Shown here: piece after piece, positions 1 to 64,000 of the stretch | Position numbering within the stretch: position 1 is the first letter of the stretch | Layout: every line of letters begins with the position of its first letter | Origin: Turneriella sp. | GTDB lineage: Bacteria; Spirochaetota; Leptospiria; Turneriellales; Turneriellaceae | Assembly (NCBI GenBank): GCA_019186965.1 | Contig: JABARV010000003.1 | Coordinates: forward strand, 62,001-126,000 | Reading direction: 5' to 3' | DNA length: 64,000 nucleotides | Position numbers and translations under genes: made by a program | The notes under the pieces: generated by a model | Told to the model about the DNA's origin: nothing | Database searches by the model: none | Seen by the model: the letters and a program-made list of their open reading frames with translations, nothing else

Positions 1-1
1 C

Positions 2-637
2 GTAAAAAAAGAAAAATCTACAGCCATAGTTAAAAAAGCCAAAAGAATAAAACCCAAAGAAATTCCCACCCCTACCAAACATTGGGCAGAAGAAAACCGT
101 ACTTCGGTTTATGCGTCGACTCCTTTAGTCGATGAATTTATAATCCAAAACGCGTGGAGTATTTTAGGAGACGAAGAATATGTCCTGGACGACGAGGTAT
201 GGAACACGCTTTACAACCGCATCAAGTTACAGCTTCTTAAAACAACATACTCCTTCCGTGTAGAAAGCGAAGGAGCGACGCTCTCTCCTTATGCAGTAAC
301 TCCCATGCCTGCATTCCGTTCAGAAAGCGCCCCTGGGTATTTGCAATCAGGTAGCTTTACAATTTTACGGCCCGAATTACCGGGAATTATTTTCGATTTA
401 AAAATCTCGACAGCCGAAGACGCCCTTTTTCTCGATTGGCGGCTTTTGCGTAAAGACTTGAAAGTGGGCACTGGACATATTGCTCTCTACATCGATGGCA
501 TCCTCGTAGAGGCGGCCAACTTTCAACAAGGCCAATGCCGTTTGGCAATCGAAAGGGAAGATATTGGCGACGCGGTATTCTACTTTCTCGATGCGGATAC
601 AGGCTACCAAGCTAAAATTTTGGAGTTTAACATCTAA
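2..637 (+). CDS. Hypothetical protein, start beyond window edge
   Basis: The reading frame is open from base 2 to the stop at 635-637, so about 211 residues of C-terminal part are visible and the start lies outside the window. The first in-window ATG (305) is internal, because well-formed codons continue upstream of it. The visible part begins with a lysine-rich stretch followed by a mixed alpha/beta-looking domain with a 'WRLLRKDLKVGTGHIALYID' segment. No signal peptide can be judged. I do not recognise the family. Its stop overlaps the ATG of slyD by one base (TAATG), so the two are translationally coupled and share an mRNA. Confidence 0.7.
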   Translation, partial: VKKEKSTAIVKKAKRIKPKEIPTPTKHWAEENRTSVYASTPLVDEFIIQNAWSILGDEEYVLDDEVWNTLYNRIKLQLLKTTYSFRVESEGATLSPYAVTPMPAFRSESAPGYLQSGSFTILRPELPGIIFDLKISTAEDALFLDWRLLRKDLKVGTGHIALYIDGILVEAANFQQGQCRLAIEREDIGDAVFYFLDADTGYQAKILEFNI

Positions 638-1110
638 TGCAGGTCGCACGCAACAAAGTCATTACCCTTCAATACGAAGTTTCCGAAAAAGGCAAAAACA
701 AACTCGAAGACGGTACACTCGACTATTTACACGGCTTCAAAAACCTTATGCCTGCTTTGGAAAAATTCCTCACCGATAAAAAAGAAGGATTTTCTGGAAA
801 AGTCGAAATGGCACCAAAAGATGCGTTTGGTGAAATTGACCCTCATTTAAAAATGGAAATCCCTAAAAGCCAATTTGAAAATCCGCAAGAGATTAAAGAA
901 GGTATGCAAATTGAATTAGAAAGTGAAGAAGGTGGAATTATCCCTGCGTTAGTTACAAAAATTGACAACGAGATAATCCACGTAAACGGAAACCATCCTT
1001 ATGCAGGAAAAACAATTACGTTCGACGTAAAAATTTTAAAAATTCGCGACGCCTCTCCAGAAGAACTTGCACACGGCCATGCACACGGTGCGCACGGCCA
1101 CCACCATTAA
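637..1110 (+). CDS. slyD: FKBP-type peptidyl-prolyl isomerase, SlyD-like
   Basis: A 157-residue protein of the short SlyD class, which catalyses cis-trans isomerisation of prolyl bonds and also acts as a chaperone and metallochaperone in the cytoplasm. The N-terminal part has the FKBP pattern 'VITLQYEVSEKG', then the flap-like 'FGEIDPHLKMEIPKSQF' insert-in-flap region (about residues 65-85), and a C-terminal beta strand 'GKTITFDVKILKIRDASPEE'. The tail is histidine-rich (HGHAHGAHGHHH), the nickel-binding tail expected in SlyD. The start overlaps the stop of the upstream gene by one base. The 3' end overlaps the convergent TerC-like gene by 4 bases. No hydrogenase genes are nearby, so a role in nickel delivery is only possible. 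Confidence 0.9.
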   Translation: MQVARNKVITLQYEVSEKGKNKLEDGTLDYLHGFKNLMPALEKFLTDKKEGFSGKVEMAPKDAFGEIDPHLKMEIPKSQFENPQEIKEGMQIELESEEGGIIPALVTKIDNEIIHVNGNHPYAGKTITFDVKILKIRDASPEELAHGHAHGAHGHHH

Positions 1111-2111
1111 TCTTTTTCTTCGTGTATATGTGGGGTTTTTACTTTAATAAAAAATGCTGCAACAAAAATAAATAAAATCGCAAGACTCGTTTGCCAATTT
1201 TGTATATGGTAAACTTCAATTTTAAGCGTATCCTGCGCGGCTTCAAAAGTCATTTTGCAGCCGACAATAAGGACCGCAAGCATCGCAGCAGCTTCTAATT
1301 GGGGAAATTTTTCTAAAAGTTTAACAAACTTCTTTGCAAAGATACGCAAACAAGTTACTCCAAAAAATGCTCCCCAAAAAAGGACCCAAAAATCACGGGT
1401 TATGGCAACCCCTGCGCCAATTGAGTCAAACGAAAAGAGGATATCCGTCCACTCGACAGCGATAATTGCCGCCAAAATCGCATGGCCTTTCCAGCGAAAC
1501 CGCGATACCTCAAGACCCTCTTCGGGAATGGCCGCTTTATTACGCGGTTTCAAATGCCGCCAATACCTATAAATGGAATACGCAAAAAGTGGCAGGAAAA
1601 AAAACCAGACAGGAATCGCGAAGCTAAATACTTGGATAGATTCGTTAGAGGCAAAAAACACCAAAGACATTGCACTTAAAAAAAGTACGTCCAAGACCAA
1701 AACTAAAATCGCCCGTACAAAAAAAATAAAGCCCATGTTCACAAGGTAAAATCCACCTATGGCCATTATCCATTTTTGTTCGAGGATAAATCCTGCTGCG
1801 ATAAGAAAAATAAAACGGAACAAATGGGCGCCCCACACCCCCCACAAGAGCGCCTTTTCCGCATCTTCTGGCGGTAAGTGGCGCACTTGAATTGCAAGCA
1901 CGGTCGCGTTATCAACCCCCAAAATCCCTTCTAAAAACGCGAGGGTAAGCACTGTAAGTAACCCACTTGCCAAAAAAAGCTCTGAGGCACTTCCCGATGT
2001 AAGCGAAGTAAAGTGCGTCATAAAATTCCAGTGGTAGTCCACCAGCATTGTAAACGAAAAGACAACAAGCGAGAGGATTAACCCCCACTCTTTAATCAAA
2101 AATTTTTTCAT
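1107..2111 (-). CDS. TerC/DUF475-family integral membrane protein
   Basis: A 334-residue polytopic membrane protein of the TerC/Alx/DUF475 group, whose characterised members export manganese or act in metal homeostasis. The paired metal-site motifs are visible: 'LEGILGVDNATVLAIQVRHL' near residue 60 and 'AVEWTDILFSFDSIGAGVAI' near residue 220. These give the repeated Glu/Asp-rich half-sites expected of the fold. 'ALLWGVWGAHLFRFIFL' is the typical TerC helix after the first site. About eight to nine hydrophobic helices are present. The ATG overlaps the stop of the upstream lipoprotein gene (ATGA), so the two form an operon. The substrate is not shown by the sequence; manganese is inferred from the family. 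Confidence 0.8.
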   Translation of the reverse strand: MKKFLIKEWGLILSLVVFSFTMLVDYHWNFMTHFTSLTSGSASELFLASGLLTVLTLAFLEGILGVDNATVLAIQVRHLPPEDAEKALLWGVWGAHLFRFIFLIAAGFILEQKWIMAIGGFYLVNMGFIFFVRAILVLVLDVLFLSAMSLVFFASNESIQVFSFAIPVWFFFLPLFAYSIYRYWRHLKPRNKAAIPEEGLEVSRFRWKGHAILAAIIAVEWTDILFSFDSIGAGVAITRDFWVLFWGAFFGVTCLRIFAKKFVKLLEKFPQLEAAAMLAVLIVGCKMTFEAAQDTLKIEVYHIQNWQTSLAILFIFVAAFFIKVKTPHIHEEKD

Positions 2112-3238
2112 TGGAACCTATATACCTCGAATTGGTCGGCAAAAATTCGTATGCCGTAAAAATCTCCTGAAAGAGTTTCCCAAACCTGCCGCCATTGGCG
2201 TTGCAAACCTGTTATGTCAAGAACAATTGAATTGGTTAAGTCGCCGTCGAGTGAATAACGCTGGATGCGTACACGCCCGTTTTCTAAATTTTGCCAAATA
2301 CCAATGTTGCTATTCCCCTGCGGAAGGTATGGATGGTCTTCCGCATTGGCAAGCCTATCGAACACAGTTTTATTTTCTGCTTCACCCAAATTTTTCACTT
2401 TAACGACACGGTACGCCAAAGTCATTTGCTTTTGGCTCGATACAGAATCGATACGGTCGATACGCGAGGCGAACATAATACGCTCGCCAGAATAAAAAGG
2501 GTAGATGTACTCGCAGTGGACAATTGAGTTTCGGCTTTTGAGTTGCTCGATTTGTTTTTTGTCGACGGTTGCGTTTTCACAATCGGTTTGCCTATATTCG
2601 TAAGCTAAGCGGCTTCCTTCGTAACGATCGAGGTGGAGTTCGTCAAGATAACGGTACAAAACCCACAGATAACCTTTTGTATCTGAATCGAACCAGAGCA
2701 AATTTTCAAATACAAGCTCCGCCAACCCTTTGCGCCCAATTGAACGCAAAAGCTTTCCTTTAAAATCAAACTGCAAAATTTTATACCCGCCGCGCGACGA
2801 GGCATCTTTGTTTTCCCCTTCGGGTGGGATGTAATTTTCTACAAAAAAGTCGTCGTTTGTTCCCATCATAATGCGCCCAGGCACCCGCAATGCATCGAGC
2901 GCTTTTGAGTCGCCCTTGCCTTTACCTGTATCTTGCGCTTTGATAGTCACCTCAAGCTTTCCAGAACGAAAGAGTTTTATTGTTTTTTCTGAAGGTTCCG
3001 AGAAAGCGACCCAGTCTTTGTACACGCCAACGCGGCTGGGGATTTCGTGGTAGATACCATTTTGGTTTGGGAAATGAACTTTATCCGAGCCTATTGTCGC
3101 TGCAAAAACTTTTTCTGGTTTAAGCGTACTTGTGCGAAAACGTGCGCATGCCCCAAAAAGAGGAATTAGAATCGCGAACACTAAGGTTATGCGCAACGGC
3201 ATTCGAGCCGCTTTGAATTGTCGACGTGTCGCGGACAC
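2108..3238 (-). CDS. Lipoprotein resembling the LIC_12708 family
   Basis: A 376-residue lipoprotein. After a basic N-terminus comes a hydrophobic helix ending in the lipobox LFGAC, so the mature protein would start at that Cys. An alternative ATG at 3202 (MPLRITLVFAIL) gives a more standard 18-residue signal peptide and may be the true start. The body has NHL/propeller-like strands such as 'YKILQFDFKGKLLRSIGRKG' and 'LWFDSDTKGYLWVLYRY'. The resemblance to Leptospira LIC_12708-type lipoproteins is from memory and unverified. The gene is divergent from ychF and translationally coupled (4-base overlap) to the TerC-like gene, suggesting a joint envelope or metal-stress function. Confidence 0.65.
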   Translation of the reverse strand: MSATRRQFKAARMPLRITLVFAILIPLFGACARFRTSTLKPEKVFAATIGSDKVHFPNQNGIYHEIPSRVGVYKDWVAFSEPSEKTIKLFRSGKLEVTIKAQDTGKGKGDSKALDALRVPGRIMMGTNDDFFVENYIPPEGENKDASSRGGYKILQFDFKGKLLRSIGRKGLAELVFENLLWFDSDTKGYLWVLYRYLDELHLDRYEGSRLAYEYRQTDCENATVDKKQIEQLKSRNSIVHCEYIYPFYSGERIMFASRIDRIDSVSSQKQMTLAYRVVKVKNLGEAENKTVFDRLANAEDHPYLPQGNSNIGIWQNLENGRVRIQRYSLDGDLTNSIVLDITGLQRQWRQVWETLSGDFYGIRIFADQFEVYRFQ

Positions 3239-3250
3239 AACTTTAGGTTC

Positions 3251-4354
3251 ATGCCATTACAATGCGGTATTGTTGGGTTACCCAACGTCGGAAAATCTAC
3301 CATTTTTAACGCGCTCACAAAGTCTCATAGCGCAGAGGCGCAAAACTATCCCTTTTGCACAATTGACCCCAACGTCGGAGTCGTTGCTGTTCCCGACCCA
3401 CGGTTTGACTTCCTCAACGAAATTGTTAAACCTAAAAGTAGCGTTCCCGTTACCGTTGAATTTGTCGACATCGCGGGGCTCGTTAAAGGTGCTTCACAGG
3501 GAGAAGGTCTTGGGAATAAATTTCTCGACCATATCCGTAAGGTTAACGCAATTTTGCACGTTGTACGCTGCTTTCAAGACGAAAACATCACCCACGTTAC
3601 CGGAAAAGTATCTCCCAAAAACGATGTCGAAATTATTGAGTTAGAACTCATCCTTTCCGATTTAGATCAGGTCGAGAAGCGTTTACAAAACCTACTTAAA
3701 AAAAAGAAGAGCGGCGATAAAGAAGCTCTCGAACAATCGGCAATTTTAGAACGCGTTTTTACTGCACTCAAAGAGGGAAAACCTGCAAGCGCAGTAAATT
3801 TAACCACTGAAGAAAAAGATACGATTAAAGACCTCTCCTTACTTTCTCTGAAACCTGTCCTCTTTATCGGAAATATCGATGAATCGCTTTTGGCAACTCC
3901 CGAAAAATCTACAGAATTTATGGAACTTCAACAAATAGCCAAAGAGCGCGGCGCAATGGCAATTTCACTTTCGGGAAAAATCGAGGCCGAATTGGGCGCA
4001 CTGGGTGAAGAAGAAGAAAAAGAATTCTTAAAAGACTTGGGGCTTAAAGAACCCGGACTTAACCGCGTTATCCGCGAAGCGTACAAGCTTTTGGGGTACA
4101 TCACTTTTTTTACCGCAGGCGAACAAGAAGTACGCGCATGGAATATTGTCGCAGGTTCTACCGCACCACAGGCAGCCGGCCAAATCCACAGCGACATCGA
4201 ACGTGGATTTATCCGTGCTGAGGTAACAGCCTTTTCTGCGGTTAAAGAATTCGGTTCGCAAAAAAAGGCACAGGAAGCGGGCAAGATGCGTTTGGAAGGA
4301 AAAGAATATATTGTCGCCGACGGCGATGTAATTTATTTTCGTTTTAACGTTTAA
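3251..4354 (+). CDS. ychF: Ribosome-binding ATPase YchF
   Basis: A 367-residue Obg-family P-loop ATPase that binds the 70S ribosome and affects translation and oxidative stress responses. The start at 3251 gives [17 protein letters not shown] with the P-loop directly at the N-terminus, as in all YchF proteins; an upstream ATG at 3218 would add 11 unconserved residues. Switch II is '[20 protein letters not shown]'. The G4 position reads GNIDES, fitting the NxxE signature that gives ATP rather than GTP preference. The C-terminal TGS domain is present ('[20 protein letters not shown]'). Length matches the family. The promoter region is shared with the divergent lipoprotein gene. Confidence 0.96.
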
Positions 4355-4396
4355 AAGCCTTTTAACTAAACATGCTAATTTCTCCGATAATAGGGT

Positions 4397-4993
4397 ATGT
4401 GGATTTTTCGCTTCCAAGGCATGTTTGCCCTTTTACTGGGTCTATCCTCCTTATTTGCAGATTCCCTGACCGATCCCCACAAAAATCCGCTTCCTCCAGA
4501 GGCGCTGGCATTTCCCGATTTTAGCGAAAACTACCGCACCCGAATTTTAGGCGGTGATTACGAAATTTGGTCAGAGGAAAAAATAGAACGCTGGTGCTCT
4601 GCTCAAGGGCTTGCCGTCACGCCTGATAACAATGCAGCAGGGCTTATTTATAAACGTGCCGCTGTCATTGTTTCGCCTGGGCTTACGTTTAATTTAACGC
4701 GCCCTATAACAGAAAAAGGCGCTGCGTTGGCGAACGGTTGGACGCTCAATTTAGATATTGCGGCAATTAGCTCTACACGTACAAAATACACCAACCTTCT
4801 CGAAGCTGATATTTTTGTCGATGGAGTCTTTTTAAGGAAAATTACACAAGGCGCTAATTCTAAAGAAAAAAGTCCAGTACAAATACAAATACCACACATC
4901 CCCAGTGGTGAAGGCAAAATTCAAGTGGATATAAAACTCGCAAACCACCCACGTAATTTTTTATTCCTATACGACGCGTATCTTTCGCGGTGA
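4397..4993 (+). CDS. Secreted protein of unknown function
   Basis: A 198-residue protein with a clear signal peptide (MWIFRFQGMFALLLGLSSLFADS; hydrophobic core residues 9-20, likely cleavage after A21). The mature part is beta-rich, with alternating hydrophobic strands such as 'GWTLNLDIAAIS' and 'IQVDIKLANHPRNFLFLYDA', suggesting a beta-sandwich. There is one Cys, so no disulphide. I do not recognise the family. It stands 42 bases after ychF and is followed by a 73-base gap to a convergent outer-membrane protein gene. It is probably periplasmic. Confidence 0.65.
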   Translation: MWIFRFQGMFALLLGLSSLFADSLTDPHKNPLPPEALAFPDFSENYRTRILGGDYEIWSEEKIERWCSAQGLAVTPDNNAAGLIYKRAAVIVSPGLTFNLTRPITEKGAALANGWTLNLDIAAISSTRTKYTNLLEADIFVDGVFLRKITQGANSKEKSPVQIQIPHIPSGEGKIQVDIKLANHPRNFLFLYDAYLSR

Positions 4994-5066
4994 ATTTAGC
5001 TTTTAGGCGTATAGCCCACAATGCCGTGTATTTGCCTACACGACTCCATCCTACCCAACTAGTTTT

Positions 5067-6314
5067 TTAATCACCTGTGAAGTGGTAATCTACCGCAATC
5101 GACGCAAAAGCTTCCCACGAAGTACGGTCTTTGTGTTCGTAGCCCGCATAGTTGGCATCCGTTGTAGCGTCGGCCGTAAACCCGGTACGTACAAACCTAT
5201 CTGGACTATACGGATTTACAAACCACCAATGCCCTTCGTAGCCCAAGCTTATGACAATACCAACATTATTGACGCGAATCGCGTAAATATCGAGTGTCGT
5301 GTTTAAAATATACTCGTTTTCGTTAAAATAACCAGACTTCGCCATCTGCGTAAAGTAGGTAAGCGCGGGAAAATAAAAACGTGCACTCAAACGCACCTTG
5401 GGATGGAACTGGATATACTGCCGGTATGCAAGCATAAATGTTGAATATGTCCAGTCGTCGTTACGGATTGCTTGCCGTACTGGGTCTGAGTAATCCCTAT
5501 AGTACCATACGCGCAAGCTTGGGCCTAAAGAAGCGTCGAACCAGCGGAACGCACTCCCCCAGTTGAAAAGCATGTTAAGCGGGGTAAGATGGTAATACGC
5601 GCTTGCGTACACCATCGTTACTTCAGTTGCCGATGTACCTGCGGCTTGGCGCAGTTGGTTTGAAATCCCTGCGCTTGCTAAATTCGCTTGTTTTGTCGGA
5701 TCAAAACCTTGCGTCGGATCGTATCCCGTATCCACAGGAATTGTCGTTGGACCTGTTGGGGTTGTTACAGTGTAATTAAAGCGAGTTGGTTTTTGCTCTG
5801 TTTTTTGGGTTTTAAATCCTGTTTCAAAATCGGTAAAAATTCCACGGTTCGAGCGGTAATACTGGAACCCTGTTTTCGAGTCGTGGTTGTCTTCGCTGTC
5901 TTTACCCATACGAAAACTTAAATCCATACCAAAAAGAGCGGTTATATCTAAAGAATCAAGCGTATACGTACGCATCGTCTTTGTCGAAGGGTTTTCCGTA
6001 CGTGTTGTAAAATTGTAAAGCCCTGCTGAAAATCCTATAGTAAAAGTTCCCAATGTAGGCTTTTCGCTTAAGTTGAGGCTTTGCGATTTTTTATCGGGCA
6101 ATTTTGCAGCAGGCTTTGCGGCAATTTCCTTTTCTTCTTTACCTATAGCAGGAAGCGCTTGTCCAATAGCACCCTTTTTTGCTTCTACCTTTTTAGCAGC
6201 GGGGGCTTTTGCTGGTGCTGGCTTTGGTGCAGGATTTGCACGGCGCGGAGCTGCAAACAAGGATATCCACGAAGCTGTAAGAAATACCCCAATTAAAGAT
6301 ACTACACTTTTCAT
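5067..6314 (-). CDS. Putative outer-membrane beta-barrel with Ala/Pro/Lys-rich linker
   Basis: A 415-residue protein with a signal peptide (MKSVVSLIGVFLTASWISLFAA). A low-complexity Ala/Pro/Lys linker follows (about residues 25-75, 'PAPKPAPAKAPAAKK'), then a long stretch of alternating aromatic strands typical of outer-membrane barrels, for example 'FTIGFSAGLYNFTTRTEN' and 'VGIVISLGYEGHWWFVNPY'. It ends 'AFASIAVDYHFTGD', not with a terminal Phe. The linker could span the periplasm or bind peptidoglycan, but that is a guess. It is the last gene of a seven-gene minus-strand operon starting at 11297, and its ATG overlaps the stop of the preceding lipoprotein gene (ATGA). No family recognised. 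Confidence 0.7.
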   Translation of the reverse strand: MKSVVSLIGVFLTASWISLFAAPRRANPAPKPAPAKAPAAKKVEAKKGAIGQALPAIGKEEKEIAAKPAAKLPDKKSQSLNLSEKPTLGTFTIGFSAGLYNFTTRTENPSTKTMRTYTLDSLDITALFGMDLSFRMGKDSEDNHDSKTGFQYYRSNRGIFTDFETGFKTQKTEQKPTRFNYTVTTPTGPTTIPVDTGYDPTQGFDPTKQANLASAGISNQLRQAAGTSATEVTMVYASAYYHLTPLNMLFNWGSAFRWFDASLGPSLRVWYYRDYSDPVRQAIRNDDWTYSTFMLAYRQYIQFHPKVRLSARFYFPALTYFTQMAKSGYFNENEYILNTTLDIYAIRVNNVGIVISLGYEGHWWFVNPYSPDRFVRTGFTADATTDANYAGYEHKDRTSWEAFASIAVDYHFTGD

Positions 6315-6778
6315 GGCACCACCACGAAGTTAGAATAGAGGCGGCCTGTCTTGCCGTCGTATTTGTAATCTAAACAGATAATGTAATACCCTTGGTACGT
6401 ACCGGTAACTGTTGTTGTGCTTGGTTTCACTTCGCTCAAATTGTATTTTACTGTATAACCACTTAAGGTACCGGCATTTTTGACTGCCGTAATATCTGCT
6501 TCTGAAGGCGCTGAGCTCTTAAAAAGCAACTGGGCATTACCTGCAATTTTTATATCATCTGAGGAAAGTTCTTTTGTATCACCATCTCCATCTTTATAAT
6601 AAACAGCACCCCATTCGAGCTTTACTCCCTCCGCCGCGTTTTTAAAAGTTAATCCAAGGCGAAAAGAGCCGCTATCGTAAATTGGATCGAGAGGATTCGT
6701 ATGGTCAGACGGAAATTCCGTTATCGCGCACGATACAAGAGAAAAACATACGAGGACGCCAAATACTAATTTTACCAT
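6311..6778 (-). CDS. Small lipoprotein of unknown function
   Basis: A 155-residue lipoprotein. The signal peptide MVKLVFGVLVCFSLVSC has lipobox LVSC, predicting a lipidated Cys at residue 17. The mature part starts AITEFPSDHTNPLDP, a spacing like many spirochaete envelope lipoproteins ('NPLDPxYD' recurs in extracellular beta-sandwich domains). A 'GTYQGYYIICLDYKYDGKTG' strand pair near the C-terminus suggests an immunoglobulin-like fold. The start overlaps the upstream gene by 7 bases and the stop overlaps the downstream barrel gene by 4, so it is tightly embedded in the seven-gene envelope operon. Confidence 0.7.
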   Translation of the reverse strand: MVKLVFGVLVCFSLVSCAITEFPSDHTNPLDPIYDSGSFRLGLTFKNAAEGVKLEWGAVYYKDGDGDTKELSSDDIKIAGNAQLLFKSSAPSEADITAVKNAGTLSGYTVKYNLSEVKPSTTTVTGTYQGYYIICLDYKYDGKTGRLYSNFVVVP

Positions 6779-7641
6779 TTTGGCCTCGTGTTTTTCATCA
6801 TGAATTCTTGGAAAAATGAGAGCTGTGGAGTATAGTTTAGCTTTCCTGCAAAATACTTTTGGTGTACTTGGTGGAGTACATCGTCTGCACGCTCACGGTC
6901 TTCAAATGCATCCCAAACCGAATACGCCCAAGTTAGAGCGCCGATTATGTACATTGTGCGTGCAACTTCTTCGTGGTTACGCACCTCTTTGTACTTCTTT
7001 TCTGCGTCCCCTGCAGTCGTAGCAGCCTCGTAGTCTTTACGTGCTTGCGCTATTTTGGTTTCACGCGAATAACCATACCCAATTGAACCGTACGTGATAA
7101 GCGCCATCGCAGTACCTGTGATGTAGTTTTTGTTATAAAACTGTCCCCACCCTGACAAAACTATAGAACGGATACACGCTCCCTCTGCTGTTTTCATAAT
7201 TTCTGTAGTAAAGTAATCTAAGTCAAAAAAGCTTACAGTAACTTGGCAATCCATAACCGCAACATAAAAGGGAGAAAAATTAATTCCGTGCTCCCACTTG
7301 GGGTCGCTACAACGCGCTTCGTCGATAACCTTTGCGTTAACATCGGTAATTAGTTGCTCGTCGGTAATTTGCATATCCTGTGATTTAACAAGCATGTGCC
7401 GAAAGCTTGAAACTGAACGCACTAACGCCTTATTATGCGCGTCAATTTTAGCGTTATAGATAGCAATTTCCTGTGAGCGTCCTTTGCCAATGGCGTCGCG
7501 CACACGCACGACTTTTTGGGTTGAAAAATACTCTTTATCAAGCCCCAGCGTTTCTCCGTTTTCTTTGTTTCCAGCTGCGCCCAAAAGGCTGGGGACTAGC
7601 GTAAAAGCAAATAAAATTGCCGCGCTTTTTATAGATGGCAT
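6772..7641 (-). CDS. Envelope protein with DUF5683-like GWGQ motif (paralogue B)
   Basis: A 289-residue protein from the chosen ATG at 7641 (MPSIKSAAILFAFTLVPSLL, a good signal peptide); the upstream ATG at 7665 would put eight extra residues before it. The middle carries 'SIVLSGWGQFYNKNYITGTA', the hydrophobic loop motif of DUF5683-type small membrane domains, followed by two candidate transmembrane helices ('GTAMALITYGSIGYGYS', 'MYIIGALTWAYSVWDAF'). The N-terminal half is a periplasmic alpha/beta region with charged helices. It is a diverged tandem paralogue of the gene just upstream (7629-8435), which has the same layout. It overlaps both operon neighbours. Confidence 0.65.
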   Translation of the reverse strand: MPSIKSAAILFAFTLVPSLLGAAGNKENGETLGLDKEYFSTQKVVRVRDAIGKGRSQEIAIYNAKIDAHNKALVRSVSSFRHMLVKSQDMQITDEQLITDVNAKVIDEARCSDPKWEHGINFSPFYVAVMDCQVTVSFFDLDYFTTEIMKTAEGACIRSIVLSGWGQFYNKNYITGTAMALITYGSIGYGYSRETKIAQARKDYEAATTAGDAEKKYKEVRNHEEVARTMYIIGALTWAYSVWDAFEDRERADDVLHQVHQKYFAGKLNYTPQLSFFQEFMMKNTRPKW

Positions 7642-8435
7642 GAAAAACCCCCACCAAAGCTGCATTGAAAGAGTACAAAATCGAACTTAACCCCACGCTC
7701 GGTTAAAGGTACATATTCGTAACGGGCATCTAACCTATACGCTTGGCGTAAATTTTCAAGCCCTTGCCTACCCATGTACCGTGACGTTGCCGCTTCAGAG
7801 ACGTTAAAACTCCATAAAATTAGGGCGGGTAGTTGAAAATTGAGCGAGGCTGTGCTTAAGTCGTCGCTCGTTTTTGCTGCCTTTGCCGCTTGGACAAAAA
7901 GTACGTAGAAGGTCCAAAAGCCGACACCGTATAAGAAACTCGTCGTATACTGCCTGTTGTAGAGCTGGCCCCAACCCGGTACCGCCATAGAACGGTACGT
8001 AGCCCCTGTAATTGTTTTCTCGTAATCTTCCATAAATTTAGGAAGGTCTACATAGTCCATTTGCATCGAAACATTCATGTTAACGCGCAAGGGTTCACCC
8101 GCAGGTCGTGAAAAACGGTAGTTTAACACTTGAACGTCTGTTACTTGGAGGTGCGCCTCTTGGGTAACCCACGTACTTTCCAATACAAAGTCTCTCGCTT
8201 CGCTACGGCCCACGAGCTCAGACTCCCCTAAACTCGTACCGACCTTCATCGCTTGGTCAACCGCGTTGTTAAACGCCTCTACAGGATCGTTTTTTAAACT
8301 TTCGCCAACGCCGTCTTCTGCGCTTACTTTGACTTTGAAGCTGTTTGTATATTCTCCGGCAAAGCGTGGCGAGAAAATTGACAGCGCGACAAAAGTAAGT
8401 GCTACGCAGGAGTATTTTTTTATTTGCTTGCCCAT
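7629..8435 (-). CDS. Envelope protein with DUF5683-like GWGQ motif (paralogue A)
   Basis: A 268-residue protein from the ATG at 8435, which overlaps the stop of the preceding gene by one base (TAATG). It gives MGKQIKKYSCVALTFVALSI, a usable signal peptide; an ATG eight codons upstream is less likely. The N-terminal periplasmic part contains 'DPVEAFNNAVDQAMKVGTSL', like LPP20/FlgT-type 'A..A...' helices. The motif 'RSMAVPGWGQLYNRQYTTS' precedes two hydrophobic helices, as in DUF5683 proteins. The same architecture in the next gene points to an old tandem duplication. Role unknown; membrane attachment is inferred from the helices. Confidence 0.65.
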   Translation of the reverse strand: MGKQIKKYSCVALTFVALSIFSPRFAGEYTNSFKVKVSAEDGVGESLKNDPVEAFNNAVDQAMKVGTSLGESELVGRSEARDFVLESTWVTQEAHLQVTDVQVLNYRFSRPAGEPLRVNMNVSMQMDYVDLPKFMEDYEKTITGATYRSMAVPGWGQLYNRQYTTSFLYGVGFWTFYVLFVQAAKAAKTSDDLSTASLNFQLPALILWSFNVSEAATSRYMGRQGLENLRQAYRLDARYEYVPLTERGVKFDFVLFQCSFGGGFSCHL

Positions 8436-9034
8436 TATTTCCACTCCACTGGTGCCCACATATACCCTAACCGATACTCAGTTTCCCAATTTACTTGGCC
8501 AGGGTGTCCAATAAATATGACTGTCGAAGTTAACCCAAATAATTCAAGCCCCATCAAGCCGTACACCCCCCAACGGTCGTAGTAAAGTTGGTTGTAGCGT
8601 AAATTTAACCCCATACCAAAGTGCATTTTAAAATATAAAGGTGTGTACGTACGAAAAAGAACGCCCGGATAACTTGAAATTGTCCATTCTTTTGTTCCGG
8701 GGTATGCCCCAACAGGAATATACTGTGGAGAAAAATCTACGTCGAGATAATAGTAAAAGAACTTATGTCCATCCCACTGGTCGTCAAGCTTGGAGTTATA
8801 GAGTAAACCAATGCCGCCACCCACTTGGTTGAAAAAACCAACGTCGCTTTGCCTGTCGACTCCACGAGAAGATTTATTCGCATAAAGCCAAGGGATTAAT
8901 TTTGCTGGCTCACGGTTAAATTCTGTTGCTGGCATTCCAGAACGGGGTTGTTTAATGGTCGGGCCACTCGAACGGCAATGCGCTGCAAAAACTATCACGC
9001 ATAAAAGAAGTATGTAATAATATAATTTTCTCAT
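8435..9034 (-). CDS. Outer-membrane lipoprotein with barrel-like strands
   Basis: A 199-residue protein beginning MRKLYYYILLLCVIVFAAHC, with lipobox AAHC giving a lipidated Cys at residue 20. The rest is rich in aromatic residues and alternating strands ('GGGIGLLYNSKLDDQWDG', 'MHFGMGLNLRYNQLYYDRW') and ends 'EYRLGYMWAPVEWK'. It resembles a small eight-stranded barrel or a lipid-anchored beta domain. It overlaps its upstream neighbour by 4 bases and its downstream neighbour by 1. No family recognised. Confidence 0.65.
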   Translation of the reverse strand: MRKLYYYILLLCVIVFAAHCRSSGPTIKQPRSGMPATEFNREPAKLIPWLYANKSSRGVDRQSDVGFFNQVGGGIGLLYNSKLDDQWDGHKFFYYYLDVDFSPQYIPVGAYPGTKEWTISSYPGVLFRTYTPLYFKMHFGMGLNLRYNQLYYDRWGVYGLMGLELFGLTSTVIFIGHPGQVNWETEYRLGYMWAPVEWK

Positions 9035-9531
9035 ATATTTAGCAACCGGAATGCATATTTAAAGCCAACAGCAACTGAAGTACCAGTTGGGTAGCGATAG
9101 TCAGCGGCGTTATTATCCATATAACGGAACGTATAGAATAGACGCCAGTTTTCGCTAAAATAGAAATCCATACCCGCAGCAAAGTGGTATGCATACGTAC
9201 GTGGCAGCCACGGCATAATACCGCCACCGACGAAAAGGCTCATTTTGTCGGTACGTACAAAGTGGAAATAGCCCGAAAAGGCAACAAAGAAAAAACGGTA
9301 ATCTTCCCCTATGTCACCTGCACTATCGTCAAAAGCTTTTTGCGAGACAAATCCTTCAATTTCTGCATCAAAACGCTTATTCGAGGTAAAAAGCCCAAAG
9401 CCAAGAAAATTGGTTTGCTTGGAGTTCATGTACTCGAACTTACCACCCCCCATTTCAATACCTTCTACAGATGCCGTAAAGGGAAGTAAAAAAAGCGCTA
9501 AGAGGAAAGCGTGTAAAAAAGAAAATCGCAT
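9031..9531 (-). CDS. Small outer-membrane beta-barrel protein
   Basis: A 166-residue protein with a signal peptide (MRFSFLHAFLLALFLLPFTAS) and about eight predicted amphipathic strands, e.g. 'MSLFVGGGIMPWLPRTYAYH', 'FAAGMDFYFSENWRLFYTFR' and 'TSVAVGFKYAFRLLNI'. Size and strand pattern fit an OmpA/OmpW-like eight-stranded barrel without a peptidoglycan domain. The ATG overlaps the stop of the upstream large barrel gene by one base, and its stop overlaps the next ATG by four, so the genes are translationally coupled. Confidence 0.7.
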   Translation of the reverse strand: MRFSFLHAFLLALFLLPFTASVEGIEMGGGKFEYMNSKQTNFLGFGLFTSNKRFDAEIEGFVSQKAFDDSAGDIGEDYRFFFVAFSGYFHFVRTDKMSLFVGGGIMPWLPRTYAYHFAAGMDFYFSENWRLFYTFRYMDNNAADYRYPTGTSVAVGFKYAFRLLNI

Positions 9532-11297
9532 TATTTTAACTCCTCCAAAAGCATACGGTGTGATTTTGCAAATTGCTCTGTCGCTTTTTTAACGAAAGTA
9601 GTTTCTTCTGCATCGCTACCAATGACTTCTGTCCGCGCCGAAATACTTGAATCTCCTTTTTTGTAATACAAAGTCAAGAGTTTCATTTCTCCATAATTGC
9701 CGTCGATGTAAAGCTTATTGAAGACAATTAGGTCAGCCCCCAAAGCCTGCTGCATACGTTTGAGGTATGCGCTTTCTAACTCGCCTTTTTGCTGCTTAGG
9801 CGTCGATACAAGTTTATTTGCGGCGATAAGGCGTCCCAACCGCGCTTTACTTACTTCAATTAAGAAATTACCCCGCAATTTCTCTTTAACAGGATACGAA
9901 GTGGCGCGGCCAGAGACAAACTCGACATCCACCGGATAAACAGCGACTATATACTTACCCAAAGTAATAGGCTTTGGTTTTGGTTTGGCCTTTTGGTTTG
10001 GTTTAACAGGCGCTTCTGGAGTTTCAGGTTCTGTTGGCGCAATTTCGGGAGCTGCATTTTTTTCATCAGCCGCTTGAATCGCAGAATCGTAGCTTGCTTC
10101 TTCTGGCGTTAGGGTTGTAACGGTATCTGCGATAATTTCACGCGGAGAAAGCTCGCGTGCAAAACGGTATTTATGCGAATAGCGTTCGGTGTAGCGTATG
10201 GGTGTTGGCCTACCTTTATTAGAGCCAATGACCTCGAACGATTGGTGGAACGCAAAACGGTGGTATACTGAGTGCGGGCGGTTAAAATTAACGCCAACAC
10301 CTTCGGGAAATTCGAGAGCGCTTGAGTACTCAAACGAGAGTTTGGAATTTTGGACAGTCTCGCCAAAACCAAGCCCCCAGTGTATCGACGTATAATTTTC
10401 TTCGATGGTGCCTTTGGTTAGGCCGCCGCGCAGCGCCAAAAAATGCGCTGGCCAAAATTCAAAGCCATACCGCATCCGCGTTAAATCTTTGGGAGAATTG
10501 ACAACGTCGACGTTAAGCATAAACTTATACGGGAAATGCATACTGAAACCCACGTTGTACTCTTCACGGTTGTCTATCGGGACTACTTCGTTATCTACCT
10601 TTACGAGGGGGTGAAGGTTACGCGCAGCAAGTCCTGCAGAAAGGCGCGGTAACCAACGCAACGCCTCACTGTACTGCGCAGGATCGAATGTACCCAAAAG
10701 ACCCACGTCGATAAACAATCCCTTTTGTTGCTTTGGGTACACAGCGCCCGCTACAGAATCCCCAAAATCAGCGCCAAACCATTTCACGGTTGTACCAAAA
10801 TTGAGTTTTCTTTCAAGCTTTGGAACAGGCATACCATACGAGATGCCTGCAATGTACGAGTATTTATTGCGATCGGGAAGAGAGTTTACGCCGTTATCTA
10901 CGTACTCGTTGTCTTGTACGCGGTTAAAAACGCCTGTAAGGCCAACTGTTCCGTAGGGTAAGGGAATCGACATTAAGAGGGACTGCCCTTGTACATCGTT
11001 TGCGCCGCTACGGTACGATAAACCATACTCAACGTAGTTAATTTGTGCAAGGCCTGCAGGGTTATAGTACACCGCCGATAAATCGTTGGCATTTCCCGTT
11101 TGTGCCATACCCATACCGTACGAACGCACCCCTAAAGGGACATTTAACGCACTAAGCGCAGAAAGCGTCGGCACAGAGTTTCCATCCGCCTTTTGCGCGA
11201 GTATGGACTCTTGAATAAAAAAAAGAGCACTAACTGCCCCTATGTAGTAAATTATCCGTGTTCTTTTCACAGGTGAATTTTTTCCAGTCGGCAGCAT
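9531..11297 (-). CDS. PorV/UPF0164-like barrel fused to a CsgG/LpoB-like domain
   Basis: A 588-residue protein and the first gene of the seven-gene operon. A signal-anchor-like N-terminus (residues 13-34) precedes a PorV/FadL-like outer-membrane barrel recognised by 'GVRSYGMGMAQTGNANDLS' followed by 'AVYYNPAGLAQ'. The barrel runs to about residue 345. A Pro/Lys/Glu-rich linker follows (about 400-440). The last 150 residues look like a soluble CsgG/LpoB/FlgT-type alpha/beta domain: 'KYIVAVYPVDVEF', 'MQQALGADLIVFNKLYIDG', 'ATEQFAKSHRMLLEELK'. Such domains usually sit at the inner face of the outer membrane. The fusion is visible in one uninterrupted frame; the domain assignments are by eye. Confidence 0.7.
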   Translation of the reverse strand: MLPTGKNSPVKRTRIIYYIGAVSALFFIQESILAQKADGNSVPTLSALSALNVPLGVRSYGMGMAQTGNANDLSAVYYNPAGLAQINYVEYGLSYRSGANDVQGQSLLMSIPLPYGTVGLTGVFNRVQDNEYVDNGVNSLPDRNKYSYIAGISYGMPVPKLERKLNFGTTVKWFGADFGDSVAGAVYPKQQKGLFIDVGLLGTFDPAQYSEALRWLPRLSAGLAARNLHPLVKVDNEVVPIDNREEYNVGFSMHFPYKFMLNVDVVNSPKDLTRMRYGFEFWPAHFLALRGGLTKGTIEENYTSIHWGLGFGETVQNSKLSFEYSSALEFPEGVGVNFNRPHSVYHRFAFHQSFEVIGSNKGRPTPIRYTERYSHKYRFARELSPREIIADTVTTLTPEEASYDSAIQAADEKNAAPEIAPTEPETPEAPVKPNQKAKPKPKPITLGKYIVAVYPVDVEFVSGRATSYPVKEKLRGNFLIEVSKARLGRLIAANKLVSTPKQQKGELESAYLKRMQQALGADLIVFNKLYIDGNYGEMKLLTLYYKKGDSSISARTEVIGSDAEETTFVKKATEQFAKSHRMLLEELK

Positions 11298-11414
11298 CGC
11301 CTGTTAGTGTGTTCCGTCAACCAAAAAAGTGGAATATTTGAGGAAGTCTCCATCTTTAATCCTTATATTATCTTTACGCCGGCTTAAAAACATATAAAGA
11401 AGAAGTAATTTCGC

Positions 11415-12494
11415 ATGGTAGATAAAAAAGTTAAAACGATCCTCGATGCCGCCCTCGACGGCAAAAGGCTCAGTAAAGAAGACGCGCTCCACCTTTGGCG
11501 CCACGGCGACTTTAAAGATTTAGGAAACGCTGCCCAGGAAAGGCGCAACCGGCTAAACCCACCCAACGAAGTTTCGTACACCGCGTTCCGCGTCGTCAAC
11601 TACACAAACTACTGCAACGTCGAATGCAACTTTTGCTCTTTTATGGATGAAGTTGATTCGGGCAAAGGGTATATCCTTGGTATCGATGCGATCATCCAAA
11701 AAGTAGAAGAAGCTCTTAAGTTAGATGCACCACAACTTTTTTTACAAGGCGGAGTTAATCCGAAACTACCTATGTCTTACTATACCGACGTTTTAAGTGC
11801 TGTGCGTGAAAAGTATCCAGATCTCCACATCCGTGCATTTTCTCCGGTCGAAGTACTTTTTATGGAAAAACTAACGCAAAAAAGCCTGAGCGATGTATTC
11901 CGTACTTTAAAAAAAGCCGGAATGAATAGCTTTCCTGGGGCAGGCGCTGAAATTTTAACCGATCGCATGCGTAAAATTTTATCCCCACAAAAAGCATCCA
12001 CACAGGAGTGGTTGCGCGCCATGCGTGTCGCGGGAGAAGAAGGACTTAAAAATTCGACAAATATCGTTTGGGGTAGCGAAGAAACCGACGATGAAATTAT
12101 CGAACACCTTGTGCACATCCGCAACCTCCAAGAAGAAACCCATGCGGTAATGTCTTTTGTTCCATGGACATTCCAAGCGCAGACAAAAAAATTTAAACTA
12201 CGCAAAGTTCCCCCGCACGAATACCTCAAAATGGTTGCCCTTTCGCGACTATTCTTAGATAACGTACCCCACATCGAGGTGTCGATTATGGTTGCAGGGA
12301 AACAATTGGGCGAACTTGCACTCCACTTTGGCGCCGACGACATCAATTCCCCCGTTATCGAAGAGAATGTCTTGCGTTCGTTTGGCCTTAAAACCGTCGC
12401 TGAAGCGCAAAGTTTTATTGAAAACGCTGGATTTACGCCAATCCGTAGGAGTTTCAATTTTGTCCGCGGCGCCAAAAGTGACTTAGGTGACTAA
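11415..12494 (+). CDS. mqnC: Radical SAM dehypoxanthine futalosine cyclase, MqnC-like
   Basis: A 359-residue radical SAM enzyme of the CofH/MqnC/MqnE family. The cluster cysteines are C67, C71 and C74 (YCNVECNFC). The MqnC-type features are 'LQGGVNPKLPMSYYTD', 'PGAGAEILTDRMRKILSP', 'TNIVWGSEETDDEI' and 'MSFVPWTFQ'. MqnC cyclises dehypoxanthine futalosine in the futalosine route to menaquinone. The alternative is MqnE or another CofH-like enzyme; the 'PWTFQ' segment and length favour MqnC. No other mqn gene is in the window, as is common because these genes are often scattered. It is divergent from the envelope operon and 37 bases upstream of an enoyl-CoA hydratase gene. Confidence 0.75.
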   Translation: MVDKKVKTILDAALDGKRLSKEDALHLWRHGDFKDLGNAAQERRNRLNPPNEVSYTAFRVVNYTNYCNVECNFCSFMDEVDSGKGYILGIDAIIQKVEEALKLDAPQLFLQGGVNPKLPMSYYTDVLSAVREKYPDLHIRAFSPVEVLFMEKLTQKSLSDVFRTLKKAGMNSFPGAGAEILTDRMRKILSPQKASTQEWLRAMRVAGEEGLKNSTNIVWGSEETDDEIIEHLVHIRNLQEETHAVMSFVPWTFQAQTKKFKLRKVPPHEYLKMVALSRLFLDNVPHIEVSIMVAGKQLGELALHFGADDINSPVIEENVLRSFGLKTVAEAQSFIENAGFTPIRRSFNFVRGAKSDLGD

Positions 12495-12531
12495 TCCTTG
12501 ACAGCGCGAATAAACCTCCGCTTTTTCCAAG

Positions 12532-13323
12532 ATGGCGTACAAATTCCTTAAAACCGAAAATAAAACAATAACCTTAAAGTCAGGTAAAGAAGCTTCCTTT
12601 ACTTGGGTAACTATCGACGCCCCCCCCCTAAACGCGCTTTCTTCACAAGTTTTTCACGATTTAGGTGCCTGCATCGACGCATTGGAAAAATCTAAAACCC
12701 ACGTTGCAATCGTAACCGGTGCGGGTAAAGCCTTTGTCGCAGGCGCAGACATTTCTGAAATGAAAGGCATGCAACAAGACGCTGCGAAAAAATACTCTCT
12801 TTTGGGACACAAAACCTTTTCACGTATAGAAAACTCACCCGTTATTTTTATCGCCGCCGTAAACGGCTTTGCTTTAGGGGGCGGGCTTGAGCTTGCGCTT
12901 TCTTGCGATATACGTATTTTTTCGCAAGACGCACAGGCGGGTTTACCCGAAGCTTCTTTAGGGCTTATTCCCGGCTTTGGGGGTACCCAGCGCCTTTCAC
13001 GCCTCGTTGGGGAAAGCGCAGCCAAATACTTAACGCTTACGACAGAGCGCATACAAGCAGCAGATGCTTTGCGGCTTAACCTCGCAAATAAACTTACTCC
13101 CCCCGACGCACTTTACGGCGAATGCGAAGCGGTTGCACAAAAAATTCTATCGTTAGGTCCTAACGCAACACAAACGATTAAAAGAGTAATACGGCACGGC
13201 GCGGATATGCCCCTCAAAGACGCCCTAAACTTTGAAGCGGATGAATTCTCCAAACTCTTTACGTCCAGCGAAGCACACGAAGGACTTTCTGCATTTCTGG
13301 AAAAACGCCCCGCAAAATTTTAA
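12532..13323 (+). CDS. Enoyl-CoA hydratase/isomerase (crotonase family)
   Basis: A 263-residue crotonase-fold protein. The oxyanion-hole segments are 'GKAFVAGADISEMKGM' (about residues 65-80) and 'NGFALGGGLELALSCDIRI' (about 107-125). The catalytic glutamates expected in enoyl-CoA hydratases are in 'GLPEASLGLIPGFGGTQRL' (Glu at about 143) and the preceding 'GGGLELAL' (Glu at about 123). Both are present, so hydration of 2-enoyl-CoA in beta-oxidation is the likely activity. The C-terminal helix 'LNFEADEFSKLFTSSEAHEG' is typical. A short run of eight C at 12622 lies in the coding frame. It is followed at 13 bases by a Lys-rich hypothetical gene. Confidence 0.9.
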   Translation: MAYKFLKTENKTITLKSGKEASFTWVTIDAPPLNALSSQVFHDLGACIDALEKSKTHVAIVTGAGKAFVAGADISEMKGMQQDAAKKYSLLGHKTFSRIENSPVIFIAAVNGFALGGGLELALSCDIRIFSQDAQAGLPEASLGLIPGFGGTQRLSRLVGESAAKYLTLTTERIQAADALRLNLANKLTPPDALYGECEAVAQKILSLGPNATQTIKRVIRHGADMPLKDALNFEADEFSKLFTSSEAHEGLSAFLEKRPAKF

Positions 13324-13336
13324 ATTTTATAACACC

Positions 13337-14014
13337 ATGGCGCTAAAGAAAAAGAAAAAAGAAAAACCTGCAATGACCCCCGTGTTGGATCTTGCGACGC
13401 CCGAGGAGATGGCTATTATTGAACAAGTGCGTAAAGTGCAGGTCGAAAGGCTACGCAAAACGTATGACGATTTTTTTAAAAATCCTGAATACACGAATAT
13501 CTCAAAATATTTTTTTGAACAAATTTATGGTGCGGGCGACAAAGCAAGCCGCGATGCGGCGTTTAATAAAATCTACGAAAAACTCTCGGCTGCGGTAAGC
13601 GCCAAAAGAATTGTTCGGGTAACACAACTTAAACAACTTAACGAACTGACAGATGAACAAGACCTTAAAATCGCGCAAGAATTTTTGAAGCGCCACAAAG
13701 ACCGCAAAAAAACCAAAATGCATCTTAACGATTTTGAAGCGTGTTACAAAGCGTTAGATAATAAAGCTGAACGCGAACTGCAATTGCAACTCCTTATGGA
13801 CACAACACGTTTCTTCCATAAACTTGCGCACATTCCATTATTAGGCTTTGTTATAAAACCAACGCAACTTGCCGCCAAAATGCTGGGCGTTGAATATATT
13901 ATGGATTTTTTTATGGAAGGCTACCGTTCATTCAAATCGGTTAAAAATGCAGAGCCATTTATGGAAGCTATCGAAAAGCGCGAAAAAGCGTATATTGAAA
14001 AGCTACTGGGCTAA
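13337..14014 (+). CDS. Lys-rich cytoplasmic protein of unknown function
   Basis: A 225-residue protein starting at 13337 (MALKKKKKEKPAM); an in-frame ATG at 13232 lies inside the enoyl-CoA hydratase gene and is rejected. The N-terminus is strongly basic, then charged amphipathic helices follow ('IIEQVRKVQVERLRKTYDDF', 'TQLKQLNELTDEQDLKIAQE'), ending in a more hydrophobic region near 'IPLLGFVIKPTQLAAKMLGV'. No signal peptide. An FFAT-like or armadillo fold cannot be claimed. I do not recognise the family. Confidence 0.6.
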   Translation: MALKKKKKEKPAMTPVLDLATPEEMAIIEQVRKVQVERLRKTYDDFFKNPEYTNISKYFFEQIYGAGDKASRDAAFNKIYEKLSAAVSAKRIVRVTQLKQLNELTDEQDLKIAQEFLKRHKDRKKTKMHLNDFEACYKALDNKAERELQLQLLMDTTRFFHKLAHIPLLGFVIKPTQLAAKMLGVEYIMDFFMEGYRSFKSVKNAEPFMEAIEKREKAYIEKLLG

Positions 14015-14031
14015 AGGCTAAATACAACTTT

Positions 14032-16521
14032 TTAACGTATCGTTAAATCGTACGGCATCAAAAAAAGCATCTTTTCTTCACGCATATCTTCTGTCTTTGC
14101 GATAAGGCGCGTTGCTTCACGTAAAATTTTGGGAAGAAGCAGCTTTTGCGGATTTCCTAATGCAAGGATATCTTTTGCTTCGCTTGGGTATACTTGTAGG
14201 TTAAAATAATTTTCGTCCACTCCCGCTTTTTCACGGGCAATTTCTATCGACAAAAGCAATCCTCCTTGTTTATCCACAAGCTTTTGTTGGATTGCATCTT
14301 TTCCGCTATAGATTCGCCCTCCCGCACGCGGTTTTACTTTTTCAACAGATTCGCCTCGGTTGTCTGCTACACGCCGCAAGAAGAGCTCGTAAAACTCTCC
14401 CAATTGTTCTCGTATAAGTACTCGCTCTTCGGGAGTAAAACTTTCCGTTTCGCTAAAAAGCGTCGCGTTTTTATGCGTTTTAAATGTGTGCTTCTTGACG
14501 CCAAGCCAATCGTAAAGGCCTTTGACGTTTATTTTCCCTGTAAAAATTCCGATAGAACCTGTAATTGAAGTATTGCTTGCAAGAATTTCATCACCACCGA
14601 CGGCAAGGTAATACCCCCCCGATGCGGCAGTATTTCCCATCGAGACAACAATGGGGAACTTTTCGCCACGCGCTTTTTTAACTTCACGTATCTTGTTCCA
14701 AATAATATCGGAGGCAAGGCTTGAACCTCCGGGGGAATCAATCCGAATAACAAGCCCACGGATTGAATGCGAATCCTTTATTTCGTCAAGCGCTTCTTGT
14801 ATCGTATCGGAACCAATTGTGCCTCGGCTAAAAAGGCCATCGGATTTCGATGTACCTGACATAATTTCACCGGATAAAACAAGCACGGCTATAGAGGGTT
14901 TTTCACCCCATGTATCGTCATAAAAAAGCGTCTTGGCATACTTCGACGCTGGAATTTTCCACTCGGGTGCAAGCGTCGCTTTTGCCGTTAGCTGTTCTTC
15001 GACATCAGGCATATACGCGACTTCATCGATAAGCCCTACTTTGCTTGCATTCGTTGCGGAATAAAATCCTCTTTCAAAAAGAGAATCTATTTTTTCTTCT
15101 TTAACCCTAAGCCTGCCCGTTATGACAGCAGATTTAATCTCTCCAATTGTCGATCGCAGAAGCGCTTCCAATTGTTCTTTATCGAACTTCGTAGGTTCCG
15201 ACCGTGTGAACCTATCGGGTGCAGATTTATAATCGCCCAAAGAAACAAAGTCTGCTTTTACGCCAACTTTTGTAAGCAAATCTTTGATAAAGTAGGCATC
15301 GGCTTTAAGCCCCGAGATATCAAGCATTGCCGACTCGGGCATATAGATACGGTCGGCCATACTCGAAATAAAGTATTCTTTATTACCTGCATTTTCAAGA
15401 AACGCGTATACGGGTTTTTTCTTTTGAAAATCCAAAAGCGCATTACGCAATTCTTCTGCCTGGCCCCAGCCACCTGAAAAATTGCGACCAGTTACGAGAA
15501 TCCCCCGTATTTGCGCGTCATTTTTTGCCATTGCAATTGTACGCAAAAGTTCAAGAAAAGTAAAATTTTCTGAAATGAAGAGAGAACCTTCTTGTTTATG
15601 TTCATCGACTTTATCGTCGAGATGCACTTCGAGGTATTTACCCAGAGCCGTAATTCCCGTTGCATAGCGTTCGCGCCCAATGAGAATTCCCCCCCCCATA
15701 AAAGTTCCTGAATTGGAAGGAGTGCTCATGTGGAACGAGAGCTGGCTAATATACTGCGCAAACCTGAGGCCAAAAAATGCGCCATTCGTTTCGCCGTAAC
15801 CTGCGTAGAGGCTATTTCCCGGCCAGAGATTTGCCTCGACTAAAAACTTTGGAGACAAATTTTGCCAATTAGTCTTCGACGAAAGGTTAACATCCACAGA
15901 AAGCGTTAAATTTTCGGTATACTTACCGGGAAGCGGACGAAATCCAACACCCGTATCCCAATTTGTTTTAAAAATCTCACCACGAAAAACAGGCTCGTTG
16001 AGGGACCTTCCGACCGCGCCAATAGAAAGCCTACGCCACGGACGTAAAATAAGGCCAACATCCCACTGCGAATAGCGATCGAGATAGCTAAGGGAAGAAT
16101 TGTACCACGAGTAAGATGTCCCCATAGAAAAAAATGGCGTATTGATAATCCCCATCCCCACAGTGTAGCGCCGCGCATATTCTTGCGTATCCCCCAAGCG
16201 CCATTGGGTTGAAAAAGCGATTCCAAGTAAATTCAAGAAAACCATGTGGTCGTCGAGTTTATTTGTGGGATTGCGCCCGTAAAAATAGCCCAACTGCAAC
16301 GCGTGGTAACCTAACCCCGCCGGATTAAAGTACAGGCTTGTCGTATCGTCGGATGTCGCCACTGATTTTTGTGGCAAGTTCGGCGTATCGATCATCCTGT
16401 TGGTTTGCAAAACGTCGTTTGCTACAGGCGCAACTTGCTGTGCGGTTAACGCACTTACGAAAAAAAGAATAACAATAAGGAAAATTTTCTTCTTTGGCTT
16501 CTCGATTTTTAGCCTAACCAC
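14032..16521 (-). CDS. sppA: Outer-membrane barrel fused to long-form SppA protease
   Basis: An 829-residue fusion. A signal peptide (residues 10-28) is followed by a PorV/UPF0164-like segment with 'DDTTSLYFNPAGLGYHALQL' and barrel-like strands to about residue 300. From about 320 it matches the tandem-domain SppA (67 kDa type), which cleaves signal-peptide remnants. The catalytic Lys is K432 in 'GDYKSAPDRFTRSEPT' and the nucleophile is S634 in 'MGNTAASGGYYLAVGG'. Their spacing of 202 residues agrees with E. coli (K209, S409). The usual inner-membrane anchor is replaced by the barrel, so the protease may act at the outer membrane; that is inference. The next gene downstream of gap on the same strand, at 16531, lies 9 bases away. 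Confidence 0.85.
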   Translation of the reverse strand: MVRLKIEKPKKKIFLIVILFFVSALTAQQVAPVANDVLQTNRMIDTPNLPQKSVATSDDTTSLYFNPAGLGYHALQLGYFYGRNPTNKLDDHMVFLNLLGIAFSTQWRLGDTQEYARRYTVGMGIINTPFFSMGTSYSWYNSSLSYLDRYSQWDVGLILRPWRRLSIGAVGRSLNEPVFRGEIFKTNWDTGVGFRPLPGKYTENLTLSVDVNLSSKTNWQNLSPKFLVEANLWPGNSLYAGYGETNGAFFGLRFAQYISQLSFHMSTPSNSGTFMGGGILIGRERYATGITALGKYLEVHLDDKVDEHKQEGSLFISENFTFLELLRTIAMAKNDAQIRGILVTGRNFSGGWGQAEELRNALLDFQKKKPVYAFLENAGNKEYFISSMADRIYMPESAMLDISGLKADAYFIKDLLTKVGVKADFVSLGDYKSAPDRFTRSEPTKFDKEQLEALLRSTIGEIKSAVITGRLRVKEEKIDSLFERGFYSATNASKVGLIDEVAYMPDVEEQLTAKATLAPEWKIPASKYAKTLFYDDTWGEKPSIAVLVLSGEIMSGTSKSDGLFSRGTIGSDTIQEALDEIKDSHSIRGLVIRIDSPGGSSLASDIIWNKIREVKKARGEKFPIVVSMGNTAASGGYYLAVGGDEILASNTSITGSIGIFTGKINVKGLYDWLGVKKHTFKTHKNATLFSETESFTPEERVLIREQLGEFYELFLRRVADNRGESVEKVKPRAGGRIYSGKDAIQQKLVDKQGGLLLSIEIAREKAGVDENYFNLQVYPSEAKDILALGNPQKLLLPKILREATRLIAKTEDMREEKMLFLMPYDLTIR

Positions 16522-16530
16522 ACTACTTCC

Positions 16531-17055
16531 TTAATAGAATTGGAATGATTTGGCGATATCTCCCAATGCATCGGCAAACTCATCTTTGGACGATGCGAAA
16601 ACCATTTGCGATAACACAATAGCCTTCCTGCCCCGAACGTATAAAACAACACCACACAAAAATTCTGAATTTTGCGAAACAAACTTATAGACCCCTATAC
16701 AACTATCCGTTGCACGTACAAATTTTAACTCCTCTGGAGTTGCTCGCTGGTTTTCTTTGGGAATCAAGTTGTAGTTAAGTATAGTATTTGCCTTTTCGTA
16801 TGAAGCAAGCAAATCGCATGCATTCTTACCCGCCGTATACGGATAGTTTGCGATAGCGACGCTGGCTTTAGCGCCTTGGCTTACGATATTTACAACAAAA
16901 CTTTTTGTATTTTTATCGACAGTCCAATTTGCAGGATACTTAAGGCGGAAGCGTTCTTTAGCGTCTACATATTCCTTGTGACTTTCGCCGTAACTAACGT
17001 TGGGTAAAAGTGCAAAAAATATAGTAATATAGAAAAGCCTCAGTTTCGCTCCCAC
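16531..17055 (-). CDS. Secreted PsbP/Mog1-like protein
   Basis: A 174-residue protein with a signal peptide (MGAKLRLFYITIFFALLPNVSYG). The mature part begins 'YVDAKERFRLKYPANWTV', the 'f.i.yP..W' signature of PsbP/Mog1/DUF1795-type alpha-beta-alpha domains. It continues with strands 'SFVVNIVSQGAKASVAIANY' and ends 'DALGDIAKSFQFY', the usual C-terminal helix. A second gene of the same layout lies at 60307-60822. Two Cys pairs could form disulphides. The function of bacterial members is unknown. It lies between gap and sppA on the same strand with gaps of 11 and 9 bases. Confidence 0.65.
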   Translation of the reverse strand: MGAKLRLFYITIFFALLPNVSYGESHKEYVDAKERFRLKYPANWTVDKNTKSFVVNIVSQGAKASVAIANYPYTAGKNACDLLASYEKANTILNYNLIPKENQRATPEELKFVRATDSCIGVYKFVSQNSEFLCGVVLYVRGRKAIVLSQMVFASSKDEFADALGDIAKSFQFY

Positions 17056-17066
17056 TCTTTAAAACC

Positions 17067-18080
<1,014 letters not shown>

Positions 18081-18196
18081 TCAAAAACGCGGTGTCGAGC
18101 CAAATAAGGCCAAAGATTAGTTAATGCAATGAGCCTGTGCGGTAACTCGTATCGCAGTTGACACGCCAAAAGTAATTAAAGTGTTAACGTATTGCC

Positions 18197-18529
18197 ATGC
18201 CACTAGTACCAGAAACAATTGAAATACGCTTGCCAAAATCCAAAATCGCAGGAAATGCCATTGCTATAAAATGGTCAAATTCACGAGAGACAGCGCATTC
18301 TTCCTTTACACTAAGGATGGGCTGCCCCTGCGCGGCGTGCCAAAAATTGCACGACCCAAATCCCAACGTCGTGCGTGGTCCCACTGGGGTCTCGCCTCGC
18401 GTTGAAGTTATTTCATTCGATTGGGTAGGAAACTACGCGCTCAACTTCTTGTTCAACGACGGGCATAATAGCGGCATTTATAATTATAACCGAATTTTGG
18501 AACTCGACGAATCAACGAATGGGGTTTGA
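18197..18529 (+). CDS. DUF971 / GBBH-like N-terminal domain protein
   Basis: A 110-residue single-domain protein matching the DUF971 family (N-terminal zinc domain of gamma-butyrobetaine hydroxylase). The metal cysteines are in 'MGCPCAACQK' and the distal His is in 'FNDGHNSGIYNYNRI', the hallmark 'W.DGH.tGiY' segment. Members are linked by literature to Fe-S carrier proteins (Mrp/ApbC) and to protein-cofactor maturation, but no function is settled. The 3' end overlaps the following AsmA-like gene by 11 bases, indicating one transcript. Confidence 0.88.
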   Translation: MPLVPETIEIRLPKSKIAGNAIAIKWSNSRETAHSSFTLRMGCPCAACQKLHDPNPNVVRGPTGVSPRVEVISFDWVGNYALNFLFNDGHNSGIYNYNRILELDESTNGV

Positions 18530-20732
18530 TCCCAAAACGCTACGTCCTTGGGTTGAAGAGCGTTTAAAGGCACTTTTAACCCGCGCACGGATAAAAATAA
18601 TAATTCTTTTCTCCCTCCTTATTGTTCTTTTTTTAATTGCTGACGCACTACCCAGTTTTTTTTTCAACAAAAAAGCATTTCAACAGCGACTAAACGAAGC
18701 GATCGACTCGAGTGCGCTCGCGATTTCGTACCAAGGCGTCGAAGTAAGCTTATTGCGCGGCGTGCGCATTATAGGGCTGCGTGTTTCGTTCGATAATGAA
18801 TTTGCCCGCGGGCGCTATTTACTCGAAGCACCAAGCGTATACCTCCGTAAGACTATCTTTTTTTCTCCTGCGTCTGCTGCGGATGCCTTTGCCAATGCAC
18901 GTGTTATTATCGAAGGGGGAAAATTAAACTACTATGTAACCGCAGATGATTCCGACCGCGAAGTACTTACCGAAGTGCGTCGGCTTTTGCAAAAAAATTT
19001 AAACTACCATGTTGAATGTAACGATTGCAATTTTACGCTCCACGTAAAAGACGAAAACTATTTTCAGGAAATTACTCCAGTTAAAACAGTATACTTTACT
19101 GTTCGCCACTCTGGACAAGAGATTGAAACCCTTTTACGCTACGAAAGTTCCGCGATTGGTGATGGCGATTTTTTTGGTAAATTTAAATCGTGCGCATCCT
19201 CCGAATGTACAGACCTTGAAGGTTATTGGTACTTTAAACCCATTGGGCTAAAAGCGCCTCTTTTCAATAATTTTCAAAAAAAATACCATATCCAATCGGG
19301 AATCGTTTCTGGTGAAATTGCATTCGATAGAAACCTTATCCATACAGAAATTACAAAGCGAGGCAAAACCGAAATAGTAAAAAAGCCTATCTCAAATTTC
19401 CATCTTTCTGCATCGGCGAAAAATTTTGTACTTACACAGAAAAAACAAGAATGGTACCGCGCAGATTCTTTTTCCATTAACACCAAAATGCTTATCGAGG
19501 GGGTAAGCGCGACAGGATACGCTCGCGCTGCTTTGGACGATTACAACGTAAACGTCGAATTTGAAGATTTGCGTCCTGATGAGCTTCCCGCAAAATACTC
19601 GTTCCGTGTCGAACCACAACGTTTCAGCAACAAAACGATACACTTACCAACGCACAAAAAGATTACCGGACTTGAAAATTTAGAAGTTAATCTTTCTGGT
19701 AGAAAAGGAGATAAGTATACTAAAGCGGAAGCTAACATCAAAATTAGTGATGGCAATTTTTACCTTACCGACGAGAACAAACTTCCCGCGATAAAAATTA
19801 ATACCGCTGAGTTTTCTCTATCAGAAGAAAAGCTTACAGGAACAATAAACGCCGCGTTTGGGGCATCACCCATCAACTTTGAAACAAGCGGTTCCCTTGA
19901 ACTCTACCCGGTATCGTTTAAACCACGTATAGATTCACTTATGCGTGAGCACGGCGACGTGCCCGAACAAAAAATATTCGCGTTACGTGGACGCTTAACT
20001 TCTTCGCTTAAATCGCCACAAATTTCGTTAGACGACGTTAAACCTTTTATCAACTACTGGCTTGACGACTATTGGCAAAACGTGCGCGAAGGAATGCATT
20101 ATTCGTGGATGCCATCGCATTTTAAACGCCGCGAATACTTTGTCCGTTTTTTTCAATATATGGATTTTTCAATGCCCATTACAATTGAAAATTTTGACTG
20201 GGGAGAAAAGACGCCTCTAAAAGGAGAACTCTTTTTTGCGCCACAATACACAGGGGGAGTTTTTCGTTTAAGCTCTGCTGATGGAAAAAATTGGACAAAT
20301 ATTTCAATGTCGTATGGAGGCGATGAAACAAATGCCCCATGGTACACACACAATTTACGTTTAGATTTAAAAAACGGCTACGAACTTTTACGCCCTTGGC
20401 TCGGTAATGATTTTTTTGAGTACTTCTCAGGAGTAGAATTAGCGCTCGATAACAATTATAACGGGGAACGCGACGCTGACCACTACCTCAAAGCTACATC
20501 TGTTACCGATTTGGTTTTAAAGCGCGTACGTTTGGGTAAATGGGCACGCAAGAAAGAACTTCCGCTCCAGTGGGATACAATTAGCGTGCGTGCAAATCGC
20601 TCCAATGGGTTCGGGACTATTTCATCGGTACGTGCAGAAAATGAAAATACTATTATCTCAGGTTATGGCGACTATAAGCTTTTCGACAGAGAGTTAGAGA
20701 CAAATCTTAAAAATACAATTACTATCAAATAA
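18519..20732 (+). CDS. Large AsmA-like envelope protein
   Basis: A 737-residue protein with one N-terminal membrane helix (about residues 25-47, 'IKIIILFSLLIVLFLIADAL') and a long periplasmic region. The start of that region, 'AISYQGVEVSLLRGVRIIGL', is the typical AsmA/TamB/YhdP opening in which strands of an amphipathic groove begin. Many repeating beta strands follow. AsmA-like proteins bridge the periplasm and carry phospholipid to the outer membrane; that function is transferred from the superfamily. The C-terminal half (from about 480) is rich in Trp and Tyr and ends 'LETNLKNTITIK'. Coupled to DUF971 (11-base overlap). Confidence 0.6.
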   Translation: MGFDPKTLRPWVEERLKALLTRARIKIIILFSLLIVLFLIADALPSFFFNKKAFQQRLNEAIDSSALAISYQGVEVSLLRGVRIIGLRVSFDNEFARGRYLLEAPSVYLRKTIFFSPASAADAFANARVIIEGGKLNYYVTADDSDREVLTEVRRLLQKNLNYHVECNDCNFTLHVKDENYFQEITPVKTVYFTVRHSGQEIETLLRYESSAIGDGDFFGKFKSCASSECTDLEGYWYFKPIGLKAPLFNNFQKKYHIQSGIVSGEIAFDRNLIHTEITKRGKTEIVKKPISNFHLSASAKNFVLTQKKQEWYRADSFSINTKMLIEGVSATGYARAALDDYNVNVEFEDLRPDELPAKYSFRVEPQRFSNKTIHLPTHKKITGLENLEVNLSGRKGDKYTKAEANIKISDGNFYLTDENKLPAIKINTAEFSLSEEKLTGTINAAFGASPINFETSGSLELYPVSFKPRIDSLMREHGDVPEQKIFALRGRLTSSLKSPQISLDDVKPFINYWLDDYWQNVREGMHYSWMPSHFKRREYFVRFFQYMDFSMPITIENFDWGEKTPLKGELFFAPQYTGGVFRLSSADGKNWTNISMSYGGDETNAPWYTHNLRLDLKNGYELLRPWLGNDFFEYFSGVELALDNNYNGERDADHYLKATSVTDLVLKRVRLGKWARKKELPLQWDTISVRANRSNGFGTISSVRAENENTIISGYGDYKLFDRELETNLKNTITIK

Positions 20733-20767
20733 AGATGACACCATGTTAAAAAAGCAAAATTGGCCGT

Positions 20768-21736
20768 GTGCCTATACAAGATATTCTTGCCACCAATTTA
20801 GAGAAGAAAGCCACCCGCGATGGGTATGGCGCAGCACTCGTTGAAATCGGCGATGCCAACGACAAAGTTGTCGTGCTCGAGGCGGATTTATCCGGTTCGA
20901 CAAAAACCAAAGCGTTTGGAAAAAAATACCCCCATCGCTTCTTTAATTATGGCGTTGCCGAGCAAAACCTCATCGGCCAAGCGGCGGGCTTTGCGTTGTC
21001 GGGCCTCATCCCGGTGGCGTCGAGCTTTGCGATGTTCGCTGCAGGCCGCGCATGGGAAATTTTCCGCAATTCAGTAGGCTATCCGCACCTCAACGTGAAA
21101 GTCGCCGCCACGCACGCGGGCATCACTCTGGGCGAAGACGGGGCGAGCCACCAAATTATCGAAGACTTGGCGCTCACCCGCGTTATACCCGGCGTTTCGG
21201 TACTCGTGCCCGCCGATTACCACCAAGCGATGGCGTCGATTAAAACTGCCGTCGAATTTAATGGGCCAGTGTATCTGCGTTATGGCCGCCCCAACGTGCC
21301 GTCGATTTATTTAGCGACCGATACCTTCCGCATCGGTGGTTCGCACCTTTTACAGCGCGGTAAAAACATTGTGTTTATTGCAACAGGCGTGATGGTGTAC
21401 GAAGCGTGGAAAGCGGCTGCACTCCTTGAAAAAGAAATTGGCGTGAAACCAACAGTCATCGACGCGTACTCGATCAAACCATTGGATGCAGAGGCCATTC
21501 TCACTGAAACCAAAGATGCAAAGCTGGTTGTAACCTTCGAAGAACACAACACGTTGGCGGGTTTGGGCGGCGCGGTGTGCGAACTTTTAAGCGAGAACAA
21601 CCCCAAGCGCGTCCACCGCATTGGCCTTAAAGACGAATTTGGCCAATCGGGGACCACCGAAGCGTTGATGCAGCACTACAAGCTCACCGCCGAAACGATG
21701 CTGCCAGTTTTGGTGGCACTGGCTCGCGCTCTTTAA
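20768..21736 (+). CDS. Transketolase, C-terminal (pyrimidine-binding plus C) subunit
   Basis: A 322-residue protein that corresponds to the second half of transketolase. It has 'RFFNYGVAEQNLIGQAAGFA' with the conserved catalytic Glu of the pyrimidine-binding domain, 'FAMFAAGRAWEIFRNSVGYP', 'ATHAGITLGEDGASHQ', and the C-terminal domain 'VIDAYSIKPLDAEAIL'. The thiamine-diphosphate binding N-terminal half ('GDG' motif) is absent, as in organisms with split transketolase, but the partner gene is not next to it here. The start is GTG at 20768. Codon use is visibly more G/C-rich than in neighbours, as in citrate synthase and lepA, perhaps reflecting high expression. Confidence 0.9.
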   Translation: MPIQDILATNLEKKATRDGYGAALVEIGDANDKVVVLEADLSGSTKTKAFGKKYPHRFFNYGVAEQNLIGQAAGFALSGLIPVASSFAMFAAGRAWEIFRNSVGYPHLNVKVAATHAGITLGEDGASHQIIEDLALTRVIPGVSVLVPADYHQAMASIKTAVEFNGPVYLRYGRPNVPSIYLATDTFRIGGSHLLQRGKNIVFIATGVMVYEAWKAAALLEKEIGVKPTVIDAYSIKPLDAEAILTETKDAKLVVTFEEHNTLAGLGGAVCELLSENNPKRVHRIGLKDEFGQSGTTEALMQHYKLTAETMLPVLVALARAL

Positions 21737-22103
21737 TCTTACTGTGTTAATTTTTTCCAACCCCCGATACATGGATTATGCCACATCTTGATGGGAAACA
21801 CTATTTGGAATCGCTTTGTTGCCGATTCACCTTAGTCGGACGGCAAAGTTCTTGAACCAATCCGGAATTTCTTCATACGCGCTCTGGACGCAGACGAAGA
21901 GCGGCGGCAACGTGCCCAGGGCATAAACCTTTATCCATTAAGGCGCTGCACGCCGCTTTGGCGGGGGAATTTGTGCAAAATAGCGTACAAAAATTCTCAG
22001 AAAAATTGCTCCAGCGATTTGGCGCATGAGGTTCCTTGGCGTTTTTCCAAGAGTGTAGCTACTTCTTTACAGCATGTTTCACTAGCGTATCCAACCTAAA
22101 GCT
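21737..22103 (+). pseudogene. Gene-poor gap with a possible decayed coding remnant
   Basis: This 367-base gap holds no intact gene. From about 21778 to 22030 coding-like stretches occur in different frames: a short run from ATG at 21780, then 'KVLEPIRNFFIRALDADEER' in another frame, then 'ALAGEFVQNSVQKFSEKLLQ' ending at the TGA at 22027-22029. This looks like a gene with at least two frameshifts or a chance pattern. Identity unknown. The promoter for the next gene probably lies in the last 80 bases. Confidence 0.3.
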
Positions 22104-23810
22104 ATGGATTTTTTCAAACACAGTAGTATACTATTTTTGGTCTTCACGTACGCGATGCTTTGGGCATCACCCTCACCCCAAAGTCCAGGGCTTAACATCG
22201 AAGACGAACTCAATTTCGATAAAAATACTCGGAACAAAAAAAAATCTCCAAAGGAAGAGCAGAATAACCCCGAAGACAAAATTAACGGTAACGCAACAAC
22301 GGTAGAAGGCGAAGACGAGCAGTACGCTCCCGCACGCAAAGGAGAAATTGAGCTCCCCGAAGTTGCCGAAGGAAAACTTACGCGCTGGGAAGACCACGTA
22401 CGCGACCTCGACACGGGAGAGCGAAAAGGAACCAAAGTGTACGAGCGCAAAGCGCAAATAACGACAGAATACGGTTCACAAAACGCGCTTGGAGCAAAAA
22501 TTTTGGTGACCAAAAAAGATAGTTTTGGTACATACCTCGTCGATTATAAACGCGCAAAATACGATTACGAATCTTCGGGAAAAAACGCGGTTGCAAACTC
22601 GGCTTATTCATCCGACGCGTTAAAACTTTTAGGCCAGCTCAACTTTACCCCCAGTTACAATATGCTCCTGCGCACCGAATACCGCGAGGCAATGCGTGGT
22701 TTACAAAAGAACCCCACCCTTATGGACCAAAACAAAAAATTTGCCATCGTCGGTTGGGATAACCTTATCCGCCCCAGCGAAAACCAGCGCGTCACTGCGG
22801 GAGTAACTGCGTCTATTGCACAGGCAAGCGCCACTGCCGCAGTTACGCAAAACACACAAAGCGCTTCAATGCAAAAAATCCAAGGTTCGCTCGAATGGCA
22901 ATACATCTTTGGGGAGCGAAACGCGCTTACGCTTACTACCGATTTATGGTATGGAGAAAATAACGATTATATAACAGCAACCCCTATCTATTACCGCGCA
23001 GGAAACGCAGAGGCACGCAGCGTTTTTCCTCTAGCACGTTTTCTTATGGGAGAAAACCAACAAGCGCTCCAAATCGATGCAACAGTTGGAGCAAAAGTTT
23101 TTTTTGCACAAAGCATGAAGCCGCTTTGGGGACCACGCATTGCATTCGACTTTTTTTATCCGGGATACCAGTCGACGCTTGAAATAACACGCACGGGAGA
23201 AATACCAGATGCAGAAAAATATTTTTTTACTGCTTTCTATCAGGCGCCTTACCGTTTTTTAAACGCCCAAGACGAATGGAAGCTGGCGTTCAAAAATAAT
23301 TTCCACATCACAAAAGAAACACACTTAAAGGTAACAGCAACGCTTCTTAACTATCCTCTTTATTTTAACCGTGTTTTAGATACTCCAAATGGATTGTTAA
23401 CGCTTAAAACACAACAATTCCGAGCGTTAAACGGTAGCGCCTCTATCGCACAAAATTTTGGCGCGTACTTTTACCACGATAGCGGCGTTGAAGCAGAGTA
23501 TTTTATCGACAATGTTTCCCTACGTGAGCCTTTCTCTCTTTTCACGCGTTTACATTTTACCCCTCCTAAATGGGATTTTAGCGTCGATGTAAAATATGTT
23601 GCTGCACGTAAAGAAATCGAAAACCTCACACAGAAGGAAACACCGCTTTCTGCATACACCCTCTTGGGTGCAAGCATCGAGTATACCTTGCTTACTTCGC
23701 TTAAAATTTTTGTACGGGGAGAAAATTTACTAAACCAAAAATACCAGTACGTTTCGCTTTACCAAAATTCGACTGCACGGGTTTGGATTGGACTCAACAT
23801 GGTTTTTTAG
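22104..23810 (+). CDS. TonB-receptor-like outer-membrane barrel without plug
   Basis: A 568-residue protein with a signal peptide (residues 8-21) and a charged linker (about 28-75, 'NTRNKKKSPKEEQNNPEDK'). A series of long amphipathic strands follows. The C-terminus 'LKIFVRGENLLNQKYQYVSL' then 'STARVWIGLNMVF' is the typical last-strand pair of TonB-dependent receptors ('N.l...Y', terminal Phe). No plug domain or TonB box is visible and the length is short, so it may be a plug-less, receptor-derived barrel. Substrate unknown. Confidence 0.7.
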   Translation: MDFFKHSSILFLVFTYAMLWASPSPQSPGLNIEDELNFDKNTRNKKKSPKEEQNNPEDKINGNATTVEGEDEQYAPARKGEIELPEVAEGKLTRWEDHVRDLDTGERKGTKVYERKAQITTEYGSQNALGAKILVTKKDSFGTYLVDYKRAKYDYESSGKNAVANSAYSSDALKLLGQLNFTPSYNMLLRTEYREAMRGLQKNPTLMDQNKKFAIVGWDNLIRPSENQRVTAGVTASIAQASATAAVTQNTQSASMQKIQGSLEWQYIFGERNALTLTTDLWYGENNDYITATPIYYRAGNAEARSVFPLARFLMGENQQALQIDATVGAKVFFAQSMKPLWGPRIAFDFFYPGYQSTLEITRTGEIPDAEKYFFTAFYQAPYRFLNAQDEWKLAFKNNFHITKETHLKVTATLLNYPLYFNRVLDTPNGLLTLKTQQFRALNGSASIAQNFGAYFYHDSGVEAEYFIDNVSLREPFSLFTRLHFTPPKWDFSVDVKYVAARKEIENLTQKETPLSAYTLLGASIEYTLLTSLKIFVRGENLLNQKYQYVSLYQNSTARVWIGLNMVF

Positions 23811-23817
23811 AAGGTAG

Positions 23818-25134
23818 CTAAAGCACATCCATAAACGCACTTACGCTAAAGACCGCTTTACCCACACCTGCATCGCCGTACCCCGGCGGAACTTCAAGCG
23901 CATATTTTTTATGGATTGCTTTGTAACTACGTAACAACTTAAGATAGTAAAGAAGAGGCGCAGGGGCAGAAGTTTCCCCCAGTGGGGTAAAAGGTTCAGG
24001 GCACCACGTTGTAAAACGCGGTATAATGCCTTTGCTCATAAAAAAATCCAACCCTTCCGAAGTGGATTCGACCGCCTTATCAATATCGGTAAACCCCACA
24101 TTATCCGCCATTTCAACGCCACCAACAAAATTAGGGATTACATATTTTGCGCCAAAAGCTTCTGCAGATTGTACAACCCGCCTAATCCAATTATCGCGGC
24201 CAATATACCTTTCTTTACCCGGGCATACTTTTTTGAAAAGTTCTACATCCCACACTTCATAGTTGGGATGGTATATTTTTACTCCAGCGTCGACAGCCTT
24301 TTTGCAATCGTCTAGTTCCCACGCTTGGATAACTAACTTCGAGATAAAATGTTCTTTTAAAGAAGCGCTAATTTTTCTTGGGAACTGTAAATAGAACTCG
24401 ACCTCGTCTTTACCTCCCAACTTTCCCGTTACAGATCCCCCGGTAATCGTAAACGCTTTCGCCACACTATCGGTCGCTGCAATACGCTCTAGCGCTTCCA
24501 CCACGTGTTCTGGATTTTTAACTCCTGTGTAAGGACGTCCCTCACGTTTTTGCTGCCGCCAATTGTGGTTAATATCGCAAAACTGGCATTCCTCGTCTTT
24601 ACCAAAATACTGGCAATTGCGGAACACTGTCAAATAGATAAGGTAACCCCACTCAATCGCCGGAGCAACTTCACCAATGGGACTACCAAAACTATATTTC
24701 TCTTTATAGTATGCAGGTATTGGCGGATAAATAGCGTTTGCAATTGCTTCGTCCGCGAGATAAAGCTTTACATTACCTTCTCCATCAGCGTCAAGTTTGT
24801 AAGGCGAGGTGGGGTTAAGCCGTACAGAGATAACCGTCGGCAAAATTTTTGTAACCCCAGGTGTTTTATCGTCGGTAAAAATGCGGATTTCCTCTGGTGC
24901 GCGTGTATGTTCTGGAATATCTTTTAACGGAGCGCGGTCGAATGTAAAAATAAAGTAATCTTTCTTTTTATATTCAGCGACATTTAATGCAGAAGCGGTA
25001 AACACCATTCCTTGCCGCAAAATATCCTGTTTTACAACTGCCTCAAAGGGTAAATCGCTGAATTCTTTTTCCCACAATTCTTTAAGCGATTCTATGGTAT
25101 AGTTATCTCTGGCTTTAATCACAGTACTGGACAA
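23818..25134 (-). CDS. Radical SAM protein with unusual cysteine spacing
   Basis: A 438-residue protein with radical SAM character. The presumed 4Fe-4S cysteines are in 'FRNCQYFGKDEECQFCDINH', spaced C-x8-C-x2-C rather than the standard C-x3-C-x2-C. 'AFTITGGSVTGKL' fits the SAM-binding GGxP-like strand, and later 'EVWDVELFKKVCPGKERYIG' and 'RFTTWCPEPFTPLG' resemble biotin-synthase-like barrels. The N-terminal 150 residues form a separate domain. I recall similar 'ECQFC' proteins in Leptospira and cyanobacteria, but the reaction is unknown. It is divergent from the next gene with 52 bases between. Confidence 0.75.
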   Translation of the reverse strand: MSSTVIKARDNYTIESLKELWEKEFSDLPFEAVVKQDILRQGMVFTASALNVAEYKKKDYFIFTFDRAPLKDIPEHTRAPEEIRIFTDDKTPGVTKILPTVISVRLNPTSPYKLDADGEGNVKLYLADEAIANAIYPPIPAYYKEKYSFGSPIGEVAPAIEWGYLIYLTVFRNCQYFGKDEECQFCDINHNWRQQKREGRPYTGVKNPEHVVEALERIAATDSVAKAFTITGGSVTGKLGGKDEVEFYLQFPRKISASLKEHFISKLVIQAWELDDCKKAVDAGVKIYHPNYEVWDVELFKKVCPGKERYIGRDNWIRRVVQSAEAFGAKYVIPNFVGGVEMADNVGFTDIDKAVESTSEGLDFFMSKGIIPRFTTWCPEPFTPLGETSAPAPLLYYLKLLRSYKAIHKKYALEVPPGYGDAGVGKAVFSVSAFMDVL

Positions 25135-25186
25135 TTTTTGCCATCGACTTGTCCGGTCGTCTCTAAAGATAGTATATGTAAAAAAT

Positions 25187-25993
25187 ATGAAAGTTCCATA
25201 CGAAAAATCTTTTTCTGAGTTTCTAAGCTTTCTTTTAAAAGCCTACCCTGACGCAAAATATCCAGAAAAATTTATACCTATAATCGCGCACAAAGCTACA
25301 GCATTTTATGTTTTACAAAAATATTTTCCAGAACTTACAGGCGAGTTTTTGAAACTTGACGGAAAATTTGCATACGCAATTAGCGAACCTAATTGGCAGG
25401 GCTCTCCCCTTAACATTAGAAGTACAATTAAAGAATGCCCCGACGGCTCACACGAGCTTTACTTAAAAAAATCTTTCGTACTCGATTCTACTATTGGTAT
25501 TTTTGTTGTAAAACAACTTTTTCCTGAAGATAAAAGTGTAGAAGAAGCAAAGTCTTTCGCGCTTGTACTTGTCGATACAGACTACTACAGGTCGACACGC
25601 GTTGCTCTCGAAAAACCAGAAGCAACTTACCTTGTAGAGGAAAATACATTTATAACCCACTACCAAATGGAAACGACTGTGCAACTTAAAAATGCGTTAA
25701 TACAAAAAATTTCTAAACGAGAAATTCTTTTACTCGCACGCTCCATTGTGTTTCGCGAACAAGTTGCATACGCAATCCTTGCATACCTCGAAGCTTCTAA
25801 GTTTACCGACATGGCCTCTGTTGCGTCACGTGCAAAACTACTCATCCAACGTACGAGAGAAGAGCCTGGGAACGAAGAAATTGCAATTGCTCGAGAAATA
25901 CTCTCTGCATCTATTGTGCGCATTTTAGATAACGCAAATGCGCACCCTTTTTGGAAATGGCTTTCGCGGTTTGTTAAGCCGTCTGCGACTTAA
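25187..25993 (+). CDS. Hypothetical protein, possibly acyl-CoA dehydrogenase-like
   Basis: A 268-residue cytoplasmic protein. The segment 'FAYAISEPNWQGSPLNIRST' followed by 'DGSHELYLKKSFVLDS' resembles the middle beta domain of acyl-CoA dehydrogenases (lTEp..GSd...i.t....dg..l.G.K.fi), and the C-terminal half is all-helical as in that family. The length is well below the normal 380 residues, and the N-terminal helical domain is short. If related, it is a reduced member; the FAD-binding contacts cannot be confirmed. The 3' end overlaps the convergent gene at 25974 by 20 bases. Confidence 0.5.
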   Translation: MKVPYEKSFSEFLSFLLKAYPDAKYPEKFIPIIAHKATAFYVLQKYFPELTGEFLKLDGKFAYAISEPNWQGSPLNIRSTIKECPDGSHELYLKKSFVLDSTIGIFVVKQLFPEDKSVEEAKSFALVLVDTDYYRSTRVALEKPEATYLVEENTFITHYQMETTVQLKNALIQKISKREILLLARSIVFREQVAYAILAYLEASKFTDMASVASRAKLLIQRTREEPGNEEIAIAREILSASIVRILDNANAHPFWKWLSRFVKPSAT

Positions 25994-26486
25994 CGCTGAA
26001 GGTATCGAAAAACTCCATATCTTCTTGCGTTAACTTGTCTTTATTTAAGCCCATACGCGTATAGTATTCCTCTAAAATTCCTAAATGGAGTTTTTCTTCT
26101 CTTTCTGTGCTGTTTTCACCTTCTTCCATTTTTAAAGCGGCGCGGTATTCGTCACGCACACAGGCAAAAAATGCTGCATTCTTTCCGCTAAAGATAAAAA
26201 CCGAAGCGATAAAGTCAAACATTACCGTTTCGCATATTTTTTCAAATTCTGCATCGTCCTTTCGCCAATGGTCTGTTGCAATTTCGGCAGCAAAATAATC
26301 GCCCCATGTAGTTACATCTGGCCGTGCGCTATATTTTTTTTCCAAATTCTCGATTTCTTCTTTCCTCATGTATGGTTTTGTAGATAAACGGTCGCTAAGT
26401 TCAGCAACCAAAAGTAGATTACGTACTTTGCGTGGACTAAGCTTTTTTTGTAAAACAAAACTTTCGAGCGTAGGGCGTGACTTCAT
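25974..26486 (-). CDS. Helical cytoplasmic protein of unknown function
   Basis: A 170-residue, highly charged, helical protein without signal peptide or membrane segment. The N-terminus 'LESFVLQKKLSPRKVRNLLL' and the C-terminus 'YYTRMGLNKDKLTQEDMEFF' suggest a compact all-alpha fold. It ends convergently with the acyl-CoA-dehydrogenase-like gene (20-base overlap) and starts 111 bases before the divergent trmH. No family recognised. Confidence 0.55.
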   Translation of the reverse strand: MKSRPTLESFVLQKKLSPRKVRNLLLVAELSDRLSTKPYMRKEEIENLEKKYSARPDVTTWGDYFAAEIATDHWRKDDAEFEKICETVMFDFIASVFIFSGKNAAFFACVRDEYRAALKMEEGENSTEREEKLHLGILEEYYTRMGLNKDKLTQEDMEFFDTFSVKSQTA

Positions 26487-26597
26487 ACTTTATTATCGGA
26501 TACATTTTTTCCCGTTAGAGAATAATTCTAATTTTAAACAGAACCCTTTAAAGCAGTTCACGCCCAAAGTCTATGTAATGGACTATCCAACACTTCC

Positions 26598-27293
26598 ATG
26601 GAAAAAGACTTTCTCACTGAAAAACGCCGCGAAAGGATACGTAGAGTCCTTGAAAACCGTACACGACAAATCACCATTCTTTTAGAAGACATTTACGATC
26701 CACTTAACGCTAATGCAGTGCTACGTACAGCCGACGGCCTTGGTATACAAGACATCCATGCCGTTGAAAACCGCCACAAATTTGCAATACACCCAAAAGT
26801 TTCGGGGCATGCAGCACACTGGTTAACCATTTACCGCTACCGTGAGAATTTTCAAGCAGTAAAAGATTTTCGTATAAAGCCAGAAGGAATCCAAGCAAGC
26901 ACAAAAAAAGCTTTTGGTGTACTAAAAAATGCCGGCTATACGGTATTGGCGACAAGCCCAGCTGGTAAATCCGACAGTTTATACAAACTCGACCTCTCGA
27001 AAAAATACGCCATCGCCTTGGGAAACGAACGTTGGGGACTATCTCCTTGGGCGCTTGAAAACGCAGATGCCCTACTTGCCTTACCCATGTTAGGCTTCAC
27101 CCAAAGCTATAATATTTCTGTTACGGGAGCAATGATTTTATACTCTTTAACAGAAAGGCTACGGAGAGAAACTGACAACTGGAAGTTATCCGAAAAAGAA
27201 AGCGAAGAATTATGGGAAACTTGGACAAAAAGAAAGATAAAGAATAGAGGCATGCCAAATAGCCGCGTAAGCGGCCAATTGGGCATGCCTTGA
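26598..27293 (+). CDS. trmH: tRNA (guanosine-2'-O)-methyltransferase TrmH-like
   Basis: A 231-residue SPOUT-class RNA methyltransferase. The characteristic motifs are motif 1 'NANAVLRTADGLGIQDIHAV', motif 2 'YAIALGNERWGLSPWALENA' and motif 3 'GFTQSYNISVTGAMILY', which together make the SAM-binding trefoil knot. TrmH methylates G18 in the tRNA D-loop. The N-terminal helical extension 'KRRERIRRVLENRTRQITIL' matches TrmH. The last 15 residues are encoded by a palindrome (27248-27290) and are not expected in the family, so the reading frame appears to have been extended by a palindromic element. Confidence 0.88.
   Translation: MEKDFLTEKRRERIRRVLENRTRQITILLEDIYDPLNANAVLRTADGLGIQDIHAVENRHKFAIHPKVSGHAAHWLTIYRYRENFQAVKDFRIKPEGIQASTKKAFGVLKNAGYTVLATSPAGKSDSLYKLDLSKKYAIALGNERWGLSPWALENADALLALPMLGFTQSYNISVTGAMILYSLTERLRRETDNWKLSEKESEELWETWTKRKIKNRGMPNSRVSGQLGMP
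27248..27290. repeat. Nested palindrome at the 3' end of trmH
   Basis: Outer arms AGGCATGCC (27248-27256) and GGCATGCCT (27282-27290) pair perfectly. The inner core AATAGCCGCGTAAGCGGCC holds a second stem, GCCGC/GCGGC with loop GTAA. The core plus the following (A/T)ATTGG recurs, in reverse orientation, in the element that interrupts the ORF6N gene near 46731-46760. It overlaps the trmH stop and may also act as a terminator between trmH and acpP, which converge, though no T-run follows directly. Confidence 0.7.
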
Positions 27294-27297
27294 GTCA

Positions 27298-27540
27298 TCA
27301 AGAATGGTCTTCGATATACTTTTGTACGTCGCCGACAGTCTGGATTTTCTCTGCATCTTCGTCAGGAATTTCGATACCGAATTCCTCTTCGAGCGCCATT
27401 ACAAGCTCGACTGTGTCGAGTGAATCTGCGCCGAGGTCGTCGATGAAGTGGCTCTCGTTTTTGATTTCGCTTTCGTCAACACTTAATTGCTCAGCGATAA
27501 TCTTTTTTACTTTGCCCATGATTTCTTCTGTTGAAGCCAT
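27298..27540 (-). CDS. acpP: Acyl carrier protein
   Basis: An 80-residue acidic four-helix protein. Ser40 in '[20 protein letters not shown]' is the 4'-phosphopantetheine attachment site, in the canonical DSL motif. It carries growing acyl chains in type II fatty acid synthesis. It is preceded by a good Shine-Dalgarno (AAAGGAGAACC before ATG). It lies 152 bases downstream of fabG on the same strand, the standard fabG-acpP order, so the two are probably co-transcribed. Confidence 0.97.
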
Positions 27541-27692
27541 CTGGTTCTCCTTTGGGACGCTTCGATGCCGGGTCTCGATATGCCACAGTTGCCGAGTAGC
27601 TCTTTAAGAGCATACCGAGGCTGTGCGGCCACTCGACCACCGGTCTAAGCATCCAGTTTATTTTGTTGCCATAATTTTCTTAAATATCAAAA

Positions 27693-28448
27693 TTATAGGC
27701 CGGCTAAACCGCCGTTTACGTGGATGCACTGTGCAGTCACGTACCCAGCGAGATCGGACGCAAGGAACAAGATGACCTTGGCAATGTCATCGGGCTCTCC
27801 CGGTCGCTTAAGTGGTATCGCGGCAATCATTTGCTCGCGGAGTTTTTCTGGAATTTTATCGGTCATTGGGGTTTTGATAAACCCAGGCGCAACAGCGTTT
27901 ACGCGGATTCCCATTGGCGCAAGTTCTTTGCCGAGTGCATAGGTAAACCCCAATACCCCAGCTTTAGAGGCGCTATAATTTGCCTGCCCCGGATTACCGC
28001 CTGCTGCGATTGAGCTGATATTGATGATTGCACCTTTACGTGCCTTGCGCATGTGGTTTACTGCAGCGTGTGCGCAGTTGTACGTACCTGTAAGATTAAT
28101 GTCGATAACTTTTTGCCATTGCTCGGGCTTCATTCTAAGGAAAAGACCATCTTGTGTAATGCCTGCGTTATTAACGAGTACATCAATTTTTCCCCATTTT
28201 TCAACAGCCTTGTTACACAATGCCTCGGCTTGTTCGTACTTTGACACGTCGCAATCCATCGCGAGCGTTTCAACACCCATTTTGGCAATCTCTTCTGCTG
28301 TTTGCGTGGCAGTTGCATGGTCTATATCGGTGATAACGACTTTAGAGCCTTGGGCGGCAAAACATTCTGCGATTCCACGGCCAATACCGCGGCCAGAGCC
28401 TGTTACAATGACAACGGCGTCTTTAAGACTTTCTAAACCATACTTCAT
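27693..28448 (-). CDS. fabG: 3-oxoacyl-ACP reductase
   Basis: A 251-residue short-chain dehydrogenase from the ATG at 28448 (MKYGLESLKDAVVIVTG); an ATG 11 codons upstream is possible but would lengthen the N-terminus beyond the family norm. The cofactor motif is 'VTGSGRGIGRGIAE'. 'NNAGITQDGLFLRMKPEQW' and the catalytic Ser-Tyr-Lys in 'INISSIAAGGNPGQANYSAS' plus K are FabG-like. FabG reduces 3-oxoacyl-ACP with NADPH. It stands directly upstream of acpP, which supports the assignment over other SDR enzymes. Confidence 0.94.
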   Translation of the reverse strand: MKYGLESLKDAVVIVTGSGRGIGRGIAECFAAQGSKVVITDIDHATATQTAEEIAKMGVETLAMDCDVSKYEQAEALCNKAVEKWGKIDVLVNNAGITQDGLFLRMKPEQWQKVIDINLTGTYNCAHAAVNHMRKARKGAIINISSIAAGGNPGQANYSASKAGVLGFTYALGKELAPMGIRVNAVAPGFIKTPMTDKIPEKLREQMIAAIPLKRPGEPDDIAKVILFLASDLAGYVTAQCIHVNGGLAGL

Positions 28449-28537
28449 AGGCCACTTTTGGGCGCCGAAACATTCCGACAATAATTTGCCTCTATAAAAA
28501 CTCGCCGTATTGACTCAAAAATAAAAAATGCACAATT

Positions 28538-29674
28538 ATGGCAGCAGAACACCCCGAATATAAACCCGGCCTTGACGGCGTTATTGCGTGTATCACCAAA
28601 CTTTCTTGGCTTGATACTGAAAAAGAACAAATTGTCGTACGCGGTTACGACCTCATCGAGCTCATCCAAAAAACTTCGTACATCAAAGTTGCGTATCTTC
28701 TTATCTATAACAAATTTCCCTCAGACGCCGAAGCCAAAGAATTTGAAAAAAAACTCATGGCTCAAGCGGACATCCCCGAAGAGATGTACCAAATTTTCAA
28801 ACTCTTACCCAAGAACACGATGGCGATGGATGCACTCCGTACCGGCATTTCTATTTTAGGCGGTTACGAAGAACACGCTGCCCTTATGGACACCTCGACA
28901 AAATCGAACGAAGAAAAAGCTCTCAAAATTTTAGCCAAAGCGCCCGCGATTGCGGTCAACAGCTACCGCGCCATCACCGGCCAGCCGTTTGTAAAACCCG
29001 ACAAGTCATTGGGCTACTCTGAAAATTTTGTCTACATGATTAAAGGCTCCAAACCCACTGCGGTCGAAACCGACACTTTGGATAAAATCCTCACCACGTA
29101 CATCGAACACGAAATGCCTAACTCGACTTTCGCAGTGCGTGTGGTGAGTTCAACCTTGTCAGATATTTACGGTTCGTGTGCCAGCGCGGTGGCCTCTCTT
29201 AAAGGGCCACTCCACGGCGGTGCAAACGAAGCGGCGATGCAAATGTTCCTTGAAGTACAAAAAACCGGTGGTCCTTCTACCGCAGAAAGCTACATCATGG
29301 GCAAGCTGCAACGCAAAGATAAAATCATGGGCTTTGGCCACCGCGTGTATATGAAAAAATATGACCCGCGTGCATTCCTCATGAAAGACTACATCCCCAA
29401 ACTCGTCGATCAACGCCCCGACGGCAAAGACCTTTACTCCATCTATCAAACCATTGAGAAGACGATGGCGCGCGAGAAGGGACTCTACCCCAACGCAGAC
29501 TATCCCATTGCGCTCTTGTACTATCTCATCAACGTGCCCATCGACCTCTACACGCCAATTTTCTTATGCTCACGTTTGGCGGGTCTCGTGTCGCACCACA
29601 TCGAGCAGCACGAGAACAACCGCCTTTTCCGCCCCCGCGTGATTTACGAGGGAGCACGGGATTTACATCCGTAG
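28538..29674 (+). CDS. gltA: Citrate synthase
   Basis: A 378-residue citrate synthase that condenses acetyl-CoA with oxaloacetate. The catalytic residues lie in 'YIEHEMPNSTFAVR' (first His), 'GPLHGGANEAAMQMF' (second His) and 'MGFGHRVYMKKYDPRA' (third His and the oxaloacetate Arg, with the Asp). Length and N-terminus ('GLDGVIACITKLSWLD') fit the short dimeric type, which also includes 2-methylcitrate synthases; no prp genes are nearby, so citrate synthase is preferred. Codon use is G/C-rich as in other strongly expressed genes here. It is divergent from fabG. Confidence 0.94.
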   Translation: MAAEHPEYKPGLDGVIACITKLSWLDTEKEQIVVRGYDLIELIQKTSYIKVAYLLIYNKFPSDAEAKEFEKKLMAQADIPEEMYQIFKLLPKNTMAMDALRTGISILGGYEEHAALMDTSTKSNEEKALKILAKAPAIAVNSYRAITGQPFVKPDKSLGYSENFVYMIKGSKPTAVETDTLDKILTTYIEHEMPNSTFAVRVVSSTLSDIYGSCASAVASLKGPLHGGANEAAMQMFLEVQKTGGPSTAESYIMGKLQRKDKIMGFGHRVYMKKYDPRAFLMKDYIPKLVDQRPDGKDLYSIYQTIEKTMAREKGLYPNADYPIALLYYLINVPIDLYTPIFLCSRLAGLVSHHIEQHENNRLFRPRVIYEGARDLHP

Positions 29675-29780
29675 ACGCCTGCGCTAAGAGTCGCGGTGAA
29701 CAAAGTTGAACCGTGTCGAAGCGTCGAAAGAGTGAGCAGTTAGGGGTTGACACAGCTATAACGGCAAAAAAGCATATAGT

Positions 29781-30023
29781 ATGCCAACCTTGCTCTATTT
29801 CAAAGGTTTTCGGTTTTATTTTCACTCCCGTGAGGGTACACCACGTGAGCCAGCCCATGTACATATTGAAAAGTCAGGAATAGAATGTAAAATCTGGCTG
29901 AAAAGCTTGACTGTGGCATATAATTATGGAATCAAGGAAAAGGATTTATCTATGGTTCGAGAAATTGTTATCGAGAACCAAGATTTATTTCTACGGAGGT
30001 GGCATGAGCACTTTAATCAGTAA
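29781..30023 (+). CDS. DUF4160 protein
   Basis: An 80-residue protein with the DUF4160 signature: 'FRFYFHSREGTPREPAHVHI' followed by 'NYGIKEKDLSMVREIVIENQ' and 'WHEHFNQ'. DUF4160 genes are typically found next to DUF2442 genes, as here (20-base overlap), and the pair is often proposed to be a toxin-antitoxin-like module. That role is not shown. The start ATG is at 29781. The 106-base gap after gltA contains a degenerate copy of a TTGAxCC-TGTCGAA type repeat. Confidence 0.85.
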   Translation: MPTLLYFKGFRFYFHSREGTPREPAHVHIEKSGIECKIWLKSLTVAYNYGIKEKDLSMVREIVIENQDLFLRRWHEHFNQ

Positions 30024-30243
30024 CTATAAACTTACAAAAATATCTTTCCAAAACGATACAATGAATATTTTTTTAGATAATGGAAGAATTCTGAACGTAC
30101 CACTCAAAGGATTTCCACGTTTATTAAATGCAGCCCCCAAACAAAGAAATAATTATCGCCTCAGTGGTGCCGGTACAGGAATTCATTGGCCAGACATAGA
30201 TGAAGACCTCAACTTGGAATGGTTAGTCGAAGATTACGGTTAA
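30004..30243 (+). CDS. DUF2442 protein
   Basis: A 79-residue protein starting at 30004, where GGAGGTGGC forms a Shine-Dalgarno just before the ATG; an upstream in-frame ATG (29926) lies inside the DUF4160 gene and is rejected. DUF2442 features are 'FLDNGRILNVPLKGFPRLL' and 'NYRLSGAGTGIHWPDIDEDL' with the terminal 'EWLVEDYG'. It overlaps the DUF4160 gene by 20 bases. Members are suspected partners of DUF4160 proteins in small mobile modules. Confidence 0.85.
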   Translation: MSTLISNYKLTKISFQNDTMNIFLDNGRILNVPLKGFPRLLNAAPKQRNNYRLSGAGTGIHWPDIDEDLNLEWLVEDYG

Positions 30244-30414
30244 GAGCTCTTTTGTTGCGTGACGAATAAAATTTTTGTAAAGAATTAGAAGAACTCATTT
30301 ACAACCACTGCTTCGACCATCTTTCGTGTCTCTATCGGTTCAATCGAGTGACTCGGCAAGATATTATCTTGAGCTTTTTCACAAACAGATTTTTTGTATC
30401 GAGACGCAGGTGAC
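30244..30414. other. Short intergenic region without visible genes
   Basis: A 171-base stretch between the DUF2442 gene and the convergent broken propeller gene. No ORF, tRNA or clear terminator is seen. Confidence 0.4.
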
Positions 30415-30939
30415 CTATTGTTTATATTTTACCAACACGGCGTTACGCCCGAGAGGACCGACAACTCCACCCGCCACAGTGACGCCATTGCCGTAGTTGA
30501 ATGTACTATCCCCTTGCCACCCTACTGCATAAATATTGCCTGAACTATCCACTGCAACGGAGTCAAATCTGGAGCCCCTATTGCCATCGGTGACCGATTT
30601 GGCCCATTGGGCAGTGCCGTTGGCATTATATTTTACCAACACGACATTCGTAGCTAAAAGATCAGGACGCTTGGTAAAACTATCATACTTGGTAAAACCG
30701 CCCGCCACAGTGACGCCATTACCGTAGTTAAAAATGTGGTTACCTCTTTGTTCTCCCGCTGCATAAACATTGCCTGAACGATCCACAACAACAGACTTGA
30801 ATACACCATCTCCCTTGATTGATTTAGCCCATTGAGCCATACCGTTGACATTGTATTTTACCAACACGGGATTTTCATAATGATCTTGGCGGGTCGAAGC
30901 GACAGCATGACCGTGTTTTATGGTGACAATACCGTATTT
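30415..30939 (-). pseudogene. Truncated SBBP-type beta-propeller repeat gene
   Basis: The frame is open from about 30939 to 30415, with a GTG at 30867 as the only candidate start, which lies inside a repeat. The protein consists of about 2.5 repeats of roughly 60 residues: 'VLVKYNANGTAQWAKSV', 'SVAVDSSGNIYAVGWQ', 'TFNYGNGVTVAGG'. These are the SBBP-like propeller repeats of secreted bacterial proteins. The signal peptide and the rest of the propeller are missing, and an in-frame TGA stands at 30940-30942. I read it as the 3' remnant of a larger secreted or surface protein gene. Confidence 0.65.
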
Positions 30940-30973
30940 TCAATACGCTGTTGGTGTGCAATGCGGGAAAATC

Positions 30974-31210
30974 TTACGGCTGTAGCCATGTGTCAATCTC
31001 TTGATCTGATTCATCGCTTGATAAAGTTAGTTGCTCTGCCGCTTCTCTACGTGCAGCTTCTAATTGTTCTCGTCTTCTCCCGCTCAAAGTAATGGACGAC
31101 ATTGATTTATACTGTTGTTCTATAATGCTTTTTATTATGTGTAACAGTTGCATATCTTGAAGATTTTCAATGCCTTCGTGTAGTTCGTTTTTTAATTCAG
31201 CCACAGACAT
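30974..31210 (-). CDS. Small antitoxin-like protein
   Basis: A 78-residue protein from the ATG at 31210 (MSVAELKNELHEGIENLQD), a start like those of addiction-module antitoxins of the 'MSVAELK..LH..I' type. The C-terminal half is very acidic and probably unstructured (TLSSDESDQEIDTWLQP), also common in antitoxins. No toxin gene is visible next to it, so it may be an orphan or have another role. Confidence 0.45.
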   Translation of the reverse strand: MSVAELKNELHEGIENLQDMQLLHIIKSIIEQQYKSMSSITLSGRRREQLEAARREAAEQLTLSSDESDQEIDTWLQP

Positions 31211-31390
31211 ACCCCACAATGGAGGTTATTTTCAAAGAGTCAATTTATTTCCATTGAACGGAGCTGTCTAATAAGGAGGCTGTGAGCGTAGTCAAAGGTG
31301 AAGCGTAACTCATTTTTACTCAATGGAGAATCATGGAAAACACCATGAGGCTTGACAGCGTAGCAAATTAAAGAATGGTCAGCAACAGCC

Positions 31391-32311
31391 ATGAACCAGC
31401 TCACCCAATACTTTCCCTTTATTGCCGCTGGCGCCTCATTACTCGCTTTGTTTGAACCCGCGCTCTTTACTTGGTTTAATACATTCTTCATTAAAATTGG
31501 TCTTGCGCTCATCATGTTTTTTACGGGGCTCAGCCTCAACGCCGACGATTTTCGTCGTGTGGCAAAAAATCCACGCCCCGTTGTGATTGGGTTTATTTTG
31601 CAATACAGCGTGATGCCCACGATGGGCTATCTTTCTGCCGAGCTTTTTCATTTGCCGAAAGAATTGGCGGCAGGGCTTATCCTCGTTGCGTGTTGCCCTG
31701 GGGGCACGGCGTCGAATGTCATTAGCTACCTTGCAAAGGCGGATGTCCCTTTGTCGGTGAGCATGACTGCGTGCTCGACGCTTGCGGCGGCACTTTTTAC
31801 GCCGATGCTTTCGTCGTACCTCATCGGCAGCCGCGTGCCGGTCGATGCGTGGGCGATGATGATTGACACGGTGCTGGTCATCTTGTTGCCGATTTTTCTT
31901 GCGTTGGTTTTAAAACACACCGCCCAACGCATGATTATGCGTCTTGAAAAAGGCGGTAATTTTATCGCCGTGCTTTTAATTACTCTCATCGTCGCGTCGA
32001 TTATCGGTAGCTCTCACACCCCAATTCTACAAGGGGGATTGACTCTTATCCTTGCTGTCATCACTCTGCATGCCGGCGGCTTCTTTTTCGGTTATATTTT
32101 ATCACGCCTCTTGAAACTCGATCTTATCCGTGCGCGCACCGTCTCCATTGAAGTCGGTATGCAAAACTCGGGGTTGGGCGTCGTCTTAGCGACGCGCCAC
32201 TTGAGCGCACTCGCCGCAGTGCCGTGCGCGATTTCTTCTTTAGTACATAGCATCATCGGCAGCATCGTTGCAGCGTGGTGGTCTAAAAAGCGTCCGCCAT
32301 TTATGCATTAG
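31391..32311 (+). CDS. Bile acid:sodium symporter (BASS) family transporter
   Basis: A 306-residue membrane protein with about ten hydrophobic helices. The BASS signatures are 'MFFTGLSLNADDFRR', 'LVACCPGGTASNVISYLAKA' with the following 'DVPLSVSMTACSTLAAALFT' (sodium-binding helix-break region), and 'SIEVGMQNSGLGVVLATRHL' (second crossing helix). Members couple sodium entry to uptake of organic anions such as pantoate, pyruvate or bile acids. The substrate cannot be told from sequence. It stands alone, 67 bases before nuoE. Confidence 0.9.
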   Translation: MNQLTQYFPFIAAGASLLALFEPALFTWFNTFFIKIGLALIMFFTGLSLNADDFRRVAKNPRPVVIGFILQYSVMPTMGYLSAELFHLPKELAAGLILVACCPGGTASNVISYLAKADVPLSVSMTACSTLAAALFTPMLSSYLIGSRVPVDAWAMMIDTVLVILLPIFLALVLKHTAQRMIMRLEKGGNFIAVLLITLIVASIIGSSHTPILQGGLTLILAVITLHAGGFFFGYILSRLLKLDLIRARTVSIEVGMQNSGLGVVLATRHLSALAAVPCAISSLVHSIIGSIVAAWWSKKRPPFMH

Positions 32312-32378
32312 CCCACCCTTCCTAAAGCACGTTGACAAATTGCTCGCCACGGTAACGCGTTTTCTATTTCAGTCGGTT

Positions 32379-32888
32379 ATGGAAAACGGCGCAAAAGAAA
32401 ACGCCACGTACAGCTTCTCTCCGCCCTTTGAAGAAAGGTTTCTTGAACTCGAAAAAAAATTTCCCAAGCGCACCTCACTGGTACTATGGTCGTTACATTT
32501 GGTACAGGAGGATATCGGTTACGTTTCCCCTGCCGCTATCGACTACGTAGCACAGCGCGTTGGGGTTGCTCCTTCGTGGATTAAGGGCGTTCTTTCCTTT
32601 TACTCGATGTTTCGGGAAAAGCCTATTGGTAAATACCACTTGAATGTCTGCTCAAATTTAATGTGCCAGTTAAAAGGTTCAGATGAAATTGAAGCGTGTA
32701 TACACAAAAAGCTCGGCATTAAAGACGGCGAAACAACCCCCGACGGTAAATTTACCTATACGCGCCAAACAGAATGTTTAGCTGCATGCGGGTATGCACC
32801 TGCAATGCTCCTCAATAACGACTTTTACGAACTATTAACGCCAGAATCGATATCCGCCCTCATCGATGAACTTAATGCAAAGGGTTGA
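32379..32888 (+). CDS. nuoE: NADH-quinone oxidoreductase subunit E (24 kDa)
   Basis: A 170-residue thioredoxin-like [2Fe-2S] protein starting at 32379 (MENGAKENATYSFSPPFEER); the longer frame from 32268 overlaps the preceding gene and is rejected. The four cluster ligands are two Cys in 'VCSNLMCQLKG' (C-x4-C) and two in 'TECLAACGYAPAML' (C-x3-C), exactly as in NuoE. The N-terminal helical domain 'SLVLWSLHLVQEDIGYVSPA' is also typical. NuoE carries electrons at the NADH-oxidising arm of complex I. No other nuo genes are next to it. Confidence 0.93.
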   Translation: MENGAKENATYSFSPPFEERFLELEKKFPKRTSLVLWSLHLVQEDIGYVSPAAIDYVAQRVGVAPSWIKGVLSFYSMFREKPIGKYHLNVCSNLMCQLKGSDEIEACIHKKLGIKDGETTPDGKFTYTRQTECLAACGYAPAMLLNNDFYELLTPESISALIDELNAKG

Positions 32889-32942
32889 CGGTCTGTTTCA
32901 AATCCAATTTTCGAACAAAGCTGTTTTAGCTATTTTTAAAAC

Positions 32943-33015
32943 GCTGCCTTAGCTCAGCCGGTAGAGCATCTGCCTTGTAAGCAGAGGGTCGTCAGTTCGA
33001 TTCTGACAGGCAGCT
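32943..33015 (+). tRNA. tRNA-Thr (TGT)
   Basis: A 73-base cloverleaf. The acceptor stem GCTGCCT pairs with AGGCAGC, the D-arm is GCTCAGCCGGTAGAGC, the anticodon loop CTTGTAA gives anticodon TGT at 32976-32978, and the T-arm is GTCAGTTCGATTCTGAC. CCA is not encoded. Confidence 0.96.
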
Positions 33016-33017
33016 AA

Positions 33018-33110
33018 GGCGAACGCCATGGCGTTCGCCGAACTCCGAGCGTAGCGAGGAGAAACTGGTCGGCCTTATGGCCGACCCCGCAACTTCGCTG
33101 CGCGAAGGTT
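33018..33110. repeat. Three consecutive hairpins between two tRNA genes
   Basis: A 22-bp perfect palindrome at 33018-33039 has arms GGCGAACGCCA/TGGCGTTCGCC. A second stem, GGTCGGCC/GGCCGACC with loop TTAT, lies at 33067-33086. A third imperfect stem with arms AACTTCGC/GCGAAGGTT lies at 33091-33110. A motif resembling CTCCGAGC...GCGAGGAG lies between them. They may be processing signals or a mobile palindromic element. Confidence 0.7.
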
Positions 33111-33114
33111 GCTC

Positions 33115-33197
33115 GGGTAGGTGGCCGAGTGGTTAATGGCGCCAGACTGTAAATCTGGTCTCTCCGGAGTACGATGGTTCGAATCCATCCCTGCCCA
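33115..33197 (+). tRNA. tRNA-Tyr (GTA)
   Basis: An 83-base tRNA with a long variable arm, as expected for bacterial tRNA-Tyr. The acceptor GGGTAGG pairs with CCTGCCC, the anticodon GTA is at 33149-33151 in loop CTGTAAA, and the T-arm is GATGGTTCGAATCCATC. CCA is not encoded. Confidence 0.96.
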
Positions 33198-33288
33198 AAG
33201 TTCAATCTTTTATTTACACGCCTCGTTAACCCCATAAAAACAGACTTCTCTTTCTTTACAACACCACGCAAAAAAGAAAACCTACGGT

Positions 33289-33774
33289 GTGCGTCATGCA
33301 GTATACCCAGGAAGTTTTGATCCTTTTACCAACGGCCACCTCGATATTGTCCAACGTGCGATAAAAATCGTCGATGCGGTAACGATTGCTGTTTTAAAAA
33401 ACACCTCTAAAAAAAGTATGTTCACCCCCGACGAACGCGTCGAAATTATCCGCGAAGTTGTTAGGCCGTATCCGCAGGTTAAAGTGGAACCCTTCGAGGG
33501 GCTCATGGTCGATTTTTGCCGTACGCACAATATACGCATTGTCATCCGCGGGCTGCGCGCAGTTTCAGATTTTGACTACGAGCACGCGATTTTTCTTATG
33601 AACAGAAAGCTCCTTCCCGATTTAGAAACGATGTTTTTTATGGCGGGTTCCGAAAACTCCTTTATCTCAAGTACCATCGTCAAAGAGGTTGCGCATTTTG
33701 GCGGCAATATCGCCGATCAAGTTCCGCCCTTTGTTCTTGAAAGTATGCAAAAAAAGAAGAACACCGATGCTTAG
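33289..33774 (+). CDS. coaD: Phosphopantetheine adenylyltransferase
   Basis: A 161-residue nucleotidyltransferase that makes dephospho-CoA from 4'-phosphopantetheine and ATP. The start is GTG at 33289, directly giving the N-terminal signature 'AVYPGSFDPFTNGHLDIVQR' with the TxGH motif. 'IRGLRAVSDFDYE' and the C-terminal 'SENSFISSTIVKEVAHFGGN' (ISSTxVKE) complete the active site. Length matches the family. Its 3' end overlaps lnt by 8 bases, so the two are co-transcribed. Confidence 0.96.
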   Translation: MRHAVYPGSFDPFTNGHLDIVQRAIKIVDAVTIAVLKNTSKKSMFTPDERVEIIREVVRPYPQVKVEPFEGLMVDFCRTHNIRIVIRGLRAVSDFDYEHAIFLMNRKLLPDLETMFFMAGSENSFISSTIVKEVAHFGGNIADQVPPFVLESMQKKKNTDA

Positions 33775-35368
33775 CTTTCGCCAAGCCGTTTTTTTAACCG
33801 TACTTTCGGCGGTACTTGTGGCACTCTCTTTTGTACCTTACAACTTTTACGTACTTGGGTTTGTTGCGCTTATTCCTCTTTTTTTTGTTTTTGAAAATTT
33901 TACTCCAAACAAGAAACAGCTTTTTATACTCTGGCTTTTTTGGATTTTAGTCCTCAACTTCATTGCGTACTATTGGATAATGCATACAATTGCCGTCTAT
34001 GGAATGATGCCCACTTTCGTTGCTTTCCCTCTTTTTCTACTATACACGCTTGGAACAGGCGGCAAGGCTTTGCTTTTTTTTATCGCATTAAGGCGGATTG
34101 AGTACCACTCCGTGTTTTTTGCTTCAAGAAGTTTTAAAACACTTGCCGTTGTTGCGTCTTTTGGAATCGCTGAGTTAATTGGTTGGCAACTTTTTCCTTG
34201 GTATGGGGGAAATATTGTATCGGGAGATATTTTTTTCGTACAGGCAGCAGACACCCTTGGTGCGCGTGGACTTTCTCTGGTATGGGTTCTTGTACAATAC
34301 GTTCTTTATTTAAGTATTAAGGATTTTGGGCAGCGTAAAAAAAACCAAAATTGGACTGGAGTTTGGAAAATACGCCCCTTGTGGATATTTACCGGCGTTA
34401 TGCTTATTATGCACGGCTACGGTATTTTTCGGTATTATACTTTTTCTATACTTGAAGAAGGCGCGACAAAAATCCGCGTAGGCGTTCCGCAAGGAAATGT
34501 TCCGCTTATTACATACCGTCACGAACGCGATTACATTATTTCGCGCATGGTGGCACAAACGGAAAGTCTTGTGCAAGAGGCTGCGAGCCAACAAAAACCT
34601 TTGGATGTTGTTGTTTGGCCCGAAAGTTCAATACCCGTAATGGAATTTGAACGCTCCCTAACGCTTAGGCAAGCGATTTTGGATTTGCAAAGTAAAACGC
34701 AGACCCCCATTATCATCAACGATATTTACCACGATAACAGTACACAAAAAGATTATTCGAATATGTGGCATTTAGACGCACAAGGGAACGCCCTCGCAAA
34801 TTACCAAAAGCACTATCTTTTACCCTTCGGCGAGTTTATGCCACTGGGAGAAACTTTCCCATCGCTTAAGAATTTATTTCCCGCAGTTTCTGATTTTACG
34901 CATGGAGAAAAATTTTCTCTTTTCAATATTGCAACGCGTGCGGGTTACATGAAAGCAATGCCGCTCATCTGTTACGAAGTTATTTTACCCAACTATCCGC
35001 GCTTATTCGACACACATACAGACCAAAAAGCGCAATTTATAATCAACATCACCAACGATGCATGGTTTGGCGATACAATCGAAAGTATCCAGCATTTAAC
35101 GCTTGGGGTTATGCGTGCTATTGAACTACGCCTCCCCATTGTCCGCGCAACCAATTCGGGAATTAGCGCGTACATTGCCTCTACGGGAAAAGTTTTTGGA
35201 CAAACAAAGCTTTTTGAGCGAACAAACCGCGTCTACGAAGTGCCTTCGATGGAACGCTCGCGTACACTCTTTTCTTTCTGGGGGTATTGGCCGCTTTATG
35301 CGTTCTTGTTTTTAACCGTACTCTTTTTAGGATACCGAGCGTTTACTCAATCATCCCGTCGCGCATAA
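33767..35368 (+). CDS. lnt: Apolipoprotein N-acyltransferase
   Basis: A 533-residue membrane enzyme starting at 33767, inside the end of coaD. Six or so N-terminal helices are followed by a periplasmic nitrilase domain. The catalytic triad is E286 in 'VVVWPESSIPVME', K348 in 'YQKHYLLPFGEFMPLGE' and C402 in 'LICYEVILPNYPRL'. Lnt adds the third acyl chain to lipoproteins in the inner membrane, preparing them for Lol export. The neighbouring lolD and lolC/E genes fit this pathway. The 3' end overlaps lolD by 26 bases in the convergent sense. Confidence 0.94.
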   Translation: MLSFRQAVFLTVLSAVLVALSFVPYNFYVLGFVALIPLFFVFENFTPNKKQLFILWLFWILVLNFIAYYWIMHTIAVYGMMPTFVAFPLFLLYTLGTGGKALLFFIALRRIEYHSVFFASRSFKTLAVVASFGIAELIGWQLFPWYGGNIVSGDIFFVQAADTLGARGLSLVWVLVQYVLYLSIKDFGQRKKNQNWTGVWKIRPLWIFTGVMLIMHGYGIFRYYTFSILEEGATKIRVGVPQGNVPLITYRHERDYIISRMVAQTESLVQEAASQQKPLDVVVWPESSIPVMEFERSLTLRQAILDLQSKTQTPIIINDIYHDNSTQKDYSNMWHLDAQGNALANYQKHYLLPFGEFMPLGETFPSLKNLFPAVSDFTHGEKFSLFNIATRAGYMKAMPLICYEVILPNYPRLFDTHTDQKAQFIINITNDAWFGDTIESIQHLTLGVMRAIELRLPIVRATNSGISAYIASTGKVFGQTKLFERTNRVYEVPSMERSRTLFSFWGYWPLYAFLFLTVLFLGYRAFTQSSRRA

Positions 35369-36038
35369 GAAGCCTACGCGATGCGGCCATCGCTAATTCC
35401 GCCTCGTGCGTTACGACAATGACGGTAAGTTTATCTTCTGCTTGGAGTTTATTTAAAATTTCGATAAAACGCGCTCTGTTATCGCTATCCAAATTTCCTG
35501 TAGGCTCGTCCGCTAAAATTAGCGGCGGATTTTTTACAACCGCACGCGCAACTGCAACGCGCTGGCTTTCCCCACCCGAAATTTGCGATGGAAAATGTTC
35601 CAACCTATGTCCCAACCCTATTCTTTCTAAAAGCGACGCAGCTTTTTCTTTTGCGGCGCTGTACGTTTCGCCTTGCACACGCAGCGGGAGCATGACATTT
35701 TCGACAACCGTAAACTCTTGCATTAGGTAGTGGTTTTGAAAAATAAAACCAATTTTATCGCGACGAAATAACTCAATCGTTTTATTTTTTATCGCACTTG
35801 TAAGCTCTACCCCACCAATCGTAATTTTTCCTTGGTCTGGCCTATCAAGCGCACCAAGTAAATTAAGGAGCGTACTTTTTCCCGCGCCCGATGGACCCTG
35901 TATCGCGACAAACTCCCCCGCTGAAACGCTAAAGCTAATTCCTTTGAGCACCTCTGCAAATGTTTCGCCATCACGGTATGTTTTGTGCACGTCTTCTACG
36001 GTTAAAATTGGCGGTACGCTTTGTGCTAAATTTTCCAT
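35343..36038 (-). CDS. lolD: Lipoprotein-release ABC transporter ATPase LolD
   Basis: A 231-residue ABC ATPase. Walker A is 'GPSGAGKSTLLNLLG', the Q-loop is 'IGFIFQNHYLMQEFTVVENV', the signature is 'SGGESQRVAVARA', and Walker B is 'LILADEPTGNLD'. 'FVAIQGPSGAGKS' and the 'NHYLMQEFT' segment are characteristic of LolD/MacB-like exporters. Its ATG overlaps the stop of the lolC/E gene by one base (TAATG), which makes the Lol assignment firm. The complex extracts lipoproteins from the inner membrane for transfer to LolA. Confidence 0.93.
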   Translation of the reverse strand: MENLAQSVPPILTVEDVHKTYRDGETFAEVLKGISFSVSAGEFVAIQGPSGAGKSTLLNLLGALDRPDQGKITIGGVELTSAIKNKTIELFRRDKIGFIFQNHYLMQEFTVVENVMLPLRVQGETYSAAKEKAASLLERIGLGHRLEHFPSQISGGESQRVAVARAVVKNPPLILADEPTGNLDSDNRARFIEILNKLQAEDKLTVIVVTHEAELAMAASRRLLMRDGMIE

Positions 36039-37390
36039 TAGAACTCCGCCTTACGGATTATATCAATCGGCTCCAGCTTTGCCGCTTTTCGTGCAGGAAT
36101 AATTGACGCTAAAATCGAAAGAGAAACAGATACATAGCCTAAAATGCGTAATAGTTTCCAATCGATGTCGATGGGCAAGTGGTCAAAATAGTAAACGTCG
36201 CGGGGAATTAGGCGTACATCGAGCCACACGCACTGGGTAACTTTTGCACACCATAAATTTCCAAAAACATTAATTACCGCTTCAATGCCGCGCAAAATCG
36301 ATTCAAGGTTATTTGCAAGGCCTACTCCAGCAAAAATTCCTGCGATTGAACCAATAACGCCCATCGCAAGCCCTGTAATGGCGAAAATAATAAGAATTTG
36401 CCGCGACGAAAACCCAAGCGACTTCATTATACCAATATCCCGACGGTGCGCACGGACAATATTAAATGTGGCAATGATGATTCCCACCATTGCAGCGATA
36501 ATAAAAAGAAAAACAATAACAATCATAATTGTTTTTTCAAGCCGCAATGCCGCAAAAAAATTTCTCTGTTCGTCTTCAATAGTACGTACAGTATACGGCC
36601 ATGCATGCCCAATTTTTTTACGTAGCTTGGGTAGAGCGTCTGTATCTTTGAGGCGCAGTACAATTTGTTGCACTGCATCGGGAAGCGCGTATAAATTTTG
36701 CGCTGTTTCAAGCGAAAGCACAACAACCTTTGTATCATACGTATAGTGTCCTGTTTTAAAAAGCCCTGCTATTTTAAATGCGCGTATAGAAGGAGTAACT
36801 CCTGTCTGTAAGCTAAATTGTCCTCGCGGAACAATAAGTTCTATCGTGTCCCCAACCGAAAGCCCCAAATTGGCGGCCATTTCTTTTCCGACAATTGCAA
36901 AATCGCCTTGCGGGATGGATCTGGAATTTTTAGGTTCTACAATTTCAGGAAAATACGCGGGGAGCTTAAACGTGTGCGTTGCTTTATCAAACTCAAAATC
37001 CATTCCCCGCACAAAAACGTGGTCTAAAAACTTACGCTTACGAAAAATTGCAGGAGACTGTATGCTTCCCTCAACCGATTCAATATCGCCGGCTAAATCA
37101 ATGGCGAGGCGTTCTTTCCATTTTTGCCAACCTAAAATTTTCTCGCCGCCTGTCACGCGGTCGACGCTCAGCATCACGTGTGGATCGAACTGGAAAATGC
37201 TTTTTTTAAGCTGCGCTTGAAATCCGCCAAAAATAGACATCACCACTACGAGCAAACTCGTACCGACAAAAACGCCTACAAACGCGAGAAATGCGTTCAT
37301 GCTTAAAAAATATTTGCTTTTCCCGCGTGCGTAGCGGTAGCTAATTCCTAAAGCAAGCTTTATTCTTTCGAGGCGGTGTTTTTTTTTCAC
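36038..37390 (-). CDS. Lipoprotein-release permease LolC/LolE
   Basis: A 450-residue permease of the LolC/E family with a membrane helix near residues 27-52, a large periplasmic domain (about 53-300) and three C-terminal helices. Family signatures are 'ISYRYARGKSKYFLSMNAFL' at the N-terminus, 'DPHVML', 'DIGIMKSLGFSSRQILIIFA' (the coupling helix contacting LolD) and 'IIPARKAAKLEPIDIIRKAE' at the end. Only one permease gene is adjacent, so the complex may be a homodimer (LolF-like). It forms an operon with lolD. Confidence 0.92.
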   Translation of the reverse strand: MKKKHRLERIKLALGISYRYARGKSKYFLSMNAFLAFVGVFVGTSLLVVVMSIFGGFQAQLKKSIFQFDPHVMLSVDRVTGGEKILGWQKWKERLAIDLAGDIESVEGSIQSPAIFRKRKFLDHVFVRGMDFEFDKATHTFKLPAYFPEIVEPKNSRSIPQGDFAIVGKEMAANLGLSVGDTIELIVPRGQFSLQTGVTPSIRAFKIAGLFKTGHYTYDTKVVVLSLETAQNLYALPDAVQQIVLRLKDTDALPKLRKKIGHAWPYTVRTIEDEQRNFFAALRLEKTIMIVIVFLFIIAAMVGIIIATFNIVRAHRRDIGIMKSLGFSSRQILIIFAITGLAMGVIGSIAGIFAGVGLANNLESILRGIEAVINVFGNLWCAKVTQCVWLDVRLIPRDVYYFDHLPIDIDWKLLRILGYVSVSLSILASIIPARKAAKLEPIDIIRKAEF

Positions 37391-37433
37391 AAGGTTACGC
37401 TACACAATTAGAATTCTAAATTAGGGAATATAG

Positions 37434-37446
37434 AGTTTAGCGACGC
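37434..37446. repeat. Left attachment-like repeat of the genomic island
   Basis: The 13-mer AGTTTAGCGACGC is identical to 53001-53013, where it covers the last nine bases of the tRNA-Met gene and the stop codon of hsdR. It lies in the gap upstream of lolC/E, exactly where the foreign region begins. This is the pattern left by tRNA-directed integration. No integrase gene remains in the island. Confidence 0.6.
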
Positions 37447-37701
37447 TCTTTTTATATCAATCCTCGCAAAAAGCAAAAAACACATCTAAGCCTGTCATTT
37501 TAGGGCCTGTGTTCCAACTCGCGCAGCAAATTGTCGCACAGGCTCTGAGATTAAATACTGTTACAAAACTAAGACCTTAGATGAAGATAAGAAAGATGTG
37601 AAGGTAAAGACTATAAATTATAGCTTCTAAGAGTTTAAATAAAAAATTTTGAAATTACAATACTTCTTTCCAGGTAGCCAGCTTTTTTGTATTGTAGCCA
37701 C

Positions 37702-37960
37702 ATGCAAGAAGTTGGCATTAAAGCATTAAAAGACAATGGGGCTATCTAATTAGTCGCTGGCGCGCCTATGAGCCAGCCTAAAAAGTTAAAATTTTCGATT
37801 TTTTAGACAGTCCCTACGCAAAGGTGAAATTGTTATAGTCAAAGACCGCAATGAAATTGTTGCCGAGATTAGAAAATCTCGAAAGAAGACTATCCCCACT
37901 CCCAATCGATTATTTACTTTACCTGTGTATGTTCATTCCAAAATACTAAGTCCTATATAA
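37702..37960 (+). pseudogene. Phd/YefM-type antitoxin gene broken by a short insertion
   Basis: The left part, ATG at 37702, encodes MQEVGIKALKDN. The right part, from 37817, encodes 'RKGEIVIVKDRNEIVAEIRK' and ends at TAA 37958-37960. Joined, they match a Phd/YefM antitoxin ('M..vgi..lk.nls.yl..v.kGe.v.v.drn..vAei'). The middle (about LSxYLxxV) is missing and a 77-bp element with terminal inverted repeats sits in its place. The 3' portion 'PNRLFTLPVY' is repeated upstream of the intact hsdM at 43931. No toxin gene is seen. Confidence 0.65.
37738..37814. mobile_element. 77-bp miniature inverted-repeat element
   Basis: The left end GGGGCTATC (37738-37746) and right end GACAGTCCC (37806-37814, reverse GGGACTGTC) form imperfect terminal inverted repeats. 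The inner part has CGCTGGCGCGCC and GAGCCAGCCTAAAAAG, and the right 15 bases TTTTTAGACAGTCCC are identical to those of the element at 46724-46842. It interrupts an antitoxin gene. No transposase of this family is in the window. Confidence 0.5.
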
Positions 37961-38338
37961 CTCAATTCTTTTTTAACGTACTCAAAAATGGAAGTTTTAT
38001 ATGGCAAAGAATAAGTCAAAAACCAAAGAAATAAACCAAGCTGAACCCATAGAAAAGCAACTCTGGAAGGCAGCCGATAAGCTACGAAAGAATATCGATG
38101 CGGCAGAATACAAGCATATTGTTTTAGGGCTGATTTTCTTAAAATATATTTCTGATGCTTTTGAAGAGCTTTATGAAAAACTAAAATCGGGAAAAGGCGA
38201 CTATAAGGGTGCTGACCCTGAAGACAAAGATGAATACACAGCAGAGAATATATTCTTTGTGCCAGATAAAGCGCGTTGGTCATATTTACAGGCCAATGCC
38301 AAGCAACCCACGATTGGTAAGCAGCTCGACGATGCGAT
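37901..38338. repeat. Direct repeat, left copy (antitoxin 3' end plus hsdM 5' end)
   Basis: This segment matches 43931-44370. The match is strong but imperfect up to the hsdM start and almost identical from about 38046 on, with only a few silent differences. It ends sharply after GATGCGAT at 38338, where the polB cassette begins. The repeat brackets the 5.6 kb SOS-like cassette. Confidence 0.85.
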
Positions 38339-38390
38339 TACCTTTATTTCAGTATGCAAATCTAAACAATGTAGGTTCTGTACCAGATAG
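38001..38390 (+). pseudogene. 3'-truncated copy of hsdM
   Basis: This encodes the first ~113 residues of a type I methyltransferase subunit ('[20 protein letters not shown]', '[20 protein letters not shown]') and then runs 17 codons into foreign sequence before a stop at 38388-38390. The SAM-binding and NPPF motifs are absent, so it cannot methylate. From codon 16 it is nearly identical in DNA to the intact hsdM at 44033, but its first 15 codons and upstream region differ, so the copies had some independent history. The 3' end overlaps the end of the convergent polB. Confidence 0.85.
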
Positions 38391-40643
38391 CCTGAGTACT
38401 TCAAAGAAATGAGGTGGTGCAAAGAACTGCCAAAGCTCTTCAAATGCATTGAGCAGCAGCTTATGGTAATACTCCACATCATATTGAATATTCGCTTCGG
38501 TAGAAAAGGAAAGAGCCTCTTCTTCTGCAATGTATCTTTGCTTTGGATTTTGACTTGCTTGCTTCGTGACCAGATACCTTATCTTCTCGCCGGGTTGCAC
38601 TTCGATACCCTGCTTTTGTATTTGTAGCATCGCCATTGCAGTTCCTGTAGAGACGGCATAATCACTTGCGCCACGGCTCACAGTTTTTCTGAGGAGCAGG
38701 TCACGCCAAGGAACATGCCTGTCATTAAGCCTTTCCTTATATCTTTCATATAAATTGACGACGGTTTTATGAACTGACCGAAGAGCGGTGAGTGTAGTAT
38801 GTCTCTGCATTATCTCCAGTAATTCGCTCTGAAATGATTTAACAAATAATGGCATATCTTTGCGCCTCGTTATCAATCCTCTTACTTTCAAATTTCCATT
38901 ATCAAATAACCCTACATAACGATTAGCAACAGAGGCTTCTGGGTCAACCTTGGATGGAAGAAAGATAGTCCATTGGTAAACTCCTTCGATAGCCATCTCA
39001 ATTTGTGTAGCTTCATATATTCGCTGACACAGCACTTGGAGATGCTCTCTATCAATGGGAGACCCATCGGGATTACGAATGAACATGCTATCGGTTATAG
39101 CATGTAATAACTCATACCCCATATCTTCTGCAAGCTCCTTTGCTCTCAGGAGTATTTCACGACCGAATGATGTGACTGCTTCGTGAGACTCTAACCGACC
39201 AAACTTGGCATTCCTGTAACCCATGTATCCGAATGATGTTACCAACAACCATTTCAATGCACTCTGCTTGGCGTCTATATCTGGGTCATAATGAGTTCTT
39301 AACAAAGACTTATAATGCTTTCTTCTATCTAAAATATGACTGAGAGTTTGTGCTACAATACCTTGACGTTTTTTACAGATGTGCCAGTGACTTTCTGGTG
39401 CACGAGGAACTGTGGGGTCTAAGGCACAGCATTCACAATTAACACACTCTGGTGAGATGTTGTGATTCACCATGATGGATGGATACATCTGGGCATAATC
39501 CAGTTGGGCAACGTTCTCATACACATGCCCCTCATGGATATTGGGTTGGAATATCATGCCACCTTTATCACCTTCATTCATGGCATAAGCAGTACGCCAG
39601 CTTTCGACTTTGCTTTTCTGCCATGGTACCAAGTATTGCCTATCCATGGCATTATGGACTTCCATATTTGTGAGGGCTGCTCCGGTCGAAGTTCTGGCAA
39701 CCCTCTGCACGGGTGTTCTACTCAGTCTTGAAAGCTCTATAACACCTGCAAAACCAGAGTTACTAAACACAAAGCTATTACCCGAATCGATATGCAATCG
39801 ACCGTAAAGAGGATAGCTCGCTGCACGGAATATCCATGCCCCATAGGTATTCACCGATAACCCCTTGCGTACAATACTCCGCTGCAAGCCAGGCACCAGG
39901 TCTCTGTCGAGAGCTAAGGGAATTTTAGTCCTTGTTGACCATGAAAATAGGGTCGGCATGATTGTCTGGTCTCCATAGGATGTAAGAATGACATCAGGGT
40001 CATAGGCCATGAGCATACAATTCAAGTTTCTAATGTCAGACGACACATCTTGCCCTGTTAGGTATATACTCTCTTTATCACACTTTACATGAATCCTGTT
40101 TCGTACACTCACGCCTAAACGATGTGAATGCTCCATGGATATTTCCATTCTACGCAATGGTGGGATGCCATAGTTGAGCATTGTCTCTGGCTCTAAGGCA
40201 ACGATTGCATCTATCTGATTCCATAACGGTGGCTTCTTCACTCTGGCAATGACAGGAGCGAAGGGGTAGATATGCTTTTCGTGCATGTAGGCGTTTGGGA
40301 TTTCTACGTCAGAGTGATAAATATCCATGTTGTTTATCATCGCAAAGAGTTTGCGTTTGATTTTATTTAGCAACGATGGTCGAGATATAACAAGTCGCAA
40401 CACCTCTACATCTTCATTCTTGTAGAAATGCCTCTTGGTTACGAATGTAGGTCTTTCTGCCAAGGCATCCAAGTCTTTTAATCTTTTTACCAACTTGCGC
40501 AAATAATCTTGTGTCGCGTGGGCATAGATTATGGGATAAAATGTATCTCTGAGCAAGTGCATATTGCCTTGCTCATCTTTTATCCATAAGTGGATGTCCG
40601 ATTCGAAGTTATAGACATCAAACAGATATCCCTTTAGCTCCAT
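38349..40643 (-). CDS. Family-B DNA polymerase, proofreading motifs degenerate
   Basis: A 764-residue polymerase. Motif A is '[11 protein letters not shown]' with D382, motif B is '[18 protein letters not shown]' with K464, and motif C is '[11 protein letters not shown]', where the second Asp (D518) is kept and the first is replaced by Ile. The thumb-like '[19 protein letters not shown]' follows. The exonuclease half is altered: Exo I reads '[10 protein letters not shown]' (about 164-173) without D-x-E, Exo II reads '[18 protein letters not shown]' without N..FD, and Exo III reads '[12 protein letters not shown]' without Y...D. I infer a B-family polymerase with no proofreading, suited to translesion or error-prone synthesis. 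It overlaps the upstream small gene by 26 bases. Confidence 0.88.
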
Positions 40644-40884
40644 GCTCTACCTGTTTCTCCAAGGCCTTAATCATTCTCTGCTGTTCGATTAACATGGCAA
40701 AGACCATGGAATCGACTGGATTGGGATTTGCCGCCATGACACCTGCTTGCACATGGTATTTGGCAAAACGGATTAAATCATCGAACAAGGCTTGGTCTTC
40801 CTTGCGCAGTGCTCTGCGGAATTTTTTCAATCTTTCCTCCACCAACTCCATTTGGTTTGTGTAAGGTACGATGGTGCGTCCCAT
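40618..40884 (-). CDS. Small helical protein of the polymerase cassette
   Basis: An 88-residue protein with a strong Shine-Dalgarno (AAGGAG, 8 bases before the ATG). It is helical: 'MELVEERLKKFRRALRKEDQ', 'FDDLIRFAKYHVQAGVMAAN', 'MLIEQQRMIKALEKQVE', with a coiled-coil-like end. It overlaps polB by 26 bases and the preceding gene by 107 bases in another frame. The position between the RecA-like protein and the polymerase suggests an accessory or bridging subunit. No family recognised. Confidence 0.7.
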   Translation of the reverse strand: MGRTIVPYTNQMELVEERLKKFRRALRKEDQALFDDLIRFAKYHVQAGVMAANPNPVDSMVFAMLIEQQRMIKALEKQVEHGAKGISV

Positions 40885-41530
40885 TTGATTCTCCTTGTGT
40901 AGTCGTTCTTAAAACAGAGCTCAGCCCCTTGGCCTCCCTGACATGGATGATTTCCCATAGAGGTTTCGCAAGAAGCTTTAGTTGATGGTATGCCTGATGA
41001 AATGCAGTGTGATTATAGGCACTACGCTCTACAACAAGCACCGGTATGCCAGCCCTGCTCAAAGCAACGAGTCGCTCATTGAGTATGTGAAGTAGGTATG
41101 TAGCCTCATCGGTGGCAACATCTCCATCAAAGAATTGTTTGAATGGAGCTAAGAGATAGTAGACATCTATACCCATTCTGGCATTGGTAGCCACATCATG
41201 AATAGCCTCAAGAATCTGATAAGGTGTGAAAGCACGCCTAATATCTATCGACAGTAGAGCTGAGTCCACATCTACACCCAAGCGAAGTAGCTCGTCTACC
41301 AGAGTCATGTTGTCGTAGCATACTGCACAATCAATGATACGAACACGTTTTTGTCCAAGGTAGTGTCTAACCATCCAGCTATGGCTAATAGGAAAAACTC
41401 TGGAATCACCGGTTAATACCGCAACTGTACTGGCAGGCCAAGTAAGCACTGCGTCTTTTATGTTGAGCTTTACCTCTGGGATTATTTGCTTTTCGAGCCA
41501 CATAAGTATTGACGGGAAGACTTGATACAT
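40778..41530 (-). CDS. RecA-fold-like protein without Walker motifs (ImuA-like position)
   Basis: About 250 residues from the ATG at 41530; a TTG at 41587 would extend it across the operator and is less likely. The strand-helix order resembles RecA/RadA/ImuA cores: 'STVAVLTGDSRV' where Walker A is expected, 'RVRIIDCAVCYDNMTLVDEL' (the 'V.iIDae' strand), 'LRLGVDVDSALLSI', 'GIDVYYLLAPFKQFF' at the Walker B place, and 'LVALSRAGIPVLVVERSAYN' (the 'l..la...gi.vllvn' strand). Neither P-loop nor acidic Walker B residues are present. The family link is my inference from layout. The last ~35 codons overlap the next gene in another frame. Confidence 0.6.
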   Translation of the reverse strand: MYQVFPSILMWLEKQIIPEVKLNIKDAVLTWPASTVAVLTGDSRVFPISHSWMVRHYLGQKRVRIIDCAVCYDNMTLVDELLRLGVDVDSALLSIDIRRAFTPYQILEAIHDVATNARMGIDVYYLLAPFKQFFDGDVATDEATYLLHILNERLVALSRAGIPVLVVERSAYNHTAFHQAYHQLKLLAKPLWEIIHVREAKGLSSVLRTTTQGESNGTHHRTLHKPNGVGGGKIEKIPQSTAQGRPSLVR

Positions 41531-41549
41531 TATTGGTGTACCGTCAAGT

Positions 41550-41574
41550 AAAAGTACATTGTTAGTGTACTTTT
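41550..41574. promoter_or_regulatory. Probable operator of the LexA-like repressor
   Basis: A perfect inverted repeat: AAAAGTACA (41550-41558), spacer TTGTTAG, TGTACTTTT (41566-41574). It lies in the divergent promoter region between the polymerase operon (minus strand, ATG 41530) and the LexA-like gene (plus strand, ATG 41616). Extra GTAC half-sites occur at about 41538 and 41582. Size and location fit a dimeric LexA/CI-type repressor acting on both promoters. Confidence 0.75.
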
Positions 41575-41615
41575 TATTTTCGTACAATGAGAGCTCATAC
41601 TATAGGAGAAATAGC

Positions 41616-42251
41616 ATGGATTTAGCGGTGATGAAATTACTCGAACTGAAACGTCTCAAAGGTCTCACCAATGAAGACATCGGTCGTATCTGTGGAGTGG
41701 GAAAGCAAGCTGTAACCAATGTCTTCCATGGAAGAACCAAGGAAGTTCCCGCATTTTGGTTAGCTCAAATCATAGAAGCCTTTAATCTCGATGCAAATTA
41801 CTTCTACCGAAAAAAAGCAGAAATACAGCCATACACCGATACCAGCTCAACAGAATTTCAAACCATACCTCTATTAGGCAGAATTGCAGCCAGTTTCAAT
41901 CGTTCTGCCGAAGAACTCACAGGAGAAGGATTCGTTCTGCCTTCATTCATGCTCCGCAATAAAAAGCAATGCTTCGCTTTGCGCGTATCGGGAGACTCCA
42001 TGATGGGAGCAGGTATTCTCGATGGAGACATCTGTATCATTGAAAAACAGGAGAATGCATCTGCATTGAAGAATGGTGAGATTGCAGCTTTCCGCATTGA
42101 TGGCGATACAACACTAAAATACTTTGAAAAGAACAATGGCCAGGCTTGGTTAGTACCAGCCAATCCCAAATACCAACCCGTATGCCTCAACACCAAGACG
42201 GATATTGAGTTGATTGGAACTTTTGTCAGTCTCTTGAGGCCACCTTCTTAA
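41616..42251 (+). CDS. LexA/CI-like self-cleaving repressor (S24 peptidase)
   Basis: A 211-residue repressor starting at 41616 behind TAGGAG. An N-terminal helix-turn-helix is at about residues 15-45 ('LTNEDIGRICGVGKQAVTNV'), of the Cro/CI rather than LexA winged type. The C-terminal S24 domain has the catalytic Ser128 in 'VSGDSMMGAGILDGD' and Lys168 in 'DTTLKYF'. The cleavage site reads GRIAAS, so the scissile bond would be A92-S93 instead of the usual Ala-Gly. RecA-stimulated self-cleavage after DNA damage is expected from the family. It is divergent from the polB operon and 39 bases before the SRAP gene. Confidence 0.9.
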   Translation: MDLAVMKLLELKRLKGLTNEDIGRICGVGKQAVTNVFHGRTKEVPAFWLAQIIEAFNLDANYFYRKKAEIQPYTDTSSTEFQTIPLLGRIAASFNRSAEELTGEGFVLPSFMLRNKKQCFALRVSGDSMMGAGILDGDICIIEKQENASALKNGEIAAFRIDGDTTLKYFEKNNGQAWLVPANPKYQPVCLNTKTDIELIGTFVSLLRPPS

Positions 42252-42290
42252 TATTGTTGAAAGATTAGCTCAGGCATTTGAACCGATACT

Positions 42291-43097
42291 ATGTGCGGTC
42301 GTTTTGGATTCATATATCCCTCTCCTGAAGATTGGGCTGATGTAACGGCAGACCTCACACACACAGACAAATTCAAGGAATCCTATGCGGAACTAAGGGA
42401 TAAAACCTTAAATCGCACAAACATTGCACCAACACAAATAATTCCCACTATCGTATATTCCCAAAAAGAAGAATCCTATCTTGTGGTGCCCATGCGTTGG
42501 GGCTGGGAACCAGTCTGGATGAAGTATGGGCAGCTACACAATGCCAATTTTCAGACAGTAATGAATCCTTCAAAGTCTACTTGGAAAAAAGACTTAATAG
42601 AAAGACGATGCCTCATCCCTGCAAGCTTCTTCTATGATTGGCAGAGAAGAAACGATGGCACCAAGATTCCTTGGAAAATCGAGAGAGCAGATAGGAAGCT
42701 CATGTTCTTTGCAGGCCTATATCAATATGCCCCCATTCGTAAGAACCCAAATGAAAAAGTATTAACAACTGCCATGATTACCTATCACGGTAATCGACTT
42801 ATGCAGATGATAAACAATGACGAACCACCCGGAACACAACCAGTATTCCTTGAACGCAATCAACTTGGCTTATGGTTAGACCCAATGCTCAAGAATCCTC
42901 AAGTTATATCGACTCTTATCCAACAATATCGAGAAGAAGAAATCACAGTAACTCCACTTCTAAGCGTAGGGAATGACAAAATAGGTGCTGCACCAATAGA
43001 AAGAGAATGGATTGACCCGTATGATGTGCAGACGGAGTACTACCCAGAACCAATTTCAACACGATACCAAAAGCCAGACAATTCCTGGTGTACTTAA
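42291..43097 (+). CDS. SRAP (HMCES/YedK) family protein with altered active site
   Basis: A 268-residue SRAP protein. Cys2 is directly after the initiator Met (MCGRFG), as needed to form the thiazolidine crosslink with abasic DNA. The 'NIAPTQ' and 'MRWGWEPVW' segments and N84 in 'LHNANFQT' are kept. Other catalytic positions differ from E. coli YedK: the Glu of 'GWFEW' is D116 in 'FFYDWQ', the His of 'IHDRRP' is replaced by Asn (about N175, 'MINNDEPP'), and the Arg after the Asn is also changed. It may bind or shield abasic sites with slower reversal. It follows the repressor gene and is probably in its transcript. Confidence 0.9.
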   Translation: MCGRFGFIYPSPEDWADVTADLTHTDKFKESYAELRDKTLNRTNIAPTQIIPTIVYSQKEESYLVVPMRWGWEPVWMKYGQLHNANFQTVMNPSKSTWKKDLIERRCLIPASFFYDWQRRNDGTKIPWKIERADRKLMFFAGLYQYAPIRKNPNEKVLTTAMITYHGNRLMQMINNDEPPGTQPVFLERNQLGLWLDPMLKNPQVISTLIQQYREEEITVTPLLSVGNDKIGAAPIEREWIDPYDVQTEYYPEPISTRYQKPDNSWCT

Positions 43098-43369
43098 TCG
43101 GATTCTCCAGATACCTCTGTAATCCCCTTGTTTCCAAGTGGGTGTCTTTGGTATCGTGGAGAAAAAAAGAAAGAGCTCTAATGTAATAATTAGAGCTTAA
43201 GTTTGAGCCAAAATTGGGATTCAGCCATCTGTTAAAATCGATTCTAAGGCCGTTTTTAGCCATTTAGAGAGGCGCTAAATAAGGATTATGTCTCTTTGGG
43301 TATCAATAGTTATTTGAGGATTTTTAGGAGGTTGGGAATGATGTAGAGCTTTGGAGAAGAATGACTCTT
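43098..43369. other. Intergenic region with one hairpin
   Basis: A 272-base gap after the SRAP gene. It holds a stem AGCTCTAAT / ATTAGAGCT with loop GTAATA at 43174-43197, which could end SRAP transcription although no T-run follows directly. No gene is supported here. Confidence 0.5.
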
Positions 43370-43801
43370 TTATAACTCACATTGCTTTTTTGTATAATTG
43401 TAAATTTCATCTATCCGTTTAATGTTAAATGCCGCTTCGTAGGTTCTATCATTATCTATAATTTTTATAACTAAGTCATTTGCTGATTTAACCTCTGAAA
43501 TGAATTGGTCTGCGTAATCCGTATTAAATGTACCTATACCTGAACTTTGTGCATTCTTCTCCCAGTAAATCTTTGCATACAAAGGTGAATCATTCTCAAT
43601 AATTGAAGTATCTAATTTGAAGTGGATATAGTTGTCCCCTGATAAGTAAGGTCTGGATGTAGGCTCAAATAAGATATACATATTTTTTTGGTCATTACAA
43701 CCCATTCTCAAATCAATTAGTGAGCCTTTTGTACTCATAAGAGCTGTGCTAAAGAGAACAGTTTCATCAAAAAGAGTTTTATCAAGACGGCTAAAAATCA
43801 C
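43370..43801 (-). CDS. Hypothetical protein, perhaps N-terminally truncated
   Basis: A 143-residue protein with GTG start at 43801 (TAAGGAGTG); an in-frame TAA lies just upstream. 'KGSLIDLRMGCNDQKNMYIL', 'YIHFKLDTSI', 'ANDLVIKIIDNDRTYEAAFN' and a C-terminal Cys resemble the core of periplasmic proteins with an 'l.iRC' and 'F...C' disulphide pair, but the signal peptide is missing. It may be a remnant or a cytoplasmic relative. Its place between SRAP and hsdM, on the opposite strand, suggests acquired cargo. Confidence 0.45.
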   Translation of the reverse strand: MIFSRLDKTLFDETVLFSTALMSTKGSLIDLRMGCNDQKNMYILFEPTSRPYLSGDNYIHFKLDTSIIENDSPLYAKIYWEKNAQSSGIGTFNTDYADQFISEVKSANDLVIKIIDNDRTYEAAFNIKRIDEIYNYTKKQCEL

Positions 43802-43930
43802 TCCTTATAGCCCAAATCAAGCTACTTAGTTCTTATATTCTCCAGCCAAAAAATAGAATCAAAAGCAAGAGCAGCAGTCCAAACTTTTTCAAAGTGTGAT
43901 ATGTGGATATGGGCTTTTTTCACCTGAAAA

Positions 43931-44370
43931 CCCAATCGATTATTTACTTTACCGGCGTATTCTCATTTCAAAATGCTGAACATCCAAACTCAATGATTTT
44001 TTCATAAGATGTTTAGCAGATAAGGATTTACAATGGCTAAAAGCAAATCGAATTCTAAAGAAGCAAATCAAGGCGAACCGATAGAAAAGCAACTCTGGAA
44101 GGCAGCCGATAAGCTACGAAAGAATATCGATGCGGCAGAATACAAGCATATTGTTTTAGGGCTTATTTTCTTAAAATATATTTCTGATGCTTTTGAAGAG
44201 CTGTATGAAAAACTAAAATCGGGAAAAGGCGACTATAAGGGTGCTGACCCTGAAGACAAAGATGAATACACAGCAGAGAATATATTCTTTGTGCCAGATA
44301 AAGCGCGTTGGTCATATTTACAAGCCAATGCCAAGCAACCCACGATTGGTAAGCAGCTCGACGATGCGAT
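43931..44370. repeat. Direct repeat, right copy
   Basis: Partner of 37901-38338. It contains the last codons of an antitoxin-like gene ('PNRLFTLPAYSHF', preceded at once by an in-frame stop) and the first 113 codons of the intact hsdM. The 231-base intergenic region before hsdM holds nothing else I can support. Confidence 0.85.
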
Positions 44371-45586
44371 GGATGCCATAGAAAAAGAGAATCCATCGTT
44401 GAAAGATATTTTACCCAAAGTCTATGCTCGTGACAATCTAGACCCCACCAGTTTAGGTGAGCTGATTGACTTAATTAGTAATATAGCATTATCACAAGCG
44501 AAAGATAGAAGTGCAGACCTCTTTGGTCATGTCTTTGAATACTTCCTTGGAGAATTTGCTTTGGCTGAAGGCAAGAACGGTGGCCAGTTCTACACACCAC
44601 AGAGTGTGGTGGAGCTTTTAGTTTCGATGCTTGAACCCTACAAAGGCAGAGTCTTTGACCCTTGCTGTGGTTCTGGTGGCATGTTTGTACAATCTGAAAA
44701 ATTTGTCGCAAGCCACCAAGGCAGAATAAACGACATTTCGATTTATGGCCAAGAGAGCAATCTCACCACTTGGCGTTTGGCCAAGATGAACCTTGCTATT
44801 CGTGGAATAGAAAGTTCGCAGGTGAAATGGAACAACGAGGGTTCTTTTCTGAACGATGCCCACAAAGACCTGAAAGCCGATTTCGTAATTGCAAACCCTC
44901 CCTTTAACGATAGTGACTGGTCGGGTGACCAACTGCGTGGAGATGGTCGATGGCAGTTTGGCAAACCACCGGCAGGCAATGCCAACTACGCTTGGATTCA
45001 GCACTTTCTTTATCATTTAGCACCCAATGGAATTGCTGGCTTTGTATTGGCTAAAGGTTCTTTGACTTCAAAGACTTCTGGTGAGGGTGATATTCGCAAA
45101 GCCTTAATTGAAGCAAGGCTCGTCGATTGCATTGTCAACTTACCGCCAAAGCTATTCTTAAATACTCAAATACCGGCTTGTCTTTGGTTTCTGTCACGGC
45201 AGAAAGCGAAGAACAAGCGAACCGATGAAATACTCTTCATCGATGCACGCAACGAAGGCCATTTAATCAATCGAAAAAATAGAGTTTTGTCACAAGAAGA
45301 CATCCACAAAATTGCAGACACCTACCATAGGTGGAAGACCCCCAATTCAAAAGAAAAATATGAAGACATCAAAGGCTTCTGCAATTCAGCCAGCATAGAA
45401 AAAGTAAAAGAGTTAGACTATGTACTTACCCCAGGTCGTTATGTGGGATTGCCTGACGAAGAAGATGACTTTGATTTTAATGAGCGATTCACTCACTTAA
45501 AGGCAGAGTTTGAAGCCCAGCTCAAAGAAGAAGCCAAGCTCAATAAATTAATTTTAGAGAATTTGAAAAAGGTAAAGCTTTCGTAA
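44033..45586 (+). CDS. hsdM: Type I restriction-modification methyltransferase subunit
   Basis: A 517-residue N6-adenine methyltransferase subunit. The SAM-binding motif is 'VFDPCCGSGGMFVQSEKF' (about residues 205-222) and the catalytic motif is 'DFVIANPPFNDSDWSGD' with N288 as the start of NPPF. An N-terminal HsdM helical domain ('[20 protein letters not shown]') and the specificity-subunit contact region 'RIEKVKEL..VLTPGRYVG'-like end ('LDYVLTPGRYVGLPDEED') are present. Length is normal. It forms the M2S methylase with HsdS encoded 3 kb downstream; accessory genes lie between, as in many type I loci. Confidence 0.96.
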   Translation: MAKSKSNSKEANQGEPIEKQLWKAADKLRKNIDAAEYKHIVLGLIFLKYISDAFEELYEKLKSGKGDYKGADPEDKDEYTAENIFFVPDKARWSYLQANAKQPTIGKQLDDAMDAIEKENPSLKDILPKVYARDNLDPTSLGELIDLISNIALSQAKDRSADLFGHVFEYFLGEFALAEGKNGGQFYTPQSVVELLVSMLEPYKGRVFDPCCGSGGMFVQSEKFVASHQGRINDISIYGQESNLTTWRLAKMNLAIRGIESSQVKWNNEGSFLNDAHKDLKADFVIANPPFNDSDWSGDQLRGDGRWQFGKPPAGNANYAWIQHFLYHLAPNGIAGFVLAKGSLTSKTSGEGDIRKALIEARLVDCIVNLPPKLFLNTQIPACLWFLSRQKAKNKRTDEILFIDARNEGHLINRKNRVLSQEDIHKIADTYHRWKTPNSKEKYEDIKGFCNSASIEKVKELDYVLTPGRYVGLPDEEDDFDFNERFTHLKAEFEAQLKEEAKLNKLILENLKKVKLS

Positions 45587-45596
45587 AGAGGGTGTT

Positions 45597-46421
45597 ATGG
45601 GAAAAATTACTGTTTTAGAAAACGATATAACCATTATCAAATTTGAAGAAAAAGATTATATTTCTTTAACTGATATGGTTCGCTCTATTGAAAATGGGCT
45701 TTCTCTTATAGAAAAGTGGCTTCGAAATAAAAACACTATTGAATTTTTAGGTATTTGGGAAGAAATGTATAATTCAGAGTTTAATTCCCTCGAATTCGAG
45801 GGAATTAAAAATGAGGCAGGGCTAAATCGTTTTGTTTTATCGGTAAAACAATGGGTAGCAAAGACAAACTCTAAGGGTATTATCGCAAAACCAGGGCGTT
45901 ACGGAGGAACCTATGCTCATAAAGATATCGCTTTTGAGTTTGCCTCATGGGTTTCTCCACAATTTAAGCTTTACCTGATTAAAGAGTTTCAGCGACTCAA
46001 AGACGAAGAGCTAAAGCAGCTCGGTTGGGATATTCGCCGAAACCTAACTAAAATAAATTACCGTATTCACACCGACGCAATAAAACAAAATCTATTACCC
46101 CCAGAACTCACTAAGGCCCAAATAGCTCTTGTTTATGCAAATGAAGCAGATGTCTTAAATATGGCACTTTTTGGAAAGACTGCAAAACAATGGCGAGAGG
46201 CAAACTCTAATAAAGACGGTAACATTCGTGACTATGCCGATGTATCACAGCTTGTATGCTTAGCCAATCTTGAAACATTGAATGCGCACCTTATTCAACA
46301 AGGTGTTAACCAAAGCGAGCGACTAGTTTTGCTAAACCAAACAGCAATTAAACAAATGAAAATTCTTACCGCTGATAAAGGTGTGAAGCGTTTAGAAGGT
46401 ATGGATGGAGCACAAAGTTGA
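45597..46421 (+). CDS. KilA-N domain protein
   Basis: A 274-residue protein. The N-terminal KilA-N domain is recognised by 'YISLTDMVRSIENGLSLIEK', 'WLRNKNTIEFLGIWEEMYN', and 'TNSKGIIAKPGRYGGTYAHK' with 'DIAFEFASWVSPQFKLYLIK', the conserved core. KilA-N is a DNA-binding domain of phages and mobile elements. The C-terminal half is helical and would mediate oligomerisation. It is 10 bases after hsdM, so it is probably co-transcribed. Such genes are common between hsdM and hsdS; their role there is unsettled. Confidence 0.9.
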   Translation: MGKITVLENDITIIKFEEKDYISLTDMVRSIENGLSLIEKWLRNKNTIEFLGIWEEMYNSEFNSLEFEGIKNEAGLNRFVLSVKQWVAKTNSKGIIAKPGRYGGTYAHKDIAFEFASWVSPQFKLYLIKEFQRLKDEELKQLGWDIRRNLTKINYRIHTDAIKQNLLPPELTKAQIALVYANEADVLNMALFGKTAKQWREANSNKDGNIRDYADVSQLVCLANLETLNAHLIQQGVNQSERLVLLNQTAIKQMKILTADKGVKRLEGMDGAQS

Positions 46422-46521
46422 AAGGCAACTGTCAACTGATAGAAAACTTAAGGTCACAAATTGCGACCTTAAAGAAGAATATATTATGCCAACAAATAGA
46501 GTAAAGGTAAAACCAATATGA
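46405..46521 (+). CDS. Possible 38-residue coupling ORF
   Basis: An ATG at 46405, in another frame within the end of the KilA-N gene, opens a 38-codon frame whose TGA overlaps the ORF6N start (ATGA). It spans the palindrome at 46446-46473. It may only serve to carry ribosomes to the next start, or be chance. Another frame across the same bases reads ENLRSQIATLKKN, matching part of the ORF6N family. Confidence 0.25.
   Translation: MEHKVERQLSTDRKLKVTNCDLKEEYIMPTNRVKVKPI
46446..46473. repeat. Palindrome resembling the ORF6N 'LRSQIAT' coding segment, copy 1
   Basis: Arms CTTAAGGTC and GACCTTAAAG flank ACAAATTGC. A nearly identical sequence lies at 47866-47897 (AAGGTCGCAAATTGCGACTT). In one frame both encode LRSQIAT, a conserved ORF6N motif that is missing from the adjacent broken ORF6N gene. 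Confidence 0.5.
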
Positions 46522-46966
46522 GTGAAGGTCAACAAACTGTAGTCAGAAACAAGATTAAAGAACATATTTATACCATACGTGACCAGCAGGTTATGCTTGA
46601 TGAAGAATTTGCAGAACTCTATGGAGTTGAGACACGAATTTTGAACCAGGCAGTGAAAAGAAATGCTGAACGGTTTCCGCAAGAGTTTATGTTTCAACTC
46701 ACCGATAATGAACTTGAAATCTTGGGGTTGTCCAATAGGCCGCTTACGCGGCTATTGAACAACCTAAAAAGGCGAAAATTAGCTTATTTTGCGTGCTACG
46801 CACGCAAAATAAGCGTTAAATTTACCCTTTTTAGACAGTCCCAAGTTCTGAGCATGGCGGTAGAAGATATTTACCCTATGCTTTTACTGAGCAAGGCATT
46901 GCGATGCTTTCAGCGGTATTAAAAAGTGACTTTGCGGTTAAAGTTAGTATTCAGACGGTAAAGTAA
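46518..46966 (+). pseudogene. ORF6N-domain gene interrupted by a palindromic element
   Basis: The first part encodes the ORF6N domain: 'IYTIRDQQVMLDEEFAELYG' and 'RFPQEFMFQLTDNELEIL'. The frame then enters a 119-bp palindromic element and runs to a stop at 46920-46922. The family C-terminus resumes in another frame after the element: [17 protein letters not shown], then '[20 protein letters not shown]', ending at TAA 46964-46966. The LRSQxxT segment expected at the junction is missing. ORF6N proteins are DNA-binding proteins of phage and mobile elements. The truncated product might still fold as the N-terminal domain. Confidence 0.8.
46724..46842. mobile_element. 119-bp palindromic insertion in the ORF6N gene
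   Basis: The ends GGGGTTGTCC (46724) and GACAGTCCC (46834-46842) are imperfect inverted repeats. It holds two strong hairpins: CAATAGGCCGC/GCGGCTATTG around TTAC, and a 14-bp stem CTTATTTTGCGTGC/GCACGCAAAATAAG with loop TAC (46783-46813). The first hairpin core recurs at the 3' end of trmH, outside the island. The right end is identical over 15 bases to the element at 37738-37814. Confidence 0.6.
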
Positions 46967-46967
46967 A

Positions 46968-47831
46968 ATGAGTAGTGAAATAATTTTATATCAAGCTAAT
47001 GGTTTGTCTGAAAAAATAGAGGTAAGGATTGAAGATGAAACCGTTTGGTTATCGCAGCAGCAAATGGCTGAACTATTTCAACAAACTAAACAGAATATTA
47101 GCTTACACATCAATAATTGCTTTAAAGAAAAGGAGCTAAAGAAAACCGCAACTGTCAAGGAATCCTTGACAGTTCAGAAAGAGGGAAGTAGAACAATTAA
47201 ACGAATGATAGAGTACTACAATCTCGATGTAATTATTTCAGTTGGTTACCGAGTGAAATCTAAACAAGGTACTCAATTTCGTATTTGGGCAACAAGGGTT
47301 TTAAGAGAATATCTACTTAAAGGCTATGCGCTAAACCAACGAGTAAACCGTATTGAAAATACAGTTGAGAATTTAGCTACAAAGGTACATCAAATTGATT
47401 TTCAAATTAAAAGTAAAGACCTGCCGCAAAAGGGTATCTTCTACAATGGTCAAGTTTTCGATGCGTGGCATTTTGTTTCGGATATTGTTCGCAGTGCTAA
47501 AAAATCTATTATTCTCATCGATAACTACATCGACGATTCAGTTTTAACTCTTTTTGCCAAACGCAGAAAGAAAGTAGCCGTTACGCTGCTGACGAAGAAG
47601 GGCAATGCAAAGCTATCCTTGGATATTCAAAAATTCAATGCACAGTACGAGCCTGTTACCTTAACCGAATTTACCGATTCGCATGACCGTTTCTTAATCA
47701 TCGACGAGAGTGATATTTACCATATTGGGGCATCACTCAAAGACTTAGGTAAAAAGTGGTTTGCTTTTTCAAAAATTGATATAGCTGATGTCAGTATTTT
47801 AGACAAGTTGAAGAAGGCAAAGTTATTATGA
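46968..47831 (+). CDS. RhuM-family protein with PLD-like C-terminal domain
   Basis: A 287-residue protein. The N-terminal RhuM domain is clear: 'IEVRIEDETVWLSQQQMAEL', 'ISLHINNCFKEKEL', 'RMIEYYNLDVIISVGYRVKS' and 'QFRIWATRVLREYLLKGYAL'. After a helical linker, residues about 155-287 resemble a phospholipase-D-like fold: 'SAKKSIILIDNYIDDSVLTL', 'HDRFLIID' (HxK-like, with Arg for Lys) and 'YHIGASLKDLGKKWFAFSKI'. RhuM genes are frequent inside type I R-M loci; their function is unknown. It starts 1 base after the ORF6N stop. Confidence 0.85.
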   Translation: MSSEIILYQANGLSEKIEVRIEDETVWLSQQQMAELFQQTKQNISLHINNCFKEKELKKTATVKESLTVQKEGSRTIKRMIEYYNLDVIISVGYRVKSKQGTQFRIWATRVLREYLLKGYALNQRVNRIENTVENLATKVHQIDFQIKSKDLPQKGIFYNGQVFDAWHFVSDIVRSAKKSIILIDNYIDDSVLTLFAKRRKKVAVTLLTKKGNAKLSLDIQKFNAQYEPVTLTEFTDSHDRFLIIDESDIYHIGASLKDLGKKWFAFSKIDIADVSILDKLKKAKLL

Positions 47832-48037
47832 GTAACCATTTATCAACAGGTAAGAGGCATACGCTTTTAAGGTCGCAAATTGCGACTTCAAAGAAGACGG
47901 TGGCTTCTTCGCTCGTTTCGAGAGCCTCAACGAGCGGGAATACTTCGAGAGCCTCAACGAGCGGGAATACTTCGAGAGCCTCAGCGACCGAAATAGTATC
48001 GGTCGTTGAGGCTCTCGAAACGACCGACAATAAATAA
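47828..48037 (+). CDS. Repeat-derived short ORF
   Basis: A 69-codon frame overlapping the RhuM stop by 4 bases (ATGA). Its sequence is 'HTLLRSQIATSKKTVASSL' followed by repeats of SRASTSGNT, which come from the palindromes at 47910-48026. It has no conserved domain and is probably a by-product of repeat insertion, but it is well placed for translational coupling. Confidence 0.25.
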   Translation: MSNHLSTGKRHTLLRSQIATSKKTVASSLVSRASTSGNTSRASTSGNTSRASATEIVSVVEALETTDNK

Positions 48038-48633
48038 CATGAAAGGCTGGGTTTACATATTACGATGTGCTGATGGTAGCTACTACACGGGTAGCACCAA
48101 TAATCTGGAACTACGCCTACAGCAGCATAAAAATGGCGAAGGAGCCAACTACACCAAAAAGCGACTACCTATCGAACTCGTTTACTGCGAGCAACACTCA
48201 CGAATTGATAAAGCTTTTTATAGAGAAAAACAAATACAAGGCTGGTCGCATAAAAAGAAAGAAGCTCTAGTTACAGGCCAACACGCCAATTTGCCAGAGT
48301 TTGCTATTGCATATAGGGATAAAGAAACGGTCACTTCGAGAGCCTCAGTGACCGAAGAAAAAGTCCCCCAGGACATTTCAGTATCGGCAGTGACCGAAAG
48401 CATTTCGAGTGCCTCTACTACGGTCGCTTCGAGAGCCTCAGCGACCGGAATAGTATCGCTAACTGAAGCTCTCACGGTGGCTTCGAGTGCCTCTCCATCG
48501 CTCGTTTCGAGAGCCTCAACGAGCGGAGTAATAGGAGATACTCTCGCGGTCACTGAGGCTCAGTCTTCGGTCACTGAGGCTCTCGCGGTCACTGAGGCTC
48601 AACATTCGGTGGCTGAGGCACTCGAAGCCACCG
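47910..48633. repeat. Array of 27-bp palindromes with covarying arms
   Basis: Six full units have 8-base arms around an 11-base loop TCGAGAGCCTC (or its reverse complement). Arms are CGCTCGTT/AACGAGCG at 47910 and 48499, CGGTCGTT/AACGACCG at 48000 (reversed), CGGTCACT/AGTGACCG at 48328, CGGTCGCT/AGCGACCG at 48421, and CGGTGGCT/AGCCACCG at 48607 (reversed). Arm bases change between units but always stay complementary. Partial units lie between, for example at 47945-47990 and 48404, 48543-48600. Most of the array is inside the GIY-YIG reading frame. Confidence 0.85.
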
Positions 48634-48653
48634 ACAAGGCAGGTGTTGTGTGA
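48039..48653 (+). CDS. GIY-YIG nuclease with palindrome-encoded C-terminal tail
   Basis: A 204-residue protein from the ATG at 48039 (MKGWVYILRCADGSYYTG). Residues 1-85 are a UPF0213/YhbQ-like GIY-YIG nuclease domain: 'VYILRCADGSYYTGSTNNLE' holds the two Tyr and the Gly, 'LRLQQHKNGEGANYTKKR' the Arg and basic patch, and 'AFYREKQIQGWSHKKKEAL' the catalytic Glu. The remaining ~110 residues are Ser/Ala/Thr/Val repeats (SRASVTEE, SRASATG, AVTEAQ) encoded by the 27-bp palindrome array. Normal family members end soon after residue 90. It lies between RhuM and hsdS and overlaps the hsdS start by 4 bases. Confidence 0.85.
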   Translation: MKGWVYILRCADGSYYTGSTNNLELRLQQHKNGEGANYTKKRLPIELVYCEQHSRIDKAFYREKQIQGWSHKKKEALVTGQHANLPEFAIAYRDKETVTSRASVTEEKVPQDISVSAVTESISSASTTVASRASATGIVSLTEALTVASSASPSLVSRASTSGVIGDTLAVTEAQSSVTEALAVTEAQHSVAEALEATDKAGVV

Positions 48654-49821
48654 AAGATTGGAAAGAGTGTAAGCTGGGGGAAATAGCAACATTTATTAAT
48701 GGTCGTGCATATAAAGCAACTGAGTTCAAAGAAGCAGGGACTCCGATTATTCGAATTCAAAATCTGACCGGTACCGGTAACCTTGTTTATTCCAACTTAA
48801 AACTTCCTGATAATAAATATATTGAAAAGAATGATTTAATATATGCATGGTCTGCAACGTTTGGCCCGTATATTTGGAAAGGGGTACGCGGTATTTTTCA
48901 TTATCATATTTGGAAAATAGAATGTAATCAGAATATCGATAAACAATATCTTTATTTTCACTTGTTGCGAACAACAAAGTATATGCAAGAGTCAGGAAAT
49001 GGCACTCTATTTACTCATATAACAAAAGAACTGATGGAGTCATTCCCCATCCTCCTTCCCCCGCTCGCCGAACAAAAAGCCATCGCTGGTGTGCTGTCGA
49101 GCCTTGATGACAAAATAGACCTACTACACCGCCAAAACAAAACTCTTGAGGCAATGGCTGAGGCATTGTTTCGGCAGTGGTTTATCGAGCCTTGCAAAGA
49201 TGGTTTGCCAGAGGGGTGGGTGGAAGGGTATGTTTCTGACTTAGCAGTTCATTTAAGAGATTCTGCCCACCCAAATAAAAACCCAGAGATATACTTCTCA
49301 CATTTTAGTATTCCTGCATTTGATAATAATAAAGAGCCTGTTATTGAGAAAGGCTCAGAGATTAAAAGTAGTAAATATCAAGTATCAACAAATTCTATTT
49401 TATTTTCAAAGTTAAACCCTCATAAAGATAAAAGAGTTTGGCTTATTTTGAATGAATTGCCTGATAATTCGATTTGCTCTACAGAGTTTCAAGTAATAAT
49501 GCCTAAAAATAATATTTCTCTATTTTTTTTATATGGCTGGCTCACTTATACGGCGAACTATAATGAAATTGTATCTGGTGTTGGAGGTACGAGTAGCAGT
49601 CATCAACGAATAGATCCAAAGTCAATTTTTGACTTCCAGTGTGTTTCTACTGACACAAATTATATGATAGAATACAACAATAGAGTTGCACCGTTATTTA
49701 ACAAACAGCTTAAGAACCAAACCCAAATCCGTACCCTCGAAAAACTCCGCGACACCCTATTGCCAAAGCTGATGAGTGGTGAGGTGCGCTGTGTTGAGCC
49801 TGTCGAAACAAGGGTGAAAAT

Positions 49822-49825
<4 letters not shown>
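48650..49825 (+). CDS. hsdS: Type I restriction-modification specificity subunit
   Basis: A 391-residue HsdS with two target-recognition domains, each followed by a conserved helical spacer. TRD1 starts 'WKECKLGEIATFINGRAYKA' and ends at 'LPPLAEQKAIAGVLSSLDDK' (about 140-160). TRD2 spans about 185-345 and ends at 'TQIRTLEKLRDTLLPKLMSG'. The start is GTG at 48650, overlapping the GIY-YIG stop (GTGA), and the end overlaps hsdR (ATGA). It sets the DNA target sequence. Its 3' end holds GTTGAGCCTGTCGAAAC, a palindrome of the same general type as the array upstream. Confidence 0.95.
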
Positions 49826-53078
<3,253 letters not shown>

Positions 53079-53140
53079 ATTTTTTTACGATCCCCTGCGG
53101 AGCCTGCCCTGAGCGGAGCCGAAGGGTCGCCATTATATTG

Positions 53141-53175
53141 TTAGCAAACAGGGGGCTTTGCCCCCTGTTTGCTAA
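53141..53175. terminator. Strong 16-bp hairpin between two tRNA genes
   Basis: Arms TTAGCAAACAGGGGGC and GCCCCCTGTTTGCTAA pair perfectly around loop TTT. No T-run follows on either strand, so it is not a classic intrinsic terminator; it may be a processing or blocking structure. A REP-like CCCTGAGCGGAGCCGAAGGG lies just to its left (53107-53126). Confidence 0.5.
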
Positions 53176-53183
53176 CTCAAATT

Positions 53184-53256
<73 letters not shown>

Positions 53257-53317
53257 GTATTACGGCAGACAATGCTTTTGAGACAGGCAGACAATCCTTT
53301 TTAGCTTCCCTAAGTAA

Positions 53318-55477
53318 ATGCAGCCTAAAATTAGCCCACAGCCAAAAATGAACACCTCTTCCATTGCATACCGCAATGACTTGCAAGGCTTACGGGCTTT
53401 AGCGGTTATCGCTGTTCTTTTTTTCCATATCTGGCCCGATTCTTTCCGTGGAGGATTTATCGGTGTCGATGTTTTTTTTGTTATTTCAGGGTTTCTCATA
53501 ACAACCCTTTTGATTGTCGAGATTGAAAAAACGGGACGGCTCGATTTAGGAAATTTTTGGGCGCGGCGTATGCGGCGGCTTTTGCCCGCTGCAACTTTAG
53601 TCATTATTGTTTCGCTTTTTCTTGCATTTAAGTACATGCCAGAAACAGACTGGCTCAATACCACAAAACAGGCTTTTGCATCTTCGCTCTATTTCCAAAA
53701 CTGGATGTTGGTTCTGCAATCGGTTGATTACATGGCGCGTGAGGCAAGCGCAACCCTTGTCCAGCACTACTGGTCTCTTTCTATCGAAGAACAATTTTAT
53801 ATTGCCTGGCCACTCATTATTTTTTTGGCTGTGGCAATAGGCCGAGGCACTCTACGGAGCATACGCTCGGTTGCGCTTATTTTTTCTACTGTAATACTTG
53901 TTGCTTCTTTTTCCATTTCGGCTTTTGTTTATTTAGGAGCGCCACACGGATATTTTACGAGCACTACCCGCGCATGGGAGCTTTCTTTAGGCGCAACCCT
54001 TGCAATCCTTTGGCCGCGTATCCAGCTCGACCCAATTTTTCGGGTCATTTTAAGCTGGGTCGGATTAACTCTAGTTGTTGCTTCAGTTTTTGTAATTAAG
54101 CAAGACCAGAATTTTCCCGGTTACATTGCACTTTTGCCAACCTTTGGCACTGTGTTTCTTATTTTGGGAAACCAAGCGTCCGGTGCAGCAGGAACTCTTT
54201 TGGGATACCAACCCATGCGCTTTGTCGGAGACATTTCGTACGCAGTTTATTTATGGCACTGGCCCCTTGTGGTTGTGTCAAAACAAATCCCCGAAATCGC
54301 CAAGTTGTCCAGTGGACTACAGGCTGCTTTTATTATCGCCACTACGTTTATTCTCTCTATACTCACTAAATATTTTGTTGAAGATCCGTTCCGTACGGGG
54401 GTTCTCACTTTTGGGCTTCGTACAAAAAATCGAAAAATTTTTGTACGGAGCTCCATTATTACCGCACTCTGCTTAATCCTCCTTAGCTCTTCTCTCTCTA
54501 CGTACAAATGGATAGAAGAAGACAAGCGCTGGACGGAACTTAAAAACCGAGAAAAAGAAATAATACATCCCCCCGACGATTACCCGGGCGCACGTGCAAT
54601 GGATGCAGTAAACCCTGCCCCTGTTCCCGAAGGAAAAAAAGTAATTCCCAATCCTACCATTGCTGAGTACAACATGGATGGCAAGCATGCACACTGTATG
54701 GGGCTAACGGGAAGTTACGCAATACGCCCCTGCGAATTCGGCAACCGGAACGGGGAGCGCTTCATTGTACTTGCGGGGGATTCGCACGCAATGCAATACG
54801 GTACAGCATTAGAAAAAGTTGCGACTCTACACAATTGGCGTCTTTTAGTGCTTACAAAACCCGCATGCCCTTTTGGCGAATTTCCTGTTTACTACGAAGG
54901 CTGGGAAAGGGCGGAGTGTACGTTCTGGAAAAAAGAGGTTTTGAAATTGATTACTGCACAAAAACCAGATTTGCTTATTATAGGTACAGCACGTGCTGGC
55001 CTTTTTGGCCAAATTGCAAGCCCCGAAAAACAAATCGCAGGGTATAAATCGTACTGGCAAAAATTTCTCGACGCAGGAATCCGCGTTGCTGTTATTCGCG
55101 ATAATCCCCTTATGCGTGGGGGAAAATATAGCTATATGACCCCTGCGGGATGCGTACTATCGCGCTCAAAAAGCGTATCCGATTGTAAAAATCCGCGTAA
55201 AAAAGCTTTGGAGTCCCTCAAAGATTATCTTGTCACTGTACAAGAAGCAATGAAGGACACGGTTTCACTTATTGACCTAAGTAACTATTTTTGCGATGCT
55301 GAGTTTTGTTATTCTGTCATTGGAAATATTTTAGTATACCGTGACTACCACCACATTACAGATGTATACGGTAAAACACTTGCTCCATATTTGGACAAAA
55401 TAGTACAAAACCTACTCAAAAAACCCGCGCCTACTCCGGTATCTGTGCAACAACAGGCGCCTCTCAACCAACCTTAA
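53318..55477 (+). CDS. OafA/YrhL-type acyltransferase with SGNH domain
   Basis: A 719-residue protein. Residues about 15-370 are an acyltransferase-3 membrane domain: 'YRNDLQGLRALAVIAVLFFH' with the catalytic His, 'FIGVDVFFVISGFLITTLLI', 'FWARRMRRLLPAATLVIIVS', and about ten helices. After an 80-residue linker comes an SGNH hydrolase domain: 'IVLAGDSHAMQYGTALEK' (GDS) and the C-terminal 'YRDYHHITDVYGKTLAPYL' with D and H. Such proteins O-acetylate cell-surface polysaccharides. The start at 53318 or ATG 53348 cannot be decided; neither has a clear ribosome site. Confidence 0.92.
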   Translation: MQPKISPQPKMNTSSIAYRNDLQGLRALAVIAVLFFHIWPDSFRGGFIGVDVFFVISGFLITTLLIVEIEKTGRLDLGNFWARRMRRLLPAATLVIIVSLFLAFKYMPETDWLNTTKQAFASSLYFQNWMLVLQSVDYMAREASATLVQHYWSLSIEEQFYIAWPLIIFLAVAIGRGTLRSIRSVALIFSTVILVASFSISAFVYLGAPHGYFTSTTRAWELSLGATLAILWPRIQLDPIFRVILSWVGLTLVVASVFVIKQDQNFPGYIALLPTFGTVFLILGNQASGAAGTLLGYQPMRFVGDISYAVYLWHWPLVVVSKQIPEIAKLSSGLQAAFIIATTFILSILTKYFVEDPFRTGVLTFGLRTKNRKIFVRSSIITALCLILLSSSLSTYKWIEEDKRWTELKNREKEIIHPPDDYPGARAMDAVNPAPVPEGKKVIPNPTIAEYNMDGKHAHCMGLTGSYAIRPCEFGNRNGERFIVLAGDSHAMQYGTALEKVATLHNWRLLVLTKPACPFGEFPVYYEGWERAECTFWKKEVLKLITAQKPDLLIIGTARAGLFGQIASPEKQIAGYKSYWQKFLDAGIRVAVIRDNPLMRGGKYSYMTPAGCVLSRSKSVSDCKNPRKKALESLKDYLVTVQEAMKDTVSLIDLSNYFCDAEFCYSVIGNILVYRDYHHITDVYGKTLAPYLDKIVQNLLKKPAPTPVSVQQQAPLNQP

Positions 55478-55479
55478 AA

Positions 55480-56343
55480 CTAACCCAGCTTTCCCATTTC
55501 GTAGTCGGCGAAAGCTTGAAAAATTTCATCTTTTGTATTCATAACAAAAGGGCCGTAGCGTGCCACGGGTTCCCCTATAGGTTCGCCTGCAATAAAAAGA
55601 AAACGCGTACCTGCATATCCTTCAATTTGAACACCGTCGCCTTTACCAAAAACAACGATGTCTCCTTCTGCAATTTCTACACCACCCGCTTTCGCATTTC
55701 CATGGACGCCAATAAGAATTGCGTTAAACTCTTTAGGGAACTTATGGTTAAACACTCCCTCGCCTTTAAAAATAACGTCGAAGTAGTGTACGGGGATATG
55801 CGTTTCCGCTTTGCCAGGAGTTCCTTCAAAATCACCTGCGATAAGGCGTACGATAAAATCGTCTGTCTCGAACTGTGGAATTTTTTCAGGAGGAATATCT
55901 TGGTACTTGGGCTCTGCCATTTTTAAATGCGCTGGCAAATTTACCCACAATTGGTATCCCCACAAAAGTTTTTCTTTATCTTTTGTAGACGCCGCGTCGC
56001 CATAAACACCAATTCCCATCTCTGGCATTTCGCTATGGACAATCCCACGCCCTGCGGTCATCCACTGCGCGGAACCCGGCACCAACAAACCCTTATTCCC
56101 CCGCGAATCTTCGTGCCGCATTTTACCGGCAATCATGTAAGTTACCGTTTCAAAACCACGGTGTGGATGGTCGGGAAAACCCGCTACGTACGCTTTGGGG
56201 TCTTCGTTTTTGAACTCGTCGAGTAAAAGAAAAGGATCAAGGAAAGAAATTTGTTCGGTGCCGATAAACCTTTTAAGCTTTACTCCGGCGCCGTCTGTTG
56301 TATTTTTTCCTGCAAGTTTTTTTTCTACATTACGGTTTTGCAT
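55480..56343 (-). CDS. Pirin family protein
   Basis: A 287-residue bicupin of the pirin family. Metal ligands are H59 and H61 in 'AGFPDHPHRGFETVTYMIAG', and H103 and E105 in 'WMTAGRGIVHSEMPE'. The C-terminal cupin includes 'FRFLFIAGEPIGEPVARYGP' ending 'IFQAFADYEMGKLG', the usual end. Some pirins have quercetinase activity, others act as redox-sensitive regulators; the role here is unknown. It converges with the acyltransferase gene (2 bases apart) and is followed upstream by the TPR gene on the same strand. Confidence 0.95.
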   Translation of the reverse strand: MQNRNVEKKLAGKNTTDGAGVKLKRFIGTEQISFLDPFLLLDEFKNEDPKAYVAGFPDHPHRGFETVTYMIAGKMRHEDSRGNKGLLVPGSAQWMTAGRGIVHSEMPEMGIGVYGDAASTKDKEKLLWGYQLWVNLPAHLKMAEPKYQDIPPEKIPQFETDDFIVRLIAGDFEGTPGKAETHIPVHYFDVIFKGEGVFNHKFPKEFNAILIGVHGNAKAGGVEIAEGDIVVFGKGDGVQIEGYAGTRFLFIAGEPIGEPVARYGPFVMNTKDEIFQAFADYEMGKLG

Positions 56344-56382
56344 GCAGAAAGTGTAACCAATTCTCTACAAGGTGGCCACTAT

Positions 56383-58392
56383 TTAACCGTTCTCTAACCT
56401 TTCCGCAACAGCCCTACGGTTTTGGAACGCTTCTGTATTCGAGGGATCTAACTCCAAAGCACGGTTAAACATTTCAAGCGACTTGTTTAACTGCCCTTCT
56501 TTAAAATAAATAATTCCCATAAGTGTCGATGCTTTCGAAGCCAGCGGGATTGAGCGCGGTTCAGTAGTAATCAGCCGTAACTCTTCAATTGCTTTATCTT
56601 GTGAAGCCATTGTGCCCTCGCGTACAAGCGCACGCGCCATTAAAAATCGCGCCTCGTCGGCGTTGGGGCGCAACTGGATTGCCTGTTGCAAATAGGGATA
56701 AATTACCTGTGCAGGTTTATCGGCCGACAGCATTGCCTCTGAACGCGCAACAAGGCTATTGTAGCGTGTTGTCGCATCGGTAGCCGCAGCAGCTTTTTCG
56801 TAGTATTCAATCGCTGTATCGTACGCTTTTCGCTTCAAGTATAAATCTCCAAGCATTTGTGCTGCTTGGTACGCGTCGTCCCCCCTGCGGTTCGGGTGGT
56901 CTGCCAACCTTTTGAGCGAAACCTCCGCCTCTGTTAGTTCACCCAAGTCAAGGTAAAGCCGCGCCTGCGCTTTAAGGACTTTGAGGTTGTCGGGGTTTAA
57001 CCGGAGCGCCTCTTTGTAAAGGCTTACCGCTCGGTGCGCTTCGCCGTTTTGTACGTACGCCTCGGCAAGAAGTACAAGCGCGTCTTCGTTTGTCATGTCA
57101 AGTTCGTACGCGCCTTCTAAAGATTTTTGTGCGTTCTTATAATCGCGTACAGCAACGTATACCTTTCCCAAGTTGTAGAGTGCATCTGCCTTCTCTTTGG
57201 TTTTTGCGCTTGTCGCATAAAGCTCCCTAAAAATTTGGATTGCCTCTGCCCACTTAGACTGCTGTATAAGCATGTCGCCCATCTGCGATAAAATAACTGT
57301 GTCTTTTGGCGCTTCTGATAAAGCACGTTTTAGCGCCGCTTCTGCTTCTGCAAACTTACCCAATTCGGAGTAAAGCCGTGCAACGTACATATACGTTTGT
57401 GGATTGTCGCTACCCAGCTTAATTGCTTCGTCAAGCTCGCGTATCGCTCTTTCATTTTCGTTCAATTGGTGCAAAACGAGTGCTAAGTTATAGTGGTATT
57501 TTGCCGTAGCAGGAGAAAGGGCTACAGCGCGTTCAAAATAGTATTTTGCATTCGGTAAATCACCTTGCGTTGCATGTAGCATTCCCAATTGTGTAGCGGC
57601 TTTATACGCAATTTCACCGGCAGAAGCTATATTTAACGCGTCTAAAAATGCCGATTTTGCTTCGGCAAATTTTCCGTCTTTTTTATAAACCATCCCCAAG
57701 TTATAGTACGCAAGCGGGTCTTTCGAGGTTTCTATAGTACGCTTAAGAGTTTCCTCTGCTCCTTTTAAATCTTGGTTTTGGTACTGAAGTTGCCCTTTTA
57801 AATTCTGCGCCTCGACAAGATCTGGCCTAAGGCTTTGCGCTTTCTCGAGCGCACGCAGAGCCTCTTGGTATAATCCTTTATGCCTAAGCGCGATTGCTAA
57901 GTTGTAGTATGCATAAAAATTATTGGGATCGAATTTTGCGGCACGCGTTAAAAAATCGGCTGCAAGGTTAAACTTGCCTTCGTCATCTGCCATAATACCC
58001 AAATAGACAAGGGCCATACTTTTTACCGCATCACTTTTACCCGATTCGACGATTTGTTGCAGCGCTGCCTGTGCGGGTTTTAAATACCCACGGTTGTACA
58101 TATCAATCGCTTGCTTTAGTTCTATATCTTGCGGAATAGAATCGGGAGCCATTTTGCGGCTCGCGGCTTCTTCAAAATCGGTTGCGGGCTTAAGCCGTGT
58201 TTCTGCGAGGGTTTGCTTCTTTTGCCATAAAAGATAGTAAACCCCCGACGAAACTAGAGCAATTAAAAAAACGACAACAGCATAAAAAATTATTGTACTT
58301 TTTTTCCTATGGCCTCCAGGTGTATGGGCCAAAGGGTAGTTATAATCCCTGTTTTCTGCTTGGGAATCGTCAATATCTGTAAATCGCGCCAT
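56383..58392 (-). CDS. Membrane-anchored TPR-repeat protein
   Basis: A 669-residue protein with one membrane helix near residues 32-54 ('TIIFYAVVVFLIALVSSGVY') and then about 15 tetratricopeptide repeats covering most of the rest. Examples are 'NNFYAYYNLAIALRHKGLYQ', 'PLAYYNLGMVYKKDGKFAEA' and 'LNKSLEMFNRALELDPSNTE'. The orientation puts the repeats in the periplasm. It probably is a scaffold for protein complexes. The following divergent gene encodes an outer-membrane protein, 76 bases away. No enzyme domain is present. Confidence 0.88.
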   Translation of the reverse strand: MARFTDIDDSQAENRDYNYPLAHTPGGHRKKSTIIFYAVVVFLIALVSSGVYYLLWQKKQTLAETRLKPATDFEEAASRKMAPDSIPQDIELKQAIDMYNRGYLKPAQAALQQIVESGKSDAVKSMALVYLGIMADDEGKFNLAADFLTRAAKFDPNNFYAYYNLAIALRHKGLYQEALRALEKAQSLRPDLVEAQNLKGQLQYQNQDLKGAEETLKRTIETSKDPLAYYNLGMVYKKDGKFAEAKSAFLDALNIASAGEIAYKAATQLGMLHATQGDLPNAKYYFERAVALSPATAKYHYNLALVLHQLNENERAIRELDEAIKLGSDNPQTYMYVARLYSELGKFAEAEAALKRALSEAPKDTVILSQMGDMLIQQSKWAEAIQIFRELYATSAKTKEKADALYNLGKVYVAVRDYKNAQKSLEGAYELDMTNEDALVLLAEAYVQNGEAHRAVSLYKEALRLNPDNLKVLKAQARLYLDLGELTEAEVSLKRLADHPNRRGDDAYQAAQMLGDLYLKRKAYDTAIEYYEKAAAATDATTRYNSLVARSEAMLSADKPAQVIYPYLQQAIQLRPNADEARFLMARALVREGTMASQDKAIEELRLITTEPRSIPLASKASTLMGIIYFKEGQLNKSLEMFNRALELDPSNTEAFQNRRAVAERLENG

Positions 58393-58468
58393 AGTATATA
58401 ATCGACGAATATTTTACTTTCCCGTAGAGGGTTTTCTGGCCGATACGTAAAAGTATAAGGCCAAGAAA

Positions 58469-59242
58469 ATGCTCCAGCGATTTTTAAGCACTCAGTCTCT
58501 TTTAAAGTACATTGTACGCACTACTTTTATAATATTTTTTAACTTATTTTCCTCCAGCATAAATACAAAAATTTGGGGCATTGTTCCAATTTTAGATAGC
58601 GTCAATACTCCTACCGCACAGACTTTGAAACGGGGAGATTTTAACGTCGCGCTAACTGCGTACGAAGGTGGAGGAATTTTTAACCGCAACATCCTCGCCG
58701 TCCACGATAACATCTATTTGGGTGCAGCGTTCGATGTCGAAAACGCTATTGGCGATAACAACGCCAAAATGAATATTCCCGGAGTAATTGCAAAAGCAAA
58801 ACTCACCGATGGTTGGCAAGACTTTCCTATTCTCGTTGCTGTAGGCTACGACGCGTTTTATGCAGGTAGGTATGGTAAAGTCGAAACAAGCAATCCCTTT
58901 AACAGGATGATCTTTGGTCCGCATATAACCATCACAAAACCAATTTATCTTTTGGGGGACGAACAGCACGTCCATTTTGGTACTCGGATGCCTGTTTATC
59001 CCGTGTATACTCCGCAAGATACAGAATTTTTTATCGGTATAGACTTTCCCATGGGCGGATTTATACCGATATTTGAAATCCAACACGTTTTGTTTGATGC
59101 AAACCGTTTAAAAGAAGTATTCTTTAACCTTGGCTTTCGTTTCCAATTTTTCGACCATCTCGCTTTTGAGCTCGATTTTATGATGGCTATAGACCAACGT
59201 ACCAACCGTATGCTCGTGTTTGAGTACTTTGACAGATTTTAG
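58469..59242 (+). CDS. Putative outer-membrane beta-barrel protein
   Basis: A 257-residue protein with an N-terminal signal (hydrophobic core 'YIVRTTFIIFFNLFSSS'). The body resembles barrels that start 'DSVNTPTAQTLKRGDFNVAL' and continue 'NILAVHDNIYLGAAFDVENA' and 'IPGVIAKAKLTDG', a pattern seen in YjbH-like and other spirochaete outer-membrane proteins. It ends 'TNRMLVFEYFDRF' with a terminal Phe, as in BAM substrates. Function unknown. Confidence 0.65.
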   Translation: MLQRFLSTQSLLKYIVRTTFIIFFNLFSSSINTKIWGIVPILDSVNTPTAQTLKRGDFNVALTAYEGGGIFNRNILAVHDNIYLGAAFDVENAIGDNNAKMNIPGVIAKAKLTDGWQDFPILVAVGYDAFYAGRYGKVETSNPFNRMIFGPHITITKPIYLLGDEQHVHFGTRMPVYPVYTPQDTEFFIGIDFPMGGFIPIFEIQHVLFDANRLKEVFFNLGFRFQFFDHLAFELDFMMAIDQRTNRMLVFEYFDRF

Positions 59243-59287
59243 AGTGGATGCAAAAATAAAACTTCTGGGCTAACAACTATATAAAAG

Positions 59288-59316
59288 TAGACAATTTTGA
59301 TAAATACCCGTATTAT
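59288..59316 (+). promoter_or_regulatory. Candidate sigma-70 promoter of nadA
   Basis: TAGACA (59288-59293), a 17-base spacer, then TATTAT (59311-59316), 11 bases before the nadA ATG. The short leader leaves little room for a ribosome site. By-eye match only. Confidence 0.4.
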
Positions 59317-59327
59317 ATCCGTAACGC

Positions 59328-60305
59328 ATGAAATCTACCGAAGAAAAAGTTCTTGAATGGCGTGAAAACGCTGGAAAGACATATTTTAAAGAAGAACTCG
59401 ACGCACGTGAACCACTGGTACGTGAAATTCTCGCCCTCAAAGAACAAAAAAACGCGATCCTCTTGGGGCACAACTATATGACCCCTGATGTGTATTACGG
59501 CATTTCCGATTTTGTCGGCGACTCGTTGGCCTTGGCGCGTAAATCACTCGAAGTAAATGCAGACATTGTTCTTTTTAACGGTGTCCACTTTATGGCAGAA
59601 ACGGCAAAGATTTTGAATCCTAAAGCAAAAGTGCTCATCGCCGACCTTAAAGCAGGTTGCTCACTCGCCGAAAGTATGACGGGTGCAGATGTTCGTGCGC
59701 TTCGGAAAAAATATCCCGGCATCCCCATTGTATCGTATATCAACTGCACCGCCGATGCCAAAACCGAGGTCGACATTATTTGCACCAGCGCCAACGCCGT
59801 CAAGATTGTAGAAAGTTTTGACTCCGACACGGTGATCGTTGCCCCCGATGGTTATCTCGCAAGTAACATCCAAAAGAAAACGGAAAAGAAAATTATCCCG
59901 TGGCCAGGAAAGTGTATGGTACACGAACTTTACACCGAGTTCGATGTCGATATGGCACGTAAGAGTTTCCCCAATGCAACCGTCATCGCGCACCCCGAAT
60001 GCAAAGATACAGTAACGGCAAAAGTAGATTTTACCGGTTCCACTTCACAGATGGGAAAATTTATCCGCGAATCGAAAGCCAAAGAAGTGATGCTGATGAC
60101 CGAATGCTCGATGGGTGATAATTTACGCGCCGAGTTTCCCGAGGTGGTATTTATTTCCTCGTGCCAAACTTGCCCGCACATGAAAAAAATCACCTTGGAA
60201 AAAGTACGCGATGCTCTCAAATACGAACAATTTGAGATTACCCTCACCCAAGAAACAATTGAGCGAGCACGCGTTCCTTTAGACCGTATGCTCGCTGTAG
60301 TGTAA
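59328..60305 (+). CDS. nadA: Quinolinate synthase
   Basis: A 325-residue 4Fe-4S enzyme that makes quinolinate from iminoaspartate and dihydroxyacetone phosphate in NAD biosynthesis. The three cluster Cys are in '[15 protein letters not shown]', '[12 protein letters not shown]' and '[18 protein letters not shown]'. Substrate residues are in '[20 protein letters not shown]', '[14 protein letters not shown]' and '[11 protein letters not shown]'. Length and motifs fit the family well. No nadB or nadC is nearby. Confidence 0.96.
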
Positions 60306-60306
60306 C

Positions 60307-60822
60307 TTATTGTGCTTTAAAAGAATCGCCTATTTGGAGGGCGATTTCTTTGTATTGTTCTTCACCCACTTCGGCAAAAGTAACAATAATGGTATACATC
60401 GTCGCATTTTTGCGCAAAGCCATAATTACCTGTTTTACAACTGCTCCTTCGTAATTAAGCGTGTAAGCGCCAACTGCACCTTCGTCGACATTCATTGAAC
60501 TCAAATCTTCAGTTTTAACAACGCGGTTTTCTTCTGGAATTTGGTTCTTATGTTGGTCGCTCGCTGCTTTTTCTACTTCTCCCAAAAAATAAAGCGTTCC
60601 TGTATCGCTTTCTACAGGCGCTGCAAGAACTTGTACATTCGCCAAATTATCACTCGTAGCAACGGCAAAATTAATCCCCCCCTTATTTAGTGTTTTCTTC
60701 CAGTTTGATGGATGTTGTATACTAAACTTTGCCTTACGATCGACGTGCCTTTTCATACTTTGTGCAAACGCTGGTAACGCAATCCACATGCTTACCATTA
60801 CAAACGGTATTATTTTCTTCAT
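60307..60822 (-). CDS. Secreted PsbP/Mog1-like protein (second copy)
   Basis: A 171-residue protein from the ATG at 60822, which has a strong Shine-Dalgarno (GGGAGG, 4 bases upstream); the in-frame ATG at 60834 precedes it and is less likely. Signal peptide MKKIIPFVMVSMWIALPAFA. The domain starts 'VDRKAKFSIQHPSNWKKTL' and ends 'YKEIALQIGDSFKAQ', the same plan as the gene at 16531-17055. It ends two bases from the convergent nadA stop. Function unknown. Confidence 0.7.
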   Translation of the reverse strand: MKKIIPFVMVSMWIALPAFAQSMKRHVDRKAKFSIQHPSNWKKTLNKGGINFAVATSDNLANVQVLAAPVESDTGTLYFLGEVEKAASDQHKNQIPEENRVVKTEDLSSMNVDEGAVGAYTLNYEGAVVKQVIMALRKNATMYTIIVTFAEVGEEQYKEIALQIGDSFKAQ

Positions 60823-60937
60823 ATTTCCTCCCAAGATTTAAAAGTTATGTGCTAATTTTCAAAATAGATAATATACGCAAGGTTATTGCACAAACCTTTT
60901 ACCGGCAGAATTTACCGTTATCTGAAAAAGACAAGCA

Positions 60938-61597
60938 CTATTGAAAAACCACCGCCAAGTTACGCCCACTTTCGCCTCGGCGCGCTGAATACCACTGTGT
61001 ATTGCTAAAGGTGTCTTCACCAAACCAAGTTATCTGCTGAGGAAGAGCTCCCAACGCGTTTAACTCCTTTTCGAGCACCGTGCGCAAGTTGAGCAAATAC
61101 TTCCCGTTTGCTTTGCGAGCGCTGCACGTTGAAGAAAATTTTTCTGCCACTTCTTCTCCCACTTCGTACGATGCACTGCCGATAAAAGGACCAATCGCCA
61201 AGTGGATATTTTTTGCAGCAACCGACGCAGATGCGAGAGTTTGCGTTAAAATTTTTTTCTCGAGACCACGCCAACCCGCGTGTACCGCACCCACCACGCC
61301 GTCTTTTTCAGACACCAATAAAATCGGCATGCAGTCGGCAGTGCGGATTAAAAGCGCAGTATTTTTTTGTCGCGTGAATAGAGCATCCGCCTTCCCCATA
61401 CACACGACGCCGTTTTGTGCTTTGAGACGAACCTCAACGCACTCTGCGCCATGTACCTGCTCTGCGTACGCAAGGATTTTGAGCGTGGTGAATTTTTCTA
61501 AAAGGCGGATGTATTGTCTTTCAAAATTAGGTGCCGCAAATTCAAAGTCTTTACCGATGAAAAGCGCCGTCGCCCGCTCCAAACGGTGTGAAATCAT
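60938..61597 (-). CDS. pgeF: Purine nucleoside phosphorylase / laccase-domain protein YfiH-like
   Basis: A 219-residue protein from the ATG at 61597, which overlaps the lepA stop (ATGA); longer in-frame starts lie inside lepA. Zinc ligands and family motifs are visible: '[14 protein letters not shown]' (His), '[14 protein letters not shown]' (Cys) and '[17 protein letters not shown]' (His), with '[20 protein letters not shown]'. Members phosphorolyse or deaminate purine nucleosides, and in E. coli edit peptidoglycan precursors. Coupling to lepA suggests one transcript with lepA. Confidence 0.92.
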
Positions 61598-63573
61598 TTG
61601 TCGCTCGTTTTCAATACCGACAAGAACGCTTCTTGCGGAATTTCCACCGAGCCAATCATCTTCATGCGCTTCTTGCCCTCTTTTTGTCGGTCTAAAAGTT
61701 TTCGTTTGCGCGAAATATCGCCGCCGTAGCATTTAGCCGTCACGTTTTTACGTAACGCGCTAATCGTTTCACGCGCAATAATTTTGCCACCAATCGCCGC
61801 TTGGATCGCGATTTGAAACTGGTGCTTGGAGATGTGTTCTTTGAGCTGTTCGATGACTTGCCGACCGCGCACCTCTGCCGCGTTTTTATGCACAATCATC
61901 GAAAGCGCATCGACACGATTGCCATGCACCAAAATGTCGAGCTTCACCAAAGTGCTCCTGCGGTATTCGGCAAATTCGTAATCGAGGCTCGCATAACCCC
62001 GCGAAACGCTTTTTAAGCGGTCGTAAAACTCAAAAATCATTTCGGCGAGCGGCACCAAATAAATAATTTGTACGGTGGTGGGGTCAAGATAATTGAGTGA
62101 AACATTTTCGCCGCGCTTATCGGCCAAGAGTTGTAAAATCGCACCCATATATTCCGAAGGTGAAATAATCGACATTTTGACGTATGGTTCTTCGATGTGA
62201 TCAATTTCTCCCGGGTCGGGAAACTCCGCCGGGTTGTTCAACGCCACCATCGGCTTGTGCTGAAAATAGATATGGTACGTCACCGACGGCGCAGTCGTCA
62301 AGAGCGCTAAATCAAACTCGCGCTCTAAACGCTCTTGCACAATTTCCATGTGCAAAAGCCCCAAGTAACCGACGCGGAAACCAAAACCCAACGCTTCCGA
62401 GCTTTCGGGTTCGTAGATGAGCGCGGGATCGTTGAGTGCCAGCTTATCCATCGATTCTTTGAGGAGCGGGTAATCGTCACCGTTCACCGGAAAAAGACCG
62501 GAGAACACCATCGGTTTTACCTCTTTATATTTAAAGAGCGGTTCGGTGGCGCGTTTTGCAGCGAGAGTAATTGTGTCGCCGAGCATCACATCCGCCACGT
62601 TTTTGATGCCGGTGACGATATACCCCACCTCGCCCGCTTTTAAGGACGGTGTGGGCACGAGCTTTAGTTGCGAAATGCCGATTTCATTGACGGGGTGCGT
62701 TACCCCTTTGCGCATAAAATAAATTTGATCGCCTTTTTTGATTTCACCGTCGAACACGCGTATTTTCTCAACGACGCCTCGGTACGCATCGAAGTAAGCG
62801 TCGAAAACCAAGGCGCGTGCGGGAGCGTCCTGTGTCTTGGCACCCGACTCCGCCATCCGTGGCGTCGTGTGCCCTGACACCTCCTGTGTCTTGGCACCCG
62901 ACTCCGCCATCCGTGGCGCCGTGTGCCCTGACACCTCCTGTGTCTTGGCACCCGACTCCGCCATCCGTGGCGCCGTGTGCCCTGACACCTCCTGTGTCTT
63001 GGGTTCAGGAATTTTATCGATAATCGCCTGCATGAGCGCTTCGACATTCAGTCCCGACTTACCCGAAACCGCCACCGCATCGTCGGGGTCAAGTCCCAAC
63101 GACTCGGCGATTTGTTTTTTCGTCTTTTCGACATCCGCCGAGGGCAAATCGATTTTATTGATGACGGGCAAAATATAGAGATCGGCTTCGAGGGCTAAAT
63201 AAAAATTCGCGAGCGTCTGTGCTTGCACACCTTGCGTCGCATCGACGAGAAGCAGCACGCCCTCGCAAGCCGCCAAAGAACGCGAAACCTCGTACGTGAA
63301 ATCGACATGGCCGGGAGTGTCGATGAGATTGAATAAATAAGTCTCGCCATTTTCACCCTTCCAGTAGAACGACGCCGAGTTGCTCTTGATGGTGATACCG
63401 CGCTCGCGCTCGATGTCCATGCTGTCTAGAATTTGGTCTTTGCCGGTGCGCTCGTCGGTGAGTTTTCCCAACCCTAAAAGCCTGTCGGCAAGCGTGCTTT
63501 TGCCGTGGTCGATGTGCGCAATAATCGAAAAATTGCGTATGTGCGAGCGTGGGATATCAGGCATAGTGTTCAC
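61594..63573 (-). CDS. lepA: Elongation factor 4 (LepA) with a tandem-repeat insertion
   Basis: A 659-residue translational GTPase that acts on stalled or mistranslocated ribosomes. G1 is '[18 protein letters not shown]', G2/G3 are '[11 protein letters not shown]' and '[14 protein letters not shown]', G4 is '[11 protein letters not shown]'. The LepA-specific C-terminal domain is intact ('[20 protein letters not shown]', '[20 protein letters not shown]', '[20 protein letters not shown]'). It is about 55 residues longer than usual because three copies of an 18-residue repeat ([18 protein letters not shown]) lie between domain G and domain II, before '[20 protein letters not shown]'. Frame is kept, so the protein should be made. 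Confidence 0.96.
62829..63003. repeat. Tandem 54-bp repeat inside lepA, three full copies
   Basis: Copies at 62829-62882, 62883-62936 and 62937-62990, followed by a 12-13 base partial copy (CCTGTGTCTTGG). Copies 2 and 3 are identical; copy 1 differs by one base (CGT for CGC in GGCGxCG). 54 is a multiple of three, so copy-number change keeps the lepA frame. Confidence 0.95.
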
Positions 63574-63644
63574 GCTTTCTTTCTGGAATTTTTGACAGGC
63601 GGTAAAGATAATTCGTCATATAGAGCTTGAAAATTAAGGCGTTT

Positions 63645-63690
63645 GTATTTAGGTCAGTACGGATTACAACCCTTCTACTGGCCTAAATAC
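63645..63690. terminator. Long hairpin at the 3' end of ruvX
   Basis: Arms GTATTTAGGTCAGTA (63645-63659) and TACTGGCCTAAATAC (63676-63690) pair over 15 bases with one mismatch. The stem includes the last ruvX codons and stop. No T-run follows it, so it may be an mRNA-stabilising or attenuating structure between ruvX and lepA. Confidence 0.5.
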
Positions 63691-64000
63691 CGCAAGAGTA
63701 CCAGCTTTGCCGCTTCACTATCCTGTGCACGTACCTTCTTTTTTCTACCCAATTGGGTTTGTGCCAAAAGCGCATCGGCTTCTTGGCTACTATACGATTC
63801 GTCAACAAGAGTTACAGGTAGCGCAAAAGCCGAAACAAGTTTTTTCTCAAACTCCCGGATTTCATGGTGGATTTCCCCTTCAACTTCGGAAAAAGGGAAA
63901 CCCAATAAAATCCGATTCACTTGTTCTTCTTTGAGAATTTTTTCGAGAGTTAAAAACAGAGCAGATTTCGTCGCGTCGAGGGTCGACAGCGCACGTGCAG
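63675..64000 (-). CDS. ruvX: Putative pre-16S rRNA nuclease / RuvX (YqgF), start outside window
   Basis: The frame is open to the window edge, so only the last 108 residues are seen; the GTG at 63920 is internal. The visible part reads 'ARALSTLDATKSALFLTLEK', 'EEQVNRILLGFPFSEVEGE' (the 'ivvGlP...dG' strand), 'LPVTLVDESYSSQEADALL' (the lvDE motif) and 'DSEAAKLVLLRYLG' (the final D.aAa motif). These are the YqgF/RuvX RNase-H-fold hallmarks. It processes the 5' end of pre-16S rRNA in E. coli. The next gene downstream is lepA, 101 bases away. Confidence 0.88.
   Translation of the reverse strand, partial: ARALSTLDATKSALFLTLEKILKEEQVNRILLGFPFSEVEGEIHHEIREFEKKLVSAFALPVTLVDESYSSQEADALLAQTQLGRKKKVRAQDSEAAKLVLLRYLGQ

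Follow-up and report, generated by a model that had tools for sequence, protein, structure and literature searches.

We describe a seven-gene operon (g1-g7) for exported envelope proteins in the spirochaete genus Turneriella, whose gene order is preserved across a family, its sister family and a genome of another class. The operon was found in a window of 64,000 nucleotides, the whole stretch of DNA analysed, from a genome of 3.08 Mb; the genome of a genus-mate (G005) measures 4.4 Mb in two contigs. That g1-g7 form one functional unit is well supported, because their order is conserved across family, sister family and class while the flanking genes change, and their products, judged from sequence, probably form one physical complex. 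The best explanation we can offer, tentatively, is a trans-envelope complex that aids outer-membrane biogenesis. Most of the parts have known folds, and the combination is new as far as we know: in the openly licensed papers returned by searches for DUF5683, for PorV together with spirochaetes and for UPF0164, no description of the operon was found, and UPF0164 appeared only in Treponema proteome, transcriptome and genome papers. The operon would provide the PorV/FadL-type barrel with a third setting, beside type 9 secretion and the BAM complex of Bacteroidota, and DUF5683, of which the open literature searched says next to nothing, with its first functional context; as its genus can be cultivated, it is also a concrete target for study.

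The seven open reading frames occupy positions 5067-11297 on the minus strand (Table 1), and with ATG starts they reproduce every overlap listed in the original prediction (1, 4, 1, 13, 7 and 4 bases in succession). Inspection also bore out the claim that all seven products carry an export signal, with signal peptides in g1, g2, g4, g5 and g7 and a lipobox cysteine in g3 and g6. Nearly all pairs in the operon keep an intergenic distance between about -16 and +13 bases, and promoter and terminator scans gave signals close to chance. The step from this coupling to a single complex, as originally drawn, proved the weaker argument, since overlap is ordinary here: with open reading frames taken at their longest, overlaps occur in 18 of the window's 36 pairs of same-strand neighbours. 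Because half of such neighbours do so, overlap by itself is uninformative, and gene order is the real evidence for a unit. A 198-aa exported protein encoded at 4397-4993 on the plus strand, convergent with g7, adjoins the operon only within the genus and matches no family.

Table 1. Genes of the operon, with coordinates in the window and assigned or predicted products.
Gene	Position	Strand	Product
g1	9531..11297	-	predicted PorV/FadL-type 14-strand outer-membrane barrel, linker and C-terminal CsgG/LpoB-like periplasmic domain
g2	9031..9531	-	small exported protein, probable 8-strand outer-membrane barrel
g3	8435..9034	-	beta-strand-rich lipoprotein, probably outer-membrane
g4	7629..8435	-	exported; alpha/beta N-terminal half and DUF5683 (PGWGQ) C-terminal half
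g5	6772..7641	-	g4 paralogue, DUF5683 (SGWGQ)
g6	6311..6778	-	lipoprotein, probably outer-membrane; conserved H-x-NPLD motif after lipobox
g7	5067..6314	-	exported, beta-rich, probable outer-membrane barrel

When 100 relatives were searched with g4 and all seven proteins were then compared locally by tblastn, g1-g7 came up in the same order and on the same strand in 12 genomes, contig ends permitting: the window genome and 11 others belonging to its family or to a sister family. In the sister-family genome, g6 was identified through its lipobox and NP motif. The flanking ychF and CofH/MqnC-type radical SAM genes are kept within the genus and replaced outside it, with g1-g7 unchanged. In a profile scan of 296 genomes of the phylum, full-length g5 was confined to the set from the Turneriella family and its sister family and to one MAG of another class (G049, labelled Brevinema andersonii), the sole genome of its class in the sample. 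The same scan did not find g5 in four genomes of 91-94% completeness from two other families of the same order, nor in Leptospira-type genomes; two genomes of the window family without a g5 match are incomplete (83% and 54%). The operon as a whole is missing from Leptospira-type relatives, from two sister families and from the rest of the 296 genomes scanned, and is not spirochaete-wide. The original prediction had proposed conserved gene order across spirochaetes as its check and scattered homologues as the outcome that would count against it; we find the order kept in the family, the sister family and one distant MAG, with changing flanks outside the genus, while most of the phylum sample is without the operon.

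The distant copy points to an ancient origin of the operon. In G049 the order is a fn3/FlgD_ig protein, g1, g2, g3, g4, g5, g6, g7 and a TPR/DUF5683 protein, and g1-g5 share 21-36% identity with their orthologues on the window side. Profiles built without G049 match its g1 (2e-36), g2 (7e-25), g3 (3e-17), g4 (9e-61) and g5 (3e-66), and those for g6 (7e-4) and g7 (2.4e-3) give matches that are weak, yet the best of the set; its TPR protein scores 63 bits against the TPR profile. One could suppose that g1-g7 act separately and stay in order only for useful co-expression, and both the frequency of overlap in this genome and the ability of a YidD/TPR part of the extended operon to lie apart agree with such a co-regulated set. 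We nevertheless consider this doubtful, as it is unusual for unrelated genes to keep their order across classes at about 21-36% identity while their neighbours change.

The largest product, g1, is predicted with good support from its structural model to be a 14-strand barrel of PorV/FadL topology. The AlphaFold2 model (mean pLDDT 73) has 14 long strands at residues about 89-354, a disordered Pro/Lys-rich linker (359-445) and a C-terminal alpha/beta domain (449-587), the candidate CsgG/LpoB-like part, and the N-terminal hatch motif YNPAGL contains an NPA that is invariant in 11 of 11 sequences. The top PDB matches in Foldseek were to T9SS PorV (8gl6_F, E 4e-9; 6h3i_F, TM 0.66 by target), followed by FadL-type channels, including FadL and TodX; a chain of 9n2d, a structure of the Flavobacterium BAM complex, was also among the matches. 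These folds support the PorV-like barrel named in the original prediction, at a sequence score of 59 bits against PorV_fam (NF033709), where the curated cut-off is 90. The CsgG/LpoB-like domain named with it stands less firmly: comparison with a CsgG set gave a weak match (hhalign E 2e-4, probability 48%, with shuffles and unrelated profiles under 3%) and the predicted element order (beta-alpha-beta-alpha-beta-beta-beta-alpha) fits such a domain, but a Pfam search of this region gave no match. The g1 C-terminus and CsgG-like proteins from related genomes can be aligned in register (VAVYP at the start, GADLIVF), as in the wider group of CsgG, LpoB and FlgT-middle domains, but the likeness is weak, the alignment shows the domain to be missing from G049 g1, and a CsgG-type pore is unsupported. 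PDB sequence searches with g1, g4 and g7 profiles returned nothing useful.

A barrel of this topology invites two other readings. One is that g1 imports a hydrophobic compound through a lateral opening, with the remaining products as binding, gating or storage partners, which would agree with the invariant hatch motif, with the presence of FadL and TodX among the best fold matches, and with the growth of Leptospira-type spirochaetes on long-chain fatty acids. We regard such uptake as unlikely, for the closest fold is PorV and not FadL, PorV-type proteins keep the NPAG motif although we know of none that acts as a transporter, known FadL systems need no comparable set of envelope partners, and catabolic genes are missing from the conserved unit. 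The other reading starts from the role of PorV-type barrels in type 9 secretion, and would have g1 hand on to the cell surface those proteins that carry a sorting domain at the C-terminus. T9SS PorV and g1 have in common the 14-strand FadL-type barrel and the N-terminal NPAG motif; g1 differs in its extra CsgG/LpoB-like domain, in its score below the family cut-off and in an operon without T9SS translocon or motor genes. The G049 protein does pass the PorV/PorQ cut-off of NF033709 (97.7 bits), and the gene directly before it comes close to the sorting-tail family TIGR04183 (22.4 bits, cut-off 23), a family with six matches in G049, four of them over the cut-off. Sorting of this kind nonetheless seems quite improbable: all T9SS motor genes are missing from the operon, the sorting-tail match is absent in the window genome and G005, SprA_N (PF14349) had no match in 11 genomes, a search in which the control genomes were also silent, and GldM (PF12081) had none in 8 genomes, where one control matched, weakly and below the cut-off. 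As SprA and GldM were not found, we make no claim that the operon is a type 9 secretion system. The gene in question, the first of the distant operon (L041 10175-10801), encodes fn3 and a FlgD_ig/T9SS sorting-tail-like domain.

The genes g4 and g5 were described originally as two tandem paralogues with a GWGQ motif. They are indeed homologous along their full length (hhalign E 6e-16), and both match DUF5683 (PF18935), g4 at 27.1 bits, over the Pfam cut-off of 26.7, and g5 just below it at 25.1 bits; DUF5683 matches (E up to 1) occur in 12 of 12 aligned g4 and 13 of 13 aligned g5 sequences. In a maximum-likelihood tree each forms one clade with support of 100/100, the G049 copy included, although the very long branches of the G049 rows make their placement inside each clade unsure. 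Since each clade takes in its distant copy, the two were distinct subunits before the split, and by this sequence phylogeny the duplication is older than the divergence of the G049 lineage. The hydropathy of the GWGQ hairpin is below the usual membrane-helix cut-off, and for that reason anchoring of g4 and g5 in the inner membrane is only a guess. A Foldseek search with the g5 model (pLDDT 69, a poor model) gave meaningless matches only. Leptospira proteins of the DUF5683 (PF18935)/LIC11435 type share the hairpin with g4 and g5, and faintly with the TPR protein, but the likeness is confined to the hairpin and their neighbourhoods are unrelated. Two adjoining Leptospira-type genes with a GWGQ-type hairpin were seen at L045 3985-7702, one of which matches the g4 profile (1.8e-10).

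The N-terminal domain of g4 and g5 was also considered as LPP20/FlgT-like, and this candidate was rejected, scoring about as a shuffled sequence does against the single LPP20 protein tested. A weak FlgT_N match (E 0.11) in 1 of 13 g5 homologues might hint that the periplasmic flagella have a partner here, in the outer membrane or the periplasm, but with that profile test failed, and with the operon missing from Leptospira-type genomes as well as from the remainder of the phylum sample, a flagellar role appears very remote.

The smaller products agree with an outer-membrane location to different degrees. OMP_b-brl (PF13505) is matched by 3 of 12 aligned g2 sequences (best E 8e-5). The two lipoproteins of the original prediction are upheld by conservation of the lipobox cysteine, Cys20 of g3 in 11 of 12 aligned sequences and that of g6 in 11 of 11, where C17, N28, P29 and D31 are invariant; g3 also shows an excess of amphipathic beta segments, 12 against 8.5 +/- 1.8. 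For g7, which had been read as a barrel with a Pro-rich linker, the barrel is probable, whereas in the alignment the Pro/Ala/Lys-rich N-terminal linker is limited to the genus; a family search with g7 gave no match, and a hydropathy beta-strand scan had not enough power to decide whether g2 and g7 are barrels.

Outside the genus Turneriella, the genes that come after g7 encode an exported YidD and then a TPR protein whose hairpin resembles DUF5683. The YidD of this extended operon in the relatives is a clear member of its family (TIGR00278/PF01809; 88 bits, cut-off 40), but differs from the ordinary form in an N-terminal signal peptide, seen by inspection, so that it is probably exported. Canonical YidD acts at the inner membrane. 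The window genome keeps its exported YidD and TPR/DUF5683 pair on contig C13 (L071 3604-4545 and 4545-4913, with a one-base overlap), and most Leptospira-type genomes searched carry the pair, mostly head to head, without g1-g7. YidD-TPR thus has the look of an old, separate module that in some lineages is joined to g1-g7. When the divergent YidD of Leptospira-type genomes was used to look for the operon there, the YidD/TPR pair came up and g1-g7 did not. This second, divergent YidD, in at least some cases with a lipobox, adjoins the TPR/DUF5683 gene at L136-L140 and L142-L146. In one relative (L037 3955-5424) g7 and YidD share a single 489-codon frame, which could be a natural fusion or reflect the loss of a stop codon.

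In the trans-envelope complex that we tentatively favour, the PorV/FadL-type barrel g1 would scaffold an assembly with g2 and g7 as accessory barrels and g3 and g6 as lipoproteins. The periplasmic partners would be g4, g5 and the TPR/DUF5683 protein, probably held at a membrane by their weakly hydrophobic GWGQ hairpins, and the assembly, with the exported YidD, would most likely assist, at the barrel, in building outer-membrane proteins, inserting them or holding them there. Biogenesis as the role is a guess that depends mainly on YidD and TPR. In its favour are the joint occurrence of a PorV/FadL-type scaffold with lipoproteins, a TPR protein and YidD, and the fact that the Flavobacterium BAM complex contains an essential FadL-family subunit, BamG (PMC12611786). 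BamG is a FadL-family barrel that is part of an outer-membrane machine, as proposed for g1, but the g1-g7 operon is without BamA, BamH and BamD genes. The hint is weakened because YidD and TPR are not always linked to the operon, lying apart from it in Turneriella, with YidD missing from the operon of G049; it also counts against this explanation that the operon is dispensed with by most spirochaetes, among them two sister families. A more far-reaching version, which we think improbable, would see in the PorV-type barrel, the two DUF5683 partners, the TPR protein and the exported YidD an undescribed spirochaete trans-envelope machine for the assembly or export of outer-membrane proteins, one whose route differs from those of BAM and T9SS.

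Elsewhere in the window, positions 14032-16521 on the minus strand encode an 829-aa protein with an SppA signal peptide peptidase region (SppA_67K, 266 bits, residues 322-782). The roughly 300 residues that precede this region, silent in a family search, resemble a PorV-type barrel by eye (FNPAGL).
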